Source: Verrucomicrobiales bacterium (GTDB lineage: Bacteria; Verrucomicrobiota; Verrucomicrobiia; Verrucomicrobiales; DEV007). From it: a stretch of DNA of 53,943 nucleotides. Each line of letters opens with the position of its first letter. The first letter of the stretch is position 1. The stretch covers positions 1-53,943 of the forward strand of contig JAGPCC010000004.1 of the NCBI GenBank assembly GCA_018058245.1, given 5' to 3'. This document shows, piece after piece, positions 1 through 53,943 of the stretch. A model generated the notes under the pieces. The model was not told the DNA's origin. It saw only the letters and a list, made by a program, of their open reading frames with translations, and did not search any database. A program made the position numbers and the translations under genes.

Positions 1-375
1 TCCACCACGCCGAACGTGTCTCGCAACACAGCGGATGATCTCTTTCAGGCGCATCGTGGTCTCAGTTACAATCACGGCAACCTCACTTGTCTGAGTTGCC
101 ACAACTCAAAGGACTACGACACCCTATATCTTGCCGATGGACACCGTGTCGCCTTCCCGGATGTGATGACCCTTTGTTCCCAGTGTCATGGCACTGCCAT
201 GCGTGACTATCTGCACGGCAGCCACGGCGGGATGAACGGATACTGGGATCTCACGCGAGGTCCTCGCGAGCGCAACAACTGCGTCAACTGCCACGATCCC
301 CATTATCCCGAGTTTCCTCTCGTGCAGCCCGTCCTGCCGCCACACGACCGTATCTCTGTTCCTGCGAAACATTGA
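1..375 (+). CDS. Multihaem cytochrome c, C-terminal part (DsrJ/NrfB-like)
   Basis: The reading frame is open from the first base, so the 5' end lies outside the window. The visible 124 residues carry three CxxCH c-type haem sites (CLSCH, CSQCH and CVNCH) plus scattered histidines that could be distal ligands. No signal peptide is visible because the N-terminus is missing. Such proteins sit in the periplasm and pass electrons between a membrane quinone module and soluble partners. The next two genes encode a Tat ferredoxin and an NrfD-type protein, the J-O-P order of Dsr complexes, and they probably form one operon. The stop lies 8 bases before the next ATG. More haems may lie upstream, so an NrfB-like or larger cytochrome cannot be excluded. 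Confidence 0.85.
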   Translation, partial: STTPNVSRNTADDLFQAHRGLSYNHGNLTCLSCHNSKDYDTLYLADGHRVAFPDVMTLCSQCHGTAMRDYLHGSHGGMNGYWDLTRGPRERNNCVNCHDPHYPEFPLVQPVLPPHDRISVPAKH

Positions 376-383
376 ACCCGAGC

Positions 384-1371
<988 letters not shown>

Positions 1372-1379
<8 letters not shown>

Positions 1380-2706
1380 CCCCGCCAGCAGCAGCGATCC
1401 CGTATCCCTTGTCTCTCCGAGTACAGCCGCCAAGACCGTGCCGGAGTGGCGGCAGTATGTGCGCTTCCTCTGGAATGCCTTCAGCCAATCGGTCGAAGGT
1501 GGATGGAAGTTCTATGTGTGGATGACGCTTCTCACTGCCGTCTTTCTCGTCGGTGCCAACGCCTGGGCTGTGCAGGTACGCGATGGCATGGCGCTCACCT
1601 CCATGAGTGACCACGTCTCGTGGGGCCTCTACATTGCGAATTTCACCTTCCTAGTCGGGTTGGCTGCGGGCGGCGTGATGATGGTCATTCCGGCCTATCT
1701 CTATCATGATGAACAGATGCACGATATCGTCATTATTGGCGAGTTGCTCGCGATTGCCGCGATCATCATGAGCATCATGTTCGTCGTGTGTGATCTTGGC
1801 CGTCCCGACCGCTTTTGGCACATGATCCCCGGGCTCGGGAAATTCAATTTTCCCGTCTCGATGCTCACCTGGGATGTCATCGTGCTGAATGGCTATCTCG
1901 TAATCAATCTGCACATCTGTGGTTATCTGCTCTACAAACGTTTTCGTGGTCAGGCGCCCTCAACAAAGATGTATGTGCCCGCCGTACTTCTGAGCATCGT
2001 CTGGGCCATCAGCATCCACACCGTGACCGCATTTCTCTATTGTGGTCTAGGCGGTCGGCCCTTTTGGAATACGGCGATGCTCGCTCCGCGCTTCCTCGCG
2101 AGTGCCTTTGTGAGCGGTCCCGCCTTCATCATTGTCGCGATTCAGATCATCCGATCGCAGACCGGACGAATGTTCGGGGAGGGGGCCATCCGCACCTTGG
2201 TGAGCATCATCCGCATCACCATTCTCATCAATCTGCTCATGGTGGTCTCAGAAGTTTTTGTCGAGTTCTACACTGGCGGCAGCCATACCAGCGCCGCCAA
2301 GTATCTTTATTTTGGCCTCCACGGTCACAACGAACTCGTTCCGTGGATCTGGACCGCCCTCACCTTCACTCTCGTGGCCGTGGTCCTTTTTATGCAGTCG
2401 AATGTCAACCGGCGTCCTGTCATTCTTAATGTTGCCTGTCTGCTCGCCTTTGTCGGATTGTGGATCGAAAAAGGCATGGGAATGATCATTCCCGCCTTTG
2501 TTCCCAGCACCTTGCACGAGATCGTCGAATACCGCCCGAGCCTCACCGAATGGAAAGTCACCGCCGGTATCTGGGCGCTGGGATTCATGATCTATACACT
2601 CCTCCTCAAGATCACTATCAATGTCCACAGTCGAAAACTGCGCGACGCGAGTGGTGCCCGGACGATCCGTTCCGAGGATTCTCTCGCCATGTCTTCGGAA
2701 GAGTGA
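1372..2706 (+). CDS. NrfD/PsrC-type integral membrane subunit (DsrP-like)
   Basis: This 444-residue polytopic membrane protein has about ten hydrophobic segments and belongs to the NrfD/PsrC family, which binds quinone or quinol and anchors the ferredoxin subunit. Family-like features include the early WGLYIANF and GLAAGG stretches and CDLGRPDRFW between helices. The ATG at 1372 overlaps the ferredoxin stop; a longer upstream frame exists but runs inside the ferredoxin gene and is not used. With the cytochrome and ferredoxin it would form a DsrJOP-like module. DsrM and DsrK homologues, if present, would lie upstream of the window. The substrate cannot be told from these subunits alone. Confidence 0.88.
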
Positions 2707-2745
2707 GGCGCGGCCTCCAGAGCGACCATTCCCCCCCTCGATTGG

Positions 2746-2782
2746 GAAAACGAGGATTCCACCCGAACCTCCCCTCGTTTTC
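2746..2782. terminator. Bidirectional terminator-like hairpin
   Basis: The 10-bp perfect arms gaaaacgagg (2746-2755) and cctcgttttc (2773-2782) enclose a 17-base loop between the convergent NrfD gene (+) and DUF1501 gene (-). The A/T ends of the arms supply a T-tract on either strand. A second, smaller inverted repeat (gattcc/ggaatc) lies just downstream. Confidence 0.6.
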
Positions 2783-2848
2783 GTTCACATGGATTCCTTA
2801 AACGGAATCGCTTGAGCGTGTTGAACTCATTAACTGGCTTTGCAACGA

Positions 2849-4141
2849 TCAAACACCCGCCATCATCAACCCGACCGGATCGATCCCTCCGTCGGGAAAG
2901 ACTTCGGCCATTTCGGTGTCACTCGCCTGCAAGGTCGTTCGAAGAACTTCGGCGAAGAGGCTGCGATATTCCGTTTTGATCTCGATGCCGCCCGGTCCAT
3001 TTGTCTCCGCTTGATCCGTCGCGAAGACCGGCCAGTCACCGAGGATTTGACCACCGTTGACCCGGTCTCCGAGCGCCATGAAGGTGAACCCGCGACCGTG
3101 ATCTGTGCCGAGGGAGGCATTCTCGTAGGTGCGGCGTCCGAACTCTGTCGTCACCATTACGGTGTAGTTCGCACGATGGGATTGTAAATCGGTATCGAGG
3201 GCCATGAGGCCTTCCGCGAGAATCTTGATCTGCTGAGCTTGCTGCCCATTCGCATTCCCCTGGAAAAAGTGAGTGTCCCAGTTCCCCAGATCGACACAGG
3301 CGATCTGAAGGCCGAGGCGGGCCTTGATGAGCCGAGCGACCTCGTTCAGTTGGGAGCCAAAATCATCGCGCGGGTAATCCGCGTCGTGCTCGGGCTTGTT
3401 CGCGAGTTGACGGAGTTCGGCGACGCGGGCGAACAGGTTCATGGTCTCGCCACCCTGTTTTCCGAGTGAACTCGAGTCCTGATCGTAGAGGGCTTTCAAG
3501 GCGGAAAGAACAGGTTCGGGATCGGTTTTCCGTGTTTTCAGGCTGATATCTTCGAGTCGTTGCATGACGCTGGCGCTCGGTGCTCCTCGTAACGACTCGG
3601 GGAGAACCGTTCCGAGAGCGACAGCAGCGAGAGGGGAGATCGCTCCGTCCGGGCCTCCGCTTCCTCCCATCCGCCCCCGCAGAAAACGGCCCAGCCAACC
3701 GCCCCCTATGCTCTTCCCTTCCTCGGCATTGCCGTGCTCCATCTGGTCCTGACATTCGAAATGGGATCCGCTGTCGTTTTTCACTCCGACGGATTGTACC
3801 GCCCCGAAACGTCCTTCTTTGAAGGCGGCTTCGAGTGGGCGCATCATGGGATGGAGCGCGTAGTGATCACTGACCCGGATCGCGGCATCGGTGTCCGCTC
3901 CGGGTGCCTTGATCGACAAGGTGGGACGGAGCCGGTAGTAGTGGTCATCGGCGTAAGGCACCCAGAGGTTCAGGGTATCGGCTCCACCACGGAGAAATAT
4001 GCAGATGAGGGTATGGGGTTCGTCAGTTGACCGTGCGATTCCTGTGGCAGTGGAATTGCCGGCAAAGTTTAGCCGTGGCATCCCAGGGACGGCGGCAGCG
4101 ACAGCAAGGCGAGTGAGAAACTGACGTCGATTCGTTTTCAT
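2849..4141 (-). CDS. DUF1501 family Tat-exported protein
   Basis: This 430-residue protein begins with a twin-arginine signal (NRRQFLTRLAVAAAV) and then the typical DUF1501 opening, IFLRGGADTLNLWVPY. The family is common in Planctomycetota and Verrucomicrobiota, resembles the alkaline phosphatase/sulfatase superfamily, and has no firmly established reaction. Length and motif order match full-length family members. The gene lies 26 bases downstream of the DUF1800 gene on the same strand, and the two families nearly always occur together, so they probably act as a pair in the periplasm. The start is the ATG directly before the Tat motif. Confidence 0.9.
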   Translation of the reverse strand: MKTNRRQFLTRLAVAAAVPGMPRLNFAGNSTATGIARSTDEPHTLICIFLRGGADTLNLWVPYADDHYYRLRPTLSIKAPGADTDAAIRVSDHYALHPMMRPLEAAFKEGRFGAVQSVGVKNDSGSHFECQDQMEHGNAEEGKSIGGGWLGRFLRGRMGGSGGPDGAISPLAAVALGTVLPESLRGAPSASVMQRLEDISLKTRKTDPEPVLSALKALYDQDSSSLGKQGGETMNLFARVAELRQLANKPEHDADYPRDDFGSQLNEVARLIKARLGLQIACVDLGNWDTHFFQGNANGQQAQQIKILAEGLMALDTDLQSHRANYTVMVTTEFGRRTYENASLGTDHGRGFTFMALGDRVNGGQILGDWPVFATDQAETNGPGGIEIKTEYRSLFAEVLRTTLQASDTEMAEVFPDGGIDPVGLMMAGV

Positions 4142-4167
4142 GGAAGAGGAATGGGATGTTCACCAGC

Positions 4168-5700
4168 TCAACAACGCTGATAGGCGGGACTGGCGAGGAT
4201 GATGCCGCAAACCAGTTCAAGGGATCGCTTCTTCGAGGCATCGGTGCCGTTCTTTCCGGCTTCGACCGAGGCGACTACATTTTTCAAGACGGTGGTTTCG
4301 TCGGAAGTGGGAATGCGCCCGACGAAGTAAGCGAAGGCGTGTTCCAGAGTAACGGCGTCTCCCCCGAGGGATTGTATCAGCGGGTATAGATTCACGCGAA
4401 CTCCGGGGGCCTCTCCTGAAGCGAGCGCGATGGCGTAGTTCCACCGCCACATCAGAGTTCCGAGCCACGGGGCCTCTTCGTCGGGATAACCATCGGGCGT
4501 CGGGTATTGAAAAAGGCTTTGTCCCATCTGATCGAGTGGTTCGACAGCACCTTTCGCCGCATAGGTGTCCGCCGCGAGAGCCCGCATCGCCGAGACCATA
4601 AATTTAAAAGGACGCTTCAAGAGTGTGCCGCGCGAGGAGAGGAACTCCTCCGCTGTGAAGAGCGCACGGAGAATTGTCTTGATGTCACCGTCCGACTGCA
4701 TGAAGACGGCGGCAAGTTGATCGACCAGCGCCGTCGACGGTTCGTCGCTGACAAAACGGTGGCACAGTTTTGTTACGATGAACTTCGCAGTGGAAGGATG
4801 ATTCGCGACGATCTCGATGAGGGCATCGAGATCCTTCTCTCCTCCCCCTGCGGCGATGTCGTGGTCGAGAATCCGCTTCGGTCCGTTGTCATGCCAGTCG
4901 GGCCGGAAGAATGCGTCTGACGGATTCATCGCAAAGAAGCGCTTCCGGTCAAAAGTCCATCCACTGAGGCAGCGGGCCGCCTCGAAGACGTCTGTCTGGG
5001 TGTAGCCCCCGTCAACTCCGAGGGTGTGCAGTTCGAGAAGCTCGCGGGCATAGTTCTCGTTTGGCTGATCCTTGCCGCCTCGCCGGACTTTGTTGGCTTT
5101 GCCATCGAGATAGACAAGCATCGCCGGGGAAGTAGCAGAGGCACGGATGAGGTCCCGGAAATTTCCAAGGGCATGTTTTCGGATGACATCGCGATCATCC
5201 GAGGTCTTCAGGTAGATGCAGTCCCCTTTGTTGAGGTCGATGTTGAGGTGATCGGACCAGAACTCCACCATCACTTCGAAGAGCTGACGTCGGCTGTAGA
5301 CCGCTCGCAAAAACGTGTGGCGTGTCAATTCCTCCCGCATCACTGGCTTGCGGAACTCATAGGCATTTCCAGCGCTGAAGGAGATACTCTCAAAGCGTTC
5401 CGCGCGGAAATCGCAAAGGCCATCATGGATCCTCGCGGGCTCTAGCTGCTCCTCGAGCCAAGCGGCCTGCCCGAGCTCCCTGACTCTCGCCAGATCACCG
5501 GGCCAGGGGCCGAAAGAGGCTCGTGAAAGGAGATGGAAATCGGGATCGATTTCGATGCTGTTGGGGATTGGAAGGGTCGGCGGCACGGTCTCGCCGAGAG
5601 ATTGATTGATTGTCGAGGTGAGTCGTTCGCATCCGCCCAAAAGCATCGCGCCGCCTCCGCAGAGGGAGGTGTGGAGAAAAGCACGACGCGCGGGATTCAT
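4168..5700 (-). CDS. DUF1800 family protein with Tat-lipoprotein leader
   Basis: This 510-residue DUF1800 protein is the usual partner of DUF1501. Family features include ASFGPWPGDL near the N-terminus, PNENYARELLELHTLGV in the centre and a C-terminal region with YPTPDGYP and MWRWNYA. The leader has a twin-arginine motif (PARRAFLHTSL) followed by MLLGGC, a lipobox, so it looks like a Tat-exported lipoprotein. This would anchor the pair to a membrane. The biochemical role of the family is unknown. It is the first gene of the DUF1800-DUF1501 pair. The next gene on the same strand ends 20 bases upstream of its start, so co-transcription is possible. Confidence 0.9.
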   Translation of the reverse strand: MNPARRAFLHTSLCGGGAMLLGGCERLTSTINQSLGETVPPTLPIPNSIEIDPDFHLLSRASFGPWPGDLARVRELGQAAWLEEQLEPARIHDGLCDFRAERFESISFSAGNAYEFRKPVMREELTRHTFLRAVYSRRQLFEVMVEFWSDHLNIDLNKGDCIYLKTSDDRDVIRKHALGNFRDLIRASATSPAMLVYLDGKANKVRRGGKDQPNENYARELLELHTLGVDGGYTQTDVFEAARCLSGWTFDRKRFFAMNPSDAFFRPDWHDNGPKRILDHDIAAGGGEKDLDALIEIVANHPSTAKFIVTKLCHRFVSDEPSTALVDQLAAVFMQSDGDIKTILRALFTAEEFLSSRGTLLKRPFKFMVSAMRALAADTYAAKGAVEPLDQMGQSLFQYPTPDGYPDEEAPWLGTLMWRWNYAIALASGEAPGVRVNLYPLIQSLGGDAVTLEHAFAYFVGRIPTSDETTVLKNVVASVEAGKNGTDASKKRSLELVCGIILASPAYQRC

Positions 5701-5719
5701 GAGGAAAGCAGGTCAGTGA

Positions 5720-6229
5720 TCAAGCTGGCACGACAGACTCGGGGGCGGCCTTTTTCGCCTTTCGCCGCGCGAGGACGGTCTTCAAATTGATGCCCCATCC
5801 AAGGATCGCAATCAAGGGAAGGATCAAAATCCACCCGATCAACGGAAGCAGGGCGCTACAAACGAGGACAATTCCGCCCCGCTGGGTTTGGCGCCAGGGC
5901 TCATTTTCGTATTGTGGCCAGAGGCGTTCTCCTACCAGAGTGGCGATGCCTCCGGCTCCGAGGAATCCCCAGGTCAGGAAGATCCCGGCGAAGAAAACGG
6001 CAAGGGCACCATTGCGAATCGCGTTAGCAAGAATCAGGACAACAAAGAATCCCAGCACCGTCGGGATCAGACCGAGGAGAAAGATTTTGAGCATTCCTTC
6101 TTTGGCTACGTCCCGTCCCAGTTCCGCTGAGGCGGGCCAGAGGGCACGGTAGAGGAGCCAGAGCGCCGGGAGGGCTACGATGATGGCGAGAGCAATAAGC
6201 AACCAGACGAGAACGGTAGAGAAGAGCAT
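5720..6229 (-). CDS. Small multi-pass membrane protein, unknown function
   Basis: This 169-residue protein has about four hydrophobic segments and a short basic C-terminus (ARRKAKKAA). The frame is open another 52 residues upstream, but that part has no membrane or signal character, so I start at the internal ATG at 6229. I recognise no family. It sits 19 bases upstream of the DUF1800 gene on the same strand and may be co-transcribed with it. The 272 bases between this gene and the permease gene hold no convincing further gene. Confidence 0.6.
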   Translation of the reverse strand: MLFSTVLVWLLIALAIIVALPALWLLYRALWPASAELGRDVAKEGMLKIFLLGLIPTVLGFFVVLILANAIRNGALAVFFAGIFLTWGFLGAGGIATLVGERLWPQYENEPWRQTQRGGIVLVCSALLPLIGWILILPLIAILGWGINLKTVLARRKAKKAAPESVVPA

Positions 6230-6501
6230 GGCAATGATAGGTGAGACCGCGAGGGGGTACAATCGGTTGAGTCGGCGGTCAGTTACGAAGGAAAGACGGT
6301 GCCACTCCAGAAACGGTGACAAATATCTTTGAAATTCGTTACCTCTTATTTCCAGAGGGATGCGGCCCTTCCACGCACGGCACATTCCTCCTTTCCGGAC
6401 ATGCAGCTACAAGGAGTCGAATGACACCACTTCAACTCTACACCGTTCTGGTTGTCAGCGGTGCGCGAGCCAAAGTCAATGCAAAGACAAAAGATGGGGA
6501 T

Positions 6502-7734
6502 TTACCTTTCGTTCGCCTTCACCGCTGCTTGTTTCTCCGGGTCACGGAAGAAGATCAAAAAGATCACCAAGACAACGGCTGCGCCCCAGGCTGGCGTTTG
6601 CCAGATCGCGGCCCAGTCGTGCGAGAGCCCGTTGACTGGCTCGGCGAGGGCGTGTTGAGCGAGCACTTTTCCGGCCAGGAAGGTTCCCACAAAGGCACCG
6701 GCTCCCCAGAGAATGAACGCGATGAAACCCTGCGCCGCTCCGCGGGTGCGCTCGGTCGCTTCGTCATCGACGTAGAGTTGACCAGCAATGAAGAGAAAGT
6801 CATAGCATGCCCCGTGGAGGAAAATGGCGATAAAGATCAGCGCGGTTGCGGAAGCTCCGGCGTCGACACTTGTCGAGAGCGCAAAGTAACGCGCAACCCA
6901 GCAGGCGAGCCCGATAAAGATGGTTATTTTGTATCCGAACCGTTTCAGAAAGAGCGGTAACAGCAGGAAAAAGATCACGTCCGAGATCTGTGCAAAGGAC
7001 GTTTTCACGAGCATGTTTTCCCATTTCAACTCAGTGAGGTAAATCCCGAGATTCACGAAGTAGAAATAGAGCGGGATGCAGATGAGGAACATGCACAGGA
7101 TAAAGATCGCAAAGGAGGGTTTCTTCAGCATCGCAAGGGCATCGAGGCCGAGAATTTCGCTGATGCTTACATCGGCACCGGTTTTCTTCGGAGGGGTGTG
7201 AGGAAGGGCAAGCGAGAAAAGCCCGAAAATAATCGAGGCTCCTCCGGCTAAGTAGAACTGGACCGAAGATTCGGCACCTTTTAGGAAGTTGAGCGTCGCG
7301 AGACCTGCGATCCAACCGACGGCGGAGAGCATTTTCACGCGTGGAAAATCCGCCTTTGGGTTCTTGAGATGATGTAGGGAGAGGGAGTTTCCGAGTGCGA
7401 GAGTGGGAACGTAGAGGGCACAGTAGAAGATCAAAGCGGGATAGAAGCTAGCGAAAGTAGAAAATTGCGGTAGCGCACAGAGCATTGCTCCCCCAAGGAT
7501 GCCGAGGAGGGCGAGAATTTTCTCCGAAGCGAAAAACCGGTCAGCGATGAGTCCGACAAGAAAGGGCGAAATCATCGCACCAATCGCAAAGGCACCGTAG
7601 GCAAGTCCGATCTGCGCGCCTTCGAATTTCAGAGTATTCGAGAGGTACGCGCCCATGCTTACATACCACGATCCCCAGATGAAATACTGTAGGAACATGA
7701 AGACGCCGAGTTTGATTTTGAGTGAGGTTTGCAT
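6502..7734 (-). CDS. MFS transporter, nucleoside:H+ symporter-like (NupG/XapB type)
   Basis: This 410-residue protein has about twelve hydrophobic segments in two halves. Its start (LGVFMFLQYFIWGSWYVSMGAYL) is characteristic of the nucleoside:H+ symporter branch of the major facilitator superfamily, which imports nucleosides across the inner membrane. Family-like regions include IGLAYGAFAIGAMISPF with VGLIADRFF in the first half and GACYDFLFIAGQLYVD in the second. A Gfo/Idh/MocA oxidoreductase gene lies 123 bases upstream on the same strand, so the substrate could instead be a sugar or polyol derivative. Many PVC-group genomes carry related permeases of unknown substrate. Confidence 0.85.
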   Translation of the reverse strand: MQTSLKIKLGVFMFLQYFIWGSWYVSMGAYLSNTLKFEGAQIGLAYGAFAIGAMISPFLVGLIADRFFASEKILALLGILGGAMLCALPQFSTFASFYPALIFYCALYVPTLALGNSLSLHHLKNPKADFPRVKMLSAVGWIAGLATLNFLKGAESSVQFYLAGGASIIFGLFSLALPHTPPKKTGADVSISEILGLDALAMLKKPSFAIFILCMFLICIPLYFYFVNLGIYLTELKWENMLVKTSFAQISDVIFFLLLPLFLKRFGYKITIFIGLACWVARYFALSTSVDAGASATALIFIAIFLHGACYDFLFIAGQLYVDDEATERTRGAAQGFIAFILWGAGAFVGTFLAGKVLAQHALAEPVNGLSHDWAAIWQTPAWGAAVVLVIFLIFFRDPEKQAAVKANER

Positions 7735-7857
7735 GGGGTTTCCGAAAGTTTGCCGATTTCACGGGGTATCGGTCTGTATGTCAAGCATCGCGGGTCCCTT
7801 ATCACGGAAAATTTCGCTTTTCCTTCCTCGGATGCTTTTTTGGGCGGCATTGGTCGC

Positions 7858-8865
7858 CTAGCCGAATTCGAATCGTAAGGGGCGACGTTCTTCCGCCGAT
7901 CGTTCCGCTGTCTCCGCGACGGCGAGCGCCCGGGCCGCCTCCCGGGGGGTGATCACTTGCGGGGGCGCGCCTGTCCGGACGCACTCCGCAAAGTATCCCA
8001 GCTCCCGGACGAGCGCACCGATGAGCTGACCCTGTTGGGTTGGCCAGTAGACCGTGTCTGGTCTCTTTTCTCCGGCGGAGTCGAGGATCGCAAGGCCGGT
8101 GTTGGCAGCGTCAATGGAGATCGTGCCTTCGGTGCCGATGATTTCAAAACGAGCGTCTATGGTGGTAGGGACGTTCTCGGGCAGACACCAGACGGTCTCT
8201 ACGACCCCGATGGCATCTTCTCCAAAGTGTAGCATTGCCCACCCGAGATCGGGGTAGTCATGGCCCGACACCCTGACATTGCGAGCATAGACATCGGTAG
8301 GTTCGCGTCCCGTGAACCACAGCATCAGGTCGATGTCGTGAATACCGTCGCCGAGGAGTGGGGGGATTTTGTCGAGTCGGATATGTCCGGGGGCTTTCGG
8401 GAGGTTGCGACGGGCGTGCATTGAGACGATGCGACCGATTCTGCCTGCTTCGATTGCCTCTTTGGCGAGCGTGACACGGGGATCAAAGCGGCAGATGTGA
8501 CCGACCATCAGCATCCCCTGGGACTTTTCTGCGAAGGTCACGAGATCGAGGCACTCGGCTGCGGTCGCGGCCATCGGTTTTTCGAGAAAGACGTGCTTCC
8601 CCGAGGCGAGGGCAGCACGGGCGACTTGGTAGTGATCTTTCCAATGCGTCGTGATGCTGACGATATCGACTTCCGGGTCGGCGAGGAGGTCTTGGGAGTC
8701 TTCGTAGGCTGCTTCGACGGGGAACTCGCTTCGCGCCTGTGCGAGCCGATCTGGATTGCGATTTGCAAGCGCAACCAGTTCACTGCCCGGAAGGGCCGAG
8801 AGAGCACGTGCGTGGATGGAGCCAAAGCGACCGACTCCGATGATGCCCCAACGAATGGTTTTCAT
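7858..8865 (-). CDS. Gfo/Idh/MocA family NAD(P)-dependent oxidoreductase
   Basis: This 335-residue oxidoreductase opens with a Rossmann dinucleotide-binding segment (GIIGVGRFGSIHARAL, a GxGxxG pattern) and carries the family EKP motif in HVFLEKPMA, whose lysine is the usual catalytic residue. A GDGIHDIDLMLWF stretch follows in the catalytic domain. Members act on sugars, inositols or related polyols; the substrate cannot be read from the sequence. The gene starts 4 bases after the uvrB stop, so it probably shares the uvrB transcript. The permease downstream may import its substrate. Confidence 0.9.
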   Translation of the reverse strand: MKTIRWGIIGVGRFGSIHARALSALPGSELVALANRNPDRLAQARSEFPVEAAYEDSQDLLADPEVDIVSITTHWKDHYQVARAALASGKHVFLEKPMAATAAECLDLVTFAEKSQGMLMVGHICRFDPRVTLAKEAIEAGRIGRIVSMHARRNLPKAPGHIRLDKIPPLLGDGIHDIDLMLWFTGREPTDVYARNVRVSGHDYPDLGWAMLHFGEDAIGVVETVWCLPENVPTTIDARFEIIGTEGTISIDAANTGLAILDSAGEKRPDTVYWPTQQGQLIGALVRELGYFAECVRTGAPPQVITPREAARALAVAETAERSAEERRPLRFEFG

Positions 8866-8869
8866 GTGA

Positions 8870-11014
8870 TCAATAACGAATTTTCTTCTTCTGCACGAGG
8901 AGTGGAGCTTCCCCGGATTCCTTTTTTAGTTTGTTGATCTGGTCTCGAATGAGTGCGGCCCGTTCGAACTCTAGCTTCGTTGCTGCTTCCTGCATTTCGC
9001 CTTCCAGTTCGCGAATGACCGTGAGCGTGTCGACATCACTTCCCGCCTCGGCGACGAGGGCGTCCTCGACCGCTTTGCCTTTTTGGTAAATGCGCAGACT
9101 ACCCTGATCACTTCGGGTCACGGTGTGGGGGATGATGCCGTGCTTCTGATTGTGCTCGTGTTGGACACGTCGGCGGTACTCGGTGATCGAGAGGAGACTT
9201 TGAATCGAGTCTGTGACCACATCAGCGAAGAGCACGGCCTCGCCGTTGATGTGACGCGCGGCGCGTCCGACGGTCTGTATGAGAGCGGTCTGGCTCCGGA
9301 GAAACCCCTCTTTGTCCGCATCGAGGATGCATACGAGACTGACCTCGGGCAGGTCGAGACCCTCCCGGAGGAGGTTGATGCCGATGAGGATGTCGAACTC
9401 TGCGGCGCGGAGACTTCGAAGAATCTCGACCCGCTCGATGGCATCGACGTCGGAGTGGATGTAGCGCACTTTCAGCCCAACGTTGCGCAGATAGTCCGTG
9501 AGATCCTCGGCGGTGCGTTTTGTTAGAGTCGTCACGAGAACCCGCTCGTTTTTCTCGATCCGTTGGCGACAAAGTTCGATCGTCTCGTCGATCTGACCTT
9601 TGAGAGGGAGGAGGGTGATCACGGGATCGAGTAGTCCAGTAGGACGGATGATCTGCTCGACGATGAGATCGGCGCCCTTTTTGCCGGGATCAAAATCACT
9701 CACTGCCTGCTTGCTGCCGGAGATGCGGGGAAGACGAGCGGGCGGCGCTGGAGCCTCGCCGGGGAGTTTTCGTTTGTGGGGGATGTACCCTTTGCTCCCG
9801 GCGACGGAGTTTTGGATTTCGAATTTCGAAGGAGTCGCACTGACGTAGAGCCGCTGTCCCGTGGCAGACATGTATTCGTCAAATTTCAACGGGCGGTTGT
9901 CGAGGGCGCTGGGAAGCCGGAACCCGAAATCGACAAGAGTCTGCTTGCGAGAGCGATCGCCTTCGTACATGCCGCCAATCTGGGGAATACTGACATGGGA
10001 CTCGTCGATCACGGTGAGGAAATCTTTCGGGAAAAAATCGATTAAAGTTCCCGGTTTGCTCCCAGGAGGGCGGGAAGTGAGGTGACGGGAGTAATTTTCG
10101 ATTCCCTGACAGAATCCCATTTCCTGCATCATTTCGATATCGTATTCCGTGCGTTGTTTGATACGCTGGGCCTCGAGATACTGCTGATTTTTTTCGAAAA
10201 ACTCGATGCGCTCGGCGAGTTCTTTTCGGATTTCCCGGATCGCTCCCGCCATCTTGTCTTTGGGGGTGACGAATTGTTTTGCAGGGTAAAAAGTGAAGTG
10301 GTCGAGCTGGGACTTCGCGTTTCCGGTGAGGGGGGTAAAGGCTGTGATCCGGTCGATCTCATCGCCGAAAAATTCGACTCGGATCGCCTCTTCATCGAGA
10401 TAAGCAGGGTAGACTTCGACCACGTCGCCCCGAACCCGAAAGCGGCCTCGGATGAAGTCGATGTCGTTTCTTTCGTAGAGGATACTGACGAGACTTTTGA
10501 GGAATTCGTCACGGTCGAGGGTCTGACCCACCGTGACCGGGACCATCATGTTCTTGTAGTCATCGGGCGATCCGAGGCCATAGATACACGAAACGCTCGC
10601 AACGACAATGACATCGGTCCGCATCAGCAGAGAGCTCATCGTGGAGAGACGGAGACGTTCGATTTCGTCATTGATCGAAGAATCCTTCTCGATGTAAGTG
10701 TCTGTCCGTGGGATGTAGGCTTCTGGTTGGTAGTAGTCGAAATAAGAAACAAAGTACTCCACTGCATTGTCCGGGAAAAAGCTCTTCAGTTCACTATAGA
10801 GCTGGGCGGCCAGCGTCTTGTTGTGCGACATCAGCAGGGTGGGCCGACCGAGCGCCTCGATGACATTGGCGACAGTGAAGGTCTTGCCTGACCCGGTCAC
10901 TCCGAGGAGCGTCTGATGCTCATTGCCCGCGAGGAGAGACTTCGTGAGCTTGGCGATAGCCTGCTCCTGATCCCCCTGGGGTTTGAATTCGGAACTGATG
11001 CGAAATAACGACAT
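8870..11014 (-). CDS. uvrB: UvrABC excinuclease subunit B with an extra internal segment
   Basis: UvrB is the damage-verifying, helicase-like subunit of nucleotide excision repair; it receives DNA from UvrA and recruits UvrC. The 714 residues include the Walker A motif GVTGSGKT, the YYQPEAYIP region of the beta-hairpin, the DESH box (VIDESHVS), GINLLREGLD and QTVGRAARH of the C-terminal helicase domain, and a final UVR motif. Between VSATPSKFEI and VEQIIRPTGLLDP there is an additional stretch of about 40-45 residues, rich in Lys, Pro and Gly, that the E. coli protein lacks. All core motifs are intact, so the enzyme should be active. uvrA and uvrC are not in the window. Confidence 0.97.
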   Translation of the reverse strand: MSLFRISSEFKPQGDQEQAIAKLTKSLLAGNEHQTLLGVTGSGKTFTVANVIEALGRPTLLMSHNKTLAAQLYSELKSFFPDNAVEYFVSYFDYYQPEAYIPRTDTYIEKDSSINDEIERLRLSTMSSLLMRTDVIVVASVSCIYGLGSPDDYKNMMVPVTVGQTLDRDEFLKSLVSILYERNDIDFIRGRFRVRGDVVEVYPAYLDEEAIRVEFFGDEIDRITAFTPLTGNAKSQLDHFTFYPAKQFVTPKDKMAGAIREIRKELAERIEFFEKNQQYLEAQRIKQRTEYDIEMMQEMGFCQGIENYSRHLTSRPPGSKPGTLIDFFPKDFLTVIDESHVSIPQIGGMYEGDRSRKQTLVDFGFRLPSALDNRPLKFDEYMSATGQRLYVSATPSKFEIQNSVAGSKGYIPHKRKLPGEAPAPPARLPRISGSKQAVSDFDPGKKGADLIVEQIIRPTGLLDPVITLLPLKGQIDETIELCRQRIEKNERVLVTTLTKRTAEDLTDYLRNVGLKVRYIHSDVDAIERVEILRSLRAAEFDILIGINLLREGLDLPEVSLVCILDADKEGFLRSQTALIQTVGRAARHINGEAVLFADVVTDSIQSLLSITEYRRRVQHEHNQKHGIIPHTVTRSDQGSLRIYQKGKAVEDALVAEAGSDVDTLTVIRELEGEMQEAATKLEFERAALIRDQINKLKKESGEAPLLVQKKKIRY

Positions 11015-11082
11015 AAGCGTGCCTTGTTATACGACACAGTCGCTTCCATGGCGAAAAAAATCCGCCCGATGCTTAGTTGATC

Positions 11083-11105
11083 GCACCACGGTAGAATCGT
11101 GGTGC
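11083..11105 (-). terminator. Hairpin between rpoZ and uvrB
   Basis: The perfect 8-bp arms gcaccacg and cgtggtgc enclose a 7-base loop, 35 bases past the rpoZ stop. No T-tract follows on the minus strand, so it may be a weak terminator, a processing site or a regulatory hairpin ahead of uvrB. A run of eight G (11114-11121) lies beside it. Confidence 0.4.
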
Positions 11106-11140
11106 GTGAGGAAGGGGGGGGAAGCCGACCCGAGGAGGGT

Positions 11141-11437
11141 TCAGGCTTCTTCTTCGTCCCCTACCGTGTCGGCACTGATCTTTCCTTCGATGATCTCGGT
11201 AAGAGCGATGTCGGCGGCACCCATGCGGTGATCGATCCGGACAAGAGGGGATCTCCCCATGTTCAACTGCTTCACCCGGGCAGAGACCAGATTGATCAAC
11301 ACGGGGGGTTCAGGGATCACTTTTGATGCCGCTACGACTAAGTCACTTCTCATATTGCTGGAGCCTTTTCCTGATGACGATTTTGGCCCGATGCCGGTTC
11401 CGGGGAATGCTACGATATTGGTTAGGTCGTCAGACAT
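11141..11437 (-). CDS. rpoZ: RNA polymerase omega subunit
   Basis: Omega helps fold and hold the beta' subunit of RNA polymerase. The protein has 98 residues. The conserved core is in the second half: PPVLINLVSARVKQLN, then SPLVRIDHR, then MGAADIALTEIIEGKI, ending in an acidic tail. The first 45 residues are a low-complexity extension that the core family does not need. The gene lies between yidC and uvrB on the same strand, with hairpins on both sides, so it may be transcribed partly on its own. Confidence 0.85.
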   Translation of the reverse strand: MSDDLTNIVAFPGTGIGPKSSSGKGSSNMRSDLVVAASKVIPEPPVLINLVSARVKQLNMGRSPLVRIDHRMGAADIALTEIIEGKISADTVGDEEEA

Positions 11438-11558
11438 GCCTTCGGGACTGTGTGAATCAGGAAAAAATCGGGGATTGGTCTTGATAACTAGCGAAGACCA
11501 GCCCTGCGGATAGCGTAAATTTTATAAATTTCAAGTAGTTTGTAAGACAAAGTGGACC

Positions 11559-11583
11559 GAAACAAGCAGTTTTTGCCTGTTTC
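11559..11583 (-). terminator. Hairpin downstream of yidC
   Basis: The arms gaaacaagca (11559-11568) and tgcctgtttc (11574-11583) pair at 9 of 10 positions around a 5-base loop, starting 14 bases past the yidC stop. It has no long T-run and could be a weak terminator or an mRNA-stabilising hairpin. Confidence 0.4.
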
Positions 11584-11596
11584 GCCCACGGAATTC

Positions 11597-13528
11597 TTAT
11601 TTCCGTTTCTTCTTACCTTTCGAATGGCGGTCTCCCTTTTCGCCTGGCATCTTGGTGCGGCTGCCAGGTCCGGTCGGCATCGCACCGCCTTTTTTGCGAT
11701 CTTCCTGAGCCGCTTCTGCCTTGTCCTGGAGGCGTTGCATCATTCCCTTCTTCCCGGAAGCCGATTTCTTGATGAGTTCGGGCTCGGGCATTTTATTCAT
11801 CAACCAAGTCTGGAGGATGGAAAAGGCGTTCGAAGTAGTCCAATAGAGCGCAAGCGCCGAGGCGAAATTGTAACAGATGAAAATGAACATCAGCGGCATG
11901 AACATGAAGATCATCTGCTGTGTCTTGTCACCGGTCTTCGGGGTGATCGCGATCTGGATAAAACTCGTGATCCCCATCAGGATGGGGAGAGGATTGACGT
12001 CATACTGGCCACCGAGGATGGAAAGGACGTAGACGGTGTCGGGCATCGCGAGGTCGTGAACCCAAAGAAAGTTTTCGTGCCGCAGCTCCACTGCGCTCCA
12101 GAGCATACGGTAAAAAGCGAGGAAGACGGGCAACTGGATGAACATCGGGAGGCAACCTCCGAGGGGATTGATGCCATACGTTTTGTAGAGCTTCATCGTT
12201 TCCTCATTCATCTTCTGAGGATTGTCACTGTGCTTCTCCTTGATGTCTTTCATCAGCGGGGTCAGCTTCGACATCCTCTTCATACTGCGGGAAGACTTCG
12301 CGTAGACCGGCCAGATGAGGAGACGGATCAGGATGGTGATCAGGATGATGGCGTACCCGTAGTTTCCGACCAATCCTTTTAGGAAGACGAGACCGGTAAT
12401 CAGAACCGAGGCGATGGGTTTGATCGCCCAACCGAAGAGCCACCCGAAGATGGGGACTTCGTCATAGTGCATCGCCCGCTGGCGGCGGTCGCCGAGGGAC
12501 TTGAGACGCGCGAACTCTTTTGGTCCGAGATAGATCTGATAGCGGTAGCTTTCCGAGCCCCCTGCAGTGATTTCCGCTTTTGGGAGACTGATCGCGGCTT
12601 CCGATGCGAACATCCGCTTTTTCTCCGAGGCGACCTTGTCGCCTTCGACGACGACAGGGAAGCGACTGATCCAGACTCCCGCTTCATACGGTGTCTCTGG
12701 TTCGATCGTTGTGGTGAAAAATTGATCGTTTACTCCTGCCCAATGGAGTTCTTTAACCGGGAACTGATCAAAGGGGATCTCATCCTTTCCAAAGATGCCG
12801 AAGGCCTTTTTACCACCAAAATGATCCACCGTTTCATACTGGAAATCTCCGTCTTTACCCATCCAATAGCTCCCGATCTGCATGGACCACTCGTTGAGGT
12901 GGAGCGGAGCAGCGGACCCGGTATAGAGATAACGGGTCGCTGGAGTGACGGAAGTCTTCCCGGGGTTTGTCGCGACGATCTCGAGTTGCACCTCGTAAGG
13001 GTCAGAACCTTCTCCGGGGAGTGAATAGGTCTTTCGATAGTGAATCCCGTCGGGAGTGGTTGATTCGTAAGAGACCGATGATGCTGTCTTTGCGACGACT
13101 TTCCAGTTTGCCGTGTCGAATTGATCTGGTTCGGGAGAAAAGGCCCCTACTGCATTTTCGGACGTCTCGTTGATTCGAATGAGTTCGGGCTGATCGAGGT
13201 AGCGACGGTGGTTCTTCATCTCCGCATACTGAATGCCGCCCCCGCGATTGGTCAGATTCAGTCGGATGAGGTCATTCTCCAGAACGGCTGTTTCCAAGGC
13301 CGGGGTTCCCGGCGCTGGTGCGACGATGGGTTCTTCTTTTTTGGTTACTGCTGCTTTTGCCGCTTCAGCCTTCTTGGTTTCGGCCTCAGCCGCAGCCTCG
13401 ACGGCTGCTTTCGCTTCGATCGCGGGGCGTTCGGCAGCGATGCGGGCAGATTCTTTTGCGTTCCACCAGCCCCAGACGAAGAGTAGGGAGAGACAGACGA
13501 TCACGCCTATCCACGAAGTTCGATCCAT
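11597..13528 (-). CDS. yidC: Membrane protein insertase YidC
   Basis: YidC inserts and folds inner-membrane proteins, alone or with the Sec translocon. The 643-residue protein has an N-terminal membrane helix (SWIGVIVCLSLLFVWGWW), an Ala/Glu/Lys-rich linker, a large periplasmic P1 domain of the Gram-negative type, and the conserved C-terminal core. That core includes NYGYAIILITILIRLLIWP and NPLGGCLPMFIQLPVFLAFY. The C-terminus is a long Lys/Gly-rich tail, likely to contact the ribosome. I use the ATG at 13528; the frame is open 22 residues further but without a membrane helix. It follows yidD by 25 bases in the conserved rpmH-rnpA-yidD-yidC order. Confidence 0.97.
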   Translation of the reverse strand: MDRTSWIGVIVCLSLLFVWGWWNAKESARIAAERPAIEAKAAVEAAAEAETKKAEAAKAAVTKKEEPIVAPAPGTPALETAVLENDLIRLNLTNRGGGIQYAEMKNHRRYLDQPELIRINETSENAVGAFSPEPDQFDTANWKVVAKTASSVSYESTTPDGIHYRKTYSLPGEGSDPYEVQLEIVATNPGKTSVTPATRYLYTGSAAPLHLNEWSMQIGSYWMGKDGDFQYETVDHFGGKKAFGIFGKDEIPFDQFPVKELHWAGVNDQFFTTTIEPETPYEAGVWISRFPVVVEGDKVASEKKRMFASEAAISLPKAEITAGGSESYRYQIYLGPKEFARLKSLGDRRQRAMHYDEVPIFGWLFGWAIKPIASVLITGLVFLKGLVGNYGYAIILITILIRLLIWPVYAKSSRSMKRMSKLTPLMKDIKEKHSDNPQKMNEETMKLYKTYGINPLGGCLPMFIQLPVFLAFYRMLWSAVELRHENFLWVHDLAMPDTVYVLSILGGQYDVNPLPILMGITSFIQIAITPKTGDKTQQMIFMFMPLMFIFICYNFASALALYWTTSNAFSILQTWLMNKMPEPELIKKSASGKKGMMQRLQDKAEAAQEDRKKGGAMPTGPGSRTKMPGEKGDRHSKGKKKRK

Positions 13529-13553
13529 GTTTTTCACAACAGCAATATTCCTA

Positions 13554-13877
13554 TCAATTCTTTGAGTTTGAAATTTTGGAGTGGTCGATGTCACACTCGC
13601 GGCGGCCTATATAAGCAAGCTCCGGGTGTTTCGCCACATATTCTTCCCAGCCAGGCGGGGGATCATAACCCTGACCGCCGAAGGGATTGCATCGCAAGAT
13701 GCGTAAAAACCCCTGCCAAGCACCCTTGAACGGCCCGTTCACAGTGACGGCGTCGATAAAGTACTGAGAACAGCTCGGGAAAAAACGGCATCCGCCGAGC
13801 GGCCCTGCGATAAAGTGCAAGGGAGGTGAAATGAACACCTGATAGAATCGAACAAAAAGTATCAGCACCATTTTCAC
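13554..13877 (-). CDS. yidD: Membrane protein insertion efficiency factor YidD
   Basis: YidD is a small inner-membrane-associated protein that assists YidC-dependent insertion. The 107 residues contain the family signature: an N-terminal amphipathic segment, FYQVFISPPL, the cysteine-containing CRFFPSCSQYFIDAV, and a final CNPFGGQGYDPPP. The C-terminal tail beyond DPPPGWEEY is about 30 residues longer than in many homologues. It sits 3 bases after rnpA and 25 bases before yidC, the standard arrangement. Confidence 0.95.
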   Translation of the reverse strand: MKMVLILFVRFYQVFISPPLHFIAGPLGGCRFFPSCSQYFIDAVTVNGPFKGAWQGFLRILRCNPFGGQGYDPPPGWEEYVAKHPELAYIGRRECDIDHSKISNSKN

Positions 13878-13880
13878 CGG

Positions 13881-14240
13881 TCAGTCAGTGGTCGATTTCA
13901 GGAGAGGAGCGCGGTGGAGGAGCCATTTCCATTCTTTCTCCAGTTGCTCGGAGGTGGCTGTGGCGGCAGCGCTGCGGGCGATGAGGACGATCCAGTGAGG
14001 CTCGGTTACTCGATCCCCGGTACGTTGGAGGATGGCGCGGAGGCGGCGACGCACTCGATTCCGAACCACCGCTGGTCCCAGTCGCTTGGTGGTGATCAAT
14101 CCGAGACGGAATGGTTCGGTCAAATTTTCATCTGCGAGGTATCCGAGCACCAGAAATCTTCCTTGGAGAGACTTTCCCTGAGCGCGGATACGCTGGAAAT
14201 CGGATCGGTTTGTGATCCGCCTGCTGCGCGGCAGTTTCAT
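13881..14240 (-). CDS. rnpA: Ribonuclease P protein component
   Basis: RnpA is the protein cofactor of RNase P, which removes 5' leaders from tRNA precursors. The 119 residues contain FRLGLITTKRLGPAVVRNRVRRRLRAILQ, read here in two parts: the FRLGLITTKRLG strand and the RNRVRRRLR signature that binds the RNA. The family's usual length is about 110-125. It lies 63 bases after rpmH and 3 bases before yidD. The RNase P RNA gene is not in the window. Confidence 0.95.
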   Translation of the reverse strand: MKLPRSRRITNRSDFQRIRAQGKSLQGRFLVLGYLADENLTEPFRLGLITTKRLGPAVVRNRVRRRLRAILQRTGDRVTEPHWIVLIARSAAATATSEQLEKEWKWLLHRAPLLKSTTD

Positions 14241-14303
14241 TTCCCTGTCACAGGGAGTGGTAACACGGAGGAATCAATGGAGGTCTCCAGAGGAGAATCC
14301 CGA

Positions 14304-14486
14304 TTACTTTCCGTGCTGCACGGTATGACGCTTGTAATGAATCTCTGCCCCTTTGGGAATGAGACGCTTACGACCTTTTTGACGGCGGCGTTTGATGAGG
14401 TCGCGCCCGGCTTTGGTCGCCATACGGGCACGAAATCCGTGCTGGCTTTTGCGGGTGCGCTTCGAGGGTTGATAGGTCCGTTTCAT
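14304..14486 (-). CDS. rpmH: 50S ribosomal protein L34, C-terminally extended
   Basis: L34 is a small basic protein of the large ribosomal subunit. The first 43 residues are canonical, starting [13 protein letters not shown] and continuing through [14 protein letters not shown] to KGRKRL. The protein is 60 residues long, compared with the usual 44-46; the extra basic C-terminal part is [18 protein letters not shown]. It leads the rpmH-rnpA-yidD-yidC cluster, often found near oriC in bacteria, though I see no clear DnaA-box group here. Confidence 0.95.
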
Positions 14487-14736
14487 CTGTTCCGATTAAA
14501 AATGTTGCCCAAGCCGAAATCCAGCTAGGAGGGCGGAATGATAAATGTGGAACGAAAAATGTCAACGCGGGAGTTCTGCGAAGGTCTCAATTGCATCAGG
14601 GCTTACGTATGGACCTCTGCAAGAGGGAGTTCGCACATCTCTTTGCTGTATTCACCATGATGAATGGTGCGGGCTAAAGGTTAAAGAACCCTTAATTACC
14701 ATTTTTGCGATTCATTCGTACGCCCGATGGGAAACC
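14487..14736. other. Intergenic region with the rpmH promoter side
   Basis: The stretch between rpmH and the terminator holds no convincing gene. It must contain the rpmH promoter, which reads towards lower coordinates, but I cannot fix its boxes. A small inverted repeat (caccat, 5-base gap, atggtg) lies near 14657-14673. I looked for clustered DnaA boxes as a sign of oriC and saw none. Confidence 0.5.
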
Positions 14737-14766
14737 AAAAAAGCGCCCCTTGGTCGGGGCGCTTTT
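14737..14766. terminator. Strong rho-independent terminator, bidirectional
   Basis: A perfect GC-rich stem, gcgcccc (14743-14749) with ggggcgc (14756-14762) around a 6-base loop, is flanked by six A on the left and four T on the right. On the minus strand it lies 35 bases past the stop of the small secreted protein gene and ends in six T, the classic terminator form. Confidence 0.85.
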
Positions 14767-14801
14767 CCGTTTGTTGGGTCGCTTGTTTCACGGCTGACGA
14801 A

Positions 14802-15161
14802 TCAGGAAAAAGTGCGGGTGTAGGTTTGGCAAGAACCGTCGGAGTAGGTGTCACGGTAGGTCACGACGGTTACGTGATACGTGTAAGGATGACCGCAGCG
14901 GTCAAAAGCGGTGAGACACTGTTGGCAGCGGTTGATCTCGCAAGTGCTCACCCTGTATGGCTGGCAGTTTTGCTGATACCCCTGTCCGTAGCCTTGATAA
15001 CTTGGCCGATAGCGTGGGGTCTCGCAATGGTGGTGGCCGCGACCGCCTGAATAGGACGAAGAGTATGAGTGGCGGTAGTCTCCAGCCTCGGCGGTGCCGA
15101 GTGAACCGAGGACCAGAGTGGCGGCGACGGTGGCGATAGCGATAAGGGTGACTGATTTCAT
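14802..15161 (-). CDS. Small secreted Cys/Tyr/Ser-rich protein, unknown function
   Basis: This 119-residue protein has a clear Sec signal peptide (MKSVTLIAIATVAATLVLGSL, cleavage likely after TAEA). The mature part is rich in Tyr, Ser, Gly and His, with a HHHC cluster and seven cysteines, so disulfides or metal binding are possible. I recognise no family. It is a single-gene unit, with the strong terminator 35 bases past its stop, so it has its own promoter within 15162-15337. A surface, matrix or metal-binding role is conceivable but only inferred from composition. Confidence 0.7.
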   Translation of the reverse strand: MKSVTLIAIATVAATLVLGSLGTAEAGDYRHSYSSSYSGGRGHHHCETPRYRPSYQGYGQGYQQNCQPYRVSTCEINRCQQCLTAFDRCGHPYTYHVTVVTYRDTYSDGSCQTYTRTFS

Positions 15162-15337
15162 GACTCTGATTTTTTTGATAGTTGTTTGATTGTTACGCTT
15201 CGGCTGAGTGGCAGCGTCGTGGGGGAGACGAATCGTTCGATGGGTTCATGCAAAAAAGAACAAAAAAATCGAGGCGATTTTCTTCACCTCAGAGAGGGAG
15301 AGCATGACTGCTATCAAGATGGAAACATTGCGTGAGG

Positions 15338-16606
15338 TTACGGAGCCGCTTTTGTTGAAGGTTGCGCCTTCGCCAGGCAGAAGAGATGCTTTTCTCCGCG
15401 GAGGAAAAGTTGATTCTCGTAGACGGCCGGGGATGCGGACACTTTTTCTCCCAGCTCACTCTGGGCGATCACGTCGAAGGTTGGTCCCGGTTTTACGACG
15501 GAAACGATGCCTTCGTCCGATACAAAATACGCAAGACCATTCGCAGCCAGGAGGGAGGCGCTGTGACTTCCGGGAAGCCGCTCTCGCCACAATTTTTCGC
15601 CCGTTGCGGCGACAAAACAGCTCGCGACGCCGTTGTCTGCGATCACGATGAAATACGGATCGATCACAATGGGACTGGGGACATAGGCCGCACCGACCGT
15701 GTCTCGCCATGCGACATGCGTTTTGGTGACATTCCCGATTCCGTCGGGTCGGATCGCGAGGATGTGCTTTTGCGGGAATCCGCAGGTGAGGAAAAGAAGC
15801 TTCAGATCTTCGCTGTAGACGAGCGACGCCACAAACTGCTCGGTTGGTCCGTCGATGATCCAGATTTGTTTCCCGGTGTCAGGGTCGTAACTCGCCACGG
15901 AGAGACTGCCGGAAAGAATCATCTCAGTACGTCCTTCGATCTCGCGAATAATGGGGGTGCAGTAGCTTCTTGTTTTGTTCGGTCGATCTGTTTTCCAGAG
16001 GGTTTCCCCCGTCTTTTGATCGAGGGCGACGAGATAGGCATCCCCGTCGTGATCTCCATTGATGATCACTTTGCCCTTCCAGAGAATGGGACTCGAGCAG
16101 TACCCGTGTTTGCTCGAAAATGGGCCAGGCGTTTTCCTCCACAATTCTTTTCCAGAAAAATCATAGGCAGCGACGAACATTTCCGATTCGTCGAGAAAAC
16201 TCACGTAGACTCGTTCGCCATCAGTGAGCGGGGTGCTGGAGGCGTGACTATTGAGGCGATGGATGTCTTCGAAGGGGGCCTCCAGTACGACGCGGGTCCA
16301 GAGAACTTTTCCGCTAGCACGATCCAGACACAAGAGTGAGCGGGCAGTAGTTTCCGCGTCTGCGGTGACGAGAAAAATACGGTCCTGCCAGATAATAGGA
16401 GAAGCATGGCCGATGCCGGGGATTTCCGTCTTCCAGACGGTGTCCTCAGTCACCGAGAATCCAATGGGCAGACTAGGTGCCTCGAGAACGGTGCCGTCGC
16501 CGCGAGGCCCCCGCCATCCGGGCCAGTTCTCCGAACTCCACAAGGGGCCCGTCGATGCCAGTAGGATCGCGAGACAGAAAAAGGGGGCGGGTCTATAGTT
16601 CATCAA
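15338..16606 (-). CDS. Exported PQQ-like beta-propeller protein
   Basis: This 422-residue protein starts with a signal peptide (MMNYRPAPFFCLAILLASTG) followed by WPGWRGPRGDGT, the opening seen in many PVC-group PQQ-like propellers. Repeated blades have the pattern of GxVLW, GKELWRK, TGETLW, TGKQIW and TGEKLWRE, about one per 45-60 residues. This matches the PQQ-binding-like or BamB-type propeller fold. Proteins of this shape act as scaffolds or dehydrogenase-like domains; no catalytic site for PQQ can be confirmed. It is the last gene of a minus-strand run of exported proteins and lies 55 bases past the dipeptidase stop. Confidence 0.85.
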   Translation of the reverse strand: MMNYRPAPFFCLAILLASTGPLWSSENWPGWRGPRGDGTVLEAPSLPIGFSVTEDTVWKTEIPGIGHASPIIWQDRIFLVTADAETTARSLLCLDRASGKVLWTRVVLEAPFEDIHRLNSHASSTPLTDGERVYVSFLDESEMFVAAYDFSGKELWRKTPGPFSSKHGYCSSPILWKGKVIINGDHDGDAYLVALDQKTGETLWKTDRPNKTRSYCTPIIREIEGRTEMILSGSLSVASYDPDTGKQIWIIDGPTEQFVASLVYSEDLKLLFLTCGFPQKHILAIRPDGIGNVTKTHVAWRDTVGAAYVPSPIVIDPYFIVIADNGVASCFVAATGEKLWRERLPGSHSASLLAANGLAYFVSDEGIVSVVKPGPTFDVIAQSELGEKVSASPAVYENQLFLRGEKHLFCLAKAQPSTKAAP

Positions 16607-16661
16607 GCAAAGGTGCTGGTAATTGAGCGATCCAAAAAGGTGACTTCACGGGAGGGGAGAT

Positions 16662-17531
16662 TCATGTCAGTTTCGTTTCGGCCGAGAGATTGGATTTCGC
16701 TCGCTGCAGTGCCGCTGCGATCTCCTGCTCGATTACCGAGAGAGGATTGAGAAGCGCGAGGGGATCCTCGACCGGAGTGACCTCGTTGGTGGAAGGGTCC
16801 CAGTTGACTGGGCCAAAACGGCAGGGGGCCGGGATTCCCGTAAGGAGATGGGAGGCGGCGTCATCTTTGTCGTAGTGCCAGAACTCAAAGGGAAAGTGAA
16901 TGAACCCGCGAGCTTCCATCACTTCAGTGATCGCGAGTCGATTTTCCAAATCTTCCGGTTCAATGAAAGGCGACCGCATGGGAGTTCGCTCGCTCACCTC
17001 GAGGTAGTGATTGCCCCGCCAGACTTCGCTGCCGTCTTTCCTGAAGACGGAGATATCGATGGCCGAACCGGACATGTGCGCTCCGATTTTTGGGATGTTG
17101 GCGATCATGACAATGGCTCGTCGGAAGACCATTTCCACGGAGGGAACTTCGCCGTTGTTTTCCCAGATACACTTTTGCAGGATCATGTCGAAAACCGCAG
17201 GTTTCCGAACCAGTTGCCTTTGCATTTCCAGGGTTCGGAACCCTTCTTCGATTTTCAGGACCCAGCCACGAGCGTTCATGTCGCGTCCGATCTCGACGAC
17301 CTCGTTCGCGAGACTTTCCCGGAGAAAATAGATGCGATCGAGATTCCCGGCGATTTTCGTAGAGGAGAATTGCATCTCCACTCCGGCCTTCTCCGCGACC
17401 TCGGGTAGGGAGGCGAATCGCTCTCCACATTCTTCGACGGGGAATGCGATCAGTTGCTGGACCATTGCGTAGCCCTTTTCCATTTGTTCCGCCCAGTAGG
17501 CGCGTCGTGATTGATCGTCTTGCGTAGTCAT
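16662..17531 (-). CDS. D-alanyl-D-alanine dipeptidase-like (VanX/DdpX, peptidase M15)
   Basis: The 289 residues carry the zinc ligands of M15D peptidases: HMSGSAIDISV corresponds to the HxxGxAxD motif, and EFWHYDKDD to the ExxH motif with the last zinc histidine. An arginine needed for substrate binding probably lies in EEGFRTLEMQR. Such enzymes cleave D-Ala-D-Ala dipeptide for peptidoglycan recycling or resistance. No signal peptide is visible, so it is probably cytoplasmic. It is longer than VanX (about 200 residues), mainly through an N-terminal 70-residue part. There is no Shine-Dalgarno sequence before the ATG; two poly-C tracts (poly-G on the plus strand) fill the leader. Other M15 substrates are possible. 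Confidence 0.82.
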   Translation of the reverse strand: MTTQDDQSRRAYWAEQMEKGYAMVQQLIAFPVEECGERFASLPEVAEKAGVEMQFSSTKIAGNLDRIYFLRESLANEVVEIGRDMNARGWVLKIEEGFRTLEMQRQLVRKPAVFDMILQKCIWENNGEVPSVEMVFRRAIVMIANIPKIGAHMSGSAIDISVFRKDGSEVWRGNHYLEVSERTPMRSPFIEPEDLENRLAITEVMEARGFIHFPFEFWHYDKDDAASHLLTGIPAPCRFGPVNWDPSTNEVTPVEDPLALLNPLSVIEQEIAAALQRAKSNLSAETKLT

Positions 17532-17539
17532 TAAATATA

Positions 17540-17563
17540 GGGGGGGGATTTTCGGGGGGGGGG
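17540..17563. repeat. Twin poly-G tracts (G8 and G10) in a 33-base gap
   Basis: Eight G (17540-17547), the spacer attttc, then ten G (17554-17563) lie between the esterase stop (17565) and the dipeptidase ATG (17531). In the mRNA both are C-tracts directly ahead of the dipeptidase start. Homopolymers this long are prone to slippage in replication and also to sequencing error. Confidence 0.9.
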
Positions 17564-17564
17564 A

Positions 17565-19895
17565 TTATGGGGTTGGAGGTGTGGGCCAGTCAAGGTAGCG
17601 ATGCAGGAAGGCGAAGGTGCCTACGCCATGGATCGAGTGCCCACCATGGAAAAATTCGATACCAGTCTTCTCCCCCAGATCGAAGCGGGAATAGAGAAAG
17701 CGGACTTTTGCATACTCGTGCGCCACCCATTGATCCGTCGCGACGAGATCATGGTGTCCCCGCTCAACGTAGAAAGGACGGGGAAAGATCAGGCCCGCGA
17801 GTTCGGCGTAGTCGAAGGTTACCCCCATATTCCAGTAAGGCATTTCCCATTCGGTGCTGTTCATGAAACTGCCAGGGAAGTCGGGATCGGCTACCTTTCG
17901 GGTCCATTGATTAAAGTCACCCGAGCAGATCGAAAGACAGTAGTCCGTGATCACGGCAGGGATTCTCATCGCGGATTCGCCGCCATAACTGAGTCCGTAG
18001 AAGGCGATTCGCTTTTCATCGACTTGGGGCAAGCTCTTGAGCCAGGCGACCGTCTGTCGATGCGAAGCGATGAGGAAGGTGAAGAGACTGCCGCCAATGA
18101 GGTTCGCTTTGCGATCGAGCCATCGATAGCGATCTTCCCCCCGATAGAGATTATGCGGAGCAAAAGTGATGAATCCGCGCTCGGCGAGTTTTGCGGCGAA
18201 ATCATTGTAGGCTGTTTTCCCGGCGTCGACCGTATCGAGCGGCACTCCGTTTCGCCCATGTTGGCAGACGACGACCGGACGTTTCTCTCCTGCCGGGATT
18301 CCCTTGGGCATCACGAGGACACCCCAGGCCTCGAAGCCGGGATAAACATCCAGAACTACGTCCCACGCCGTCCATGCATCGGTCTCTCGAATCTTCCTCG
18401 ATCGGGGGTGGAGCGGTAGGGCTTCCTCGTCAAAAACTCCGATGACCTTCTCTTCAAAACGGGTGCGGAAATCCCCGCTATGGTTTAGGAAGGTTAGTGG
18501 GCTCAGATGCTCGTGCGATTTTTCGGTCGACCAGCCGCCTCGTTTGAGTCCCGGTTCTGCGGTGTAGAAAAAGAATTCATCTCGTGCGAGGTCCGAGGCA
18601 TCCACCTTCGACTGAATCTCTCTCTGGATCCCTTCTCGGATGCGGAGATGACGGGTGGCTGGGTCAAAGCCGATTCGCTCGTCGATCATGAGGGCGAGCG
18701 GAGGCGTTCGACTGATGTCTGTCTCCCGCCCGATCGCTTGCAAAAAGCCGGCGACGGAAGGGTAGTCTCCCCGTGCATCCTCGGCGGCTTCGGTGAGAAA
18801 GAACTGGGCCGGTGGGGAGAGTAGGTTCAAGACCGTTCCGACTCGTTGGAATTCTTCTTCGACCGAGGGGAAATCTGGCGTTTTGATTTCCCCTTTTTGA
18901 TCAGTCACATGCGGGAAGGAGGTATGCTCGAGGAGAAGCGGACGAGGATAGATGAGCGCAGCGACGGCGGCGTCGGAGTGATGGGGGAGCAGTCCGAAAA
19001 TATTGCGGTAGATCGGTTCGGACCAGGCTTGATCTCTCGCGGCAAAGGCACCACTGACGAAGGCGTGACGGATCCTTGTGTCGATCGCAGCGCCGTAGAG
19101 GGCCGCTCGTCCACCTTCCCCGTACCCGGACGCCGTCACTTCTGCCCCCGGAAATTGTAAGGAAAACCAGTCGACGGCAGCAAGCATCGTTTGCACGTCA
19201 TAACCAAGAGGATGACGACCCATTTGAAAGGCCTGACGGTAGATCCATTCCCGATTTGTCTGATCTCCCTTTTTTCCGCTGTAACGTTCGCGATTGAGCG
19301 GGGCGGGGATGAGAATACGGAAGCCCGCCATGGCGAAGCGAAGTCCGATTTGTTGATGCGGGGGGAGTTTCGGAGTCAGTCCGAGGATGTCCTCCGGAGT
19401 GTCGTCGGCATCGGGCATCAGAACCATCAGGGGAGGGGATGTCGTGCCGGGCTCCTCGGAGACGGGATTGATGTAGAGCCCTTCTGCAGAATACTCTGGG
19501 AGGACTCCCCACCGCACCGAAAAAACCTGGAAACCGGGACCGTCGGCGACTCGAAGGGAAGAGGGTTCGCCCTCAAACCCAACAGGGTTCGAATGGAGAA
19601 ACTCAAGGTGCGGGGCGACTCGCTCGTCGACGACTCCGAGTCGCTCCCGGAGTTCGAGCCGGGATTCCTCGATTATCTTTCGACGAGCTTCGCCCTCTCG
19701 AGGAAGCGATGGAATTCGCCTGGCGGTTTCTTCGATTTTTGCGTCGATGAAGCTGTGCGCTCCGTCCATGACCCGGATGGAAAAATCGTCATCGCTCCAG
19801 TCCAGCGGGGCGGTATCGGGGAGTGTTTCCGTGCCTTCCTGACAATTGCCAAAAATCGGGAACAGGACGAGGAGAAAAAGAGGCCAATATTTCAT
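17565..19895 (-). CDS. Exported tandem alpha/beta hydrolase (esterase), first domain inactive
   Basis: This 776-residue protein begins with a signal peptide (MKYWPLFLLVLFPIFGNCQ). It contains two alpha/beta-hydrolase domains of the dienelactone hydrolase/acetyl xylan esterase type. In the second, FYGLSYGGES carries the nucleophile serine (GxSxG) and FHGGHSIHG the probable catalytic histidine. In the first, the equivalent elbow reads GYGEGG, with Glu where Ser is expected, so that domain is probably non-catalytic. PVC-group genomes have many such exported carbohydrate-ester hydrolases. The start overlaps the DUF4403 stop by 4 bases, which suggests coupling. The substrate is unknown; deacetylation of polysaccharide is an inference. 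Confidence 0.82.
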   Translation of the reverse strand: MKYWPLFLLVLFPIFGNCQEGTETLPDTAPLDWSDDDFSIRVMDGAHSFIDAKIEETARRIPSLPREGEARRKIIEESRLELRERLGVVDERVAPHLEFLHSNPVGFEGEPSSLRVADGPGFQVFSVRWGVLPEYSAEGLYINPVSEEPGTTSPPLMVLMPDADDTPEDILGLTPKLPPHQQIGLRFAMAGFRILIPAPLNRERYSGKKGDQTNREWIYRQAFQMGRHPLGYDVQTMLAAVDWFSLQFPGAEVTASGYGEGGRAALYGAAIDTRIRHAFVSGAFAARDQAWSEPIYRNIFGLLPHHSDAAVAALIYPRPLLLEHTSFPHVTDQKGEIKTPDFPSVEEEFQRVGTVLNLLSPPAQFFLTEAAEDARGDYPSVAGFLQAIGRETDISRTPPLALMIDERIGFDPATRHLRIREGIQREIQSKVDASDLARDEFFFYTAEPGLKRGGWSTEKSHEHLSPLTFLNHSGDFRTRFEEKVIGVFDEEALPLHPRSRKIRETDAWTAWDVVLDVYPGFEAWGVLVMPKGIPAGEKRPVVVCQHGRNGVPLDTVDAGKTAYNDFAAKLAERGFITFAPHNLYRGEDRYRWLDRKANLIGGSLFTFLIASHRQTVAWLKSLPQVDEKRIAFYGLSYGGESAMRIPAVITDYCLSICSGDFNQWTRKVADPDFPGSFMNSTEWEMPYWNMGVTFDYAELAGLIFPRPFYVERGHHDLVATDQWVAHEYAKVRFLYSRFDLGEKTGIEFFHGGHSIHGVGTFAFLHRYLDWPTPPTP

Positions 19896-21388
19896 GGCTC
19901 GCGGTCGGGCTTCAGTTCGAGTTGATTGATGCTAGAGCTCATGTCTCCGGTGGCCTGGACGACAATGACGATTCCTGGATCGGGGTTTCCCTCGGCGGTC
20001 GGGCGCGTCACTGTGTAAATGTCCGTGAGTTTGACTTGGAGATTTTTCAGGGAAACATCAATACCTTCAGGAAGATGGGCGTTTGCGATCGCTTTCTGCA
20101 CTTCTTCATTTAGTTCGGCCTGGTATTCATTCAGATCGACCCGCAACTGCGATTCGATTCCTTTGACGAGGAGGTCTTCCAAAAGCCAAGCGGCCGCTCC
20201 GGTGAGTTTGTCTTTTGTTTCAACGGTCAGCTCGACGCTGGTAAATCCTAGAGTCTGATCTTCCAAGTTGATAATCGGGCGTCCACTCACCCAGATCGAG
20301 CCAGCCACGCCGCGACCGAGACGAGATTTGTCGGCTTCAATTTCGAGTTTTAAATTCAGATATCCTTTTTCCCCGACTTCGGCCTCCATTCCAGAAATTT
20401 CAATTTTGGTTCCGATCCCGGTATCGATCGCGATGTTTTCCTTGCGAATGACTTCGTTGAGCTCGGCGATGCTGATGATCACGGGTAGATTTAGTTCCGT
20501 GCTGACAGGGCCAGTGAGAGGTTTCATGTCCGGCAGGGGAGCTGGCGTCGCCGTTCCTGGATCTCGGTTCGTGAGCATGGTTTCCGACTCTACTCCCACC
20601 GTGACGGATAGAGAATCCGGTGCGTGGTAGTCGATCGGGGCTACGAGTAGCCTCCTCGGGTTCACATTGATCCAGACAGGGGGGCTTTCGGAAACTTGGC
20701 GGGTGATGTAAGCCTGATTCCAGAGCTTGTTGACCTCCTTTCGCAAGTTAATGCCTTTTCTCAAGGCGGGGGTGATTTTGCGAGTTTCCTTCTGGAGGTA
20801 TTGACCGACACTTCCACCGATCAGATCGCTGAGGTCGATTTTTCCGATCTGTCCCAGGCTGAGCACGGCTTTGCTCAGTTCAATGTTCGGGACGAGGTTC
20901 GGATTGATCTGCCAGTCCGGTAGAATTTCGGGAACGAGGATCCCTCCGGCGCTGCCTCCTACATCGACGGAACCGTGGATGGGGAAAGAAATAATCTTCG
21001 CATCGATGTCGCCGTTGATATTCGCCGTTCCGTCGAAGGGGACGTGGAAGGAGAGCTTGTCGCCGAGGTTCGCGAAGAGGATCTCCCCCCGCTTCACGTT
21101 CCAAGCAAAGGACCCATTTTTGACTCTTTTGTGAATCTCTTTCTGTTCCGTCCCCGTGAATGTTGCCGGGACTTCAGCGTTCGCGATCTCGTTCAAAAGG
21201 GAAACAGGAACGGCGATGTTGATTGCGAGCAGGGAAGTTTCCGCTCTCGGGACATCGAGCTCTCCGATCGACGTCCCGGCTGGTGCATCGACGGAGATCC
21301 ATCGCGGACCCAGCACGCGAGCTCCGAGGAAGACCGCGAGGACTCCCACGAGGAGTAGTGCCGCAAGAATGAGGAGAACAGTTTTCAT
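19892..21388 (-). CDS. DUF4403 family protein, membrane-anchored
   Basis: This 498-residue protein has one N-terminal hydrophobic segment (MKTVLLILAALLLVGVLAVFLGA), either a signal peptide or anchor, followed by a long beta-rich region matching the DUF4403 type. The region includes repeated amphipathic strands such as NLPVIISIAELNEVI and GYLNLKLEIEA. DUF4403 proteins have a tubular lipid-binding-like fold related to BPI/SMP proteins by structure prediction in general; the role in bacteria is not established. It is the first gene of the exported-protein run and overlaps the esterase by 4 bases. The 92 bases upstream are shared with the divergent DUF432 gene. Confidence 0.75.
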   Translation of the reverse strand: MKTVLLILAALLLVGVLAVFLGARVLGPRWISVDAPAGTSIGELDVPRAETSLLAINIAVPVSLLNEIANAEVPATFTGTEQKEIHKRVKNGSFAWNVKRGEILFANLGDKLSFHVPFDGTANINGDIDAKIISFPIHGSVDVGGSAGGILVPEILPDWQINPNLVPNIELSKAVLSLGQIGKIDLSDLIGGSVGQYLQKETRKITPALRKGINLRKEVNKLWNQAYITRQVSESPPVWINVNPRRLLVAPIDYHAPDSLSVTVGVESETMLTNRDPGTATPAPLPDMKPLTGPVSTELNLPVIISIAELNEVIRKENIAIDTGIGTKIEISGMEAEVGEKGYLNLKLEIEADKSRLGRGVAGSIWVSGRPIINLEDQTLGFTSVELTVETKDKLTGAAAWLLEDLLVKGIESQLRVDLNEYQAELNEEVQKAIANAHLPEGIDVSLKNLQVKLTDIYTVTRPTAEGNPDPGIVIVVQATGDMSSSINQLELKPDREP

Positions 21389-21480
21389 AACGTTTTTGAT
21401 TCCGAAATGCCGGATGGCTCAAATAGGCGATACCTGATGCCGCCGTTTAATTCAAAACGTTCTTGTGAGATAATTCATCC

Positions 21481-22281
21481 ATGATTATGCAAAATGAAGC
21501 AATTGATTGGGGATCTCGCTCGATCGGTGCGGTTCCCCGCAGTCGACTTCATTGTGGTTCGCTCCTGGTGGAAATGGTCCAGGGAGAGAACGAAGTGACT
21601 TTGGCGTCGAAGCGCCTTAGTGAGGTGGAGTCTGCGGAGTATCGCGATGACGACACGGCGGTTTTCTGGACCGACTGGACGGTCTGCACCGGTGCCAGTG
21701 GAGTTGAGATCCTCCCCCAGTTGCCTGACCGACCGGTTCTGGCCCGCGAGGAACCGGGATTTGATCTTCTCCCTGGCGAAGCAACGCAGGCGTATTTGCG
21801 GATCCCTTTGACCTTGGTAATCAAGGCCATCGGTCAGGATGGCGACACCCTCGCAGAGCTTCCGACCGGAACTCTCTCCCGGGCGATTTTCGGAGAACTC
21901 GAGGAGGCGGAATCTTGTTATCTCCTGGAAACAGCACCGTCACTGACGATTTTTGAAGATCTGGGATCCAGCGAAGTTCTTGCTCCGATTCAGATCCGGA
22001 ACGAATCCGACGAGACTCTGACGGTCACACAGATTTGTCTTCGCCTTGCGCATCTCTCCATTTTCCGCTCGGGAACAAATCTCTGGACGAGTGAAACCTA
22101 CGTCCGTTATCAAGGCGGGGAGAACCGCAGTCGGATTTCGGTCAAATCCGGTGCTCCCTCGCAGGCGAGGAATGCCCGCCTGATCGTCGGTCCCCGTCTT
22201 CCCGGGCCGGCGACTCTGATCGGGCGGACCTTTCGATCGTTCCTCGATTGGACTCAGGGAGCCGCGTCCCGTTGTTTTTAA
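21481..22281 (+). CDS. DUF432 family protein
   Basis: This 266-residue soluble protein has no signal or membrane segment. The layout resembles DUF432: an RPVLAREEPGFDLLPGE region, a central LAELPTG, a cysteine-containing ESCYLLET, then IQIRNESDETLTVTQICLRLAHLSIF, and LWTSETYVRYQGG towards the end. DUF432 proteins often occur near mechanosensitive or ion channels; here CorA is convergent, with only 6 bases between the stops. I recall the family from pattern, not from a search, so the assignment is moderate. Start at the first ATG; a second ATG lies two codons on. Confidence 0.6.
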   Translation: MIMQNEAIDWGSRSIGAVPRSRLHCGSLLVEMVQGENEVTLASKRLSEVESAEYRDDDTAVFWTDWTVCTGASGVEILPQLPDRPVLAREEPGFDLLPGEATQAYLRIPLTLVIKAIGQDGDTLAELPTGTLSRAIFGELEEAESCYLLETAPSLTIFEDLGSSEVLAPIQIRNESDETLTVTQICLRLAHLSIFRSGTNLWTSETYVRYQGGENRSRISVKSGAPSQARNARLIVGPRLPGPATLIGRTFRSFLDWTQGAASRCF

Positions 22282-22287
22282 TCGATT

Positions 22288-23385
22288 TTACATCCATTTC
22301 ATTCGGCGGAATAGCCAGAGCATCCCAACGGAGCAAAGGGCAAACAGTCCCCACACTGCTGGATAGGCCCAACGAAAATGGAGTTCGGGCATGAAATCAA
22401 AATTCATCCCGTAGACTCCGGCGATGAAAGTGAGCGGTAGGAAAATGGTCGAGAAACAGGTCAGCACCTTCATTACCTCGTTCATCCGGTTGCTCGCAGC
22501 GGAAAGGTAATAGTCGCGCAGGCCCGTGCTGCTCTCCCTCAGGAATTCCGCAGTTTCGATCGCCTGAATAGCGTGGTCATTGAGGTCGAAAAAATAAGGC
22601 GTAGATTCGTCTGTAATGAGATGGGCATCGTCCCGGAGAAGCGCTCCGGCAATCTCGCGAATCGGGCGGATGACTCTCTGGAGGCGATGAATGTCCCGTT
22701 TCACGTTGTAGAGTTCGGAGATATCGACTTCGGCAGCGTTGTCCTGAAGTCGTTCATCCATTGTGATGAGCGTATCGTCGAGTTGGTCGAGCACCGATAG
22801 GTAATTGTCCACGACGGCATCGATGAGAGCCCAAGTGAGATAGTCTGCCTTGTGCTTGCGGATGCGTCCGCCGATGTTCGTTTTGATTCGGTGAACCACG
22901 GGATCAAACGGGGTCGCGGGACTCTCCGAGAAAGTGAGAACCCGATTCCCGGGAAGCAGGACGAGGGAAAAGTGCTGGATGTCGATGGAGTTTGCGATCT
23001 CCCCATGGGTCACCAGTCGAGTAACGATAAAAATCGAGTTGCTCCGGTTTTCGACTTTGGCGCGACTATTTGTATGGAGGATGTCCTCCAAGGTGAGCAC
23101 CGAGAGTCCATAAGCCTCCCCGATTCGTCGCACTTCATCGACCTCGTGGAGACCGGTGAAATGCAACCATGTCACTTTTCCTGGATCGTCGGCAATGCCT
23201 TCGGCGGGAAACGAGGTCAGGATTTTCTCTTCACAATGATCTTCGTCATAAATCATCAAGCGGAGATTTGCGGAATCGGATCGCTTCTCCCCCCGGTGGA
23301 CGAGACTCCCGGGCGGTTGCGCGAGAGGGCGTTTTCTTCTGGAGGCTATGGAAAGAGCCTTCCGGCGTTTACGGGGTGATCTCAT
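22288..23385 (-). CDS. corA: CorA-type magnesium/cobalt transporter
   Basis: CorA forms a pentameric channel for Mg2+ uptake. The 365 residues show the large cytoplasmic N-terminal domain, a long helical region (LDDTLITMDERLQD and following), and two C-terminal membrane helices. The first helix ends in the diagnostic YGMNF motif, and the second is YPAVWGLFALCSVGMLWLF with the basic KWM terminus. The first 35 residues are strongly basic, and a later start is possible. It is convergent with the DUF432 gene. Confidence 0.95.
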   Translation of the reverse strand: MRSPRKRRKALSIASRRKRPLAQPPGSLVHRGEKRSDSANLRLMIYDEDHCEEKILTSFPAEGIADDPGKVTWLHFTGLHEVDEVRRIGEAYGLSVLTLEDILHTNSRAKVENRSNSIFIVTRLVTHGEIANSIDIQHFSLVLLPGNRVLTFSESPATPFDPVVHRIKTNIGGRIRKHKADYLTWALIDAVVDNYLSVLDQLDDTLITMDERLQDNAAEVDISELYNVKRDIHRLQRVIRPIREIAGALLRDDAHLITDESTPYFFDLNDHAIQAIETAEFLRESSTGLRDYYLSAASNRMNEVMKVLTCFSTIFLPLTFIAGVYGMNFDFMPELHFRWAYPAVWGLFALCSVGMLWLFRRMKWM

Positions 23386-23501
23386 CGTGGGATTCTATCC
23401 TAGCCGGAAGTCGGCTTTTGTCAGCAGCTCTCTCGGAGAGACTTCGAAAAAAGCGAAATTGGAGGGATGAAATCCGATGTTTTCCGCGCTACGATAGATC
23501 A

Positions 23502-24164
23502 ATGGAGGAAAAACCGGGGCAGATTGAAAAAATCAACCGATGCGCCGTATTCGGAGGTTCGTTTGATCCCGTTCATCGCGGTCATCTCGGCATGGCGGTG
23601 AAAGCAAGGAACTCGCTGGCGCTAGATCGTGTCATTTTTCTTCCCTGTGCCGTTTCCCCATTTAAGACAGGAACGATTGCGACCGGGACCCAACGTCGTG
23701 AAATGCTAGACTTGGCGGTGGAGGAAATGGCATCGAAATCCAGTACGACCTGGGCCGATGTTTCGGATTTTGAATTGAGTCGTCCCGCTCCAAGTTATTC
23801 CTGGGAGGCGGCGTTACATTTCACCAGTGCGGCTCCCGAAGTGGAATGGTATTGGATCGTAGGGACGGATCAGTGGCAGGTCATCGACCGCTGGGCAAGA
23901 CCGGAGATCCTGCAAAAATTGCTTCATTTTATCGTCTTCACTCGTCATGGAAACGAGGTAGAATCTAGAGCCGGGTGGCGATACACGGCTATAGAGTTTG
24001 ATCATCCCGCCTCCTCGAGCGAAATCCGAAAAGATTGGGGACGTCATTCCGACTGGCTCACCGACGGAGTGAGAGCGTATGTGTCCCAACACAGGGTTTA
24101 CGGATCGGTGCGGGACGGGGGGATCTCCCAGAAAGACACAGCGGTTGATCCCAAGATTTTTTGA
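23502..24164 (+). CDS. nadD: Nicotinate-nucleotide adenylyltransferase
   Basis: NadD makes deamido-NAD+ from nicotinate mononucleotide and ATP in NAD synthesis. The 220 residues open with CAVFGGSFDPVHRGHLGMA, containing the nucleotidyltransferase GSFDPxHxGH motif, and end with SSSEIRKDWG, the conserved SSxxIR box. Motifs such as WIVGTDQW lie between. I start at the ATG at 23502; the frame is open upstream but overlaps the corA promoter region. The stop overlaps the SixA start by one base (TGATG), so the two are translationally coupled. Confidence 0.93.
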   Translation: MEEKPGQIEKINRCAVFGGSFDPVHRGHLGMAVKARNSLALDRVIFLPCAVSPFKTGTIATGTQRREMLDLAVEEMASKSSTTWADVSDFELSRPAPSYSWEAALHFTSAAPEVEWYWIVGTDQWQVIDRWARPEILQKLLHFIVFTRHGNEVESRAGWRYTAIEFDHPASSSEIRKDWGRHSDWLTDGVRAYVSQHRVYGSVRDGGISQKDTAVDPKIF

Positions 24165-24667
24165 TGAAACAACTTCTTCTTATTCGCCACGGAAAGTCTG
24201 ACTGGGATTCTCCCGGACTCAACGACCACGAGCGTACGCTCAATGAACAGGGGCAACGCGACGTTTTGAAAATGGCAGCAGCACTCCGGCAACGCGGAGT
24301 AGAGCCAGACCTCATCGTTACGAGTACAGCGATTCGAGCCCTGACCACCGCACGGATGATAGGCGACGCGATGGCCTGCCCGATCGGGCAGATCCAGGCG
24401 GACTCGGATCTCTATCTGGCCTCGCCCCAGACCATTCTCAGGAAAATTCAGCATCTGGATGAAGATGCCGATACGGTCATGATCTTCGGTCATAATCCCG
24501 GAATGCACGAGGCGGTCAATCTTTTGAGTGACAGCACAGTGGTGGAGGATTTCCCGACCTTGGCGGTTGCTCGGTTCGAGCTCTCCGTGGGGTACTGGGG
24601 AGAAATTGAATTTTCGACCGGACTCCTCATAGAAAGGATTACTCCGCGGTTTCTCTCAAGCGAGTAA
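24164..24667 (+). CDS. sixA: SixA-type histidine phosphatase
   Basis: This 167-residue protein starts with LLLIRHGKSDWDSPG, the RHG motif that holds the phosphorylated histidine, and has a second catalytic histidine in IFGHNPGMHE. SixA proteins remove phosphate from phosphohistidine of phosphotransfer proteins. With several receiver proteins in this region a signalling target is possible, but related enzymes act on small molecules. The ATG at 24164 shares a base with the nadD stop; a TTG three bases earlier is less likely. Confidence 0.85.
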   Translation: MKQLLLIRHGKSDWDSPGLNDHERTLNEQGQRDVLKMAAALRQRGVEPDLIVTSTAIRALTTARMIGDAMACPIGQIQADSDLYLASPQTILRKIQHLDEDADTVMIFGHNPGMHEAVNLLSDSTVVEDFPTLAVARFELSVGYWGEIEFSTGLLIERITPRFLSSE

Positions 24668-24715
24668 GTGGAATTCTTTCTGGAATGAAATCGTTCCTGA
24701 TATAGTGTTTTTCCC

Positions 24716-25459
24716 ATGAACGATGTGCCCCCCCTTTTGCCAGTCTCCGCATCTCAGAAATCCGAGCTGCCAACTGAGAAATCGGGTTCAGGAAAGAAAT
24801 GGGCCATGGGCTGTGGCATGGGGTGCCTCACCCTAACAGTGATCGGACTCATCGCAGGATGGATGATGTTCACAGTGATCAAGGAGAAGGCTGGCGACAT
24901 GATCGGCAATTTTGTATCGGATCAACCGGTGGCAATCGCTAGTGCTGAGGTTACTCCGGCGCAGATCGATGAAGCGACGGCCAAGTTCGAGGCTTTCCGA
25001 AAGGGAATGGAGTCGGATGCAGTTGCGGTGCCTCTCCATCTCAATGCAGAGGAATTGAATGCTCTGATCTTCCATCACCCGTCGCGGCAACAATTTGCGG
25101 GTATGGGAAATATCTCGATTGAAAATGATCAATTGAAAAGCCAAGTCAGTGTGAACCTCGACGATTTTCAGATTCCTGTGAAATTCATCGCCGATGCCGT
25201 AAAGGGGAAATATTTTAACGGAGATGTCACACTCTCTCTGGGGATGGCTGCGGGACGACCTTCACTCTACATTGAGGAGTTGGAAGTGAACGGGAACGCG
25301 ATTCCGAAGGAATTCCTGTCAGAATTGGGAGGGAAAAATCTGCTCGAAGAATTCCAAAAAGACGAGAAGATCTCCGCCATCTTCGACAAGATCGAAGATA
25401 TTCGCATTGAAGACGGGGAACTTAAGATCATCCCCAAAGGCGGTGCCGGGTCAAATTGA
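24716..25459 (+). CDS. Single-pass membrane protein, unknown function
   Basis: This 247-residue protein has a short Pro/Ser-rich cytoplasmic start, one membrane helix (LTLTVIGLIAGWMMFTVI) at about residues 40-57 with a GCGMGC motif just before it, and a soluble extracytoplasmic domain of roughly 190 residues. I recognise no family. It follows sixA by 48 bases and may share its transcript. It is convergent with the FmdB gene; a small inverted repeat (cggga, gag, tcccg) lies between the two stops. Confidence 0.65.
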   Translation: MNDVPPLLPVSASQKSELPTEKSGSGKKWAMGCGMGCLTLTVIGLIAGWMMFTVIKEKAGDMIGNFVSDQPVAIASAEVTPAQIDEATAKFEAFRKGMESDAVAVPLHLNAEELNALIFHHPSRQQFAGMGNISIENDQLKSQVSVNLDDFQIPVKFIADAVKGKYFNGDVTLSLGMAAGRPSLYIEELEVNGNAIPKEFLSELGGKNLLEEFQKDEKISAIFDKIEDIRIEDGELKIIPKGGAGSN

Positions 25460-25506
25460 CCGTGCCATCGGGAGAGTCCCGGGAGATTGTCGGCAGGAAT
25501 GGACGC

Positions 25507-25761
25507 TTACAGTTTCTCGTAGGTGCCTTTGTCGCGCCTCTCCAGGACCGTGAATCCAGCCTTTTTTGCGTCGCTCACCGAAAGAGGTTTTGTGATTTTC
25601 GGGGAGCTGATCCCTTTTGAGAGAAGCTTTTTCACCGGATTGCGACAGAGCGGGCAGAGTTCCAAAGGTGGTCGAGTGAGCGGGCGACGGATTTCAAACC
25701 CCTTTTTGCAGATCCGGCATCCGCTCTCTGGATCGCTTGTGATGTATTCGTAAAGAGGCAT
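25507..25761 (-). CDS. FmdB-type zinc-ribbon protein
   Basis: This 84-residue protein starts MPLYEYITSD and has two CxxC pairs (CRIC and CPLC) that would bind one zinc, the pattern of the FmdB/putative regulatory zinc-ribbon family. The C-terminal part has VSDAKKAGFTVLERR. The function of the family is not well established. The frame is open 19 residues upstream, but family members start at MPLYEY, so I use the ATG at 25761. It lies downstream of rpsN, separated from it by a terminator-like hairpin. Confidence 0.8.
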   Translation of the reverse strand: MPLYEYITSDPESGCRICKKGFEIRRPLTRPPLELCPLCRNPVKKLLSKGISSPKITKPLSVSDAKKAGFTVLERRDKGTYEKL

Positions 25762-25827
25762 CAGGAAATCTCCCAGATCAGGGTCGCTTTGCAACTGAAT
25801 TGGTTCCAGGGGAACCACAAGTACACG

Positions 25828-25855
25828 AAAAAAGCGGAGTCAATCGACCCCGCTC
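25828..25855 (-). terminator. Terminator after rpsN
   Basis: On the minus strand the arms agcgg and ccgct enclose a loop and are followed by six T (AAAAAA on the plus strand at 25828-25833). It lies about 30 bases past the rpsN stop and ahead of the FmdB start. Confidence 0.65.
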
Positions 25856-25884
25856 TCGCAGAATGGCATCTCGGCGAAGCCGGA

Positions 25885-26154
25885 TTACCAACTCGACTTT
25901 GTCACGCCCGGGATCATACCGTGAGAGGCGAGCTCGCGGAAAGTGATACGGGACATTTTGAAGCGACGGAGATAGCCCCGGCGACGACCGGTGACTTCAC
26001 AGCGATTTACAACCCGGGTAGGGCTCGCGTCGCGAGGGAGCATCGTCAGACCATCATAGTCCTTCTCTGCTTTCAGCTTGGCACGAAGCTTCGCATATTT
26101 TGCTACTGTGCGGCTTTTGCGCGCGTTACGGGCGATCCAACTTTGTTTTGCCAT
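25885..26154 (-). CDS. rpsN: 30S ribosomal protein S14 (zinc-free type)
   Basis: S14 is a small-subunit protein that helps assemble the 30S head. The 89 residues include [10 protein letters not shown] at the start, [27 protein letters not shown] in the centre, and IPGVTKSSW at the end. It is the longer, zinc-free form, without the CxxC pairs of the short form. The gene stands alone, outside the large ribosomal protein operon, as in several bacterial groups. Confidence 0.95.
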
Positions 26155-26248
26155 GGTGGGCGGGAATTTATCCGCTTTGAGCGATTTTCAAGCGAAAAAT
26201 GAATAATTGAGGTGGTAAGAGGACTGTGAAGTGTGATTCTTTACCAGT

Positions 26249-27055
26249 ATGCGCTCGATTTCGACCTTTTGCACTTTATTCCTCTTCGTTAGTTTTGTTT
26301 GCGATACTGCGATCTTGCGCTCCCAAGAGCCGTCGCCGGACCCTGCACCGGCTACCGGGCCACGGATCGAGGAGGAGGAATGGTTGGAGTTCTACTACAA
26401 AAATCCAACACCGGATCGTTTTGTGTCCGAGTTGAAAAATTGGGCTCAAGACGGAACGCTCGATAATCAACACGCAAAACCTGCTCTGATTTCGTTTATC
26501 AGCCAAGTGATCCGCCAGAATCCCGAAAAGGTGAAGGACTGGTATGTGAATCTCAGCGGACTCACCCCGGAACAGATGCAGATCGTTCATACGGGGATGC
26601 TTTTTTCCAGGACCATGGAAGCTGATGAGATCATGCGAGGAGTGTTCGGGAAAATCTACGACGAGCAAAAGATGGAAACCCAAAAAATTCTGGAGATGCC
26701 GCTCGATAAGGAGTCGACCATGGACATGCTTTGGGGATACTTTTATGCAACGGGTTCGGAAGGAGCAATCCGCCGCATCGTGACGTGTTTTGCCTTCGAG
26801 GACGCCCCAGACAAACCGCCTGGGGTGAATGTGCCTGATGACTACGTTCCGATGTACAGGATTTTGCCTGGATTCGCCAGAGATTCTCTTATCGCGAATG
26901 CGGGGCGACATCCTCGAGTTCTTGAGATTCTGAAGGAACTCTACTCAAAAGACGAGACGCTTACCGCATTAGAAAAGGAAGGGATATACGGTGTACTTGC
27001 CGAGTTCGATCCAAAAACCTACCCTCCCCGTGTTGCTGTCCCCAAAGCCGAGTGA
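26249..27055 (+). CDS. Secreted protein, unknown function
   Basis: This 268-residue protein has a signal peptide (SISTFCTLFLFVSFVCDTAIL) followed by a Pro-rich stretch. The rest is helical in character with WLEFYYKNPTPDRFVSEL near the start and EILKELYSKDETLTALEKEG near the end, a composition seen in helical-repeat proteins. I do not recognise a family. Its stop shares a base with the ATG of a possible 37-residue small ORF, and dnaX begins 168 bases further on. Confidence 0.6.
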   Translation: MRSISTFCTLFLFVSFVCDTAILRSQEPSPDPAPATGPRIEEEEWLEFYYKNPTPDRFVSELKNWAQDGTLDNQHAKPALISFISQVIRQNPEKVKDWYVNLSGLTPEQMQIVHTGMLFSRTMEADEIMRGVFGKIYDEQKMETQKILEMPLDKESTMDMLWGYFYATGSEGAIRRIVTCFAFEDAPDKPPGVNVPDDYVPMYRILPGFARDSLIANAGRHPRVLEILKELYSKDETLTALEKEGIYGVLAEFDPKTYPPRVAVPKAE

Positions 27056-27168
27056 TGGGTGTCAGCGATCCCCGTTGGGACGGTCGAGTATTCTCTGTTG
27101 GAATTGCCATTGCCGTGATGCAACTGCCCGTTGTGGGCGCAACAGAGGCGTGGCCCCCGAAAAATTGA
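27055..27168 (+). CDS. Possible coupled small ORF, 37 residues
   Basis: An ATG overlaps the upstream stop as TGATG, the usual form of translational coupling. The frame runs 37 codons: MGVSDPRWDGRVFSVG, then a hydrophobic stretch IAIAVMQLPVVGA, then TEAWPPKN and TGA. The hydrophobic segment could be a short membrane helix. There is no other support: no family is known to me and there is no Shine-Dalgarno sequence. It could equally be a chance frame in the 5' region of dnaX. Confidence 0.3.
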   Translation: MGVSDPRWDGRVFSVGIAIAVMQLPVVGATEAWPPKN

Positions 27169-27223
27169 TCAACTTTTTGTGATTCTTCGTTTTCCTTCCG
27201 TGAATCTTCTCTAAAGTGTCAGC

Positions 27224-29149
27224 GTGAGTTCCACCTACCAGGTTTTTGCCCGAAAGTATCGTCCGCGCACGTTCCATGACGTGTTGGGGCAGGACCATGT
27301 GGTGCAGACTTTGCGAAATGCGATCTCCCAAGACCGGATTGCGCAGGCTTATTTATTCGTGGGGCCGCGGGGCACTGGAAAGACCTCAACGGCCCGTATT
27401 CTCGCGAAAGCGCTGAACAGTCCCGGCGGTCCAAGTGCGGATTTTGACCCGGATGATCCGATATGCAAGGAGATCGGGGAGGGAAATAGTCTCGATGTTC
27501 TGGAAATCGATGGTGCTTCAAATAACGGGGTAGACCATGTGCGGGATCTTCGGGAGACAGTGCAGTTCGCTCCGAGTTCTGGAAAATACCGCATTTATTA
27601 CATTGATGAAGTTCACATGCTCTCGACGGCGGCATTTAATGCCCTCTTGAAGACGCTGGAGGAACCCCCGCCGCACGTGAAATTCATCTTCGCGACGACG
27701 GAACCGCAAAAAATCCTTCCCACGATTATTAGCCGCTGTCAGCGCTTTGACTTGCGGCGGATTCCGACGGAAATTATCGCAAATCATTTGCTCTACATTG
27801 CAAAAGAAGAGGGTGTCGAATTGGCCGAGGCTGCGGCATTTTCGATTGCGAAAGGTGCGGAGGGTGGCATGCGGGACGCCCAGTCCATGCTGGATCAGCT
27901 CGTGGCGTTTTGTGGCGTGAAAATTGAGGAGAGTGACGTGCTAGCGATTTTTGGATTCAACTCGGAGGAAGCGATCGCTTCTCTGGGTGGTATGATCCTA
28001 CATCGGGACAATTCTGGAGCGCTGCAGTGTGTCCACGATCACGCAGAATCGGGAAAGGATCTCTCGAGGCTGTTTGCCGACTTGATAGGGCATTTTCGGA
28101 ATGTCCTCGTCATGAAGGTCGATCCGGCAACTGCGGGAAATGCGATGCCTGCGGAAGTTCGAGAGATGGTGAAGGAGCAGTCGCAGTTGATCGACACACA
28201 ACGGGTCCTGAAACTCATCGATCTCCTTGCTGAGACGGATGCTCGTATGAAATGGGCCTCGAATAAGAAGCTCCATTTTGAAATCGGGGTGATCAAATCG
28301 ATTCAAGCGGTCAGTGAGCCCAACTTGGACGATGTCATCGCGCTGGTTTCCTCGGCTGTGTCAGCGGCGGAAGGAATGCCTGCGATGCGTGGATTGAGAG
28401 CGAGTCCGATGACTTCAGAAACGGCTCCAAATGGCCCTGCGAAGGCTTCGGTCGGCGATGTTCCCTTGTCGAGCGGAGAGCGTACAGAGCAGGAATCCGC
28501 TCCTTCTCCATTGGGCGAAAACAGTGATTCCGAACTTGTCCTAGAGGATTCGGACAGTGAGAGCAATTCGGGTTCGGTGGAGTTGAAGGGCGGTTCTTTG
28601 ATGGATTCTTTTAAGCAACTGGAGTCCCGTGGGAACGCCCAGAAAGAGGCTGCCGTAGAATCGAAGTCCGCTCCGATCATGGCGGTGCCTGAACCCGAGG
28701 AAAAGCCGAGGGTGACAGGCAATTTTTCTGGTGCGGAATTGTGGGAGGCGGCACGAGCGGTTTTGATCGAGGCTCGTCCGCTTTTTGAAACGTGGCTTTC
28801 TGCGGCAAGTTTCGTGGGCCAAGAGGAAGGGCGGTTTACGATTGGTTTTTCTCCAGAACAGCGATTTTTTCGCGAATCTCTCTCCCGCTACGAAAGAGAA
28901 ATCGAAGAGCAGGTCGCGGCCCTTTCTGCGGTGCCAATCCGGCTATCCATCGAGGTGCGGGACGATGTCGCTCCGCTCGAAATTCCAGACATCGAGGAAG
29001 AAGTGGAGGAGTCACCACTCCCAGAACTGGTGACGAAAATCGAAGTCCCAGTGGAACCCGAAATTGTCGTTCCCGTGGAAAATTTTAAAAACGACCCGCT
29101 TATTCATGAGGCGCTTGCCGTCTTTGAAGGGCGAATTATCAAAACCTGA
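27224..29149 (+). CDS. dnaX: DNA polymerase III subunit gamma/tau, zinc-module cysteines mostly lost
   Basis: DnaX is the ATPase of the clamp loader. The 641 residues open with YQVFARKYRPRTFHDVLGQDH, then Walker A GPRGTGKTS, the Walker B region IYYIDEVHML, the sensor TTEPQKILPTIISRCQRF and a long Glu/Ser-rich C-terminal half typical of tau. The four cysteines that usually follow Walker A to bind zinc are reduced to one (ICKEIGEG); LNC has become LNS. Start is a GTG at 27224 with only a weak Shine-Dalgarno sequence. ybaB follows 38 bases on, as in many bacteria. I saw no clear programmed-frameshift site. Confidence 0.95.
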   Translation: MSSTYQVFARKYRPRTFHDVLGQDHVVQTLRNAISQDRIAQAYLFVGPRGTGKTSTARILAKALNSPGGPSADFDPDDPICKEIGEGNSLDVLEIDGASNNGVDHVRDLRETVQFAPSSGKYRIYYIDEVHMLSTAAFNALLKTLEEPPPHVKFIFATTEPQKILPTIISRCQRFDLRRIPTEIIANHLLYIAKEEGVELAEAAAFSIAKGAEGGMRDAQSMLDQLVAFCGVKIEESDVLAIFGFNSEEAIASLGGMILHRDNSGALQCVHDHAESGKDLSRLFADLIGHFRNVLVMKVDPATAGNAMPAEVREMVKEQSQLIDTQRVLKLIDLLAETDARMKWASNKKLHFEIGVIKSIQAVSEPNLDDVIALVSSAVSAAEGMPAMRGLRASPMTSETAPNGPAKASVGDVPLSSGERTEQESAPSPLGENSDSELVLEDSDSESNSGSVELKGGSLMDSFKQLESRGNAQKEAAVESKSAPIMAVPEPEEKPRVTGNFSGAELWEAARAVLIEARPLFETWLSAASFVGQEEGRFTIGFSPEQRFFRESLSRYEREIEEQVAALSAVPIRLSIEVRDDVAPLEIPDIEEEVEESPLPELVTKIEVPVEPEIVVPVENFKNDPLIHEALAVFEGRIIKT

Positions 29150-29187
29150 GTATCTCTCGAACCCAAGACTAGACCCACCGACCCGAT

Positions 29188-29502
29188 ATGAATATTGCGA
29201 AGATGATGAAGCAGGCCCAGCAAATGCAGAAAAAAATGGGCGAAATGCAGGAAGAGCTCGCTGGCAGGGAAGTAGAAGCGAGCGTTGCGGGAGGCAAGGT
29301 GACGGTGAGGGCCAATGGTGCCGGTGATGTTCTCTCTATCAAGATCGATCCTGCGGTGGTCGATGCCGAAGATGTGGAGTTGCTCGAAGATCTCGTCCTG
29401 AGTGCTGTGAAACAAGCCGTGGAGCAAGGCAAGGCGCTGAGCGCGAACGAGATGAGCAAGTTGACTGCCGGTATGGGGCTGCCTCCCGGACTCGGATTTT
29501 GA
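29188..29502 (+). CDS. ybaB: YbaB/EbfC nucleoid-associated protein
   Basis: YbaB/EbfC dimers bind DNA and are thought to help organise the nucleoid. The 104 residues show MNIAKMMKQAQQMQKKMGEMQ at the start, the central GKVTVRANGAGDVLSIKIDP and a C-terminal helix, all typical. Length is the family norm. It follows dnaX by 38 bases on the same strand; recR, often next in this order, is not here. A hairpin follows the stop within 6 bases. Confidence 0.93.
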   Translation: MNIAKMMKQAQQMQKKMGEMQEELAGREVEASVAGGKVTVRANGAGDVLSIKIDPAVVDAEDVELLEDLVLSAVKQAVEQGKALSANEMSKLTAGMGLPPGLGF

Positions 29503-29507
29503 TCCGA

Positions 29508-29531
29508 AATTTTCGCGAAACCGCGAGAATT
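29508..29531 (+). terminator. Hairpin after ybaB
   Basis: The arms aattttcgcg and cgcgagaatt pair over 10 bp (one T-G) around the loop aaac, starting 6 bases past the ybaB stop. There is no long T-run afterwards, so it is a probable but unproven terminator of the dnaX-ybaB unit. Confidence 0.5.
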
Positions 29532-29596
29532 CTGGAAAAACCGAGGTGATGCAATTCTCTTGCGATCGGTGTGCAGCGGGTGAATGATCGTTCAAT

Positions 29597-29893
29597 ATGC
29601 TCGCAGTAGTTGTAACCATCGTCGCCCACACAGATCAAGTGGAGGAAATGATCGCCGCCCTCGAGGGAAACCGGGCCCACTCGAAACACGAGCCCGAATG
29701 CCTGAAGTGGGAATGGTCCCAGCACATTGAGGATCCGACGAAGTTCGCGATCTACGAACTCTACACGGACAGGGACGCTTTTGCTGCCCACAAAGCGAGC
29801 GATCACTTTGCGGTATGGGTGGAGGCAAGCACTCCCTGCATCAAGGAGAAGGTAGCGGGCCAGTATGAAGTGAAAGGCCCGGACATGCGCTGA
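29597..29893 (+). CDS. Antibiotic biosynthesis monooxygenase-fold protein (YgiN-like)
   Basis: This 98-residue protein has the small ferredoxin-like ABM pattern: LAVVVTIVAHTDQVEEMIAAL at the start, then SKHEPECLKWEWSQH, the FAIYELYTDRDAFAAHKASDHF segment with its conserved YE and H residues, and a short end. Family members are quinol or small-molecule monooxygenases or haem-related enzymes; YgiN is a quinol monooxygenase. The exact substrate cannot be inferred. It is convergent with the hybrid kinase gene, 21 bases apart. Confidence 0.85.
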   Translation: MLAVVVTIVAHTDQVEEMIAALEGNRAHSKHEPECLKWEWSQHIEDPTKFAIYELYTDRDAFAAHKASDHFAVWVEASTPCIKEKVAGQYEVKGPDMR

Positions 29894-29914
29894 TCCGGTG
29901 AACGGGCGAGTGGG

Positions 29915-32900
29915 TCAGGCAGCGTCGTTGAACGTGTAATTCACTCCGAGGTGTTTCGAGATCACGGAGAAGAGTTCGTTGGAGCGGAACGGCTTTGCAA
30001 CAAAATCGGCGCAACCGGCTTCGATCGCGCTAAGTTTCGCCTGCTCAAGGGCGTAAGCAGTCAGCGAGACGATCACTGTATCGTTGTCCGCAGTGGCCAA
30101 TGCCTTGATCTCCCGGGTCGCCTCGGAACCCTTTTTGATCGGCATATCCTCGTCCATGAGAATGAGGTGAGGTTTCCAAGCAGCCCATTTTTCGATCGCC
30201 TCTTGGCCGTTGACCGCTTCCGCAAGGATAAATCCCGCTTTTCCGAGGATGCGATTGAGGAGGAGACGGTTCGTCGGTTGATCTTCTGCGATGAGGATTC
30301 GGATCTCATGGTGAGCTGAAGTAAATCCGTTGATACGCTGTGCCGTTTTTTCGTCGAGAATCGCGCTCAGTGAGACGCTATCTGACTCCACTGCCCACAA
30401 TTCGTGACATTGGATCGTAAACCGAAAGATCGTGCCTTTTCCGAGGATTGATTCCACCACGATGTCGCCTCCGAGCAACTGAACAAGGCTGCGGGCGATG
30501 GGAAGTCCAAGACCAGTCCCTTCGGAGGAGCGTCTTCCACTTTCGGTCTGGGAATAGCGCTCGAATAGTTTCCCGATTTCTTCTTCCGAGATTCCTCGCC
30601 CCGTGTCTCGAATCTCAAAGATCATTTCGATTGGACGACGCATGCGCCCGTCTATCGTCTCTGACTCTCCCGTAGGGTTCGAGGAGACGGTGACTCCGAC
30701 ACCGCCTTGTGCGGTGAACTTGATGGCGTTGCCAATCAGGTTGATGAGAATCTGGCGGAGTTTGCTGCGATCTGTCGTGATCTCGGCCGGTAGCCCGGAT
30801 TTGGCCGCGAAGTTGAAAGCGATCCGCTTCTCCTCCGCCTTGATCGAGATCATCTCGTAGACGGACTTCAGGAGTGGCAAAAACTCGAAAGTCTCATCGT
30901 TTCTCTCCATTTTCACAGCCTCAATTTTCGAGAGATCGAGAATTTCATTGATCACATCGAGGAGATGTTCCCCGCTGTTGTTAATGATATCAAGAGTCTC
31001 GCGCTGCTTCGGATTCAACATTTTGTCCGCTCCGAGGATATCCGAAAAGCCGATGATCGCGTTGAGAGGAGTTCTCAATTCGTGGGTCATTTTTGCGAGG
31101 AAGTCACTTTTGGCGCGGCTCGCGACTTCGGCAAGGTGCTTTGCCTCCTCAAGGTGCTGGCGATAGGTCTCTTCAATCGCTGCAGTGTTGATCTGAGCGA
31201 TCGTGATTCCAAACTGGGTGATCAGAGCATCGAGAAGTTTGGTGTCGTCCTCGGTCCATGGCGGAAGGTTTTCTCCGATACGGAAAAGGAGCACGATCCC
31301 GTTGGGCGCGTCGCGAAAACTGGTTTTTGTCGCGAGGATGGAGATGGACTCGTCCTCGGGGAAGGCATCCTTGACGGACGCAGGAATCACTCTGGCGTCC
31401 GAAAGGAGTACGACATTTTCCGATTCCAAAATCTTCGAAGTGACCCGATCTTCGAGGTTCATGTGGGGAGCGGGTGATCCGGGAAAGCGAGGCGAACGAC
31501 TACAATATCCGATTTGTTTCAAACACTGTGTCATATCATCTGCGACGACAAGTCGCTGCACGAGACATTGAGTCGCCCCGAATTGTTCTGTGATGTGATG
31601 AAGAGCATCACTGAGGATTTGATCTTCACGAACATGGCCGGTGAGATCTCGAGTAGTTCGTTCCAGAAGCATTCGGTTTTGCAACTGGCGAGCAAGAGCT
31701 GCCTCCGCCTTGTCCCGCTGCGCGGTGAGTAGTTCCTCACGGCGCCGGAGTTGCTTCACCCTCGAGCGGATGGCACCCTTGGTAATGCCGACGGTCATTG
31801 TAACCAGTAGCGCGATGCCGAGGAGCTTAAACCACCACGATTCCCACCACGGTGGCACGATGACGATTCGGACTTTTGCTACGACATCGGGCCATTCTCT
31901 CCCGTCGATGGAACTCTGGACTTTGAAAAGATATCTCCCCGGCGCGATATTTGCATAGTTGGCGATCCTTTTGTCATCGGCGAGGATCCAGTTGCTGTCG
32001 TATCCCTCGAGCATGTAGCGGAATTCGCCGCGGTTGGTGGACCTGTAGTCGACGTTTGCAAAATGGAGGGCGAAACGGATTCGCTCATCGTAATCCAAGA
32101 CGATCTCGTCCGTGGCAGCAATCTGTTTTTCGAGGATTCCATCCTTTTTGGGTATGACGGATTCGCCGAAATAATCGAAACCAGTCAACCAGGGGTTTGG
32201 AGCACGTGGCGGAGCGGGAAGTTTGAGCGGGTCGATAATGTTCAGCCCATCCTGTCCGCCGAAATAGAGAACGCCGGTTTGGTCCTTCGCCACGGCATCC
32301 GGGTTGAATCCGTCTTTTTGTAAGCCATCATCTGGGCTGAAAACGCGAAACTCGGTTTGCATCGAGTTCAGTCTCGCGATACCGGATTGCGTCGTCACCC
32401 AGAGAAAGTTGCTGTCGTCTTTGATGAGGGAAACAACGTTGTCGTCGGGCAATGCATTGATCGAACTGTTGTAGTTCGATATTTCTCCCGTGGTCGTATT
32501 GAACCGGTCGAGTCCCGCATCCTGCGTGCCAATCCAGACGATGCCATTGGAATCGGGAAAAATAACCGTGGCAAGGGATCCGCTCGTCCGCGAGGCAGAG
32601 GGGAAGATTTTTTCGATTGGTTCGCTTTGCAATTTCCCTTTCTGAAGCAGGAAAATTTTGCCTTCCCCGGAGATCCAGAGGTCTCCGTTCGAATCCTCAA
32701 TGAGATCCGTGATAAAGTCATTCTTCTTCCCGTCGGAGGGAATGATCTTCTGAAACTGGTTGGACTCGCTGAGGAACTGATAGAGACCTCCGCCCTGCGT
32801 TCCGATGAAAATTCGACCGAGCGAGTCTTCATAGATTTTGGAAACATTATCGTGGCCGAGGGAATTCGGAACCTCGGGATTGCGGCGGAACACTACGCTC

Positions 32901-34210
32901 TCTCCTGAAGTGCCTCTGCGGATGAGTCCATCTCCTTTGGTTCCCAGCCAAAGGATCCCATTTTTGTCTTCGAGAATCGTATTGATGACAGATTCCGTCT
33001 CTGGTCCATTTTTCGGGACCAACTCGAACGAGAGATCTTCCGTGTTCCAGATCGCGATCCCATGATCTGTACCCAAATAAAGACGTTTGTTTTTTCCGGT
33101 AGCTAAGGAGCGCACGAAGGAGTGGGGGAGTCCATTGGGATTTTCTGGATTGGAGCGGATGTGAGTAAACCATTCCCGATCAAGGTTGAAACGACTGGTT
33201 CCGCCACCGAAAGTTCCCACCCAGAGAATCCCTGATTTCGCCTCAAAAATCGTCGAGATAAGATTGTCAACGAGGCTGTCGGCGTGCCGGGGGCTGTGAT
33301 TAAAATAGACAAACGTCAGATTCTCTCGATCGTAGAGGGCGAGGCCGTTCATTGTCCCCACCCAGAGTTCTCCGTTCGCGTCCACATCGAGAGCGGTGAT
33401 GTTGTTCCCGCGCAAGGAAACTCGTTGGGGTTCCCCCTTGCTTTCATCGGCGGAATAATTGTAGAGTCCTAGACCTGCCGTTCCGATCCAGATTCCGTTC
33501 TTATTGTCTCGCGCGACGGAAGTGACGGGAACGGTAGTGGTCCAGAATTTTACAAATTCTTTGTCATGGCTGTTCCACTTGTAGAGATCCCCGGCGACTG
33601 TCCCTACCCAGATTTCCCCTTTCCCGACGGTCGTCACGGAGGCGATCCGAGCGCTTCCGACAGGTCCATTTGCCACGACAATTTTTTCGGTGACTAGGTT
33701 CAGAACGTTCAGCCCAGCATCGGTAGCGATCCAAAGATATTGATCATCAGAGATGGCTAGATCCACAATGTTGTCGCTCAGGAGGTTCTCTCCCCGTGTC
33801 GTTCCCTTTAGAATCGCAGAGGCTGTGCCTGATTCTTGATTGAACTTCAATAAGCCATTGGACAACGTCCCGATCCAGAGCGAGCCACTCCGGTCTCGCG
33901 TCGTGGCCAGGGAGGTGAGTTGATCGCTGCTCAGGGTACTGCTGTTATTCGGATTGTGGGAGTAATTGTTGGCAGACCAGCCGTCGAAACGGACCAGTCC
34001 GTGATCGGTCGCAATCCACACGTTCCCAGCAAAATCTTCGGTCAAGTCCCGGATCAGATCCGACTTGAGTCCTTCGGAATTTGCGGTGGATAGCGGCGTA
34101 AATCGGATCCGCACCAGTTCCTCTTGGGCTGCAGGAGATCGCAAGGGAAGGGATACGAGGCTGCCAAAAAATGCCAACGCAAAGAAGGTAATAACTCGAT
34201 TTGGCGACAT
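29915..34210 (-). CDS. Propeller-sensing hybrid histidine kinase/response regulator
   Basis: This 1431-residue protein begins with a signal-like hydrophobic segment. Residues about 35-690 form repeated two-component-regulator propeller blades (IWIGT, LWVGT, LYLGT patterns). A Y_Y_Y-type domain follows (FRYMLEGYDSNWILA), then a membrane helix near residue 800, a GAF-like region (about 865-1010), HisKA with phospho-histidine in KMTHELRTPLNAI (about 1044), and an HATPase with NAIKF, DTGRGI and GTGLGLP. A C-terminal receiver has its phospho-aspartate in LILMDEDMP. Related proteins (HTCS) in Bacteroidota sense sugar oligomers in the periplasm. This one ends in a receiver without a DNA-binding domain, so its output must pass to another protein. 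Confidence 0.93.
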   Translation of the reverse strand: MSPNRVITFFALAFFGSLVSLPLRSPAAQEELVRIRFTPLSTANSEGLKSDLIRDLTEDFAGNVWIATDHGLVRFDGWSANNYSHNPNNSSTLSSDQLTSLATTRDRSGSLWIGTLSNGLLKFNQESGTASAILKGTTRGENLLSDNIVDLAISDDQYLWIATDAGLNVLNLVTEKIVVANGPVGSARIASVTTVGKGEIWVGTVAGDLYKWNSHDKEFVKFWTTTVPVTSVARDNKNGIWIGTAGLGLYNYSADESKGEPQRVSLRGNNITALDVDANGELWVGTMNGLALYDRENLTFVYFNHSPRHADSLVDNLISTIFEAKSGILWVGTFGGGTSRFNLDREWFTHIRSNPENPNGLPHSFVRSLATGKNKRLYLGTDHGIAIWNTEDLSFELVPKNGPETESVINTILEDKNGILWLGTKGDGLIRRGTSGESVVFRRNPEVPNSLGHDNVSKIYEDSLGRIFIGTQGGGLYQFLSESNQFQKIIPSDGKKNDFITDLIEDSNGDLWISGEGKIFLLQKGKLQSEPIEKIFPSASRTSGSLATVIFPDSNGIVWIGTQDAGLDRFNTTTGEISNYNSSINALPDDNVVSLIKDDSNFLWVTTQSGIARLNSMQTEFRVFSPDDGLQKDGFNPDAVAKDQTGVLYFGGQDGLNIIDPLKLPAPPRAPNPWLTGFDYFGESVIPKKDGILEKQIAATDEIVLDYDERIRFALHFANVDYRSTNRGEFRYMLEGYDSNWILADDKRIANYANIAPGRYLFKVQSSIDGREWPDVVAKVRIVIVPPWWESWWFKLLGIALLVTMTVGITKGAIRSRVKQLRRREELLTAQRDKAEAALARQLQNRMLLERTTRDLTGHVREDQILSDALHHITEQFGATQCLVQRLVVADDMTQCLKQIGYCSRSPRFPGSPAPHMNLEDRVTSKILESENVVLLSDARVIPASVKDAFPEDESISILATKTSFRDAPNGIVLLFRIGENLPPWTEDDTKLLDALITQFGITIAQINTAAIEETYRQHLEEAKHLAEVASRAKSDFLAKMTHELRTPLNAIIGFSDILGADKMLNPKQRETLDIINNSGEHLLDVINEILDLSKIEAVKMERNDETFEFLPLLKSVYEMISIKAEEKRIAFNFAAKSGLPAEITTDRSKLRQILINLIGNAIKFTAQGGVGVTVSSNPTGESETIDGRMRRPIEMIFEIRDTGRGISEEEIGKLFERYSQTESGRRSSEGTGLGLPIARSLVQLLGGDIVVESILGKGTIFRFTIQCHELWAVESDSVSLSAILDEKTAQRINGFTSAHHEIRILIAEDQPTNRLLLNRILGKAGFILAEAVNGQEAIEKWAAWKPHLILMDEDMPIKKGSEATREIKALATADNDTVIVSLTAYALEQAKLSAIEAGCADFVAKPFRSNELFSVISKHLGVNYTFNDAA

Positions 34211-34249
34211 TCAGGCCCTGCGATTTGGGGAAAGCGATACAGTTGAGAA

Positions 34250-34268
34250 TCCTGAATGATCATCAGGA
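34250..34268. promoter_or_regulatory. Inverted repeat upstream of the hybrid kinase gene
   Basis: A 19-base inverted repeat, tcctga with tcagga around atgatca, lies 40 bases before the kinase start and 70 before the pseudopilin start, in an AT-rich intergenic region of 127 bases. It could be an operator for either divergent gene. No known regulator consensus is matched. Confidence 0.35.
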
Positions 34269-34337
34269 ACGAAGTATACGGACATTATATGAAAATTATT
34301 TGTATTCAAGAAAATTACGGTTAAATTATTTTATCCG

Positions 34338-34898
34338 ATGGTTTTACGTGTAATTAGTAATCAAAGATCGACGAAGTTCGCGATGAGTCTCGTCGAGTTG
34401 CTTATTGTGGTCGGCGTAATTGCCATCGTGGCGACGATTGCGATTCCTACGATCGGAAGTTTACGAGAATCTGCAGTACGTGCCGCCGCGATGCAGAATG
34501 CAAAGAACATCCAAACGATGTCTGCAGCGCTGGATGCCTTGGGAGTGGCTCACGTGATCCCAGACTCGATGGGAGGAGTCGCCGCTACAGCACGACTCTT
34601 GCGCGAGGGGGTCATTGTCCCTGAAGGACCAATGGCTGGAGAGAAATTTATTCTCTCCGGAATGCCTGATTCGGAAATCGATGAAGTGAGCGAGTACCTG
34701 TATGTGCAATACGGGCGAAAAGAACTCATGCTTGTCTACCGAGATCCGCAAAACTCGTCCACGGACTCACTTCTCCAACTGCCTCACCAACTTCTGTGCA
34801 GGATGGCACCGCCGGTGGGACATTTTTATCTCCAGCGCGTCTCCAAAATTCGTTCGCTCCGAAACGGAGCGACGATGGGGGTGGCTTTTATTCGCTGA
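34338..34898 (+). CDS. Prepilin-like protein (type IV pilin/pseudopilin N-terminus)
   Basis: This 186-residue protein has a type III prepilin signal: a short basic leader ending in KFA, then MSLVELLIVVGVIAIVATIAIPTI, which resembles the processing site and the long N-terminal helix of type IV pilins and type II secretion pseudopilins. The residue before the cut is Ala rather than the usual Gly. The domain after the helix is short. The last 45 residues, after LMLVYRDPQN, are Leu/Pro/Arg-rich and unlike a pilin end, so a frameshift or a natural extension is possible. No other pilus gene is nearby. The 3' end overlaps the convergent parvulin gene by 11 bases. Confidence 0.7.
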   Translation: MVLRVISNQRSTKFAMSLVELLIVVGVIAIVATIAIPTIGSLRESAVRAAAMQNAKNIQTMSAALDALGVAHVIPDSMGGVAATARLLREGVIVPEGPMAGEKFILSGMPDSEIDEVSEYLYVQYGRKELMLVYRDPQNSSTDSLLQLPHQLLCRMAPPVGHFYLQRVSKIRSLRNGATMGVAFIR

Positions 34899-35751
34899 TT
34901 TCTTCGACGGTTCCGACTTCTTTCAAGTGGTTCAGAATTGCCTCGATTTGCGTGGCACGAAGCTCGCTCTGGTATTCCTCCGTGAGCCGGGGGAGTTCCG
35001 CCCGTGGAATGGGAGCCGAGTCTTTGCGGTCCGTCACCTTAAAGACGTGGAATCCATAGTGCGTCGCGATGATAGGGCTTACTTCTCCGATCTCCATGGA
35101 AAAGGTGATCGCCTCCACTTCGGGCATGGTCTCGCCTTGTTTCATGAAACCGAGGTCGATGTCGCGGTCCCCGTCGGAACCGTGTTCCCGCGCGGCGAGT
35201 TCAAAATCCTTTCCCGCGAGGATTTCCCGACGGACTTCACGAAGGGCGAGGAAGGCTTCTTTGGCCGCCTCATGACTGGAGGGTTCGATGAAAAGTTGGC
35301 TCACGCGCACTTCCTCGTTGCTCATGAATCGGTCAATATTCTCCTGGTAGTAACTCTCTAGCTCGGCCTCGTCGGCGCTCTCAGGGAGGTCCAGATCTGC
35401 CTCGAGGACGCGATCTACCAGCATGCTGCTCCGTAGCCTTTCGAGGATCATCGCTCGATCACCGGGATTCAGGCCGGTATTGTCGTAAAATTCCTGCTCA
35501 CTGCCGTGCTCTTCTTTGAGGGTCTCGAAGCGAGCCTCCACGGCGGTATCGTCGATCTCCCCGAATCGCTTCCGAGACTCCTGTTCCAAGAGCGTGCGGT
35601 TGATGACGTTGTCTCTGGCGTAAGTTCGGAACTCTTCATCGCGGTCACAACAAACAACCTCTCCGAGGCTCTGATAGTGCTCTTTGATGGAGTCAAATTC
35701 ACTGTCGAAAATTTCGTCTTCAATTTTTGCACCGTTAATGAGGAAGGCCAT
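34888..35751 (-). CDS. Parvulin-type peptidyl-prolyl isomerase
   Basis: This 287-residue protein has a SurA/PrsA-like helical N-terminal part and a C-terminal parvulin domain (about residues 155-245) with VRVSQLFIE, DIDLGFMKQGETMPEVEAITF and IIATHYGFHVFKV. It speeds cis-trans isomerisation of prolyl bonds. I start at MAFLINGAK (ATG at 35751); the frame is open far upstream but overlaps the divergent nucleotidyltransferase gene. No signal peptide is evident, which is unusual for a SurA-like protein and points to a cytoplasmic role, unless the start is elsewhere. Confidence 0.85.
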   Translation of the reverse strand: MAFLINGAKIEDEIFDSEFDSIKEHYQSLGEVVCCDRDEEFRTYARDNVINRTLLEQESRKRFGEIDDTAVEARFETLKEEHGSEQEFYDNTGLNPGDRAMILERLRSSMLVDRVLEADLDLPESADEAELESYYQENIDRFMSNEEVRVSQLFIEPSSHEAAKEAFLALREVRREILAGKDFELAAREHGSDGDRDIDLGFMKQGETMPEVEAITFSMEIGEVSPIIATHYGFHVFKVTDRKDSAPIPRAELPRLTEEYQSELRATQIEAILNHLKEVGTVEEISE

Positions 35752-35826
35752 AGGCGGAAGGTGGCGCAGAAAGGTGATTCCCGCAAATGGCGGAAGTATC
35801 TTGATTCGCGCCGGATTGCAGGAACA

Positions 35827-36789
35827 ATGGCCCCGACAATGATGAAAATCAGTAAAGCCTTTGTCCTCGGAGCCGGACTCGGAAAGCGACTGCGGCCGCT
35901 CACGGATCACCTCCCGAAACCTCTCGTTCCCGTTTGGAATCGGCCCTTGATCTCGTATGCGTTCGATCACCTCATCGCGGACCTCGGGGTCTCGGAGTTT
36001 GCAGTGAATACCCACCATTGTCCGGATCGGTATGGAGAATCGTTTCCCGACGGGCAATACGAAGGCCACCCCCTTCACTTCCGGCACGAGCCGACCTTGC
36101 TCGATACGGCGGGAGGGATCGACAATCTGCGAGACTGGCTCCCTGTAGGCGAACCATTTCTCGTCTACAATGGCGACATTCTCACGGATCTGCCTCTCCG
36201 TCCCGCTTGGGAGCAACATATCCGTGGCGATGATGTGGTGACGCTCCTTCTGAGGTCAAAGGGGGACGAGTTGCGGGTTGGTTTTGATCCGGAGACTTCA
36301 AAAGTCGTCGATATGCGGGGGGTACTCGCGCCGGATTGGCCGCTTCGTTTCCAGTTTACTGGCATCTATCTGGTTTCTCCCGCTTTTCTGCGCTACCTCA
36401 CTCCCGGGAAGATCGAATCGGTAGTATTCCCCCTGCTCAAAGCGATTCAAGACGGCCGGAAAGTTGGTGGAATCGTGGTCGACGAGGGGGCTTGGAGTGA
36501 TCTCGGCGAGCGGAACGCCTACCTGAACGCCTTGCATATCGATGGGTCTTTTCCGCGGTACGGCGCCGGATCTCCCGATCGGATTTCACCGCGGGCGACG
36601 ATCGCCGCTACCGCTATGATCGATGCCGTTTCCGCTGTCGGGGCTGACGCAGTGATTGGAGAGGGGAGTGTTCTCGAGGAATCCGTGATTTGGTCTGGCG
36701 CGGTGGTGGCTCCGGGTGCGCACCTTCGGAGAGTGGTCGTCCGCACCGGTCAGTCTGCGAGTGGAGATCTCGATTCCGTCGATCTGTAG
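35827..36789 (+). CDS. Sugar-phosphate nucleotidyltransferase
   Basis: This 320-residue enzyme starts with FVLGAGLGKRLRPLTDHLPKPLVPV, the nucleotide-binding signature of NTP-transferases such as mannose-1-phosphate guanylyltransferase and MurNAc-1-phosphate uridylyltransferase. The metal-binding aspartate lies in VYNGDILTDL. A left-handed-helix-like C-terminus follows (ISPRATIAATAMIDAVSAVGADAVIGEGSVLEES). The product would feed cell-wall or polysaccharide synthesis. Which sugar is used is not clear. I start at the ATG at 35827, preceded by cagga; further ATG codons follow at 35839 and 35842. It is divergent from the parvulin gene. Confidence 0.85.
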   Translation: MAPTMMKISKAFVLGAGLGKRLRPLTDHLPKPLVPVWNRPLISYAFDHLIADLGVSEFAVNTHHCPDRYGESFPDGQYEGHPLHFRHEPTLLDTAGGIDNLRDWLPVGEPFLVYNGDILTDLPLRPAWEQHIRGDDVVTLLLRSKGDELRVGFDPETSKVVDMRGVLAPDWPLRFQFTGIYLVSPAFLRYLTPGKIESVVFPLLKAIQDGRKVGGIVVDEGAWSDLGERNAYLNALHIDGSFPRYGAGSPDRISPRATIAATAMIDAVSAVGADAVIGEGSVLEESVIWSGAVVAPGAHLRRVVVRTGQSASGDLDSVDL

Positions 36790-36917
36790 TGCAAAACTCC
36801 GTCAATTCGTCGTCGTAAGTCCTCAATTTCAGAAAAATCATAACATTTTCCGTTTCTGAGCGTCTAAGATGTGACGTATTCCTGTCAAACGAGTTTATAG
36901 TCAAACGACGCAAGGTT

Positions 36918-37544
36918 TTGGAAAAGATCGACATACCCCGAAAAACGGTCTACCGGCTCTCTCTCTACCAGAGATGCCTCCAGAAGTTTCGTGCGCAAAA
37001 GATAGAGACGGTATCGTCGGAGGACCTCGCTCGGGCTGCCGGGGTGAAGTCCACTCAGCTGCGGAAGGACCTCGGCCACGTCGGACAGTTCGGCACGCGT
37101 GGCCTCGGTTACAGCGTGGAAACCCTATCGGGAGCGATCTCGGGAGTGATGGGGCTAACGATGTTGCAGCCCGTCATTATGGTAGGAGTGGGGAATCTCG
37201 GGGCCGCCCTTCTACGATATACCGGATTCCGAAAAGAGGGGTTCGAGATCATCGCGGCCTTTGATGCGGAACCTTCGAATGTAAAATCGACGACCGAGCA
37301 AATGGGAGTCCCCGTCTATCATGTCCGTGAAATGGGGCGATACGTGGAAGCCCATGGAGTGAGGATGGCGATCATCGCCGTCCCCGAACACGCGGGACAG
37401 ATGGTCGCGGACACACTGGTCGCTTCCGGGGTGCAAGCGATCCTGAATTTTTCCCCGACTCTGCTCACAGTGCCTGACGAAGTCGTCGTGAATCATGTCG
37501 ACCTTGCGGCCGAGTTAGGTAGCCTCAGCTTTTTTGTGAGCTGA
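36918..37544 (+). CDS. rex: Redox-sensing transcriptional repressor Rex
   Basis: Rex senses the NADH/NAD+ ratio and represses fermentation and respiration genes when NADH is low. The 208 residues have an N-terminal winged helix (IPRKTVYRLSLYQRCLQKF, then STQLRKDLGHVGQFGTRGLGY) and a Rossmann domain with VGVGNLGAALLRY. The C-terminus has NFSPTLLTVP and a swapped helix. Length matches the family. Start is a TTG with aagg upstream. I saw no clear Rex operator before it. Targets in the window are unknown, although the redox complex at 1-2.7 kb is a natural candidate. Confidence 0.95.
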   Translation: MEKIDIPRKTVYRLSLYQRCLQKFRAQKIETVSSEDLARAAGVKSTQLRKDLGHVGQFGTRGLGYSVETLSGAISGVMGLTMLQPVIMVGVGNLGAALLRYTGFRKEGFEIIAAFDAEPSNVKSTTEQMGVPVYHVREMGRYVEAHGVRMAIIAVPEHAGQMVADTLVASGVQAILNFSPTLLTVPDEVVVNHVDLAAELGSLSFFVS

Positions 37545-37564
37545 TTGGCTCCCGACGGAACGGA

Positions 37565-38422
37565 ATGGCGGCTGAAGATTTTGTCGAAGTGCCCTATGAT
37601 GGGAGTTTTTCGCTCGCCGAGACGCTGAAGTCTGGACAGCTCTTCCACTGGGAACCTATTGAGGTGGAGGGGCACTTCGGATATGCCGGTTGCATCGGGA
37701 ACGCTGCGCCATCCTTCATCACGCAGGAGGCTGGGGGGAAAGTGCTGACGTTCGCACGGGATCAGAGCCTCGTTTCCCGCTATTTTGGTCTCGATACCCC
37801 GCTTTTAGAGGTCCATGCCACGTTCCCGCAAAAGGACGCCGTACTCGCTGCGGCGATCGCTTATTGCCCAGGGCTGCGGATCACGAGACAGCCGATGTGG
37901 GAATGTCTCTCCACGTTCATCACCTCGTCGTTGAAGCAGGTCGTTCATATTCGCGGGATTTCGATGACGTTGCGGCAACGGTATGGCGTAGCCCATTCCT
38001 TGGGCGATCGCGTCTTTTTTACCTACCCGACACCCGAGGCGCTTGCTGCTGCCGGAGAAGAGGCTCTCCGATCCTGCTCGCTCGGATACCGGGCAAAGTC
38101 CCTGCACCTCGCCGCCCTCGCGGTCGTGAGAGGGGAGGTCGATCTCCCAGCGATCGAAGCCGAGCCATCCCTTGCCGATGCTCGTGCGGGTCTGATGCAA
38201 CTACACGGGGTGGGAGAAAAAATCGCCAATTGCGCCCTCCTCTTCAGTGCGGGGAAGTGGCAGGCGTTTCCGATCGATGTCTGGATCGAGCGCATCCTCC
38301 GCGATCACTATAGGAAAAGGCTCAAAGGGGTCCGACTTCAGGCTTGGGCAGAGAAGCATTTCGGAGTGAATGCCGGGTATGCCCAGCAATACCTCTTTCA
38401 TTTCGCCCGCAAAACGCTTTAA
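37565..38422 (+). CDS. 8-oxoguanine DNA glycosylase/AP lyase, OGG1 type
   Basis: This 285-residue base-excision glycosylase has an N-terminal OGG-type domain with SGQLFHW (compare GQxFRW), then the helix-hairpin-helix LHGVGEKIANCALL and PIDVWIERIL. The lysine in GVGEK corresponds to the catalytic lysine of OGG1 and the aspartate in PIDVW to its catalytic aspartate, so it should be bifunctional. It removes 8-oxoguanine opposite cytosine. It lies 20 bases after rex and 16 before the TonB gene, all on one strand, so transcription from rex is possible. A DNA-3-methyladenine glycosylase II function is less likely because the lysine is present. Confidence 0.85.
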   Translation: MAAEDFVEVPYDGSFSLAETLKSGQLFHWEPIEVEGHFGYAGCIGNAAPSFITQEAGGKVLTFARDQSLVSRYFGLDTPLLEVHATFPQKDAVLAAAIAYCPGLRITRQPMWECLSTFITSSLKQVVHIRGISMTLRQRYGVAHSLGDRVFFTYPTPEALAAAGEEALRSCSLGYRAKSLHLAALAVVRGEVDLPAIEAEPSLADARAGLMQLHGVGEKIANCALLFSAGKWQAFPIDVWIERILRDHYRKRLKGVRLQAWAEKHFGVNAGYAQQYLFHFARKTL

Positions 38423-38438
38423 GTCCCCGCTCCATTCG

Positions 38439-39479
38439 ATGTCAGAGCACCAAAAGATTTTCACCAGCCTCTCGGGGGCAGTGGTTGCGCATTTGCTTCT
38501 GCTTGTAGTGATATTTCTTTTCCTCAGTGCAAACCGCAGCGAATCTTCGAATCCAGCGGGCAATCCTTCTGTTCCCGAGCCACCAAAAGAGATCACCATT
38601 CTTATGGGCGATCTGATGAAAACGGTTGAGGTAGAAAAATCCGGACTCTCCTCTCGGGATTTTGTCAGTACCGATCTCAATGAGGACGAAGCGAATGCAC
38701 CGGAGAAGGCACGATTCGAGTCGGACAGAAACACTCGTGCTGCGAGCGAGTGGAAGCCCGATGAAATCGTGCCGCGAGAGAAGGGTCCTACGCTGGTGGG
38801 GAGCAGTGAGGCAGAGCAATTCACCCTGCAAGATCGTCGTTTTTCCGACGGGGTAGTGGACCGTTCGGCCACGCAATCGCGAATGCCGGAAGCCACCCCG
38901 ACACCGCAAGTGGCCCAAGAGGCGACCCAACAGGGTCAGGTGGGAGACTCAACCCTCTTGTCTCGGAGCTACATCGATCCCAGCGCGGATAACAGTGCCT
39001 ATCGCATCGGAGAAATGTCGACCAAACCGGAAGAGCTCATCAACGAAGGGAGTGGAGCAACCAAGACGATTCCAGCCGATGACGCGGATACGCTCCCGGA
39101 TGGGTTTCGTTCCGAGGAAAGGCAAACGGCGGTGAATGGGAGTGAGGTTCGCCAGGGGAGAAACGCTGTTGATGCGGAGGCGACCGCGATGGGGCGGTAT
39201 AAAAAGGCAGTGAAAGACGCGATTGCAGTGAAGTGGCACTCCTTCCGCAAGGAGCAAGCGGACCTCGTCACCTGGGGCACCCTGAAGCTCCAATTCCAGG
39301 TAGCGTCGAGCGGGGAAGTGCGGAACGTGAAAATCACAAAAAATGAGGCAAATAAGGTCTTGGTGAATTTCACCTTGAAAGCGATTACAGAAGCGGATCT
39401 CCCGGCCATGCCGACCGAAGTGTCTGAGGAACTCGGTGACGAGGACCTCATCATACGATACGAAATTATCATTTACTGA
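38439..39479 (+). CDS. TonB-like energy transducer
   Basis: This 346-residue protein has an N-terminal membrane helix (SLSGAVVAHLLLLVVIFLFL, residues about 9-29), a long polar linker and a C-terminal domain with WGTLKLQFQVASSGEVRNVKI, the TonB/TolA C-terminal pattern. TonB passes proton-motive energy to outer-membrane receptors. The linker lacks the usual Pro-Glu/Pro-Lys repeats. The next two genes encode ExbB and ExbD, 7 bases and then a 4-base overlap on, forming a complete set. The frame is open 23 residues upstream of the chosen ATG but overlaps the glycosylase gene. Confidence 0.8.
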   Translation: MSEHQKIFTSLSGAVVAHLLLLVVIFLFLSANRSESSNPAGNPSVPEPPKEITILMGDLMKTVEVEKSGLSSRDFVSTDLNEDEANAPEKARFESDRNTRAASEWKPDEIVPREKGPTLVGSSEAEQFTLQDRRFSDGVVDRSATQSRMPEATPTPQVAQEATQQGQVGDSTLLSRSYIDPSADNSAYRIGEMSTKPEELINEGSGATKTIPADDADTLPDGFRSEERQTAVNGSEVRQGRNAVDAEATAMGRYKKAVKDAIAVKWHSFRKEQADLVTWGTLKLQFQVASSGEVRNVKITKNEANKVLVNFTLKAITEADLPAMPTEVSEELGDEDLIIRYEIIIY

Positions 39480-39486
39480 CCGCCTC

Positions 39487-40242
39487 ATGTTTGATTCAAC
39501 GACCAATGCCAAAGTCTGGGAGTTTCTCCTTTCGGGAGGAGTTTTCATGGCCTTCATCGCGATTTGCTCTTTTGTGGGGATCTCGGTCTGCATCCATCGT
39601 GCGATATCGCTTCGCTGGACGACGATCATCCCTCTGAATTTGCGGGGCCACCTGGCTCGTTGCGGGGAGGTTTTTCGCGAAGGGGGAGCGACCCGATTTT
39701 TCCACGAGTTGAAGCGGAGTGAAAGTCCGGTCGGTCGGATTGGGATGGTTGCGCTCTCTCCAGAGTTCGAGACGCGCGACGAGGCAGAGAAGGCGGTCGA
39801 GGCGACGGCTCGGGAGCAGATGGTGAAATTGGAAAATGGGATGGGCGTGCTTGAGGTGGTGATCACGATCTCGCCCCTGCTCGGGCTCCTCGGCACGGTG
39901 AGTGGCTTGGTCAGTGTCTTTGCAACACTCGGGGGATCCGGGGATAGCGGGGATCCTGCGCTGATCGCTGCCGGGATCGCCGTGGCGCTCAACACAACCA
40001 TCGCCGGTCTCGTCGTCGCGGTCGTGATGGTGATCGTGCATTCCTATTTTTCTCGCCGGCTAGAGCGGATCGCCGCCCGTCTCGAAGTGATCGCCGGACA
40101 TCTTCTCCACGAGTTTTTCAAAAACGGTGGGCCGCAGATTTATCTTCGGGAAGAAGCTGCTTCTGTCACTCCAGAGACTGGGCTCGCTCGGGCGATTGAG
40201 GAAAGTGGTCGTGAACTGGGTCAACCCGACTTCCTGACGTGA
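39487..40242 (+). CDS. exbB: MotA/TolQ/ExbB proton channel protein
   Basis: This 251-residue protein has the ExbB layout: one helix near the N-terminus (VFMAFIAICSFVGISVCIH), a cytoplasmic part and two helices (VVITISPLLGLLGTVSGLVSVF, then ALNTTIAGLVVAVVMVIVHSYF), the last two forming the channel. With ExbD it conducts protons and energises TonB. It follows the TonB gene by 7 bases and overlaps exbD by 4 bases. I start at MFDSTTN; an upstream frame overlaps the TonB end. Confidence 0.93.
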   Translation: MFDSTTNAKVWEFLLSGGVFMAFIAICSFVGISVCIHRAISLRWTTIIPLNLRGHLARCGEVFREGGATRFFHELKRSESPVGRIGMVALSPEFETRDEAEKAVEATAREQMVKLENGMGVLEVVITISPLLGLLGTVSGLVSVFATLGGSGDSGDPALIAAGIAVALNTTIAGLVVAVVMVIVHSYFSRRLERIAARLEVIAGHLLHEFFKNGGPQIYLREEAASVTPETGLARAIEESGRELGQPDFLT

Positions 40243-40655
40243 ACTTTTACCAGAAGAAGCGACAACGTCCCACTGTGTCGGTCATTTCCATGATCGATAT
40301 TCTCGCGATTCTATTGATCTTTTTCATCGTCACGACCACGTTCAAGCAGAGTGATTCACTCGTGAAGGTGAATTTGCCGCGATCTTCTGAGATGAAGGGG
40401 GTGGACGATGCAGAAAAACGCACTCCTCTTGCGCTCGGAGAGGACGGGCAAGTGTCCCTCGGTTCCCTTGTCGTGCCGATTGAATCCCTGAGTTCCGCCT
40501 TGAGAGACTTCAAAAAAACGTCACCGGAAGGACGACTGGAACTGAAAGCAGATGAAAAAGCGCCTCTGGGGCTCATGGTGAAAGTCTGGGATGCCGCGAC
40601 TCAGGCAGGCCTTGAGATCGGAGAATTGCCGCTCCGCATTCTTTTACGTGAGTAA
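40239..40655 (+). CDS. exbD: ExbD/TolR biopolymer transport protein
   Basis: The 138-residue protein has a short cytoplasmic start, one membrane helix with the proton-conducting aspartate in SMIDILAILLIFFIVTTTF, and a small periplasmic domain. It completes the TonB-ExbB-ExbD set. The start is a GTG that overlaps the exbB stop (4 bases, GTGA), which suggests coupling. There is a 70-base gap before def. Confidence 0.92.
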   Translation: MNFYQKKRQRPTVSVISMIDILAILLIFFIVTTTFKQSDSLVKVNLPRSSEMKGVDDAEKRTPLALGEDGQVSLGSLVVPIESLSSALRDFKKTSPEGRLELKADEKAPLGLMVKVWDAATQAGLEIGELPLRILLRE

Positions 40656-40725
40656 ATGGAGAGTCCGTTTTTGATTATTGGGCGAAAGAATGCACTAGTA
40701 TCCGCCCACCCAAAGAGCCATTACC

Positions 40726-41277
40726 ATGATTCGTGAAATCGTATTTTACCCCGACCCGGTCCTCCGGAGAACCGGAGATCGCGTCGAGACCGTTACCGAT
40801 GAGATCCGCCAGCTCGCGGCGGATATGGTGGAGACCATGTATCATGCGAATGGGGTGGGTCTCGCGGCACCTCAGGTTGGTGTCTCCCTGCAACTCGCCG
40901 TGATCGATGTCTCTCACGATGTCGAATGCATCAGTTACCTCCGGGTGAACGGAGAGGAAAGGACTCTCGGCGAGATTTGCCCGATCGTGTTCCTGAATCC
41001 AGTGGTCGAAACTCGGGGCGGCAAGGATGTCGATACGGAGGGATGCCTGTCGTTTCCCGATCTTCGTGGCGAGATCGCACGCCCCTTTGAAGTCAAGGCG
41101 ACCGTGGAAACGCTCGACGGAACTACTCTCGTCATCGAAACGGATGGACTCTTCGCTCGCGCGATCCAGCATGAAGTCGATCACCTCTTTGGGAAACTTT
41201 TCATCGACCGGATGTCCAGCGCGAGGAAGCACGCGATCCGTCGGCAGCTCCGAGAGATGCAGGAGCAGTATGGTTGA
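40726..41277 (+). CDS. def: Peptide deformylase
   Basis: Deformylase removes the formyl group from new proteins, using a metal held by one Cys and two His. The 183 residues contain all three motifs: GVGLAAPQVGV, EGCLSFPDLRG (metal Cys) and QHEVDHLFG (metal His pair with the catalytic Glu). Length matches the family. It is the last clearly housekeeping gene of this block, with DUF368 18 bases on. Confidence 0.96.
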   Translation: MIREIVFYPDPVLRRTGDRVETVTDEIRQLAADMVETMYHANGVGLAAPQVGVSLQLAVIDVSHDVECISYLRVNGEERTLGEICPIVFLNPVVETRGGKDVDTEGCLSFPDLRGEIARPFEVKATVETLDGTTLVIETDGLFARAIQHEVDHLFGKLFIDRMSSARKHAIRRQLREMQEQYG

Positions 41278-41295
41278 ACCCTGTGACAGGGAATT

Positions 41296-42225
41296 ATGAA
41301 AGAGTTACTCGGAGTATTTTTAAAGGGTGTCGCGATGGGCGCTGCGAATGTCATCCCTGGCGTTTCTGGAGGCACCGTTGCCTTCATCACCGGAATCTAC
41401 GAACGCCTCATCAACGCGATCAAGGGCCTCGACGGATCGGCGCTGAAGTTGCTATTTCGGGGGAGATTTCGGGAACTTTCCGCCAAGATCGATTTTCCCT
41501 TCCTCGCGGCGCTCGGGTTGGGAATTGTGTTGAGCATTCTGACCTTTGCGGAGATTTTCAAATTCCTCTTTGTTCATTACGCCGTTTATGTCTGGGCGTT
41601 CTTTTTCGGATTAATTCTCGCTTCCGTTTTCTTCGTTGGGAAGCAGGTGAAACGTTGGTCCAGTCTCGCTGTGGTCGCGCTCCTGATCGGTGCCGGTATC
41701 GCGATCGGAGTGGCGCTGATGAAACCTGCTTCTGAAAATGAGGATGTTTATTACCTCGTGATCTGCGGAATCATCGCCATGGCGAGCATGATCATTCCAG
41801 GGATCTCCGGTTCGTTTGTTCTGCTTCTGCTAGGGAACTACCAGCTTATCATGATCGACTCTGTCTCGGGTTTGAAACGCGCTGATCCCCATGCCTTTGC
41901 GGTGCTTCTACCAGTGGGAGTGGGTGCGGTCATTGGGATGCTGGCGCTGAGCCACTTTCTCTCGTGGATCTTCCGACGATTTCACGATCTTGCGGTCTCC
42001 CTACTGACAGGATTTGTCGCCGGGTCGCTCCTCATCATTTGGCCATGGAAAACGGCAGTTACAGCGACTTTCGAGACACTTTCAGTCGTGAAGGAGAAAG
42101 TGATCGGTTACGAATGGTTCCTGCCCTCGATACAGGGGGAAACGTTCCTTGCCATAGCGATCCTCCTCGCCGGCGTCGGGATGGTCTGCGTGATGGAAAA
42201 ATTCGGGTCCGGGAAAACAAAGTGA
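41296..42225 (+). CDS. DUF368 family membrane protein (polyprenyl-phosphate translocase-like)
   Basis: This 309-residue protein has about eight membrane helices and the DUF368 start GVAMGAANVIPGVSGGTVAFITGIYERL, with a second, related MASMIIPGISGSFVLLLLGNY in the second half. Some DUF368 proteins (PopT type) have been shown to recycle undecaprenyl phosphate across the membrane for cell-wall and polysaccharide synthesis. That role fits but is not proven for this one. Only 8 bases separate its stop from the convergent receiver gene. Confidence 0.88.
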   Translation: MKELLGVFLKGVAMGAANVIPGVSGGTVAFITGIYERLINAIKGLDGSALKLLFRGRFRELSAKIDFPFLAALGLGIVLSILTFAEIFKFLFVHYAVYVWAFFFGLILASVFFVGKQVKRWSSLAVVALLIGAGIAIGVALMKPASENEDVYYLVICGIIAMASMIIPGISGSFVLLLLGNYQLIMIDSVSGLKRADPHAFAVLLPVGVGAVIGMLALSHFLSWIFRRFHDLAVSLLTGFVAGSLLIIWPWKTAVTATFETLSVVKEKVIGYEWFLPSIQGETFLAIAILLAGVGMVCVMEKFGSGKTK

Positions 42226-42233
42226 GGGAGTGC

Positions 42234-43076
42234 TCAAAGTGGCTGACCTGTTCCAGGTGCGGCGTCTCCCGGAGCTAGCTCTGGAGCGGACTTTTGTTTC
42301 AGGAGCTTCTTTGGCTCACTTTTTGCGTTCGGGCTTGGGAACGGTTTAGTAAAGGAATCGACGATCGTTGCCTTGAGCGTTTCCCAGCGGGGAGTGACTT
42401 TCTGCCAGAGGCCGAATTCACCCGCTAGCCAGATCGCAGCGATCAGAAGAGCAAGTTTCCAAAAGTCCGAACGCCATTTACCGCGTTGTCTTTTCAACTC
42501 CTGTTCCAGGGAAGTGATGCGAAGGGACTGCTCCTCAAGCGTGTCCCGTAGTGGGTTCGGTTCGAGCGCTCCCGGCGCAAGCGGCATCTCAATCAAATTG
42601 TGTTTTGTCGCCAACTCCGCCTTCACCCGAAGAACCTCCTCCTGCGCATCAAGGATGATGTGTTCCAGCTTTTCAAAATGCACTGGTTTGGAGAGAAAAT
42701 GGGTTGTCAGGACGGTGTCGTTCCCTTGCTCACGAAACTCGAGTTCCAGTTCTTCGGATGGATACCCGGTGATCATGATGATCGAGAGCGGGCGTTCCTG
42801 CGACTCGCATAGCGATTTGACGACTTCAATGCCGGACATGCCAGGCATCCTATAGTCCAGGGTAACGACTTCAATGGACGTTTCTGAATGGATGAAATCC
42901 AGCGCCTCCCGACCGTTTCTTGCGATAAAGACCTTTTCAAAACCAACATATTCCCGGAGAAACGTCTTCAGTCCCAGTTGAAAGGCAGGATCTTCGTCCA
43001 CGATGAGAATACCAGAGGGAATCATCAAGGGAGGGGCGTCGAGGGGATTATCTTCCTGAGAGAGGGGAGAGCTCAT
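42234..43076 (-). CDS. Receiver-domain protein with coiled coil and C-terminal membrane helix
   Basis: This 280-residue protein begins with a receiver domain (about residues 20-145) that keeps all key residues: the acidic pocket in LIVDEDP, the phospho-aspartate in VTLDYRMPG, a Thr in MITGYP and a Lys in LSKPV. A predicted helical, coiled-coil-like region follows (LRDTLEEQSLRITSLEQELKRQ), then one membrane helix (FWKLALLIAAIWLAGEFGLW) and a basic, Pro/Lys/Ala-rich tail. There is no DNA-binding domain or enzyme output. I know no family with this exact order; it could tether a phospho-switch at the membrane. It is divergent from eboE, 71 bases apart. Confidence 0.8.
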   Translation of the reverse strand: MSSPLSQEDNPLDAPPLMIPSGILIVDEDPAFQLGLKTFLREYVGFEKVFIARNGREALDFIHSETSIEVVTLDYRMPGMSGIEVVKSLCESQERPLSIIMITGYPSEELELEFREQGNDTVLTTHFLSKPVHFEKLEHIILDAQEEVLRVKAELATKHNLIEMPLAPGALEPNPLRDTLEEQSLRITSLEQELKRQRGKWRSDFWKLALLIAAIWLAGEFGLWQKVTPRWETLKATIVDSFTKPFPSPNAKSEPKKLLKQKSAPELAPGDAAPGTGQPL

Positions 43077-43147
43077 AGGTAAAAAGGGAGGGCTTTCTTA
43101 TTGTTGCTGCTTCAGAAGTTCATTGTCGAGACTTATTAAGGAAATTT

Positions 43148-44383
43148 ATGCGGTCCTTGTCTTGCGCCCCGCGCCCAAGTGCGTTTCTTTCTGCGATGCG
43201 ACTACAACACGGAATCAATCTCGCCTATTGCACGAACATCCATCGTGGTGAGACCTGGGACCAGACTTTTGCAGGACTCCGCGATTACACCGACGCCGTT
43301 CGACTCCGGGTTGCCCCAGGGGATGCCTACGGCATCGGTTTACGGCTCAGTGCTGTCGCCGCAGAAGAGTTGACTGCCGATTCCGGTCGTCTCGATTCTT
43401 TTCGCCGTTGGATGGAGGAACGGAATTCGTATATCTTCACGATCAATGGATTCCCTTACGGCACCTTTCATGGAAGCCGCGTGAAGGAGCAAGTCTACGC
43501 GCCGGACTGGACGGATCCGGTGCGCCTTTCCTATACAACCGGGCTCTTTGACATCGTCTCTGCCCTCGCGCCTGCGGGAGAATCAGTGAGTGTGAGCACT
43601 CTGCCGGGGTCGTTTAAAGAATTCATTTTTCCGCAGACGGAAGCGGTGCAAGTGCAAGCCATCTATCGACACCTCCGGCAGTGCAGTGATCACATTGAAA
43701 GGCTGCGGGACCGCACCGGTCGGGATATCCACCTCGGGTTGGAGCCGGAGCCGCTCGGTCTCTTCGAAACGAGCGGGGAAACGGTCCGCTTTTTTGAAGG
43801 ACTCCTGCAAGATTGCAGTTCGGGCGAGCGTGAGCGGATCCTGCGCAATATCGGAGTGAACTATGACACCTGCCACCTCGCGGTCGAATTTGAAGAACCG
43901 GAGGATGCGATCAGCCGTCTCCGGGATTCCGGCATTCGGATCAGCAAAGTGCATCTCAGTTCAGCCCTGCGCCTTCGACCGACGAAAGAGGCGATCGAGC
44001 GTCTCTGTGCTTTTCAGGACGATGTCTACCTCCACCAAGTCGTAGTATCCGATGGGAGGGAAGTCGTGCATCGCTTTCGTGACCTGCCGAATGCCATCGA
44101 TTGGTCCCAGACGGCGAATGGCGATGTCGGCGCCGAATGGCGTGTGCATTTTCATGTCCCCATTCACGCTCAACCGGAAGCACTCTTTTCGGATACTCGG
44201 GACCATATTACCGGACTCCTCACGCTATTGGCGAAAGATCCACGATGGTGCAGCCACTTTGAGATGGAGACCTACACTTGGGAAGTCCTCCCCGAGGCAA
44301 TGAGGAGTGGAGATGTCGTCGATCAACTCGTGGCAGAGTACGATTGGTGTCTCAACCAGTTCCGCAATCAGGGGCTTGCCTGA
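43148..44383 (+). CDS. eboE: Metabolite traffic protein EboE (TIM-barrel, xylose isomerase-like)
   Basis: EboE is a sugar-isomerase-like TIM-barrel protein of the ebo clusters, linked to moving secondary metabolites out of the cytoplasm in cyanobacteria and others. The match is the opening LQHGINLAYCTNIHRGETWDQT, then FPYGTFHGSRVKEQVYAPDW, and VNYDTCHLAVEFE later on. I start at 43148 because AAGGAA precedes it; the ATG at 43196 (MRLQHG) would fit the family's usual start but has no Shine-Dalgarno sequence. No other ebo gene is visible, so here it is an orphan between two receiver genes. The role in this organism is unknown. Confidence 0.85.
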   Translation: MRSLSCAPRPSAFLSAMRLQHGINLAYCTNIHRGETWDQTFAGLRDYTDAVRLRVAPGDAYGIGLRLSAVAAEELTADSGRLDSFRRWMEERNSYIFTINGFPYGTFHGSRVKEQVYAPDWTDPVRLSYTTGLFDIVSALAPAGESVSVSTLPGSFKEFIFPQTEAVQVQAIYRHLRQCSDHIERLRDRTGRDIHLGLEPEPLGLFETSGETVRFFEGLLQDCSSGERERILRNIGVNYDTCHLAVEFEEPEDAISRLRDSGIRISKVHLSSALRLRPTKEAIERLCAFQDDVYLHQVVVSDGREVVHRFRDLPNAIDWSQTANGDVGAEWRVHFHVPIHAQPEALFSDTRDHITGLLTLLAKDPRWCSHFEMETYTWEVLPEAMRSGDVVDQLVAEYDWCLNQFRNQGLA

Positions 44384-44395
44384 TGGGCATCCACC

Positions 44396-45052
44396 CTACC
44401 AGACCGACTTGGCAGGCCTCTTTTCCTCGTCCCTACCGGGAAATGCGAACCCGAAACTCTGAGCTGGTTCCGCTTGCGGGAAGGAGGATTCCCTCGCTGG
44501 GAACTGTTCACTGAAAGCGCTGGAAGGAAGGCCTCTCCCCTCGTTGTTCCCGAGCGAGAGCAGGCGCATACTCGCTTCCGCTGGTCTCAGGTCATCGTCA
44601 AAGTCCGGCAGCTCCATGATGGGTTCGTTACACGGAGTTGGTGCAGTGGACGATCCATTGTCCTTGAGCTGATTGTAGGTCAGATTTGCATTTAAGTGCG
44701 ATTCGATGATCGAAACTAAGTCCCGCAACTGCACTGGTTTTGCGACGACGGTGCTGCGTATTCCGCACATCAGAGCGAGGGCTTGCGCTTCCCTCGCAAT
44801 GGCGGTGAGCAGGATGACTGGGATATAACGAAGAGAAAGATCGTTCCGGAGATCCGCAAGGACACGACCTCCGTCTTTTTCCGGCATCATCACATCGAGC
44901 AGAATGAGGTCGGGCATGTAGTGTCTGACCGTATTGACTGCCAAGAGAGGATTGTTCTCCACAACAGGATCATATCCGAACTTCGCGAGTGCTTTCGCAA
45001 GAAGCGTTGTAAGGGCGACATTGTCGTCGATGATTTGGATTCGCGATTTCAT
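44396..45052 (-). CDS. Single-domain response regulator with disordered tail
   Basis: This 218-residue protein has an intact receiver domain (residues about 3-120): IIDDN, the phospho-aspartate in LLDVMMPEKDG, LLTA and AKPV with the switch lysine. The last 90 residues are low in structure (Pro, Ser, Glu and Gly-rich) with no DNA-binding or enzymatic domain. It could act by protein interaction or as a phosphate sink. The frame is open 14 residues upstream from a TTG; the ATG at 45052 gives the normal receiver start. It is convergent with eboE and its 5' side faces the cupredoxin terminator. Confidence 0.85.
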   Translation of the reverse strand: MKSRIQIIDDNVALTTLLAKALAKFGYDPVVENNPLLAVNTVRHYMPDLILLDVMMPEKDGGRVLADLRNDLSLRYIPVILLTAIAREAQALALMCGIRSTVVAKPVQLRDLVSIIESHLNANLTYNQLKDNGSSTAPTPCNEPIMELPDFDDDLRPAEASMRLLSLGNNEGRGLPSSAFSEQFPARESSFPQAEPAQSFGFAFPGRDEEKRPAKSVW

Positions 45053-45159
45053 TGCAGTGAACATCAATATATATGGAGAATATGAAAAATACAAAACATT
45101 ATTTGATAATTTCTATCATCGAAATCATTTGCCCTAGGGAAGGAATCGTCTGCAAACGC

Positions 45160-45198
45160 AAAAAACCGGCCGACCGCAAAGCAGCCCGACCGGTTTTT
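45160..45198. terminator. Terminator after the cupredoxin gene
   Basis: The arms aaaaaccgg and ccggttttt pair over nine bases around a long internal region, with further pairing inside. On the minus strand it lies about 30 bases past the cupredoxin stop and ends in a T-run. Confidence 0.75.
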
Positions 45199-45226
45199 CC
45201 AAAGAGTTGGGAAATCGAGATACGAC

Positions 45227-45691
45227 TTATTCAGCCACTTTCATGACACCGTTCATGATTGCCCAGTGACCAGGGTAGGTGCAGATGTAGGGGTAGTCAC
45301 CTGCCTCAGCGGGTGCGGTGAATTCGATTGTTTCGGACTGACCAGGTTGGACCAACTTTGAGTGGTGGAGAATATCGTCTGATTTCGGAATTGCATTGCC
45401 CGTGGTGAGGAAGTTGGGGTCTGACATTCCGGCATTCGCAGCCATGCCGACGATGTCCTTTTTCCCGGGTTTAACGATGAGGACGTTGTGTGGCTGGCGC
45501 GTGATACTGTCGGCTGGATTCACGAGCGTCAATTTCACGGTCTGGCCAGGCTTGACCGTGAATTCTTTGATGTCGTAGATAAATTGGATCTTGTCTGCAG
45601 TGAGAGTGACTTCGACTGCGTCTTGGGCGTGCGAGGAGAATGTTCCGGCGAGGACTGCAGTAAGACAGAGGGTGCTAATGAGCTTCTTCAT
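45227..45691 (-). CDS. Exported azurin/plastocyanin-like cupredoxin
   Basis: This 154-residue protein has a Sec signal peptide (LISTLCLTAVLAGTFSSHA) and a type 1 copper-binding fold. The ligands are a His in RQPHNVL, then a Cys, His and Met in YICTYPGHWAIMNGVM; this CxxxxHxxxxM spacing is usual in the family. It would carry electrons in the periplasm. Some related proteins are auracyanin-like. A Fur-type palindrome lies 80-102 bases before the start, which suggests metal-linked control. It has its own terminator, so it is a single-gene unit. Confidence 0.9.
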   Translation of the reverse strand: MKKLISTLCLTAVLAGTFSSHAQDAVEVTLTADKIQFIYDIKEFTVKPGQTVKLTLVNPADSITRQPHNVLIVKPGKKDIVGMAANAGMSDPNFLTTGNAIPKSDDILHHSKLVQPGQSETIEFTAPAEAGDYPYICTYPGHWAIMNGVMKVAE

Positions 45692-45770
45692 TTCGTTCGA
45701 ATAGGAGTTTGGTGTTTGCGTTTGGAAACGCGCGACATCTTAATTTACGCTACAGAGTCTGCAATGGATG

Positions 45771-45793
45771 TTTATGAGAATGATTCTCATAAA
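45771..45793. promoter_or_regulatory. Fur-box-like palindrome
   Basis: The 23-base inverted repeat tttatgagaa-tga-ttctcataaa is perfect apart from its centre and matches the Fur/ferric uptake regulator type (GAGAATGATTCTC core). It lies between the divergent cupredoxin (start 45691) and pseudo-receiver (start 45886) genes, so it could regulate either. No fur gene is in the window. Confidence 0.7.
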
Positions 45794-45885
45794 TTTTTAA
45801 AAACCAGTTGGAGTAATCTTAAAAAGCGGTATATTTATGGAAATTTGATTATATGCCGTTAATTCGGTTCTTATCCAACACCCGC

Positions 45886-46650
45886 ATGAATAGAGTTTTG
45901 ATTGTCGCAGGCGAACGCCAAACCGGGGAACGTTATCAGCAAGCGCTAGGCCAAGAAGGCTTTCAGACCGCAGTTGTGTGGAATCCGATCCAGATGGTCG
46001 AGTTTTGTCGACAACACACTCCTGATTATATGGTTGTGGATCTCGATCTTGCTGAATTGGGCCTCTGGAGCTCTTTGCAGGCGGTTCGAGGCATCGACAC
46101 CTTGGCAAATGTCCCGATCTTGGGACTGGCTTCGGCAGCGAACCAGCAGCTGTTTGAAAAGGCGAAAGCAGCCGGGTTTCTGGCCGTCTTTCCGACGCAT
46201 GACAGCAGTCGGGCGATCATCGAGTCGATTAAGCGTGAGATTCAGAAGAACCAAGAACCCGAAGAACTTTCAGATGAAGCGCCTTTCAGCCAAGATCCCT
46301 CGCTGAATCGTCTTCGCGAGGTTGCTCTCGATATCGTGCAGGTCTCCGCTTCGCTGAAGGCCCGGATCGGCGAATATGGGGATGACGGTCCAGAATTGTT
46401 CTCCTATATCGTGAATTCCGGTCATGAGATACGGAAAAAACTGAATGGAATTTCTGATTTTTCTCTCCATGACAAAGAACTTCGGCACGACTTTCGGAAC
46501 ATGATCGGATCTGTGACCGGATTCTCCGAGTTGATCTTAATGGAAGGGGGCCTTTCTCCCGAGTCCACGGCGGGACTTACTCGCCTGCGAGAAAATTCCT
46601 CTGAGTTCGTCCATATTTTGGATCAACAAAGAGCTGGAGCGACGGTCTGA
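45886..46650 (+). CDS. Pseudo-receiver fused to a histidine-kinase-type dimerisation helix
   Basis: This 254-residue protein has a receiver-like N-terminal domain (residues 1-115) in which the acidic pocket is replaced (LIVAGERQ), an aspartate remains (VVDLDLAELG), and the switch lysine is lost (VFPTHDSS). The C-terminal part contains LRHDFRNMIGSVTGFSELI, which resembles the H-box of HisKA domains (compare HELRTPL), but there is no ATPase domain. It could be a phosphotransfer or scaffolding protein that accepts phosphate on that histidine. I chose the ATG at 45886 (MNRVLIV); an ATG at 45853 would add 11 residues. No known family combines the two parts as far as I know. Confidence 0.7.
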   Translation: MNRVLIVAGERQTGERYQQALGQEGFQTAVVWNPIQMVEFCRQHTPDYMVVDLDLAELGLWSSLQAVRGIDTLANVPILGLASAANQQLFEKAKAAGFLAVFPTHDSSRAIIESIKREIQKNQEPEELSDEAPFSQDPSLNRLREVALDIVQVSASLKARIGEYGDDGPELFSYIVNSGHEIRKKLNGISDFSLHDKELRHDFRNMIGSVTGFSELILMEGGLSPESTAGLTRLRENSSEFVHILDQQRAGATV

Positions 46651-46743
46651 TCCGGCACGCGGGGTATTTCTTGGAGGTCAGTCGTTCGAATTTCGCTGCA
46701 AAATTGGGCTACCTCTTTTCGGGTACTCGAATTAGGGTGCAGA

Positions 46744-47640
46744 ATGAAAGTGGGGATCACCGGCGCGAGCGGAAGTATCGGCTCAGCGCTCATCGCAGAA
46801 GGGCTGCAACGAGGCTGGTCTATCGTCGCGTACTCTCGGGATTCGACGCAGACGATTCGCGGAGCCGACGAGATCCGTTCCGTCGCCGATTTGGACTCGA
46901 TCGATTTGAGTGGCCTGGATGCTCTGATCCACCTCGCGGGGGAGTCCATCGTCGGTTTCTGGACGCAGGAAAAAAAGCGGAGAATTCGGGCGAGCCGCAT
47001 CGACCTCACTGCGAGTCTAGCCCGGACCATCGAGGCACTCCCTCGAGGGCAGCGTCCCAGGGTGTTTTTGTCTGCATCTGCGATTGGTTACTACGGCGAT
47101 CGAGGCGGGGAGTGGCTCGATGAGGAGAGCGATGTGGGGTTCGGATTTCTTGCGTCGGTTTGCCGCGATTGGGAGTCTGCCTCGGCAAAGGCGGAGGAAC
47201 TGGGTGTGAGGATCGTGAATCCGAGAATCGGAATTGTCCTGGGACGGGAAGGTTTTTTGAAACCGATTCGCCGTGTCTTCCGGCTCGGGCTGGGCGGACG
47301 TCTCGGGAAGGGGAACCAGTGGATGTCCTGGATCCATCTTCAGGATCTCGTTCGCATCCTTGCGGAGTGTGTCGAAAATGACAGTATCCATGGTCGGGTA
47401 AACTGTGTGGCCCCGAGCCCAGTGACGAATCGGGAATTCACCCGCTGTTATGCAAGGATTCTTGGACGGAAGGCGCTCCTGCCCGTGCCAAATTTCCTGC
47501 TGAAGCGACTTCCGGGAGGAATTGGTTCTCTCTTTCTCCATAGCCAACGCGTCGAACCGGTCATGATGAAGGCTTTCGGCTTCGAATGGGAGTTTTCTGA
47601 TTTGGCTTCGGCTCTCACGAACGTGGAAACCGGGCTTTGA
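46744..47640 (+). CDS. TIGR01777 family NAD(P)-binding epimerase
   Basis: This 298-residue protein of the extended SDR (YfcH) type opens with KVGITGASGSIGSALIAEGL, the GxxGxxG nucleotide-binding motif. It includes LIHLAGESI, SASAIGYYGDRGGEWLDEES with the active-site Tyr, and WMSWIHLQDLV. The family has a sugar-epimerase fold; the substrate is unknown. The C-terminus has the usual DUF1731 stretch (PVPNFLLKRLPGG). It is followed by a HAD phosphatase 31 bases on. Confidence 0.9.
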   Translation: MKVGITGASGSIGSALIAEGLQRGWSIVAYSRDSTQTIRGADEIRSVADLDSIDLSGLDALIHLAGESIVGFWTQEKKRRIRASRIDLTASLARTIEALPRGQRPRVFLSASAIGYYGDRGGEWLDEESDVGFGFLASVCRDWESASAKAEELGVRIVNPRIGIVLGREGFLKPIRRVFRLGLGGRLGKGNQWMSWIHLQDLVRILAECVENDSIHGRVNCVAPSPVTNREFTRCYARILGRKALLPVPNFLLKRLPGGIGSLFLHSQRVEPVMMKAFGFEWEFSDLASALTNVETGL

Positions 47641-47671
47641 GTTTTTCTCGGCTCGACACTATCCTTCCCGC

Positions 47672-48550
47672 ATGGCAGCACCGCAGAACATTATCGGAAT
47701 CGTTTACGATTACGACCAGACTCTCAGTCCCACGTATATGCAGGACGAAGTGCTCTTTCCCGAGTTTGGGATCAACCCCACTGAGTTTTGGAAGCAGTGC
47801 AAGTTGCTCGTCGAAGACCACGGCTACGAAAATGAACTCGCCTACCTCAAGGCAATGCTCGACTATTTGGAAATGGATGGCCCCAGTAACGCGGATCTGG
47901 AAAACCTCGGAAAAGGTCTCCAGTTCTTCCCGGGTCTGCCGGAGATGTTCGGGGAGTTGAACGTGCTCCTGAGTGATGAGCATCGGGCCATGGGTGTGAA
48001 AATCGAGCACTATATCGTCTCAAGTGGGCTCAAAGCGCTCATCGACGGGAGTCGTCTCCGGCCTTTTATTAAAGAGATCTTCGGCTGCGAATTTGCGGAG
48101 AACAGCGCCGGCCGAATTTCCTTTCCCCGTCGCGTCATTTCCCACACCGCAAAGACCCAGTACCTATTCCGGATCAACAAAGGGATGCTCGATCCATCGG
48201 ACGATGTGAATGACCACATGGCCGATCATCTGCGACCGATCCCGTTTCCGAATATGATCTATCTCGGTGATGGTCCTACGGATGTTCCTTGTTTCACTGT
48301 GATGAAACGTTTCGGCGGCCACAGCATAGCGGTTTACAATCCCGGAGACAAAACGAGAACCAGCTTTCGCAAAGCGTATCAACTCGCGGGGGTTGCTGGC
48401 CGGATCAAACACATCGCCCCGGCTGACTATCGGGCGGGGAGCCATCTGCGTCTCCTCCTCGAAGAAACGATCCTCGATATCGCGTCAAATATCGTCGAAG
48501 TACGACGCCGTGAGTTCATCGACGGCACGATCGCCGCGCCGACTCATTGA
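47672..48550 (+). CDS. HAD family hydrolase, phosphoserine-phosphatase-like
   Basis: This 292-residue protein has the HAD nucleophile motif in YDYDQTLSP, a Ser/Gly motif in [13 protein letters not shown], and the acidic motif [11 protein letters not shown] cap domain lies between the first two. The reaction is likely phosphate removal from a small molecule; I cannot name it. The stop overlaps the convergent aroD gene by 7 bases. Confidence 0.8.
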
Positions 48551-49236
48551 TGGCGGATTTCGTGGATAAGATGCCGGAGTTCTGCCGCAGACCACTGGCC
48601 GGGTGCGTTGGGCGTCTGAAGATATCCGTAATTCAGGCACGAACCCGACTGGGCGAGTGCGAGTCGTGACAGTTTCCCCAGCGTTCCCATGCCCATGGCC
48701 GAGACAAATCTTCCTCGGCTGCGGTGATATTCGACGAGTTCCGAAAGGGCAAAAAGATCGCTCATGGTTTCGATGACGACCGCAATTTTTGCGATATCCG
48801 CCTTCAGCGAAAACGCTTCGATCAATTTTTCCGCGAGGAAATCCTTTCCAGGGAAGGAGTAGAAGTCATGAAACGATCCGATGAGGCGAGATCCTGAGGC
48901 GTGAACTTCCTCGGGGAACTCGGCAAAGTCTCTTTCCGCGAGGGACGCTACTTCCACATCGACCAGGGTCGCTACGGCGAGGTGTTTGCGGTAGATCTCA
49001 AGGCGGGATTCCGCAGAAAGTCCCCCGGCACCTCCCTCCTTGGGATGCCTTACGGTGAGCAGGGCAGGGAGGGGATGTGCCTCCATCACTTCCCCAGCTT
49101 CCTTTTCTACCGAGAGAAGATTGTCGAATCGGTATTCCAATAGATCGCACTCTGGAGCCGCCCCTGAGCGGAGGTGTTCGAGATCTTCCGGTCGGGTGAC
49201 CGTGGCGACAATGAGGGGTTCAGAAAGCGGGTCCAT
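48544..49236 (-). CDS. aroD: Type I 3-dehydroquinate dehydratase
   Basis: AroD makes 3-dehydroshikimate in the shikimate pathway through a Schiff base. The 230 residues include [11 protein letters not shown], the catalytic His in IGSFHDFYS, the Schiff-base Lys in ADIAKIAVV and the conserved [14 protein letters not shown]. Length matches the type I class. I start at the ATG at 49236; a GTG six codons earlier is also possible, and neither has a clear Shine-Dalgarno sequence. The gene is divergent from the glycosyltransferase gene, with about 220 bases between them. Confidence 0.9.
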
Positions 49237-49458
49237 CGATGGGGAATCTTTCACGAAAATCGGAAAACGGCGACTTTATTCCGTTTGTCGAGCTCCGATC
49301 GATCCCGACGATGGAAGGGGAGAATCTGACCAGCGATGCCAAGAAAAGGAAATTTCGACAGGATCGCCGTAAGTTCACGTCGTATCATAGGACGGTGGAA
49401 AGAGTCCGACAGGCTGTTAGGAAGCGATGACGTATCTAGTTCTACCTTTAAATGGAGC

Positions 49459-50769
49459 ATGAGTGATCACCCGAAAATCGTCTACATTACGGCCGGGGCA
49501 GCGGGCATGTACTGCGGTAGTTGTCTCCGTGACAACGCTCTTGCCGCCGCGCTTGGTGATCTGGGGTGGGACGTCACCCTGCTACCCCTCTACACTCCGA
49601 TTCGGGTGGATGAGGAGGATCATTCGATTGATCAGATTTTCTTCGGGGGGATCAATGTCTTTCTCCAGCAAAAGATTCCGCTCTTTCGATATCTGCCCGC
49701 CTTCCTAGATCGATGGCTCGATAATCCAGCCTTGATTCGCCGTGTCGCCTCTCGGGCCGTCTCGGTCAGTGCCAGTGAACTCGGTGGGATGACTCTCTCG
49801 ATGGTCAAAGGGGAACACGGATTCCAGAAAAAAGAGGTGAAACGCCTCGTGCAGTGGTTAAAAGAAGTCGCAAAACCTGACCTGATCTGTCTCACCAATC
49901 TGCTTGTGGGAGGCTCCATTCCGGCCTTAAAACGGGAATTAGGAGTTCCTGTCGTTGTCACCCTACAAGGGGACGATGTCTTTCTTGATGAACTGGTGGA
50001 ACCGTGGAAATCGTCCGTTCTTCTCGAAATGCGCCGTCTTGCGCAGGAAGCGGATGGATTTATCACCTTCTCCCCGTTCTATCGGGATTCGATGAGCGAG
50101 CTTCTGAAGATTCCGAGCGAGAAATTCCATCTCACCCCGCTCGGTGTCACGGTGGCGGAATTTGATGAAATTTACGAATCGGGCAAACAGAGGGAGCGAG
50201 GGAATGTCATTGGTTATTTTGCCCGCCTCTCCCCGGAAAAAGGTTTCGATCTCGTGGTGAGCGCATTTCTATTGCTCGCGGAGAGTCATCCGGAGATCCG
50301 GCTTCATGTGGGAGGCTGGCTTTCGGAGAAAGACCGCCCCTATTATCACGAGCAGATTCAGCGAATCAAATCGGCCGGTCTTTTGAATCGTTTTTTCCTT
50401 CAGGAAGCTCCTGACGGTGATGCCAAAATGGAATTTCTGCGAGGCATCGATGTGTTCACTGTTCCAGCGAGATTCCAAGAACCGAAGGGCATTTACGCGC
50501 TGGAGGCGATGGCCTGTGGACTTCCGGTGGTTGTTCCTGCGAGCGGAGCATTTCCCGCGATGAGGGATTCTGGGGCGGCAGTTCTCCTTTGCTATCCTGA
50601 TGATCCCGCGGACCTAGCGGCACGCCTCTCGGATCTTCTCTCGAACCCGGACGAGGCCCGTCACATTGGAGAGCAGGGCCGCGAGTGGGTCAAGGTCACC
50701 AACAACAGAAAGGCGATGGCGCTCTCGACCTCCAAGGTTTTTGAAAGCGTGATCGCCGAAATCACCTAA
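49459..50769 (+). CDS. GT4-type glycosyltransferase
   Basis: This 436-residue enzyme has the GT-B fold: an N-terminal part with GMYCGSCLRDNALAAALGDLGWDV and a C-terminal part with YFARLSPEKGFDLVVSAF and EPKGIYALEAMACGLPVVVP, the donor-binding motif with its two conserved Glu. It would add a sugar from a nucleotide donor. Start at the ATG at 49459, preceded by gga. The sugar and acceptor are unknown. Confidence 0.85.
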   Translation: MSDHPKIVYITAGAAGMYCGSCLRDNALAAALGDLGWDVTLLPLYTPIRVDEEDHSIDQIFFGGINVFLQQKIPLFRYLPAFLDRWLDNPALIRRVASRAVSVSASELGGMTLSMVKGEHGFQKKEVKRLVQWLKEVAKPDLICLTNLLVGGSIPALKRELGVPVVVTLQGDDVFLDELVEPWKSSVLLEMRRLAQEADGFITFSPFYRDSMSELLKIPSEKFHLTPLGVTVAEFDEIYESGKQRERGNVIGYFARLSPEKGFDLVVSAFLLLAESHPEIRLHVGGWLSEKDRPYYHEQIQRIKSAGLLNRFFLQEAPDGDAKMEFLRGIDVFTVPARFQEPKGIYALEAMACGLPVVVPASGAFPAMRDSGAAVLLCYPDDPADLAARLSDLLSNPDEARHIGEQGREWVKVTNNRKAMALSTSKVFESVIAEIT

Positions 50770-50787
50770 AAACAGGAGATCGGGAAA

Positions 50788-53091
50788 TTACTTTTGCAAG
50801 ATCACTTGGACCGCGTCGATGTGGACGTTGCCGTCTGCGCCCTCGTTGCTCACGACGACCGAAGCGGGTTTTCCGGCCTCGAAGCGGAACACTCCGAGCC
50901 CGAAAAATCCCTTAGCGAGAGGGGGGGCGATTCTTTGATTCACGAGGATCGTGCGGTCACCGTTCGCGTGGTGGACTGTGACCTGTGTTTTGGAAGACCG
51001 ATTCTCGTGCGCTTGGTGAGAAATGCGGACTTCGTAGTCCCCGTCTTTCGGCACTGCGATGGAAAAGGTCGCCGTGCGAACTTTGTCGCTCCCGACAGGG
51101 GCGGCTCCCGTGTAGCGGTAGCCGGTGTCGATGTAACCCGGCAGACCTTCGCCGTGAGTCCAATCGCCAGTCAAAACGGCCTTATCGTCATCGATCACGA
51201 TCCCTTCGAGCTGCGCCGAGATGATTCCATCCACTTCCGGATCTGGAAGATCCGGAAGTGAGGGATCGACTGCGAATTCATCCGAAAGGGAGGCTCGGCG
51301 CACATTTCCGGGAAGGCGGAGCAACTCAATTAACTCATCAAGATGCTGGTAATACACTTCACGCGGCGAGACTTCGTGTTTCGCGCAGATCGCAGCAGCT
51401 TTTCCGACGACCACTCCCATCATGCCACAAGTTTTCATGACCCGAATTGTCCCGAGAGCTTCGTGGGTGACGCTGATATTGCGCCCCGCCATGAAGAGGT
51501 TCTCGATATTGCGGGAGTAAAAACAGCGGTAGGGCACCGCATACCCTTTCTTCCGGTCGACCGCTTTCCCATGGACCGCCACGGAGATAAAGGGATTCTC
51601 CGGATAGGCTTTTTCATACTGCTCGTTCGGATAGTGGAGATCGACCGACCAGGTCGTAAGAACACAGCCATCGGGAAACGGTTTTTTCTCCACGATATCT
51701 TCTTCGGTGAGGATGATGTCTCCGAGGAGCTGCAATGTCTCCCGCGTCCCGCCGACATAGGCCATCCAAGTGAGTCGGGCATTCCGGTGTCCGAGCATTT
51801 CGGGATCGTAACGATCATACGCTCCCTTGTTTTTCATCGCATTCCAAGCACCAAAACCGGCGAGGAGGTTCCAGTCGCGGATCTGCTCCAGATCGAGGAG
51901 GGGGTTTTTATCAAATCCGCTCTCCCAAAACCACTCCGCATGAAACTTTTTGGGGTAGGGAAAATCGTTTTCTGTTAGAGGCAATGCCCAAGCCAGATCA
52001 GGAAAACTCTGGGGAGCATCGGTGTTTTCCCAAGCCCACATATTCGACATTCCCATCCGGCCTTTTTCCGCCGAATCCAGATCGGCTCCGGCCATTTTGC
52101 CTATCGTGCCGTGGCCAGTCGCGTCGCAGTACGTTCTTGCGGTGAAACGACGGATTTCTCCGGAGCGGGTGTCAAAAGCCTGGATCGCGCCGATTTTCGT
52201 ATCCGAGGCCATATCGACTTGGTACGCGTGATGGTTCAAAAACAAATGGAGATTCTTCTCTGCAGTGACGATATCGAGTTTTTTCTGATCCTCATACTCT
52301 TCGTAGGTTCCAGGTGATGCCTTTGCGTCGTCTTCCATTTCCCGGATGATGTCACCTACCGGGTAGAGTCCAGCGGGGGTTTTCCCTTGCGCCCAGACGC
52401 GGACTTCAGACGAGCCGTTGCCACCGAGAACCGGACGATTCTGAATCAGGGCCACTTTCAGTCCCATTCGGGCCGCAGAGATCGCGCCACATGCCCCGGC
52501 ATAACCGCCGCCGACAAAAATGATGTCGTAAGGATCTTCGTTGATCACACTCTCGGTCACGCCCATCATTTTGCGGCGCCAAGCTGGGAGGACTTCGCTT
52601 GTGTTGTCGGGAACAAAGGCAGGATCCAAAGCAAAAAGAATCGCATCACAGCGGCCGTCGAACCCCGTCAAATCGGACAGTGCGACGGTGGTTTTGAGAT
52701 CTGAGATGGAAACGGAGCCTCCGTCTTCCCATTGCCAGTCGTCACCGGATTTCCCGAAAATATGATCCACGGCCTTTCCCCCGACTTTCACCTGAAAACG
52801 CCCTGGAGCGGCACTGGCGTCCACTTGATCCGCAAATTTTGCGACCCAGTTTTTAGTCCGAACCCAGAGCTTGTAGTTGCCAGCCGCAGGGAAGGTCACG
52901 TCGGTCGTAGCGTCCGCGACTGGCTTCCCGAGACCATGGGCGATCAAATAGGGCGAACCCATGTTGTCGATGAATTGGGTATCGAGCTCCCAGCCCCCGA
53001 GGTTCTCGAAGGACTCCGTTTCAACGAGAACCGGGTCTGCATGGCTCAACAGGGGGAACGCCAATGCGAGAAAAGCAGCTTGTGTCTTCAT
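50788..53091 (-). CDS. Exported FAD-dependent oxidoreductase with golvesin-like C-terminal domain
   Basis: This 767-residue protein has a signal peptide (MKTQAAFLALAFPLLSHA), an N-terminal beta-rich module of about 170 residues (TDVTFPAAGNYKLWVRTKN), a FAD-binding domain starting DIIFVGGGYAGACGAISAARMGLKVALIQ, and a C-terminal golvesin/xanthan-lyase-like module (GYRYTGAAPVGSDKVRTATFSI). Proteins of this layout are common in PVC-group genomes and are thought to act on polysaccharides outside the cytoplasm. The frame is open upstream, but MKTQAAF begins the signal peptide. The substrate is unknown. Confidence 0.88.
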   Translation of the reverse strand: MKTQAAFLALAFPLLSHADPVLVETESFENLGGWELDTQFIDNMGSPYLIAHGLGKPVADATTDVTFPAAGNYKLWVRTKNWVAKFADQVDASAAPGRFQVKVGGKAVDHIFGKSGDDWQWEDGGSVSISDLKTTVALSDLTGFDGRCDAILFALDPAFVPDNTSEVLPAWRRKMMGVTESVINEDPYDIIFVGGGYAGACGAISAARMGLKVALIQNRPVLGGNGSSEVRVWAQGKTPAGLYPVGDIIREMEDDAKASPGTYEEYEDQKKLDIVTAEKNLHLFLNHHAYQVDMASDTKIGAIQAFDTRSGEIRRFTARTYCDATGHGTIGKMAGADLDSAEKGRMGMSNMWAWENTDAPQSFPDLAWALPLTENDFPYPKKFHAEWFWESGFDKNPLLDLEQIRDWNLLAGFGAWNAMKNKGAYDRYDPEMLGHRNARLTWMAYVGGTRETLQLLGDIILTEEDIVEKKPFPDGCVLTTWSVDLHYPNEQYEKAYPENPFISVAVHGKAVDRKKGYAVPYRCFYSRNIENLFMAGRNISVTHEALGTIRVMKTCGMMGVVVGKAAAICAKHEVSPREVYYQHLDELIELLRLPGNVRRASLSDEFAVDPSLPDLPDPEVDGIISAQLEGIVIDDDKAVLTGDWTHGEGLPGYIDTGYRYTGAAPVGSDKVRTATFSIAVPKDGDYEVRISHQAHENRSSKTQVTVHHANGDRTILVNQRIAPPLAKGFFGLGVFRFEAGKPASVVVSNEGADGNVHIDAVQVILQK

Positions 53092-53186
53092 CCGGCTACT
53101 ATGTCCCTTGAAGTCGGGAAAATCCACCACCGAAGTTGCCGCCAATGCGTTCGAAGAATTTTTCCCTGAGCGGCGATATTCGAGTC

Positions 53187-53576
53187 TCAACGGCTGTGGA
53201 CCTCAAAATCGCAAATGCGAAACGTATTGCCGGTGTCCTGAAAGAAAACCCGGGCCCATCCGCCGTTGAACTGCAGCAACATCTTGTCGTCGTAGTAAGG
53301 GATGTTTCCTCGATGGGGGGCATTCCAGTTCAGTTTGCTGAGCGCTTCCGGAGTCGCGTATTGCATTGCCATGGAGCGGTCGAGACGGATGAATGCGGTG
53401 AGAAAACGGAGTGCGACGTCGTGCTTTGAGAGCGGGGTTGCCGACGAGTCTGTCGTCGCAGATGCCGAAGCGTTGAGCGACGAGGAACTGCTGTTGGTTT
53501 GGAGCTCTTCGCAGGAGGTGAGACAAAGTGCTGCGCCAACGGAGATCAGAAAAAGAGATCGTAAGGGAGGGTGCAT
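53187..53576 (-). CDS. Small lipoprotein, unknown function
   Basis: This 129-residue protein has a lipoprotein signal (LRSLFLISVGAALCLTSC, lipobox LTSC), a Ser/Ala-rich linker and a small globular part with DVALRFLTAFIRLDRSMAMQYATPEALSKL and a final WARVFFQDTGNTFRICDFEV. This resembles NTF2-like folds. No family is firmly recognised. It lies between the glycosyltransferase fragment and the FAD oxidoreductase on the same strand. Confidence 0.65.
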   Translation of the reverse strand: MHPPLRSLFLISVGAALCLTSCEELQTNSSSSSLNASASATTDSSATPLSKHDVALRFLTAFIRLDRSMAMQYATPEALSKLNWNAPHRGNIPYYDDKMLLQFNGGWARVFFQDTGNTFRICDFEVHSR

Positions 53577-53656
53577 ACACAGAGGGACGAGAGAATGAGA
53601 ATGTATCAGAAGGGAACGACTACGTCCAATCTTCCCTTCTGGAGGGCGGAGAAAGA

Positions 53657-53943
53657 TTACTCTGGCACCGTCTCCAAAGGCGGCAGGATGACCTTCCGCC
53701 GCAGAATCCAACACACCCCAACGAGATCGTAGATCCCGCGAATTGCCCGGTCGAGGTTGGTATATTTTGACGTTCCTGCTTTGCGCTCGCGATGATTCAC
53801 ATCGACTTCGGCGATCTTCAGCCCTGCATGAGTGAAAATCGCAGGGAGAAAGCGGTGCATCCCGTTGAAGGGTACCAGCAAATCGACATGATCCCGATGG
53901 ATCGCCTTCAGGGAACAGCCAGTATCGCTGATTCCATCGTGAA
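53657..53943 (-). CDS. GT2 family glycosyltransferase, C-terminal part
   Basis: The gene runs off the right edge of the window, so only its C-terminal 95 residues are present. The stretch [20 protein letters not shown] resembles the DTGCSLK motif of dolichol-phosphate-mannose-synthase-like GT2 enzymes, followed by [11 protein letters not shown] and [16 protein letters not shown]. These move sugars onto a lipid or a cell-surface acceptor. Confidence 0.85.

Follow-up and report, generated by a model that had tools for sequence, protein, structure and literature searches.

A conserved gene block in Verrucomicrobiales encodes P0005, a candidate phosphotransfer or phosphatase protein of kinase origin that combines an invariant H-box with a degenerate receiver

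The protein P0005 is most likely a kinase-derived phosphotransfer or phosphatase protein comparable to Spo0B, ChpT and PhyT, and the genes for EboE and for a cupredoxin are conserved neighbours of its own. We read it as a kinase-derived phosphotransferase because its ATPase domain has been lost and its receiver is dead while its H-box is unchanged; its phosphotransfer or phosphatase activity, its partners and its output are what we infer from this composition. The neighbourhood itself is real and conserved, and contains one unusual protein family, restricted to a single bacterial family in the genomes sampled. The window analysed, a stretch of 53,943 nucleotides, is contig C412 of a 5.04-Mb genome in 427 contigs, and the features discussed are collected in Table 1.

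Table 1. Features of the P0005 neighbourhood, in window coordinates.
Feature	Coordinates	Strand	Basis or remark
P0001: receiver, coiled segment, one C-terminal transmembrane helix, Pro/Ala-rich tail	42234..43076	-	HMM and alignment
P0002: EboE, xylose-isomerase-like TIM barrel of ebo clusters	43148..44383	+	NF035939
P0003: stand-alone intact receiver with disordered tail	44396..45052 (or -45094)	-	HMM, alignment
P0004: secreted azurin-like cupredoxin	45227..45691	-	signal peptide; HMM
Perfect 7-1-7 Fur-type palindrome TGAGAATGATTCTCA	45775..45789		between cupredoxin and P0005
AT-rich promoter-like element TTGGA..TTAAAAA..TATATTTATGGAAATTTGATTAT	45809..45854	+	conserved upstream of P0005
P0005, N-terminal degenerate receiver	45886..46251	+	alignment of homologues
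P0005, C-terminal four-helix bundle with invariant H-box RHDFRN, no ATPase domain	46297..46641	+	predicted; alignment
SDR (TIGR01777, +), HAD (+) and AroD-type 3-dehydroquinate dehydratase (-, assigned from sequence)	46744..49254	+, +, -	right part of the genus-conserved block

The first-pass annotation had grouped five genes, P0001 to P0005, into a signalling island, and translation together with HMM scans of all five recovered each with the domain content described there. Synteny was assessed by comparing each protein with 115 relatives, Verrucomicrobiales genomes that were nearly all metagenome-assembled, and with 20-kb regions from the genus. The order and orientation of the five genes recurred in many genus members (e.g. 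positions 18693-23023 of contig C46 in genome G008), and the conserved block ran from 42.2 to 49.25 kb, comprising eight genes: P0001 to P0005 plus those for the SDR, HAD and AroD proteins. Among informative genomes, adjacency was kept between P0001 and EboE in 14 of 19, EboE and P0003 in 16 of 24, P0003 and the cupredoxin in 17 of 26, the cupredoxin and P0005 in 24 of 28, P0005 and SDR in 26 of 30, SDR and HAD in all 26, and HAD and AroD in 23 of 25. The left neighbour, PopT, adjoined P0001 in none of 13 informative genomes and the right neighbour, a glycosyltransferase, adjoined AroD in none of 22, so that the eight-gene block is sharply bounded and order in the flanks is otherwise unretained. 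Because gene order is conserved and the edges are sharp, the grouping is real and not one of random neighbours; loss of synteny among relatives, which had been named as evidence against it, was looked for, and the order was found conserved across the genus. The block also holds AroD, SDR and HAD, which are probably unrelated in function to the rest, and therefore co-location and conservation alone define no single pathway. The HAD-family protein (47672-48550), which scored under every family cut-off in the HMM scans, showed 78-90% identity across the genus vs mostly 45-78% for its neighbours.

Outside the genus, P0005 and the cupredoxin still lay divergently side by side in g10, g12 and g16, bringing to four the genera with this configuration, and in g10 (genome G042) P0003 also lay beside the pair. 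The cupredoxin was missing from the genus members G016, G024 and G030, where P0003 stood directly opposite P0005; this divergent adjacency without a cupredoxin is documented by loci L113-L115. In genus g6 (G052, G059) P0005 was immediately upstream of EboE and co-directional with it, and two contigs of a further g6 genome, G038, appear to adjoin at this gene, as judged from overlapping sequence. We consider it unlikely that the block is simply a stretch of ancient gene order that one genus has retained, with the five genes sharing no function. Such an explanation would accommodate the presence of AroD, HAD and SDR, the loss of P0003 or P0001 in several species and the situation in g12, whose receivers, EboE and P0005-cupredoxin pair lie on separate contigs, but it sits poorly with edges as sharp as 0/13 and 0/22 amid unretained flanking order, with a P0005-cupredoxin adjacency present in four genera, and with the recurrence of P0005 beside EboE in g6 in another arrangement.

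Relatives place the start of P0005 at ATG 45886, the best start, and the gene ends at 46650 on the plus strand, with the codon for His212 at 46486-46488. The hexapeptide RHDFRN was identical in 40 of 40 full-length homologues, and RHDxRN was invariant in a 25-sequence set that included receiver-less versions, so that the positions needed for HisKA chemistry (His, an acidic residue at +1, Arg at +3 and Asn at +4, Asn216) are kept and are the most strictly conserved positions of the protein. Helices 3-4 formed the most conserved region, with a mean pairwise identity in the family of 65% vs 45% for the receiver. P0005 itself matched HisKA at 16 bits, below the cut-off, and several homologues gave HisKA or SPOB_a matches on the H-box hairpin (best 2e-6). 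The HMM scan detected no HATPase domain in P0005 or in six homologues, and P0005 ends after helix 4; nor was there a match to Pfam Hpt at E<=1 in these seven proteins. AlphaFold2 modelled the C-terminal 125 residues as a compact single-chain four-helix bundle (pLDDT 93, pTM 0.86). An isolated H-box helix had been proposed for this protein: the H-box is indeed present, but it is not isolated, being the third helix of the predicted bundle. In a Foldseek search of the helical domain against the PDB, the 50 matches listed were generic bundles (best E 0.038) and included none from HPt, Spo0B or DHp structures, and a sequence search of the PDB found no meaningful relatives. Internal duplication of the two hairpins was considered as well and is unsupported (hhalign probability 1.6%).

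The full helical domain was confined to this family in a search of 338 genomes across the phylum. Matches outside the family, where inspected and readable, were ordinary kinases with an ATPase domain; the remainder matched the H-box in part, for the most part within long open frames. Stand-alone helical domains without a receiver, 120-176 aa long, occurred at loci L079, L080, L082, L083 and L084, and in other genera some of these domains are additional paralogues. The P0005 homologue of genus g3 stands divergently beside a 4-mercaptohistidine N1-methyltransferase-like (OvoA C-terminal) gene, at L123 7065-7823 (family name scanned), L126 7058-7843 and L127 7050-7808 (clustered with L123 by BLAST).

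The N-terminal part of P0005 matched Response_reg at 26 bits, below the cut-off. In its sequence, the acid pair is replaced by Ala-Gly, the Thr position by Ala and the Lys position by Thr, Asp63 being kept; most genus members likewise have Ala-Gly at the acid pair, Ala or Ser at the Thr position and Thr at the Lys position. The receiver catalytic set (acid pair, phospho-Asp, Thr/Ser, Lys) was incomplete in 40 of 40 full-length homologues, which bears out the earlier description of this domain as a pseudo-receiver, and the phospho-Asp was kept in 35 of the 40 and replaced by Gly or Asn in 5. In two of the three g6 genomes, which are drafts, the receiver part was broken and the helical part intact. 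The model of the full-length protein had a pLDDT of 92 and a pTM of 0.54, and given the latter value the relative orientation of the two domains is not established.

Proteins that have lost kinase activity and act as kinase-derived phosphotransferases are represented by PhyT, ChpT and Spo0B (PMC5898713, PMC3433190). PhyT/PhyP of Sphingomonas melonis, a degenerate HWE/HisKA_2-type phosphotransferase, resembles P0005 as proposed here in being kinase-derived, with a conserved phospho-His in a DHp domain and a non-functional catalytic part, and in working with a stand-alone receiver (PMC5898713). PhyT differs in being membrane-bound and in having a degenerate ATPase domain and an HRxxN motif, whereas P0005 is soluble by sequence, without an ATPase domain and with a degenerate receiver. 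ChpT of Caulobacter and Spo0B of Bacillus share with P0005 a HisKA/SPOB_a-type H-box, in a hairpin by which they carry out phosphotransfer without autokinase activity (PMC3433190), and the HisKA-type H-box hairpin with its phospho-His position was found in P0005. In those two proteins, however, the bundle is a dimer of hairpins, while in P0005 one chain, instead of two subunits, is predicted to supply all four helices (pTM 0.86). The ATPase-like C-terminal domain (a vestigial Bergerat fold) that is kept in ChpT has no counterpart in P0005, which gave no HATPase match and so also lacks the domain by which a histidine kinase autophosphorylates. The P0005 domain, as predicted, may resemble HPt proteins in forming a monomeric four-helix bundle with one candidate phospho-accepting His, but its H-box is of the HisKA type, it has no Pfam Hpt match and no HPt was among the Foldseek matches listed. 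Since these defining features of the Spo0B/ChpT and HPt groups were not found, we do not claim membership of P0005 in either.

Two stand-alone receivers are encoded in the block. P0001 matched Response_reg at 68 bits and continues after the receiver with a coiled segment and a single hydrophobic helix, FWKLALLIAAIWLAGEFGLW, in agreement with its annotation as a membrane-anchored receiver; on inspection of the sequence its catalytic set (acid pair, phospho-Asp, Thr/Ser, Lys) was complete. In the alignment, most P0001 orthologues end (42234-42500) in a GxPL-type tetrapeptide, past the membrane helix and the Pro/Ala-rich tail. P0003, for which relatives favour a start at ATG 45052 over TTG 45094, also has a complete catalytic set, and its receiver match of 56 bits and low-complexity tail fit the receiver with a disordered tail that had been described. 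This tail (44396-44640) keeps the motifs ELPDFD and FxFPxR across the genus, and FxFP-like text persists even in the P0003 pseudogene of G014. As had been noted at first pass, no DNA-binding or enzymatic output domain was detected by HMM in P0001, P0003 or P0005. The scans gave no ATPase domain in these three either, and no kinase lies within the eight-gene block. A hybrid kinase at 29.9-34.2 kb had been suggested to feed the receivers; we rejected it as a partner, as it lies outside the conserved block and its sensor had no significant match in 85 related loci.

A relay shared by the three receiver proteins had also been put forward. The conserved gene order shows that the genes are not random neighbours, but a closed three-receiver relay is unsupported because the P0005 receiver is degenerate in every homologue, and P0001, P0003 or both are disrupted or absent in some members. 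P0001 is a pseudogene in G011 (L062 11958-13400), where P0003 is gone, P0003 is a pseudogene in G014 (L063 7340-7885), both of them 3.5-Mb genomes, and G020, G021 and G031 have no P0003 at the block locus; P0005 is intact in all five and therefore P0001 and P0003 cannot be its only partners. Mutual information between P0005 helix 3 and P0003 or P0001 was limited to about 25 pairs, too few for this purpose.

The mechanism that we favour, at a probability of about one half, is that P0005 is a phospho-His protein that accepts a phosphoryl group from a receiver and passes it to, or removes it from, stand-alone receivers. It would derive from the H-box hairpin of a HisKA kinase whose ATPase domain was lost, a single chain forming the kind of four-helix bundle that in kinases arises by dimerization. 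His212 would accept the phosphoryl group from a receiver, for example that of a hybrid kinase encoded elsewhere, and would transfer it to, or take it from, intact stand-alone receivers, for which the neighbouring P0003 and P0001 would be the natural candidates in most species. The receiver of P0005, probably too degenerate for normal phosphorylation, would act in docking or regulation, and output would occur by protein contact, as DNA-binding and enzymatic domains are absent from all members.

Phosphatase and phosphotransfer activities are inseparable by sequence in P0005, and the invariant H-box could also be explained by dephosphorylation or by a purely structural function. At +4, HisKA DHp domains have phosphatase residues, and P0005 keeps this position as the invariant Asn216. 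A less probable but credible alternative is that P0005 is a receiver aspartyl-phosphatase or a titrating adaptor, whose bundle docks phosphorylated P0003, phosphorylated P0001 or other receivers, and whose H-box Asn at +4 speeds their dephosphorylation or which sequesters them. No phosphate source is encoded nearby and a degenerate receiver suits a docking role, both in line with this proposal, although the strict conservation of His212 points rather to a phospho-carrier. The history of PhyP is a further caution, since its initial assignment was as a phosphatase and it later proved to be a phosphotransferase (PMC5898713). We regard as improbable a third possibility, a pseudo-signalling scaffold in which receiver and H-box both stay unphosphorylated and the protein acts by binding alone: judged by sequence, all homologues have a dead receiver, and there is no ATPase domain, but the strictest conservation falls on the chemical residues of the H-box, which would not be expected of a purely structural helix.

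Conversion of kinases into phosphotransferases by loss of ATPase function is known from few cases (Spo0B, ChpT and PhyT). If the phospho-His reading of P0005 is correct, its invariant H-box, dead receiver and predicted single-chain bundle would add a route of different structure to these few, in an order of bacteria that has been little studied, and orphan receivers, for which partners are usually lacking, would gain concrete ones that can be tested.

The neighbour P0002 scored 429 bits against NF035939, above the curated NCBIfam cut-off of 250, which makes it a member of EboE, a protein present in 99 of the 115 relatives. In Nostoc, published work connects the ebo cluster with exporting the precursor of a metabolite into the periplasm (PMC6282210). 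Whereas relatives from other genera keep the EboE and EboC-like UbiA genes of the EboA-F cluster, EboE elsewhere in the family being usually followed by the UbiA protein (and G047 having the run TatD-like, EboE, UbiA, DHQS-like), EboE in the window's genome does not cluster with other ebo genes and sits among signalling genes. Its EboC-like (C184), EboD-like (C208) and TatD-like (C260) genes are all on contigs other than that of EboE, so that the label of orphan EboE was correct as to location. None of the EboC-like matches reached the curated cut-off, and the TatD-like match (44%) may be an ordinary TatD. A wider proposal, which we hold to be doubtful, is that P0005 represents a new class of single-chain phosphotransfer proteins, in which a HisKA H-box that escaped from a kinase, an extra hairpin that completes a monomeric bundle and a dead receiver used for input or docking would link a periplasmic cupredoxin and a metabolite function of the ebo type to stand-alone receivers, one of which is anchored in the membrane.

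The cupredoxin P0004 matched the plastocyanin/azurin family at 49 bits and carries the motif Cys-x4-His-x3-Met in CTYPGHWAIM. It had been described as Fur-linked. The perfect palindrome exists in the window, but it was absent from the same intergenic region in roughly 34 relatives examined, and Fur regulation of the cupredoxin/P0005 pair was rejected for this reason; its presence in this genome only is possibly a recent species-level regulatory gain. The AT-rich element upstream of P0005 showed strong conservation across the genus, which extended partly outside it. In a profile search, the window site scored E = 1e-9, being itself part of the profile, and the next match in the genome 0.018; the best further match lay before a PAS-receiver gene. 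Since the further profile matches were weak and before unrelated genes, a dedicated regulon was rejected and the element was treated as a conserved promoter. An exact search with the 12-mer TTTATGGAAATT gave 7 sites in the genome vs 0 for the reversed control, among them one upstream of a hybrid kinase (C92) and one next to a PAS-receiver gene (C137).
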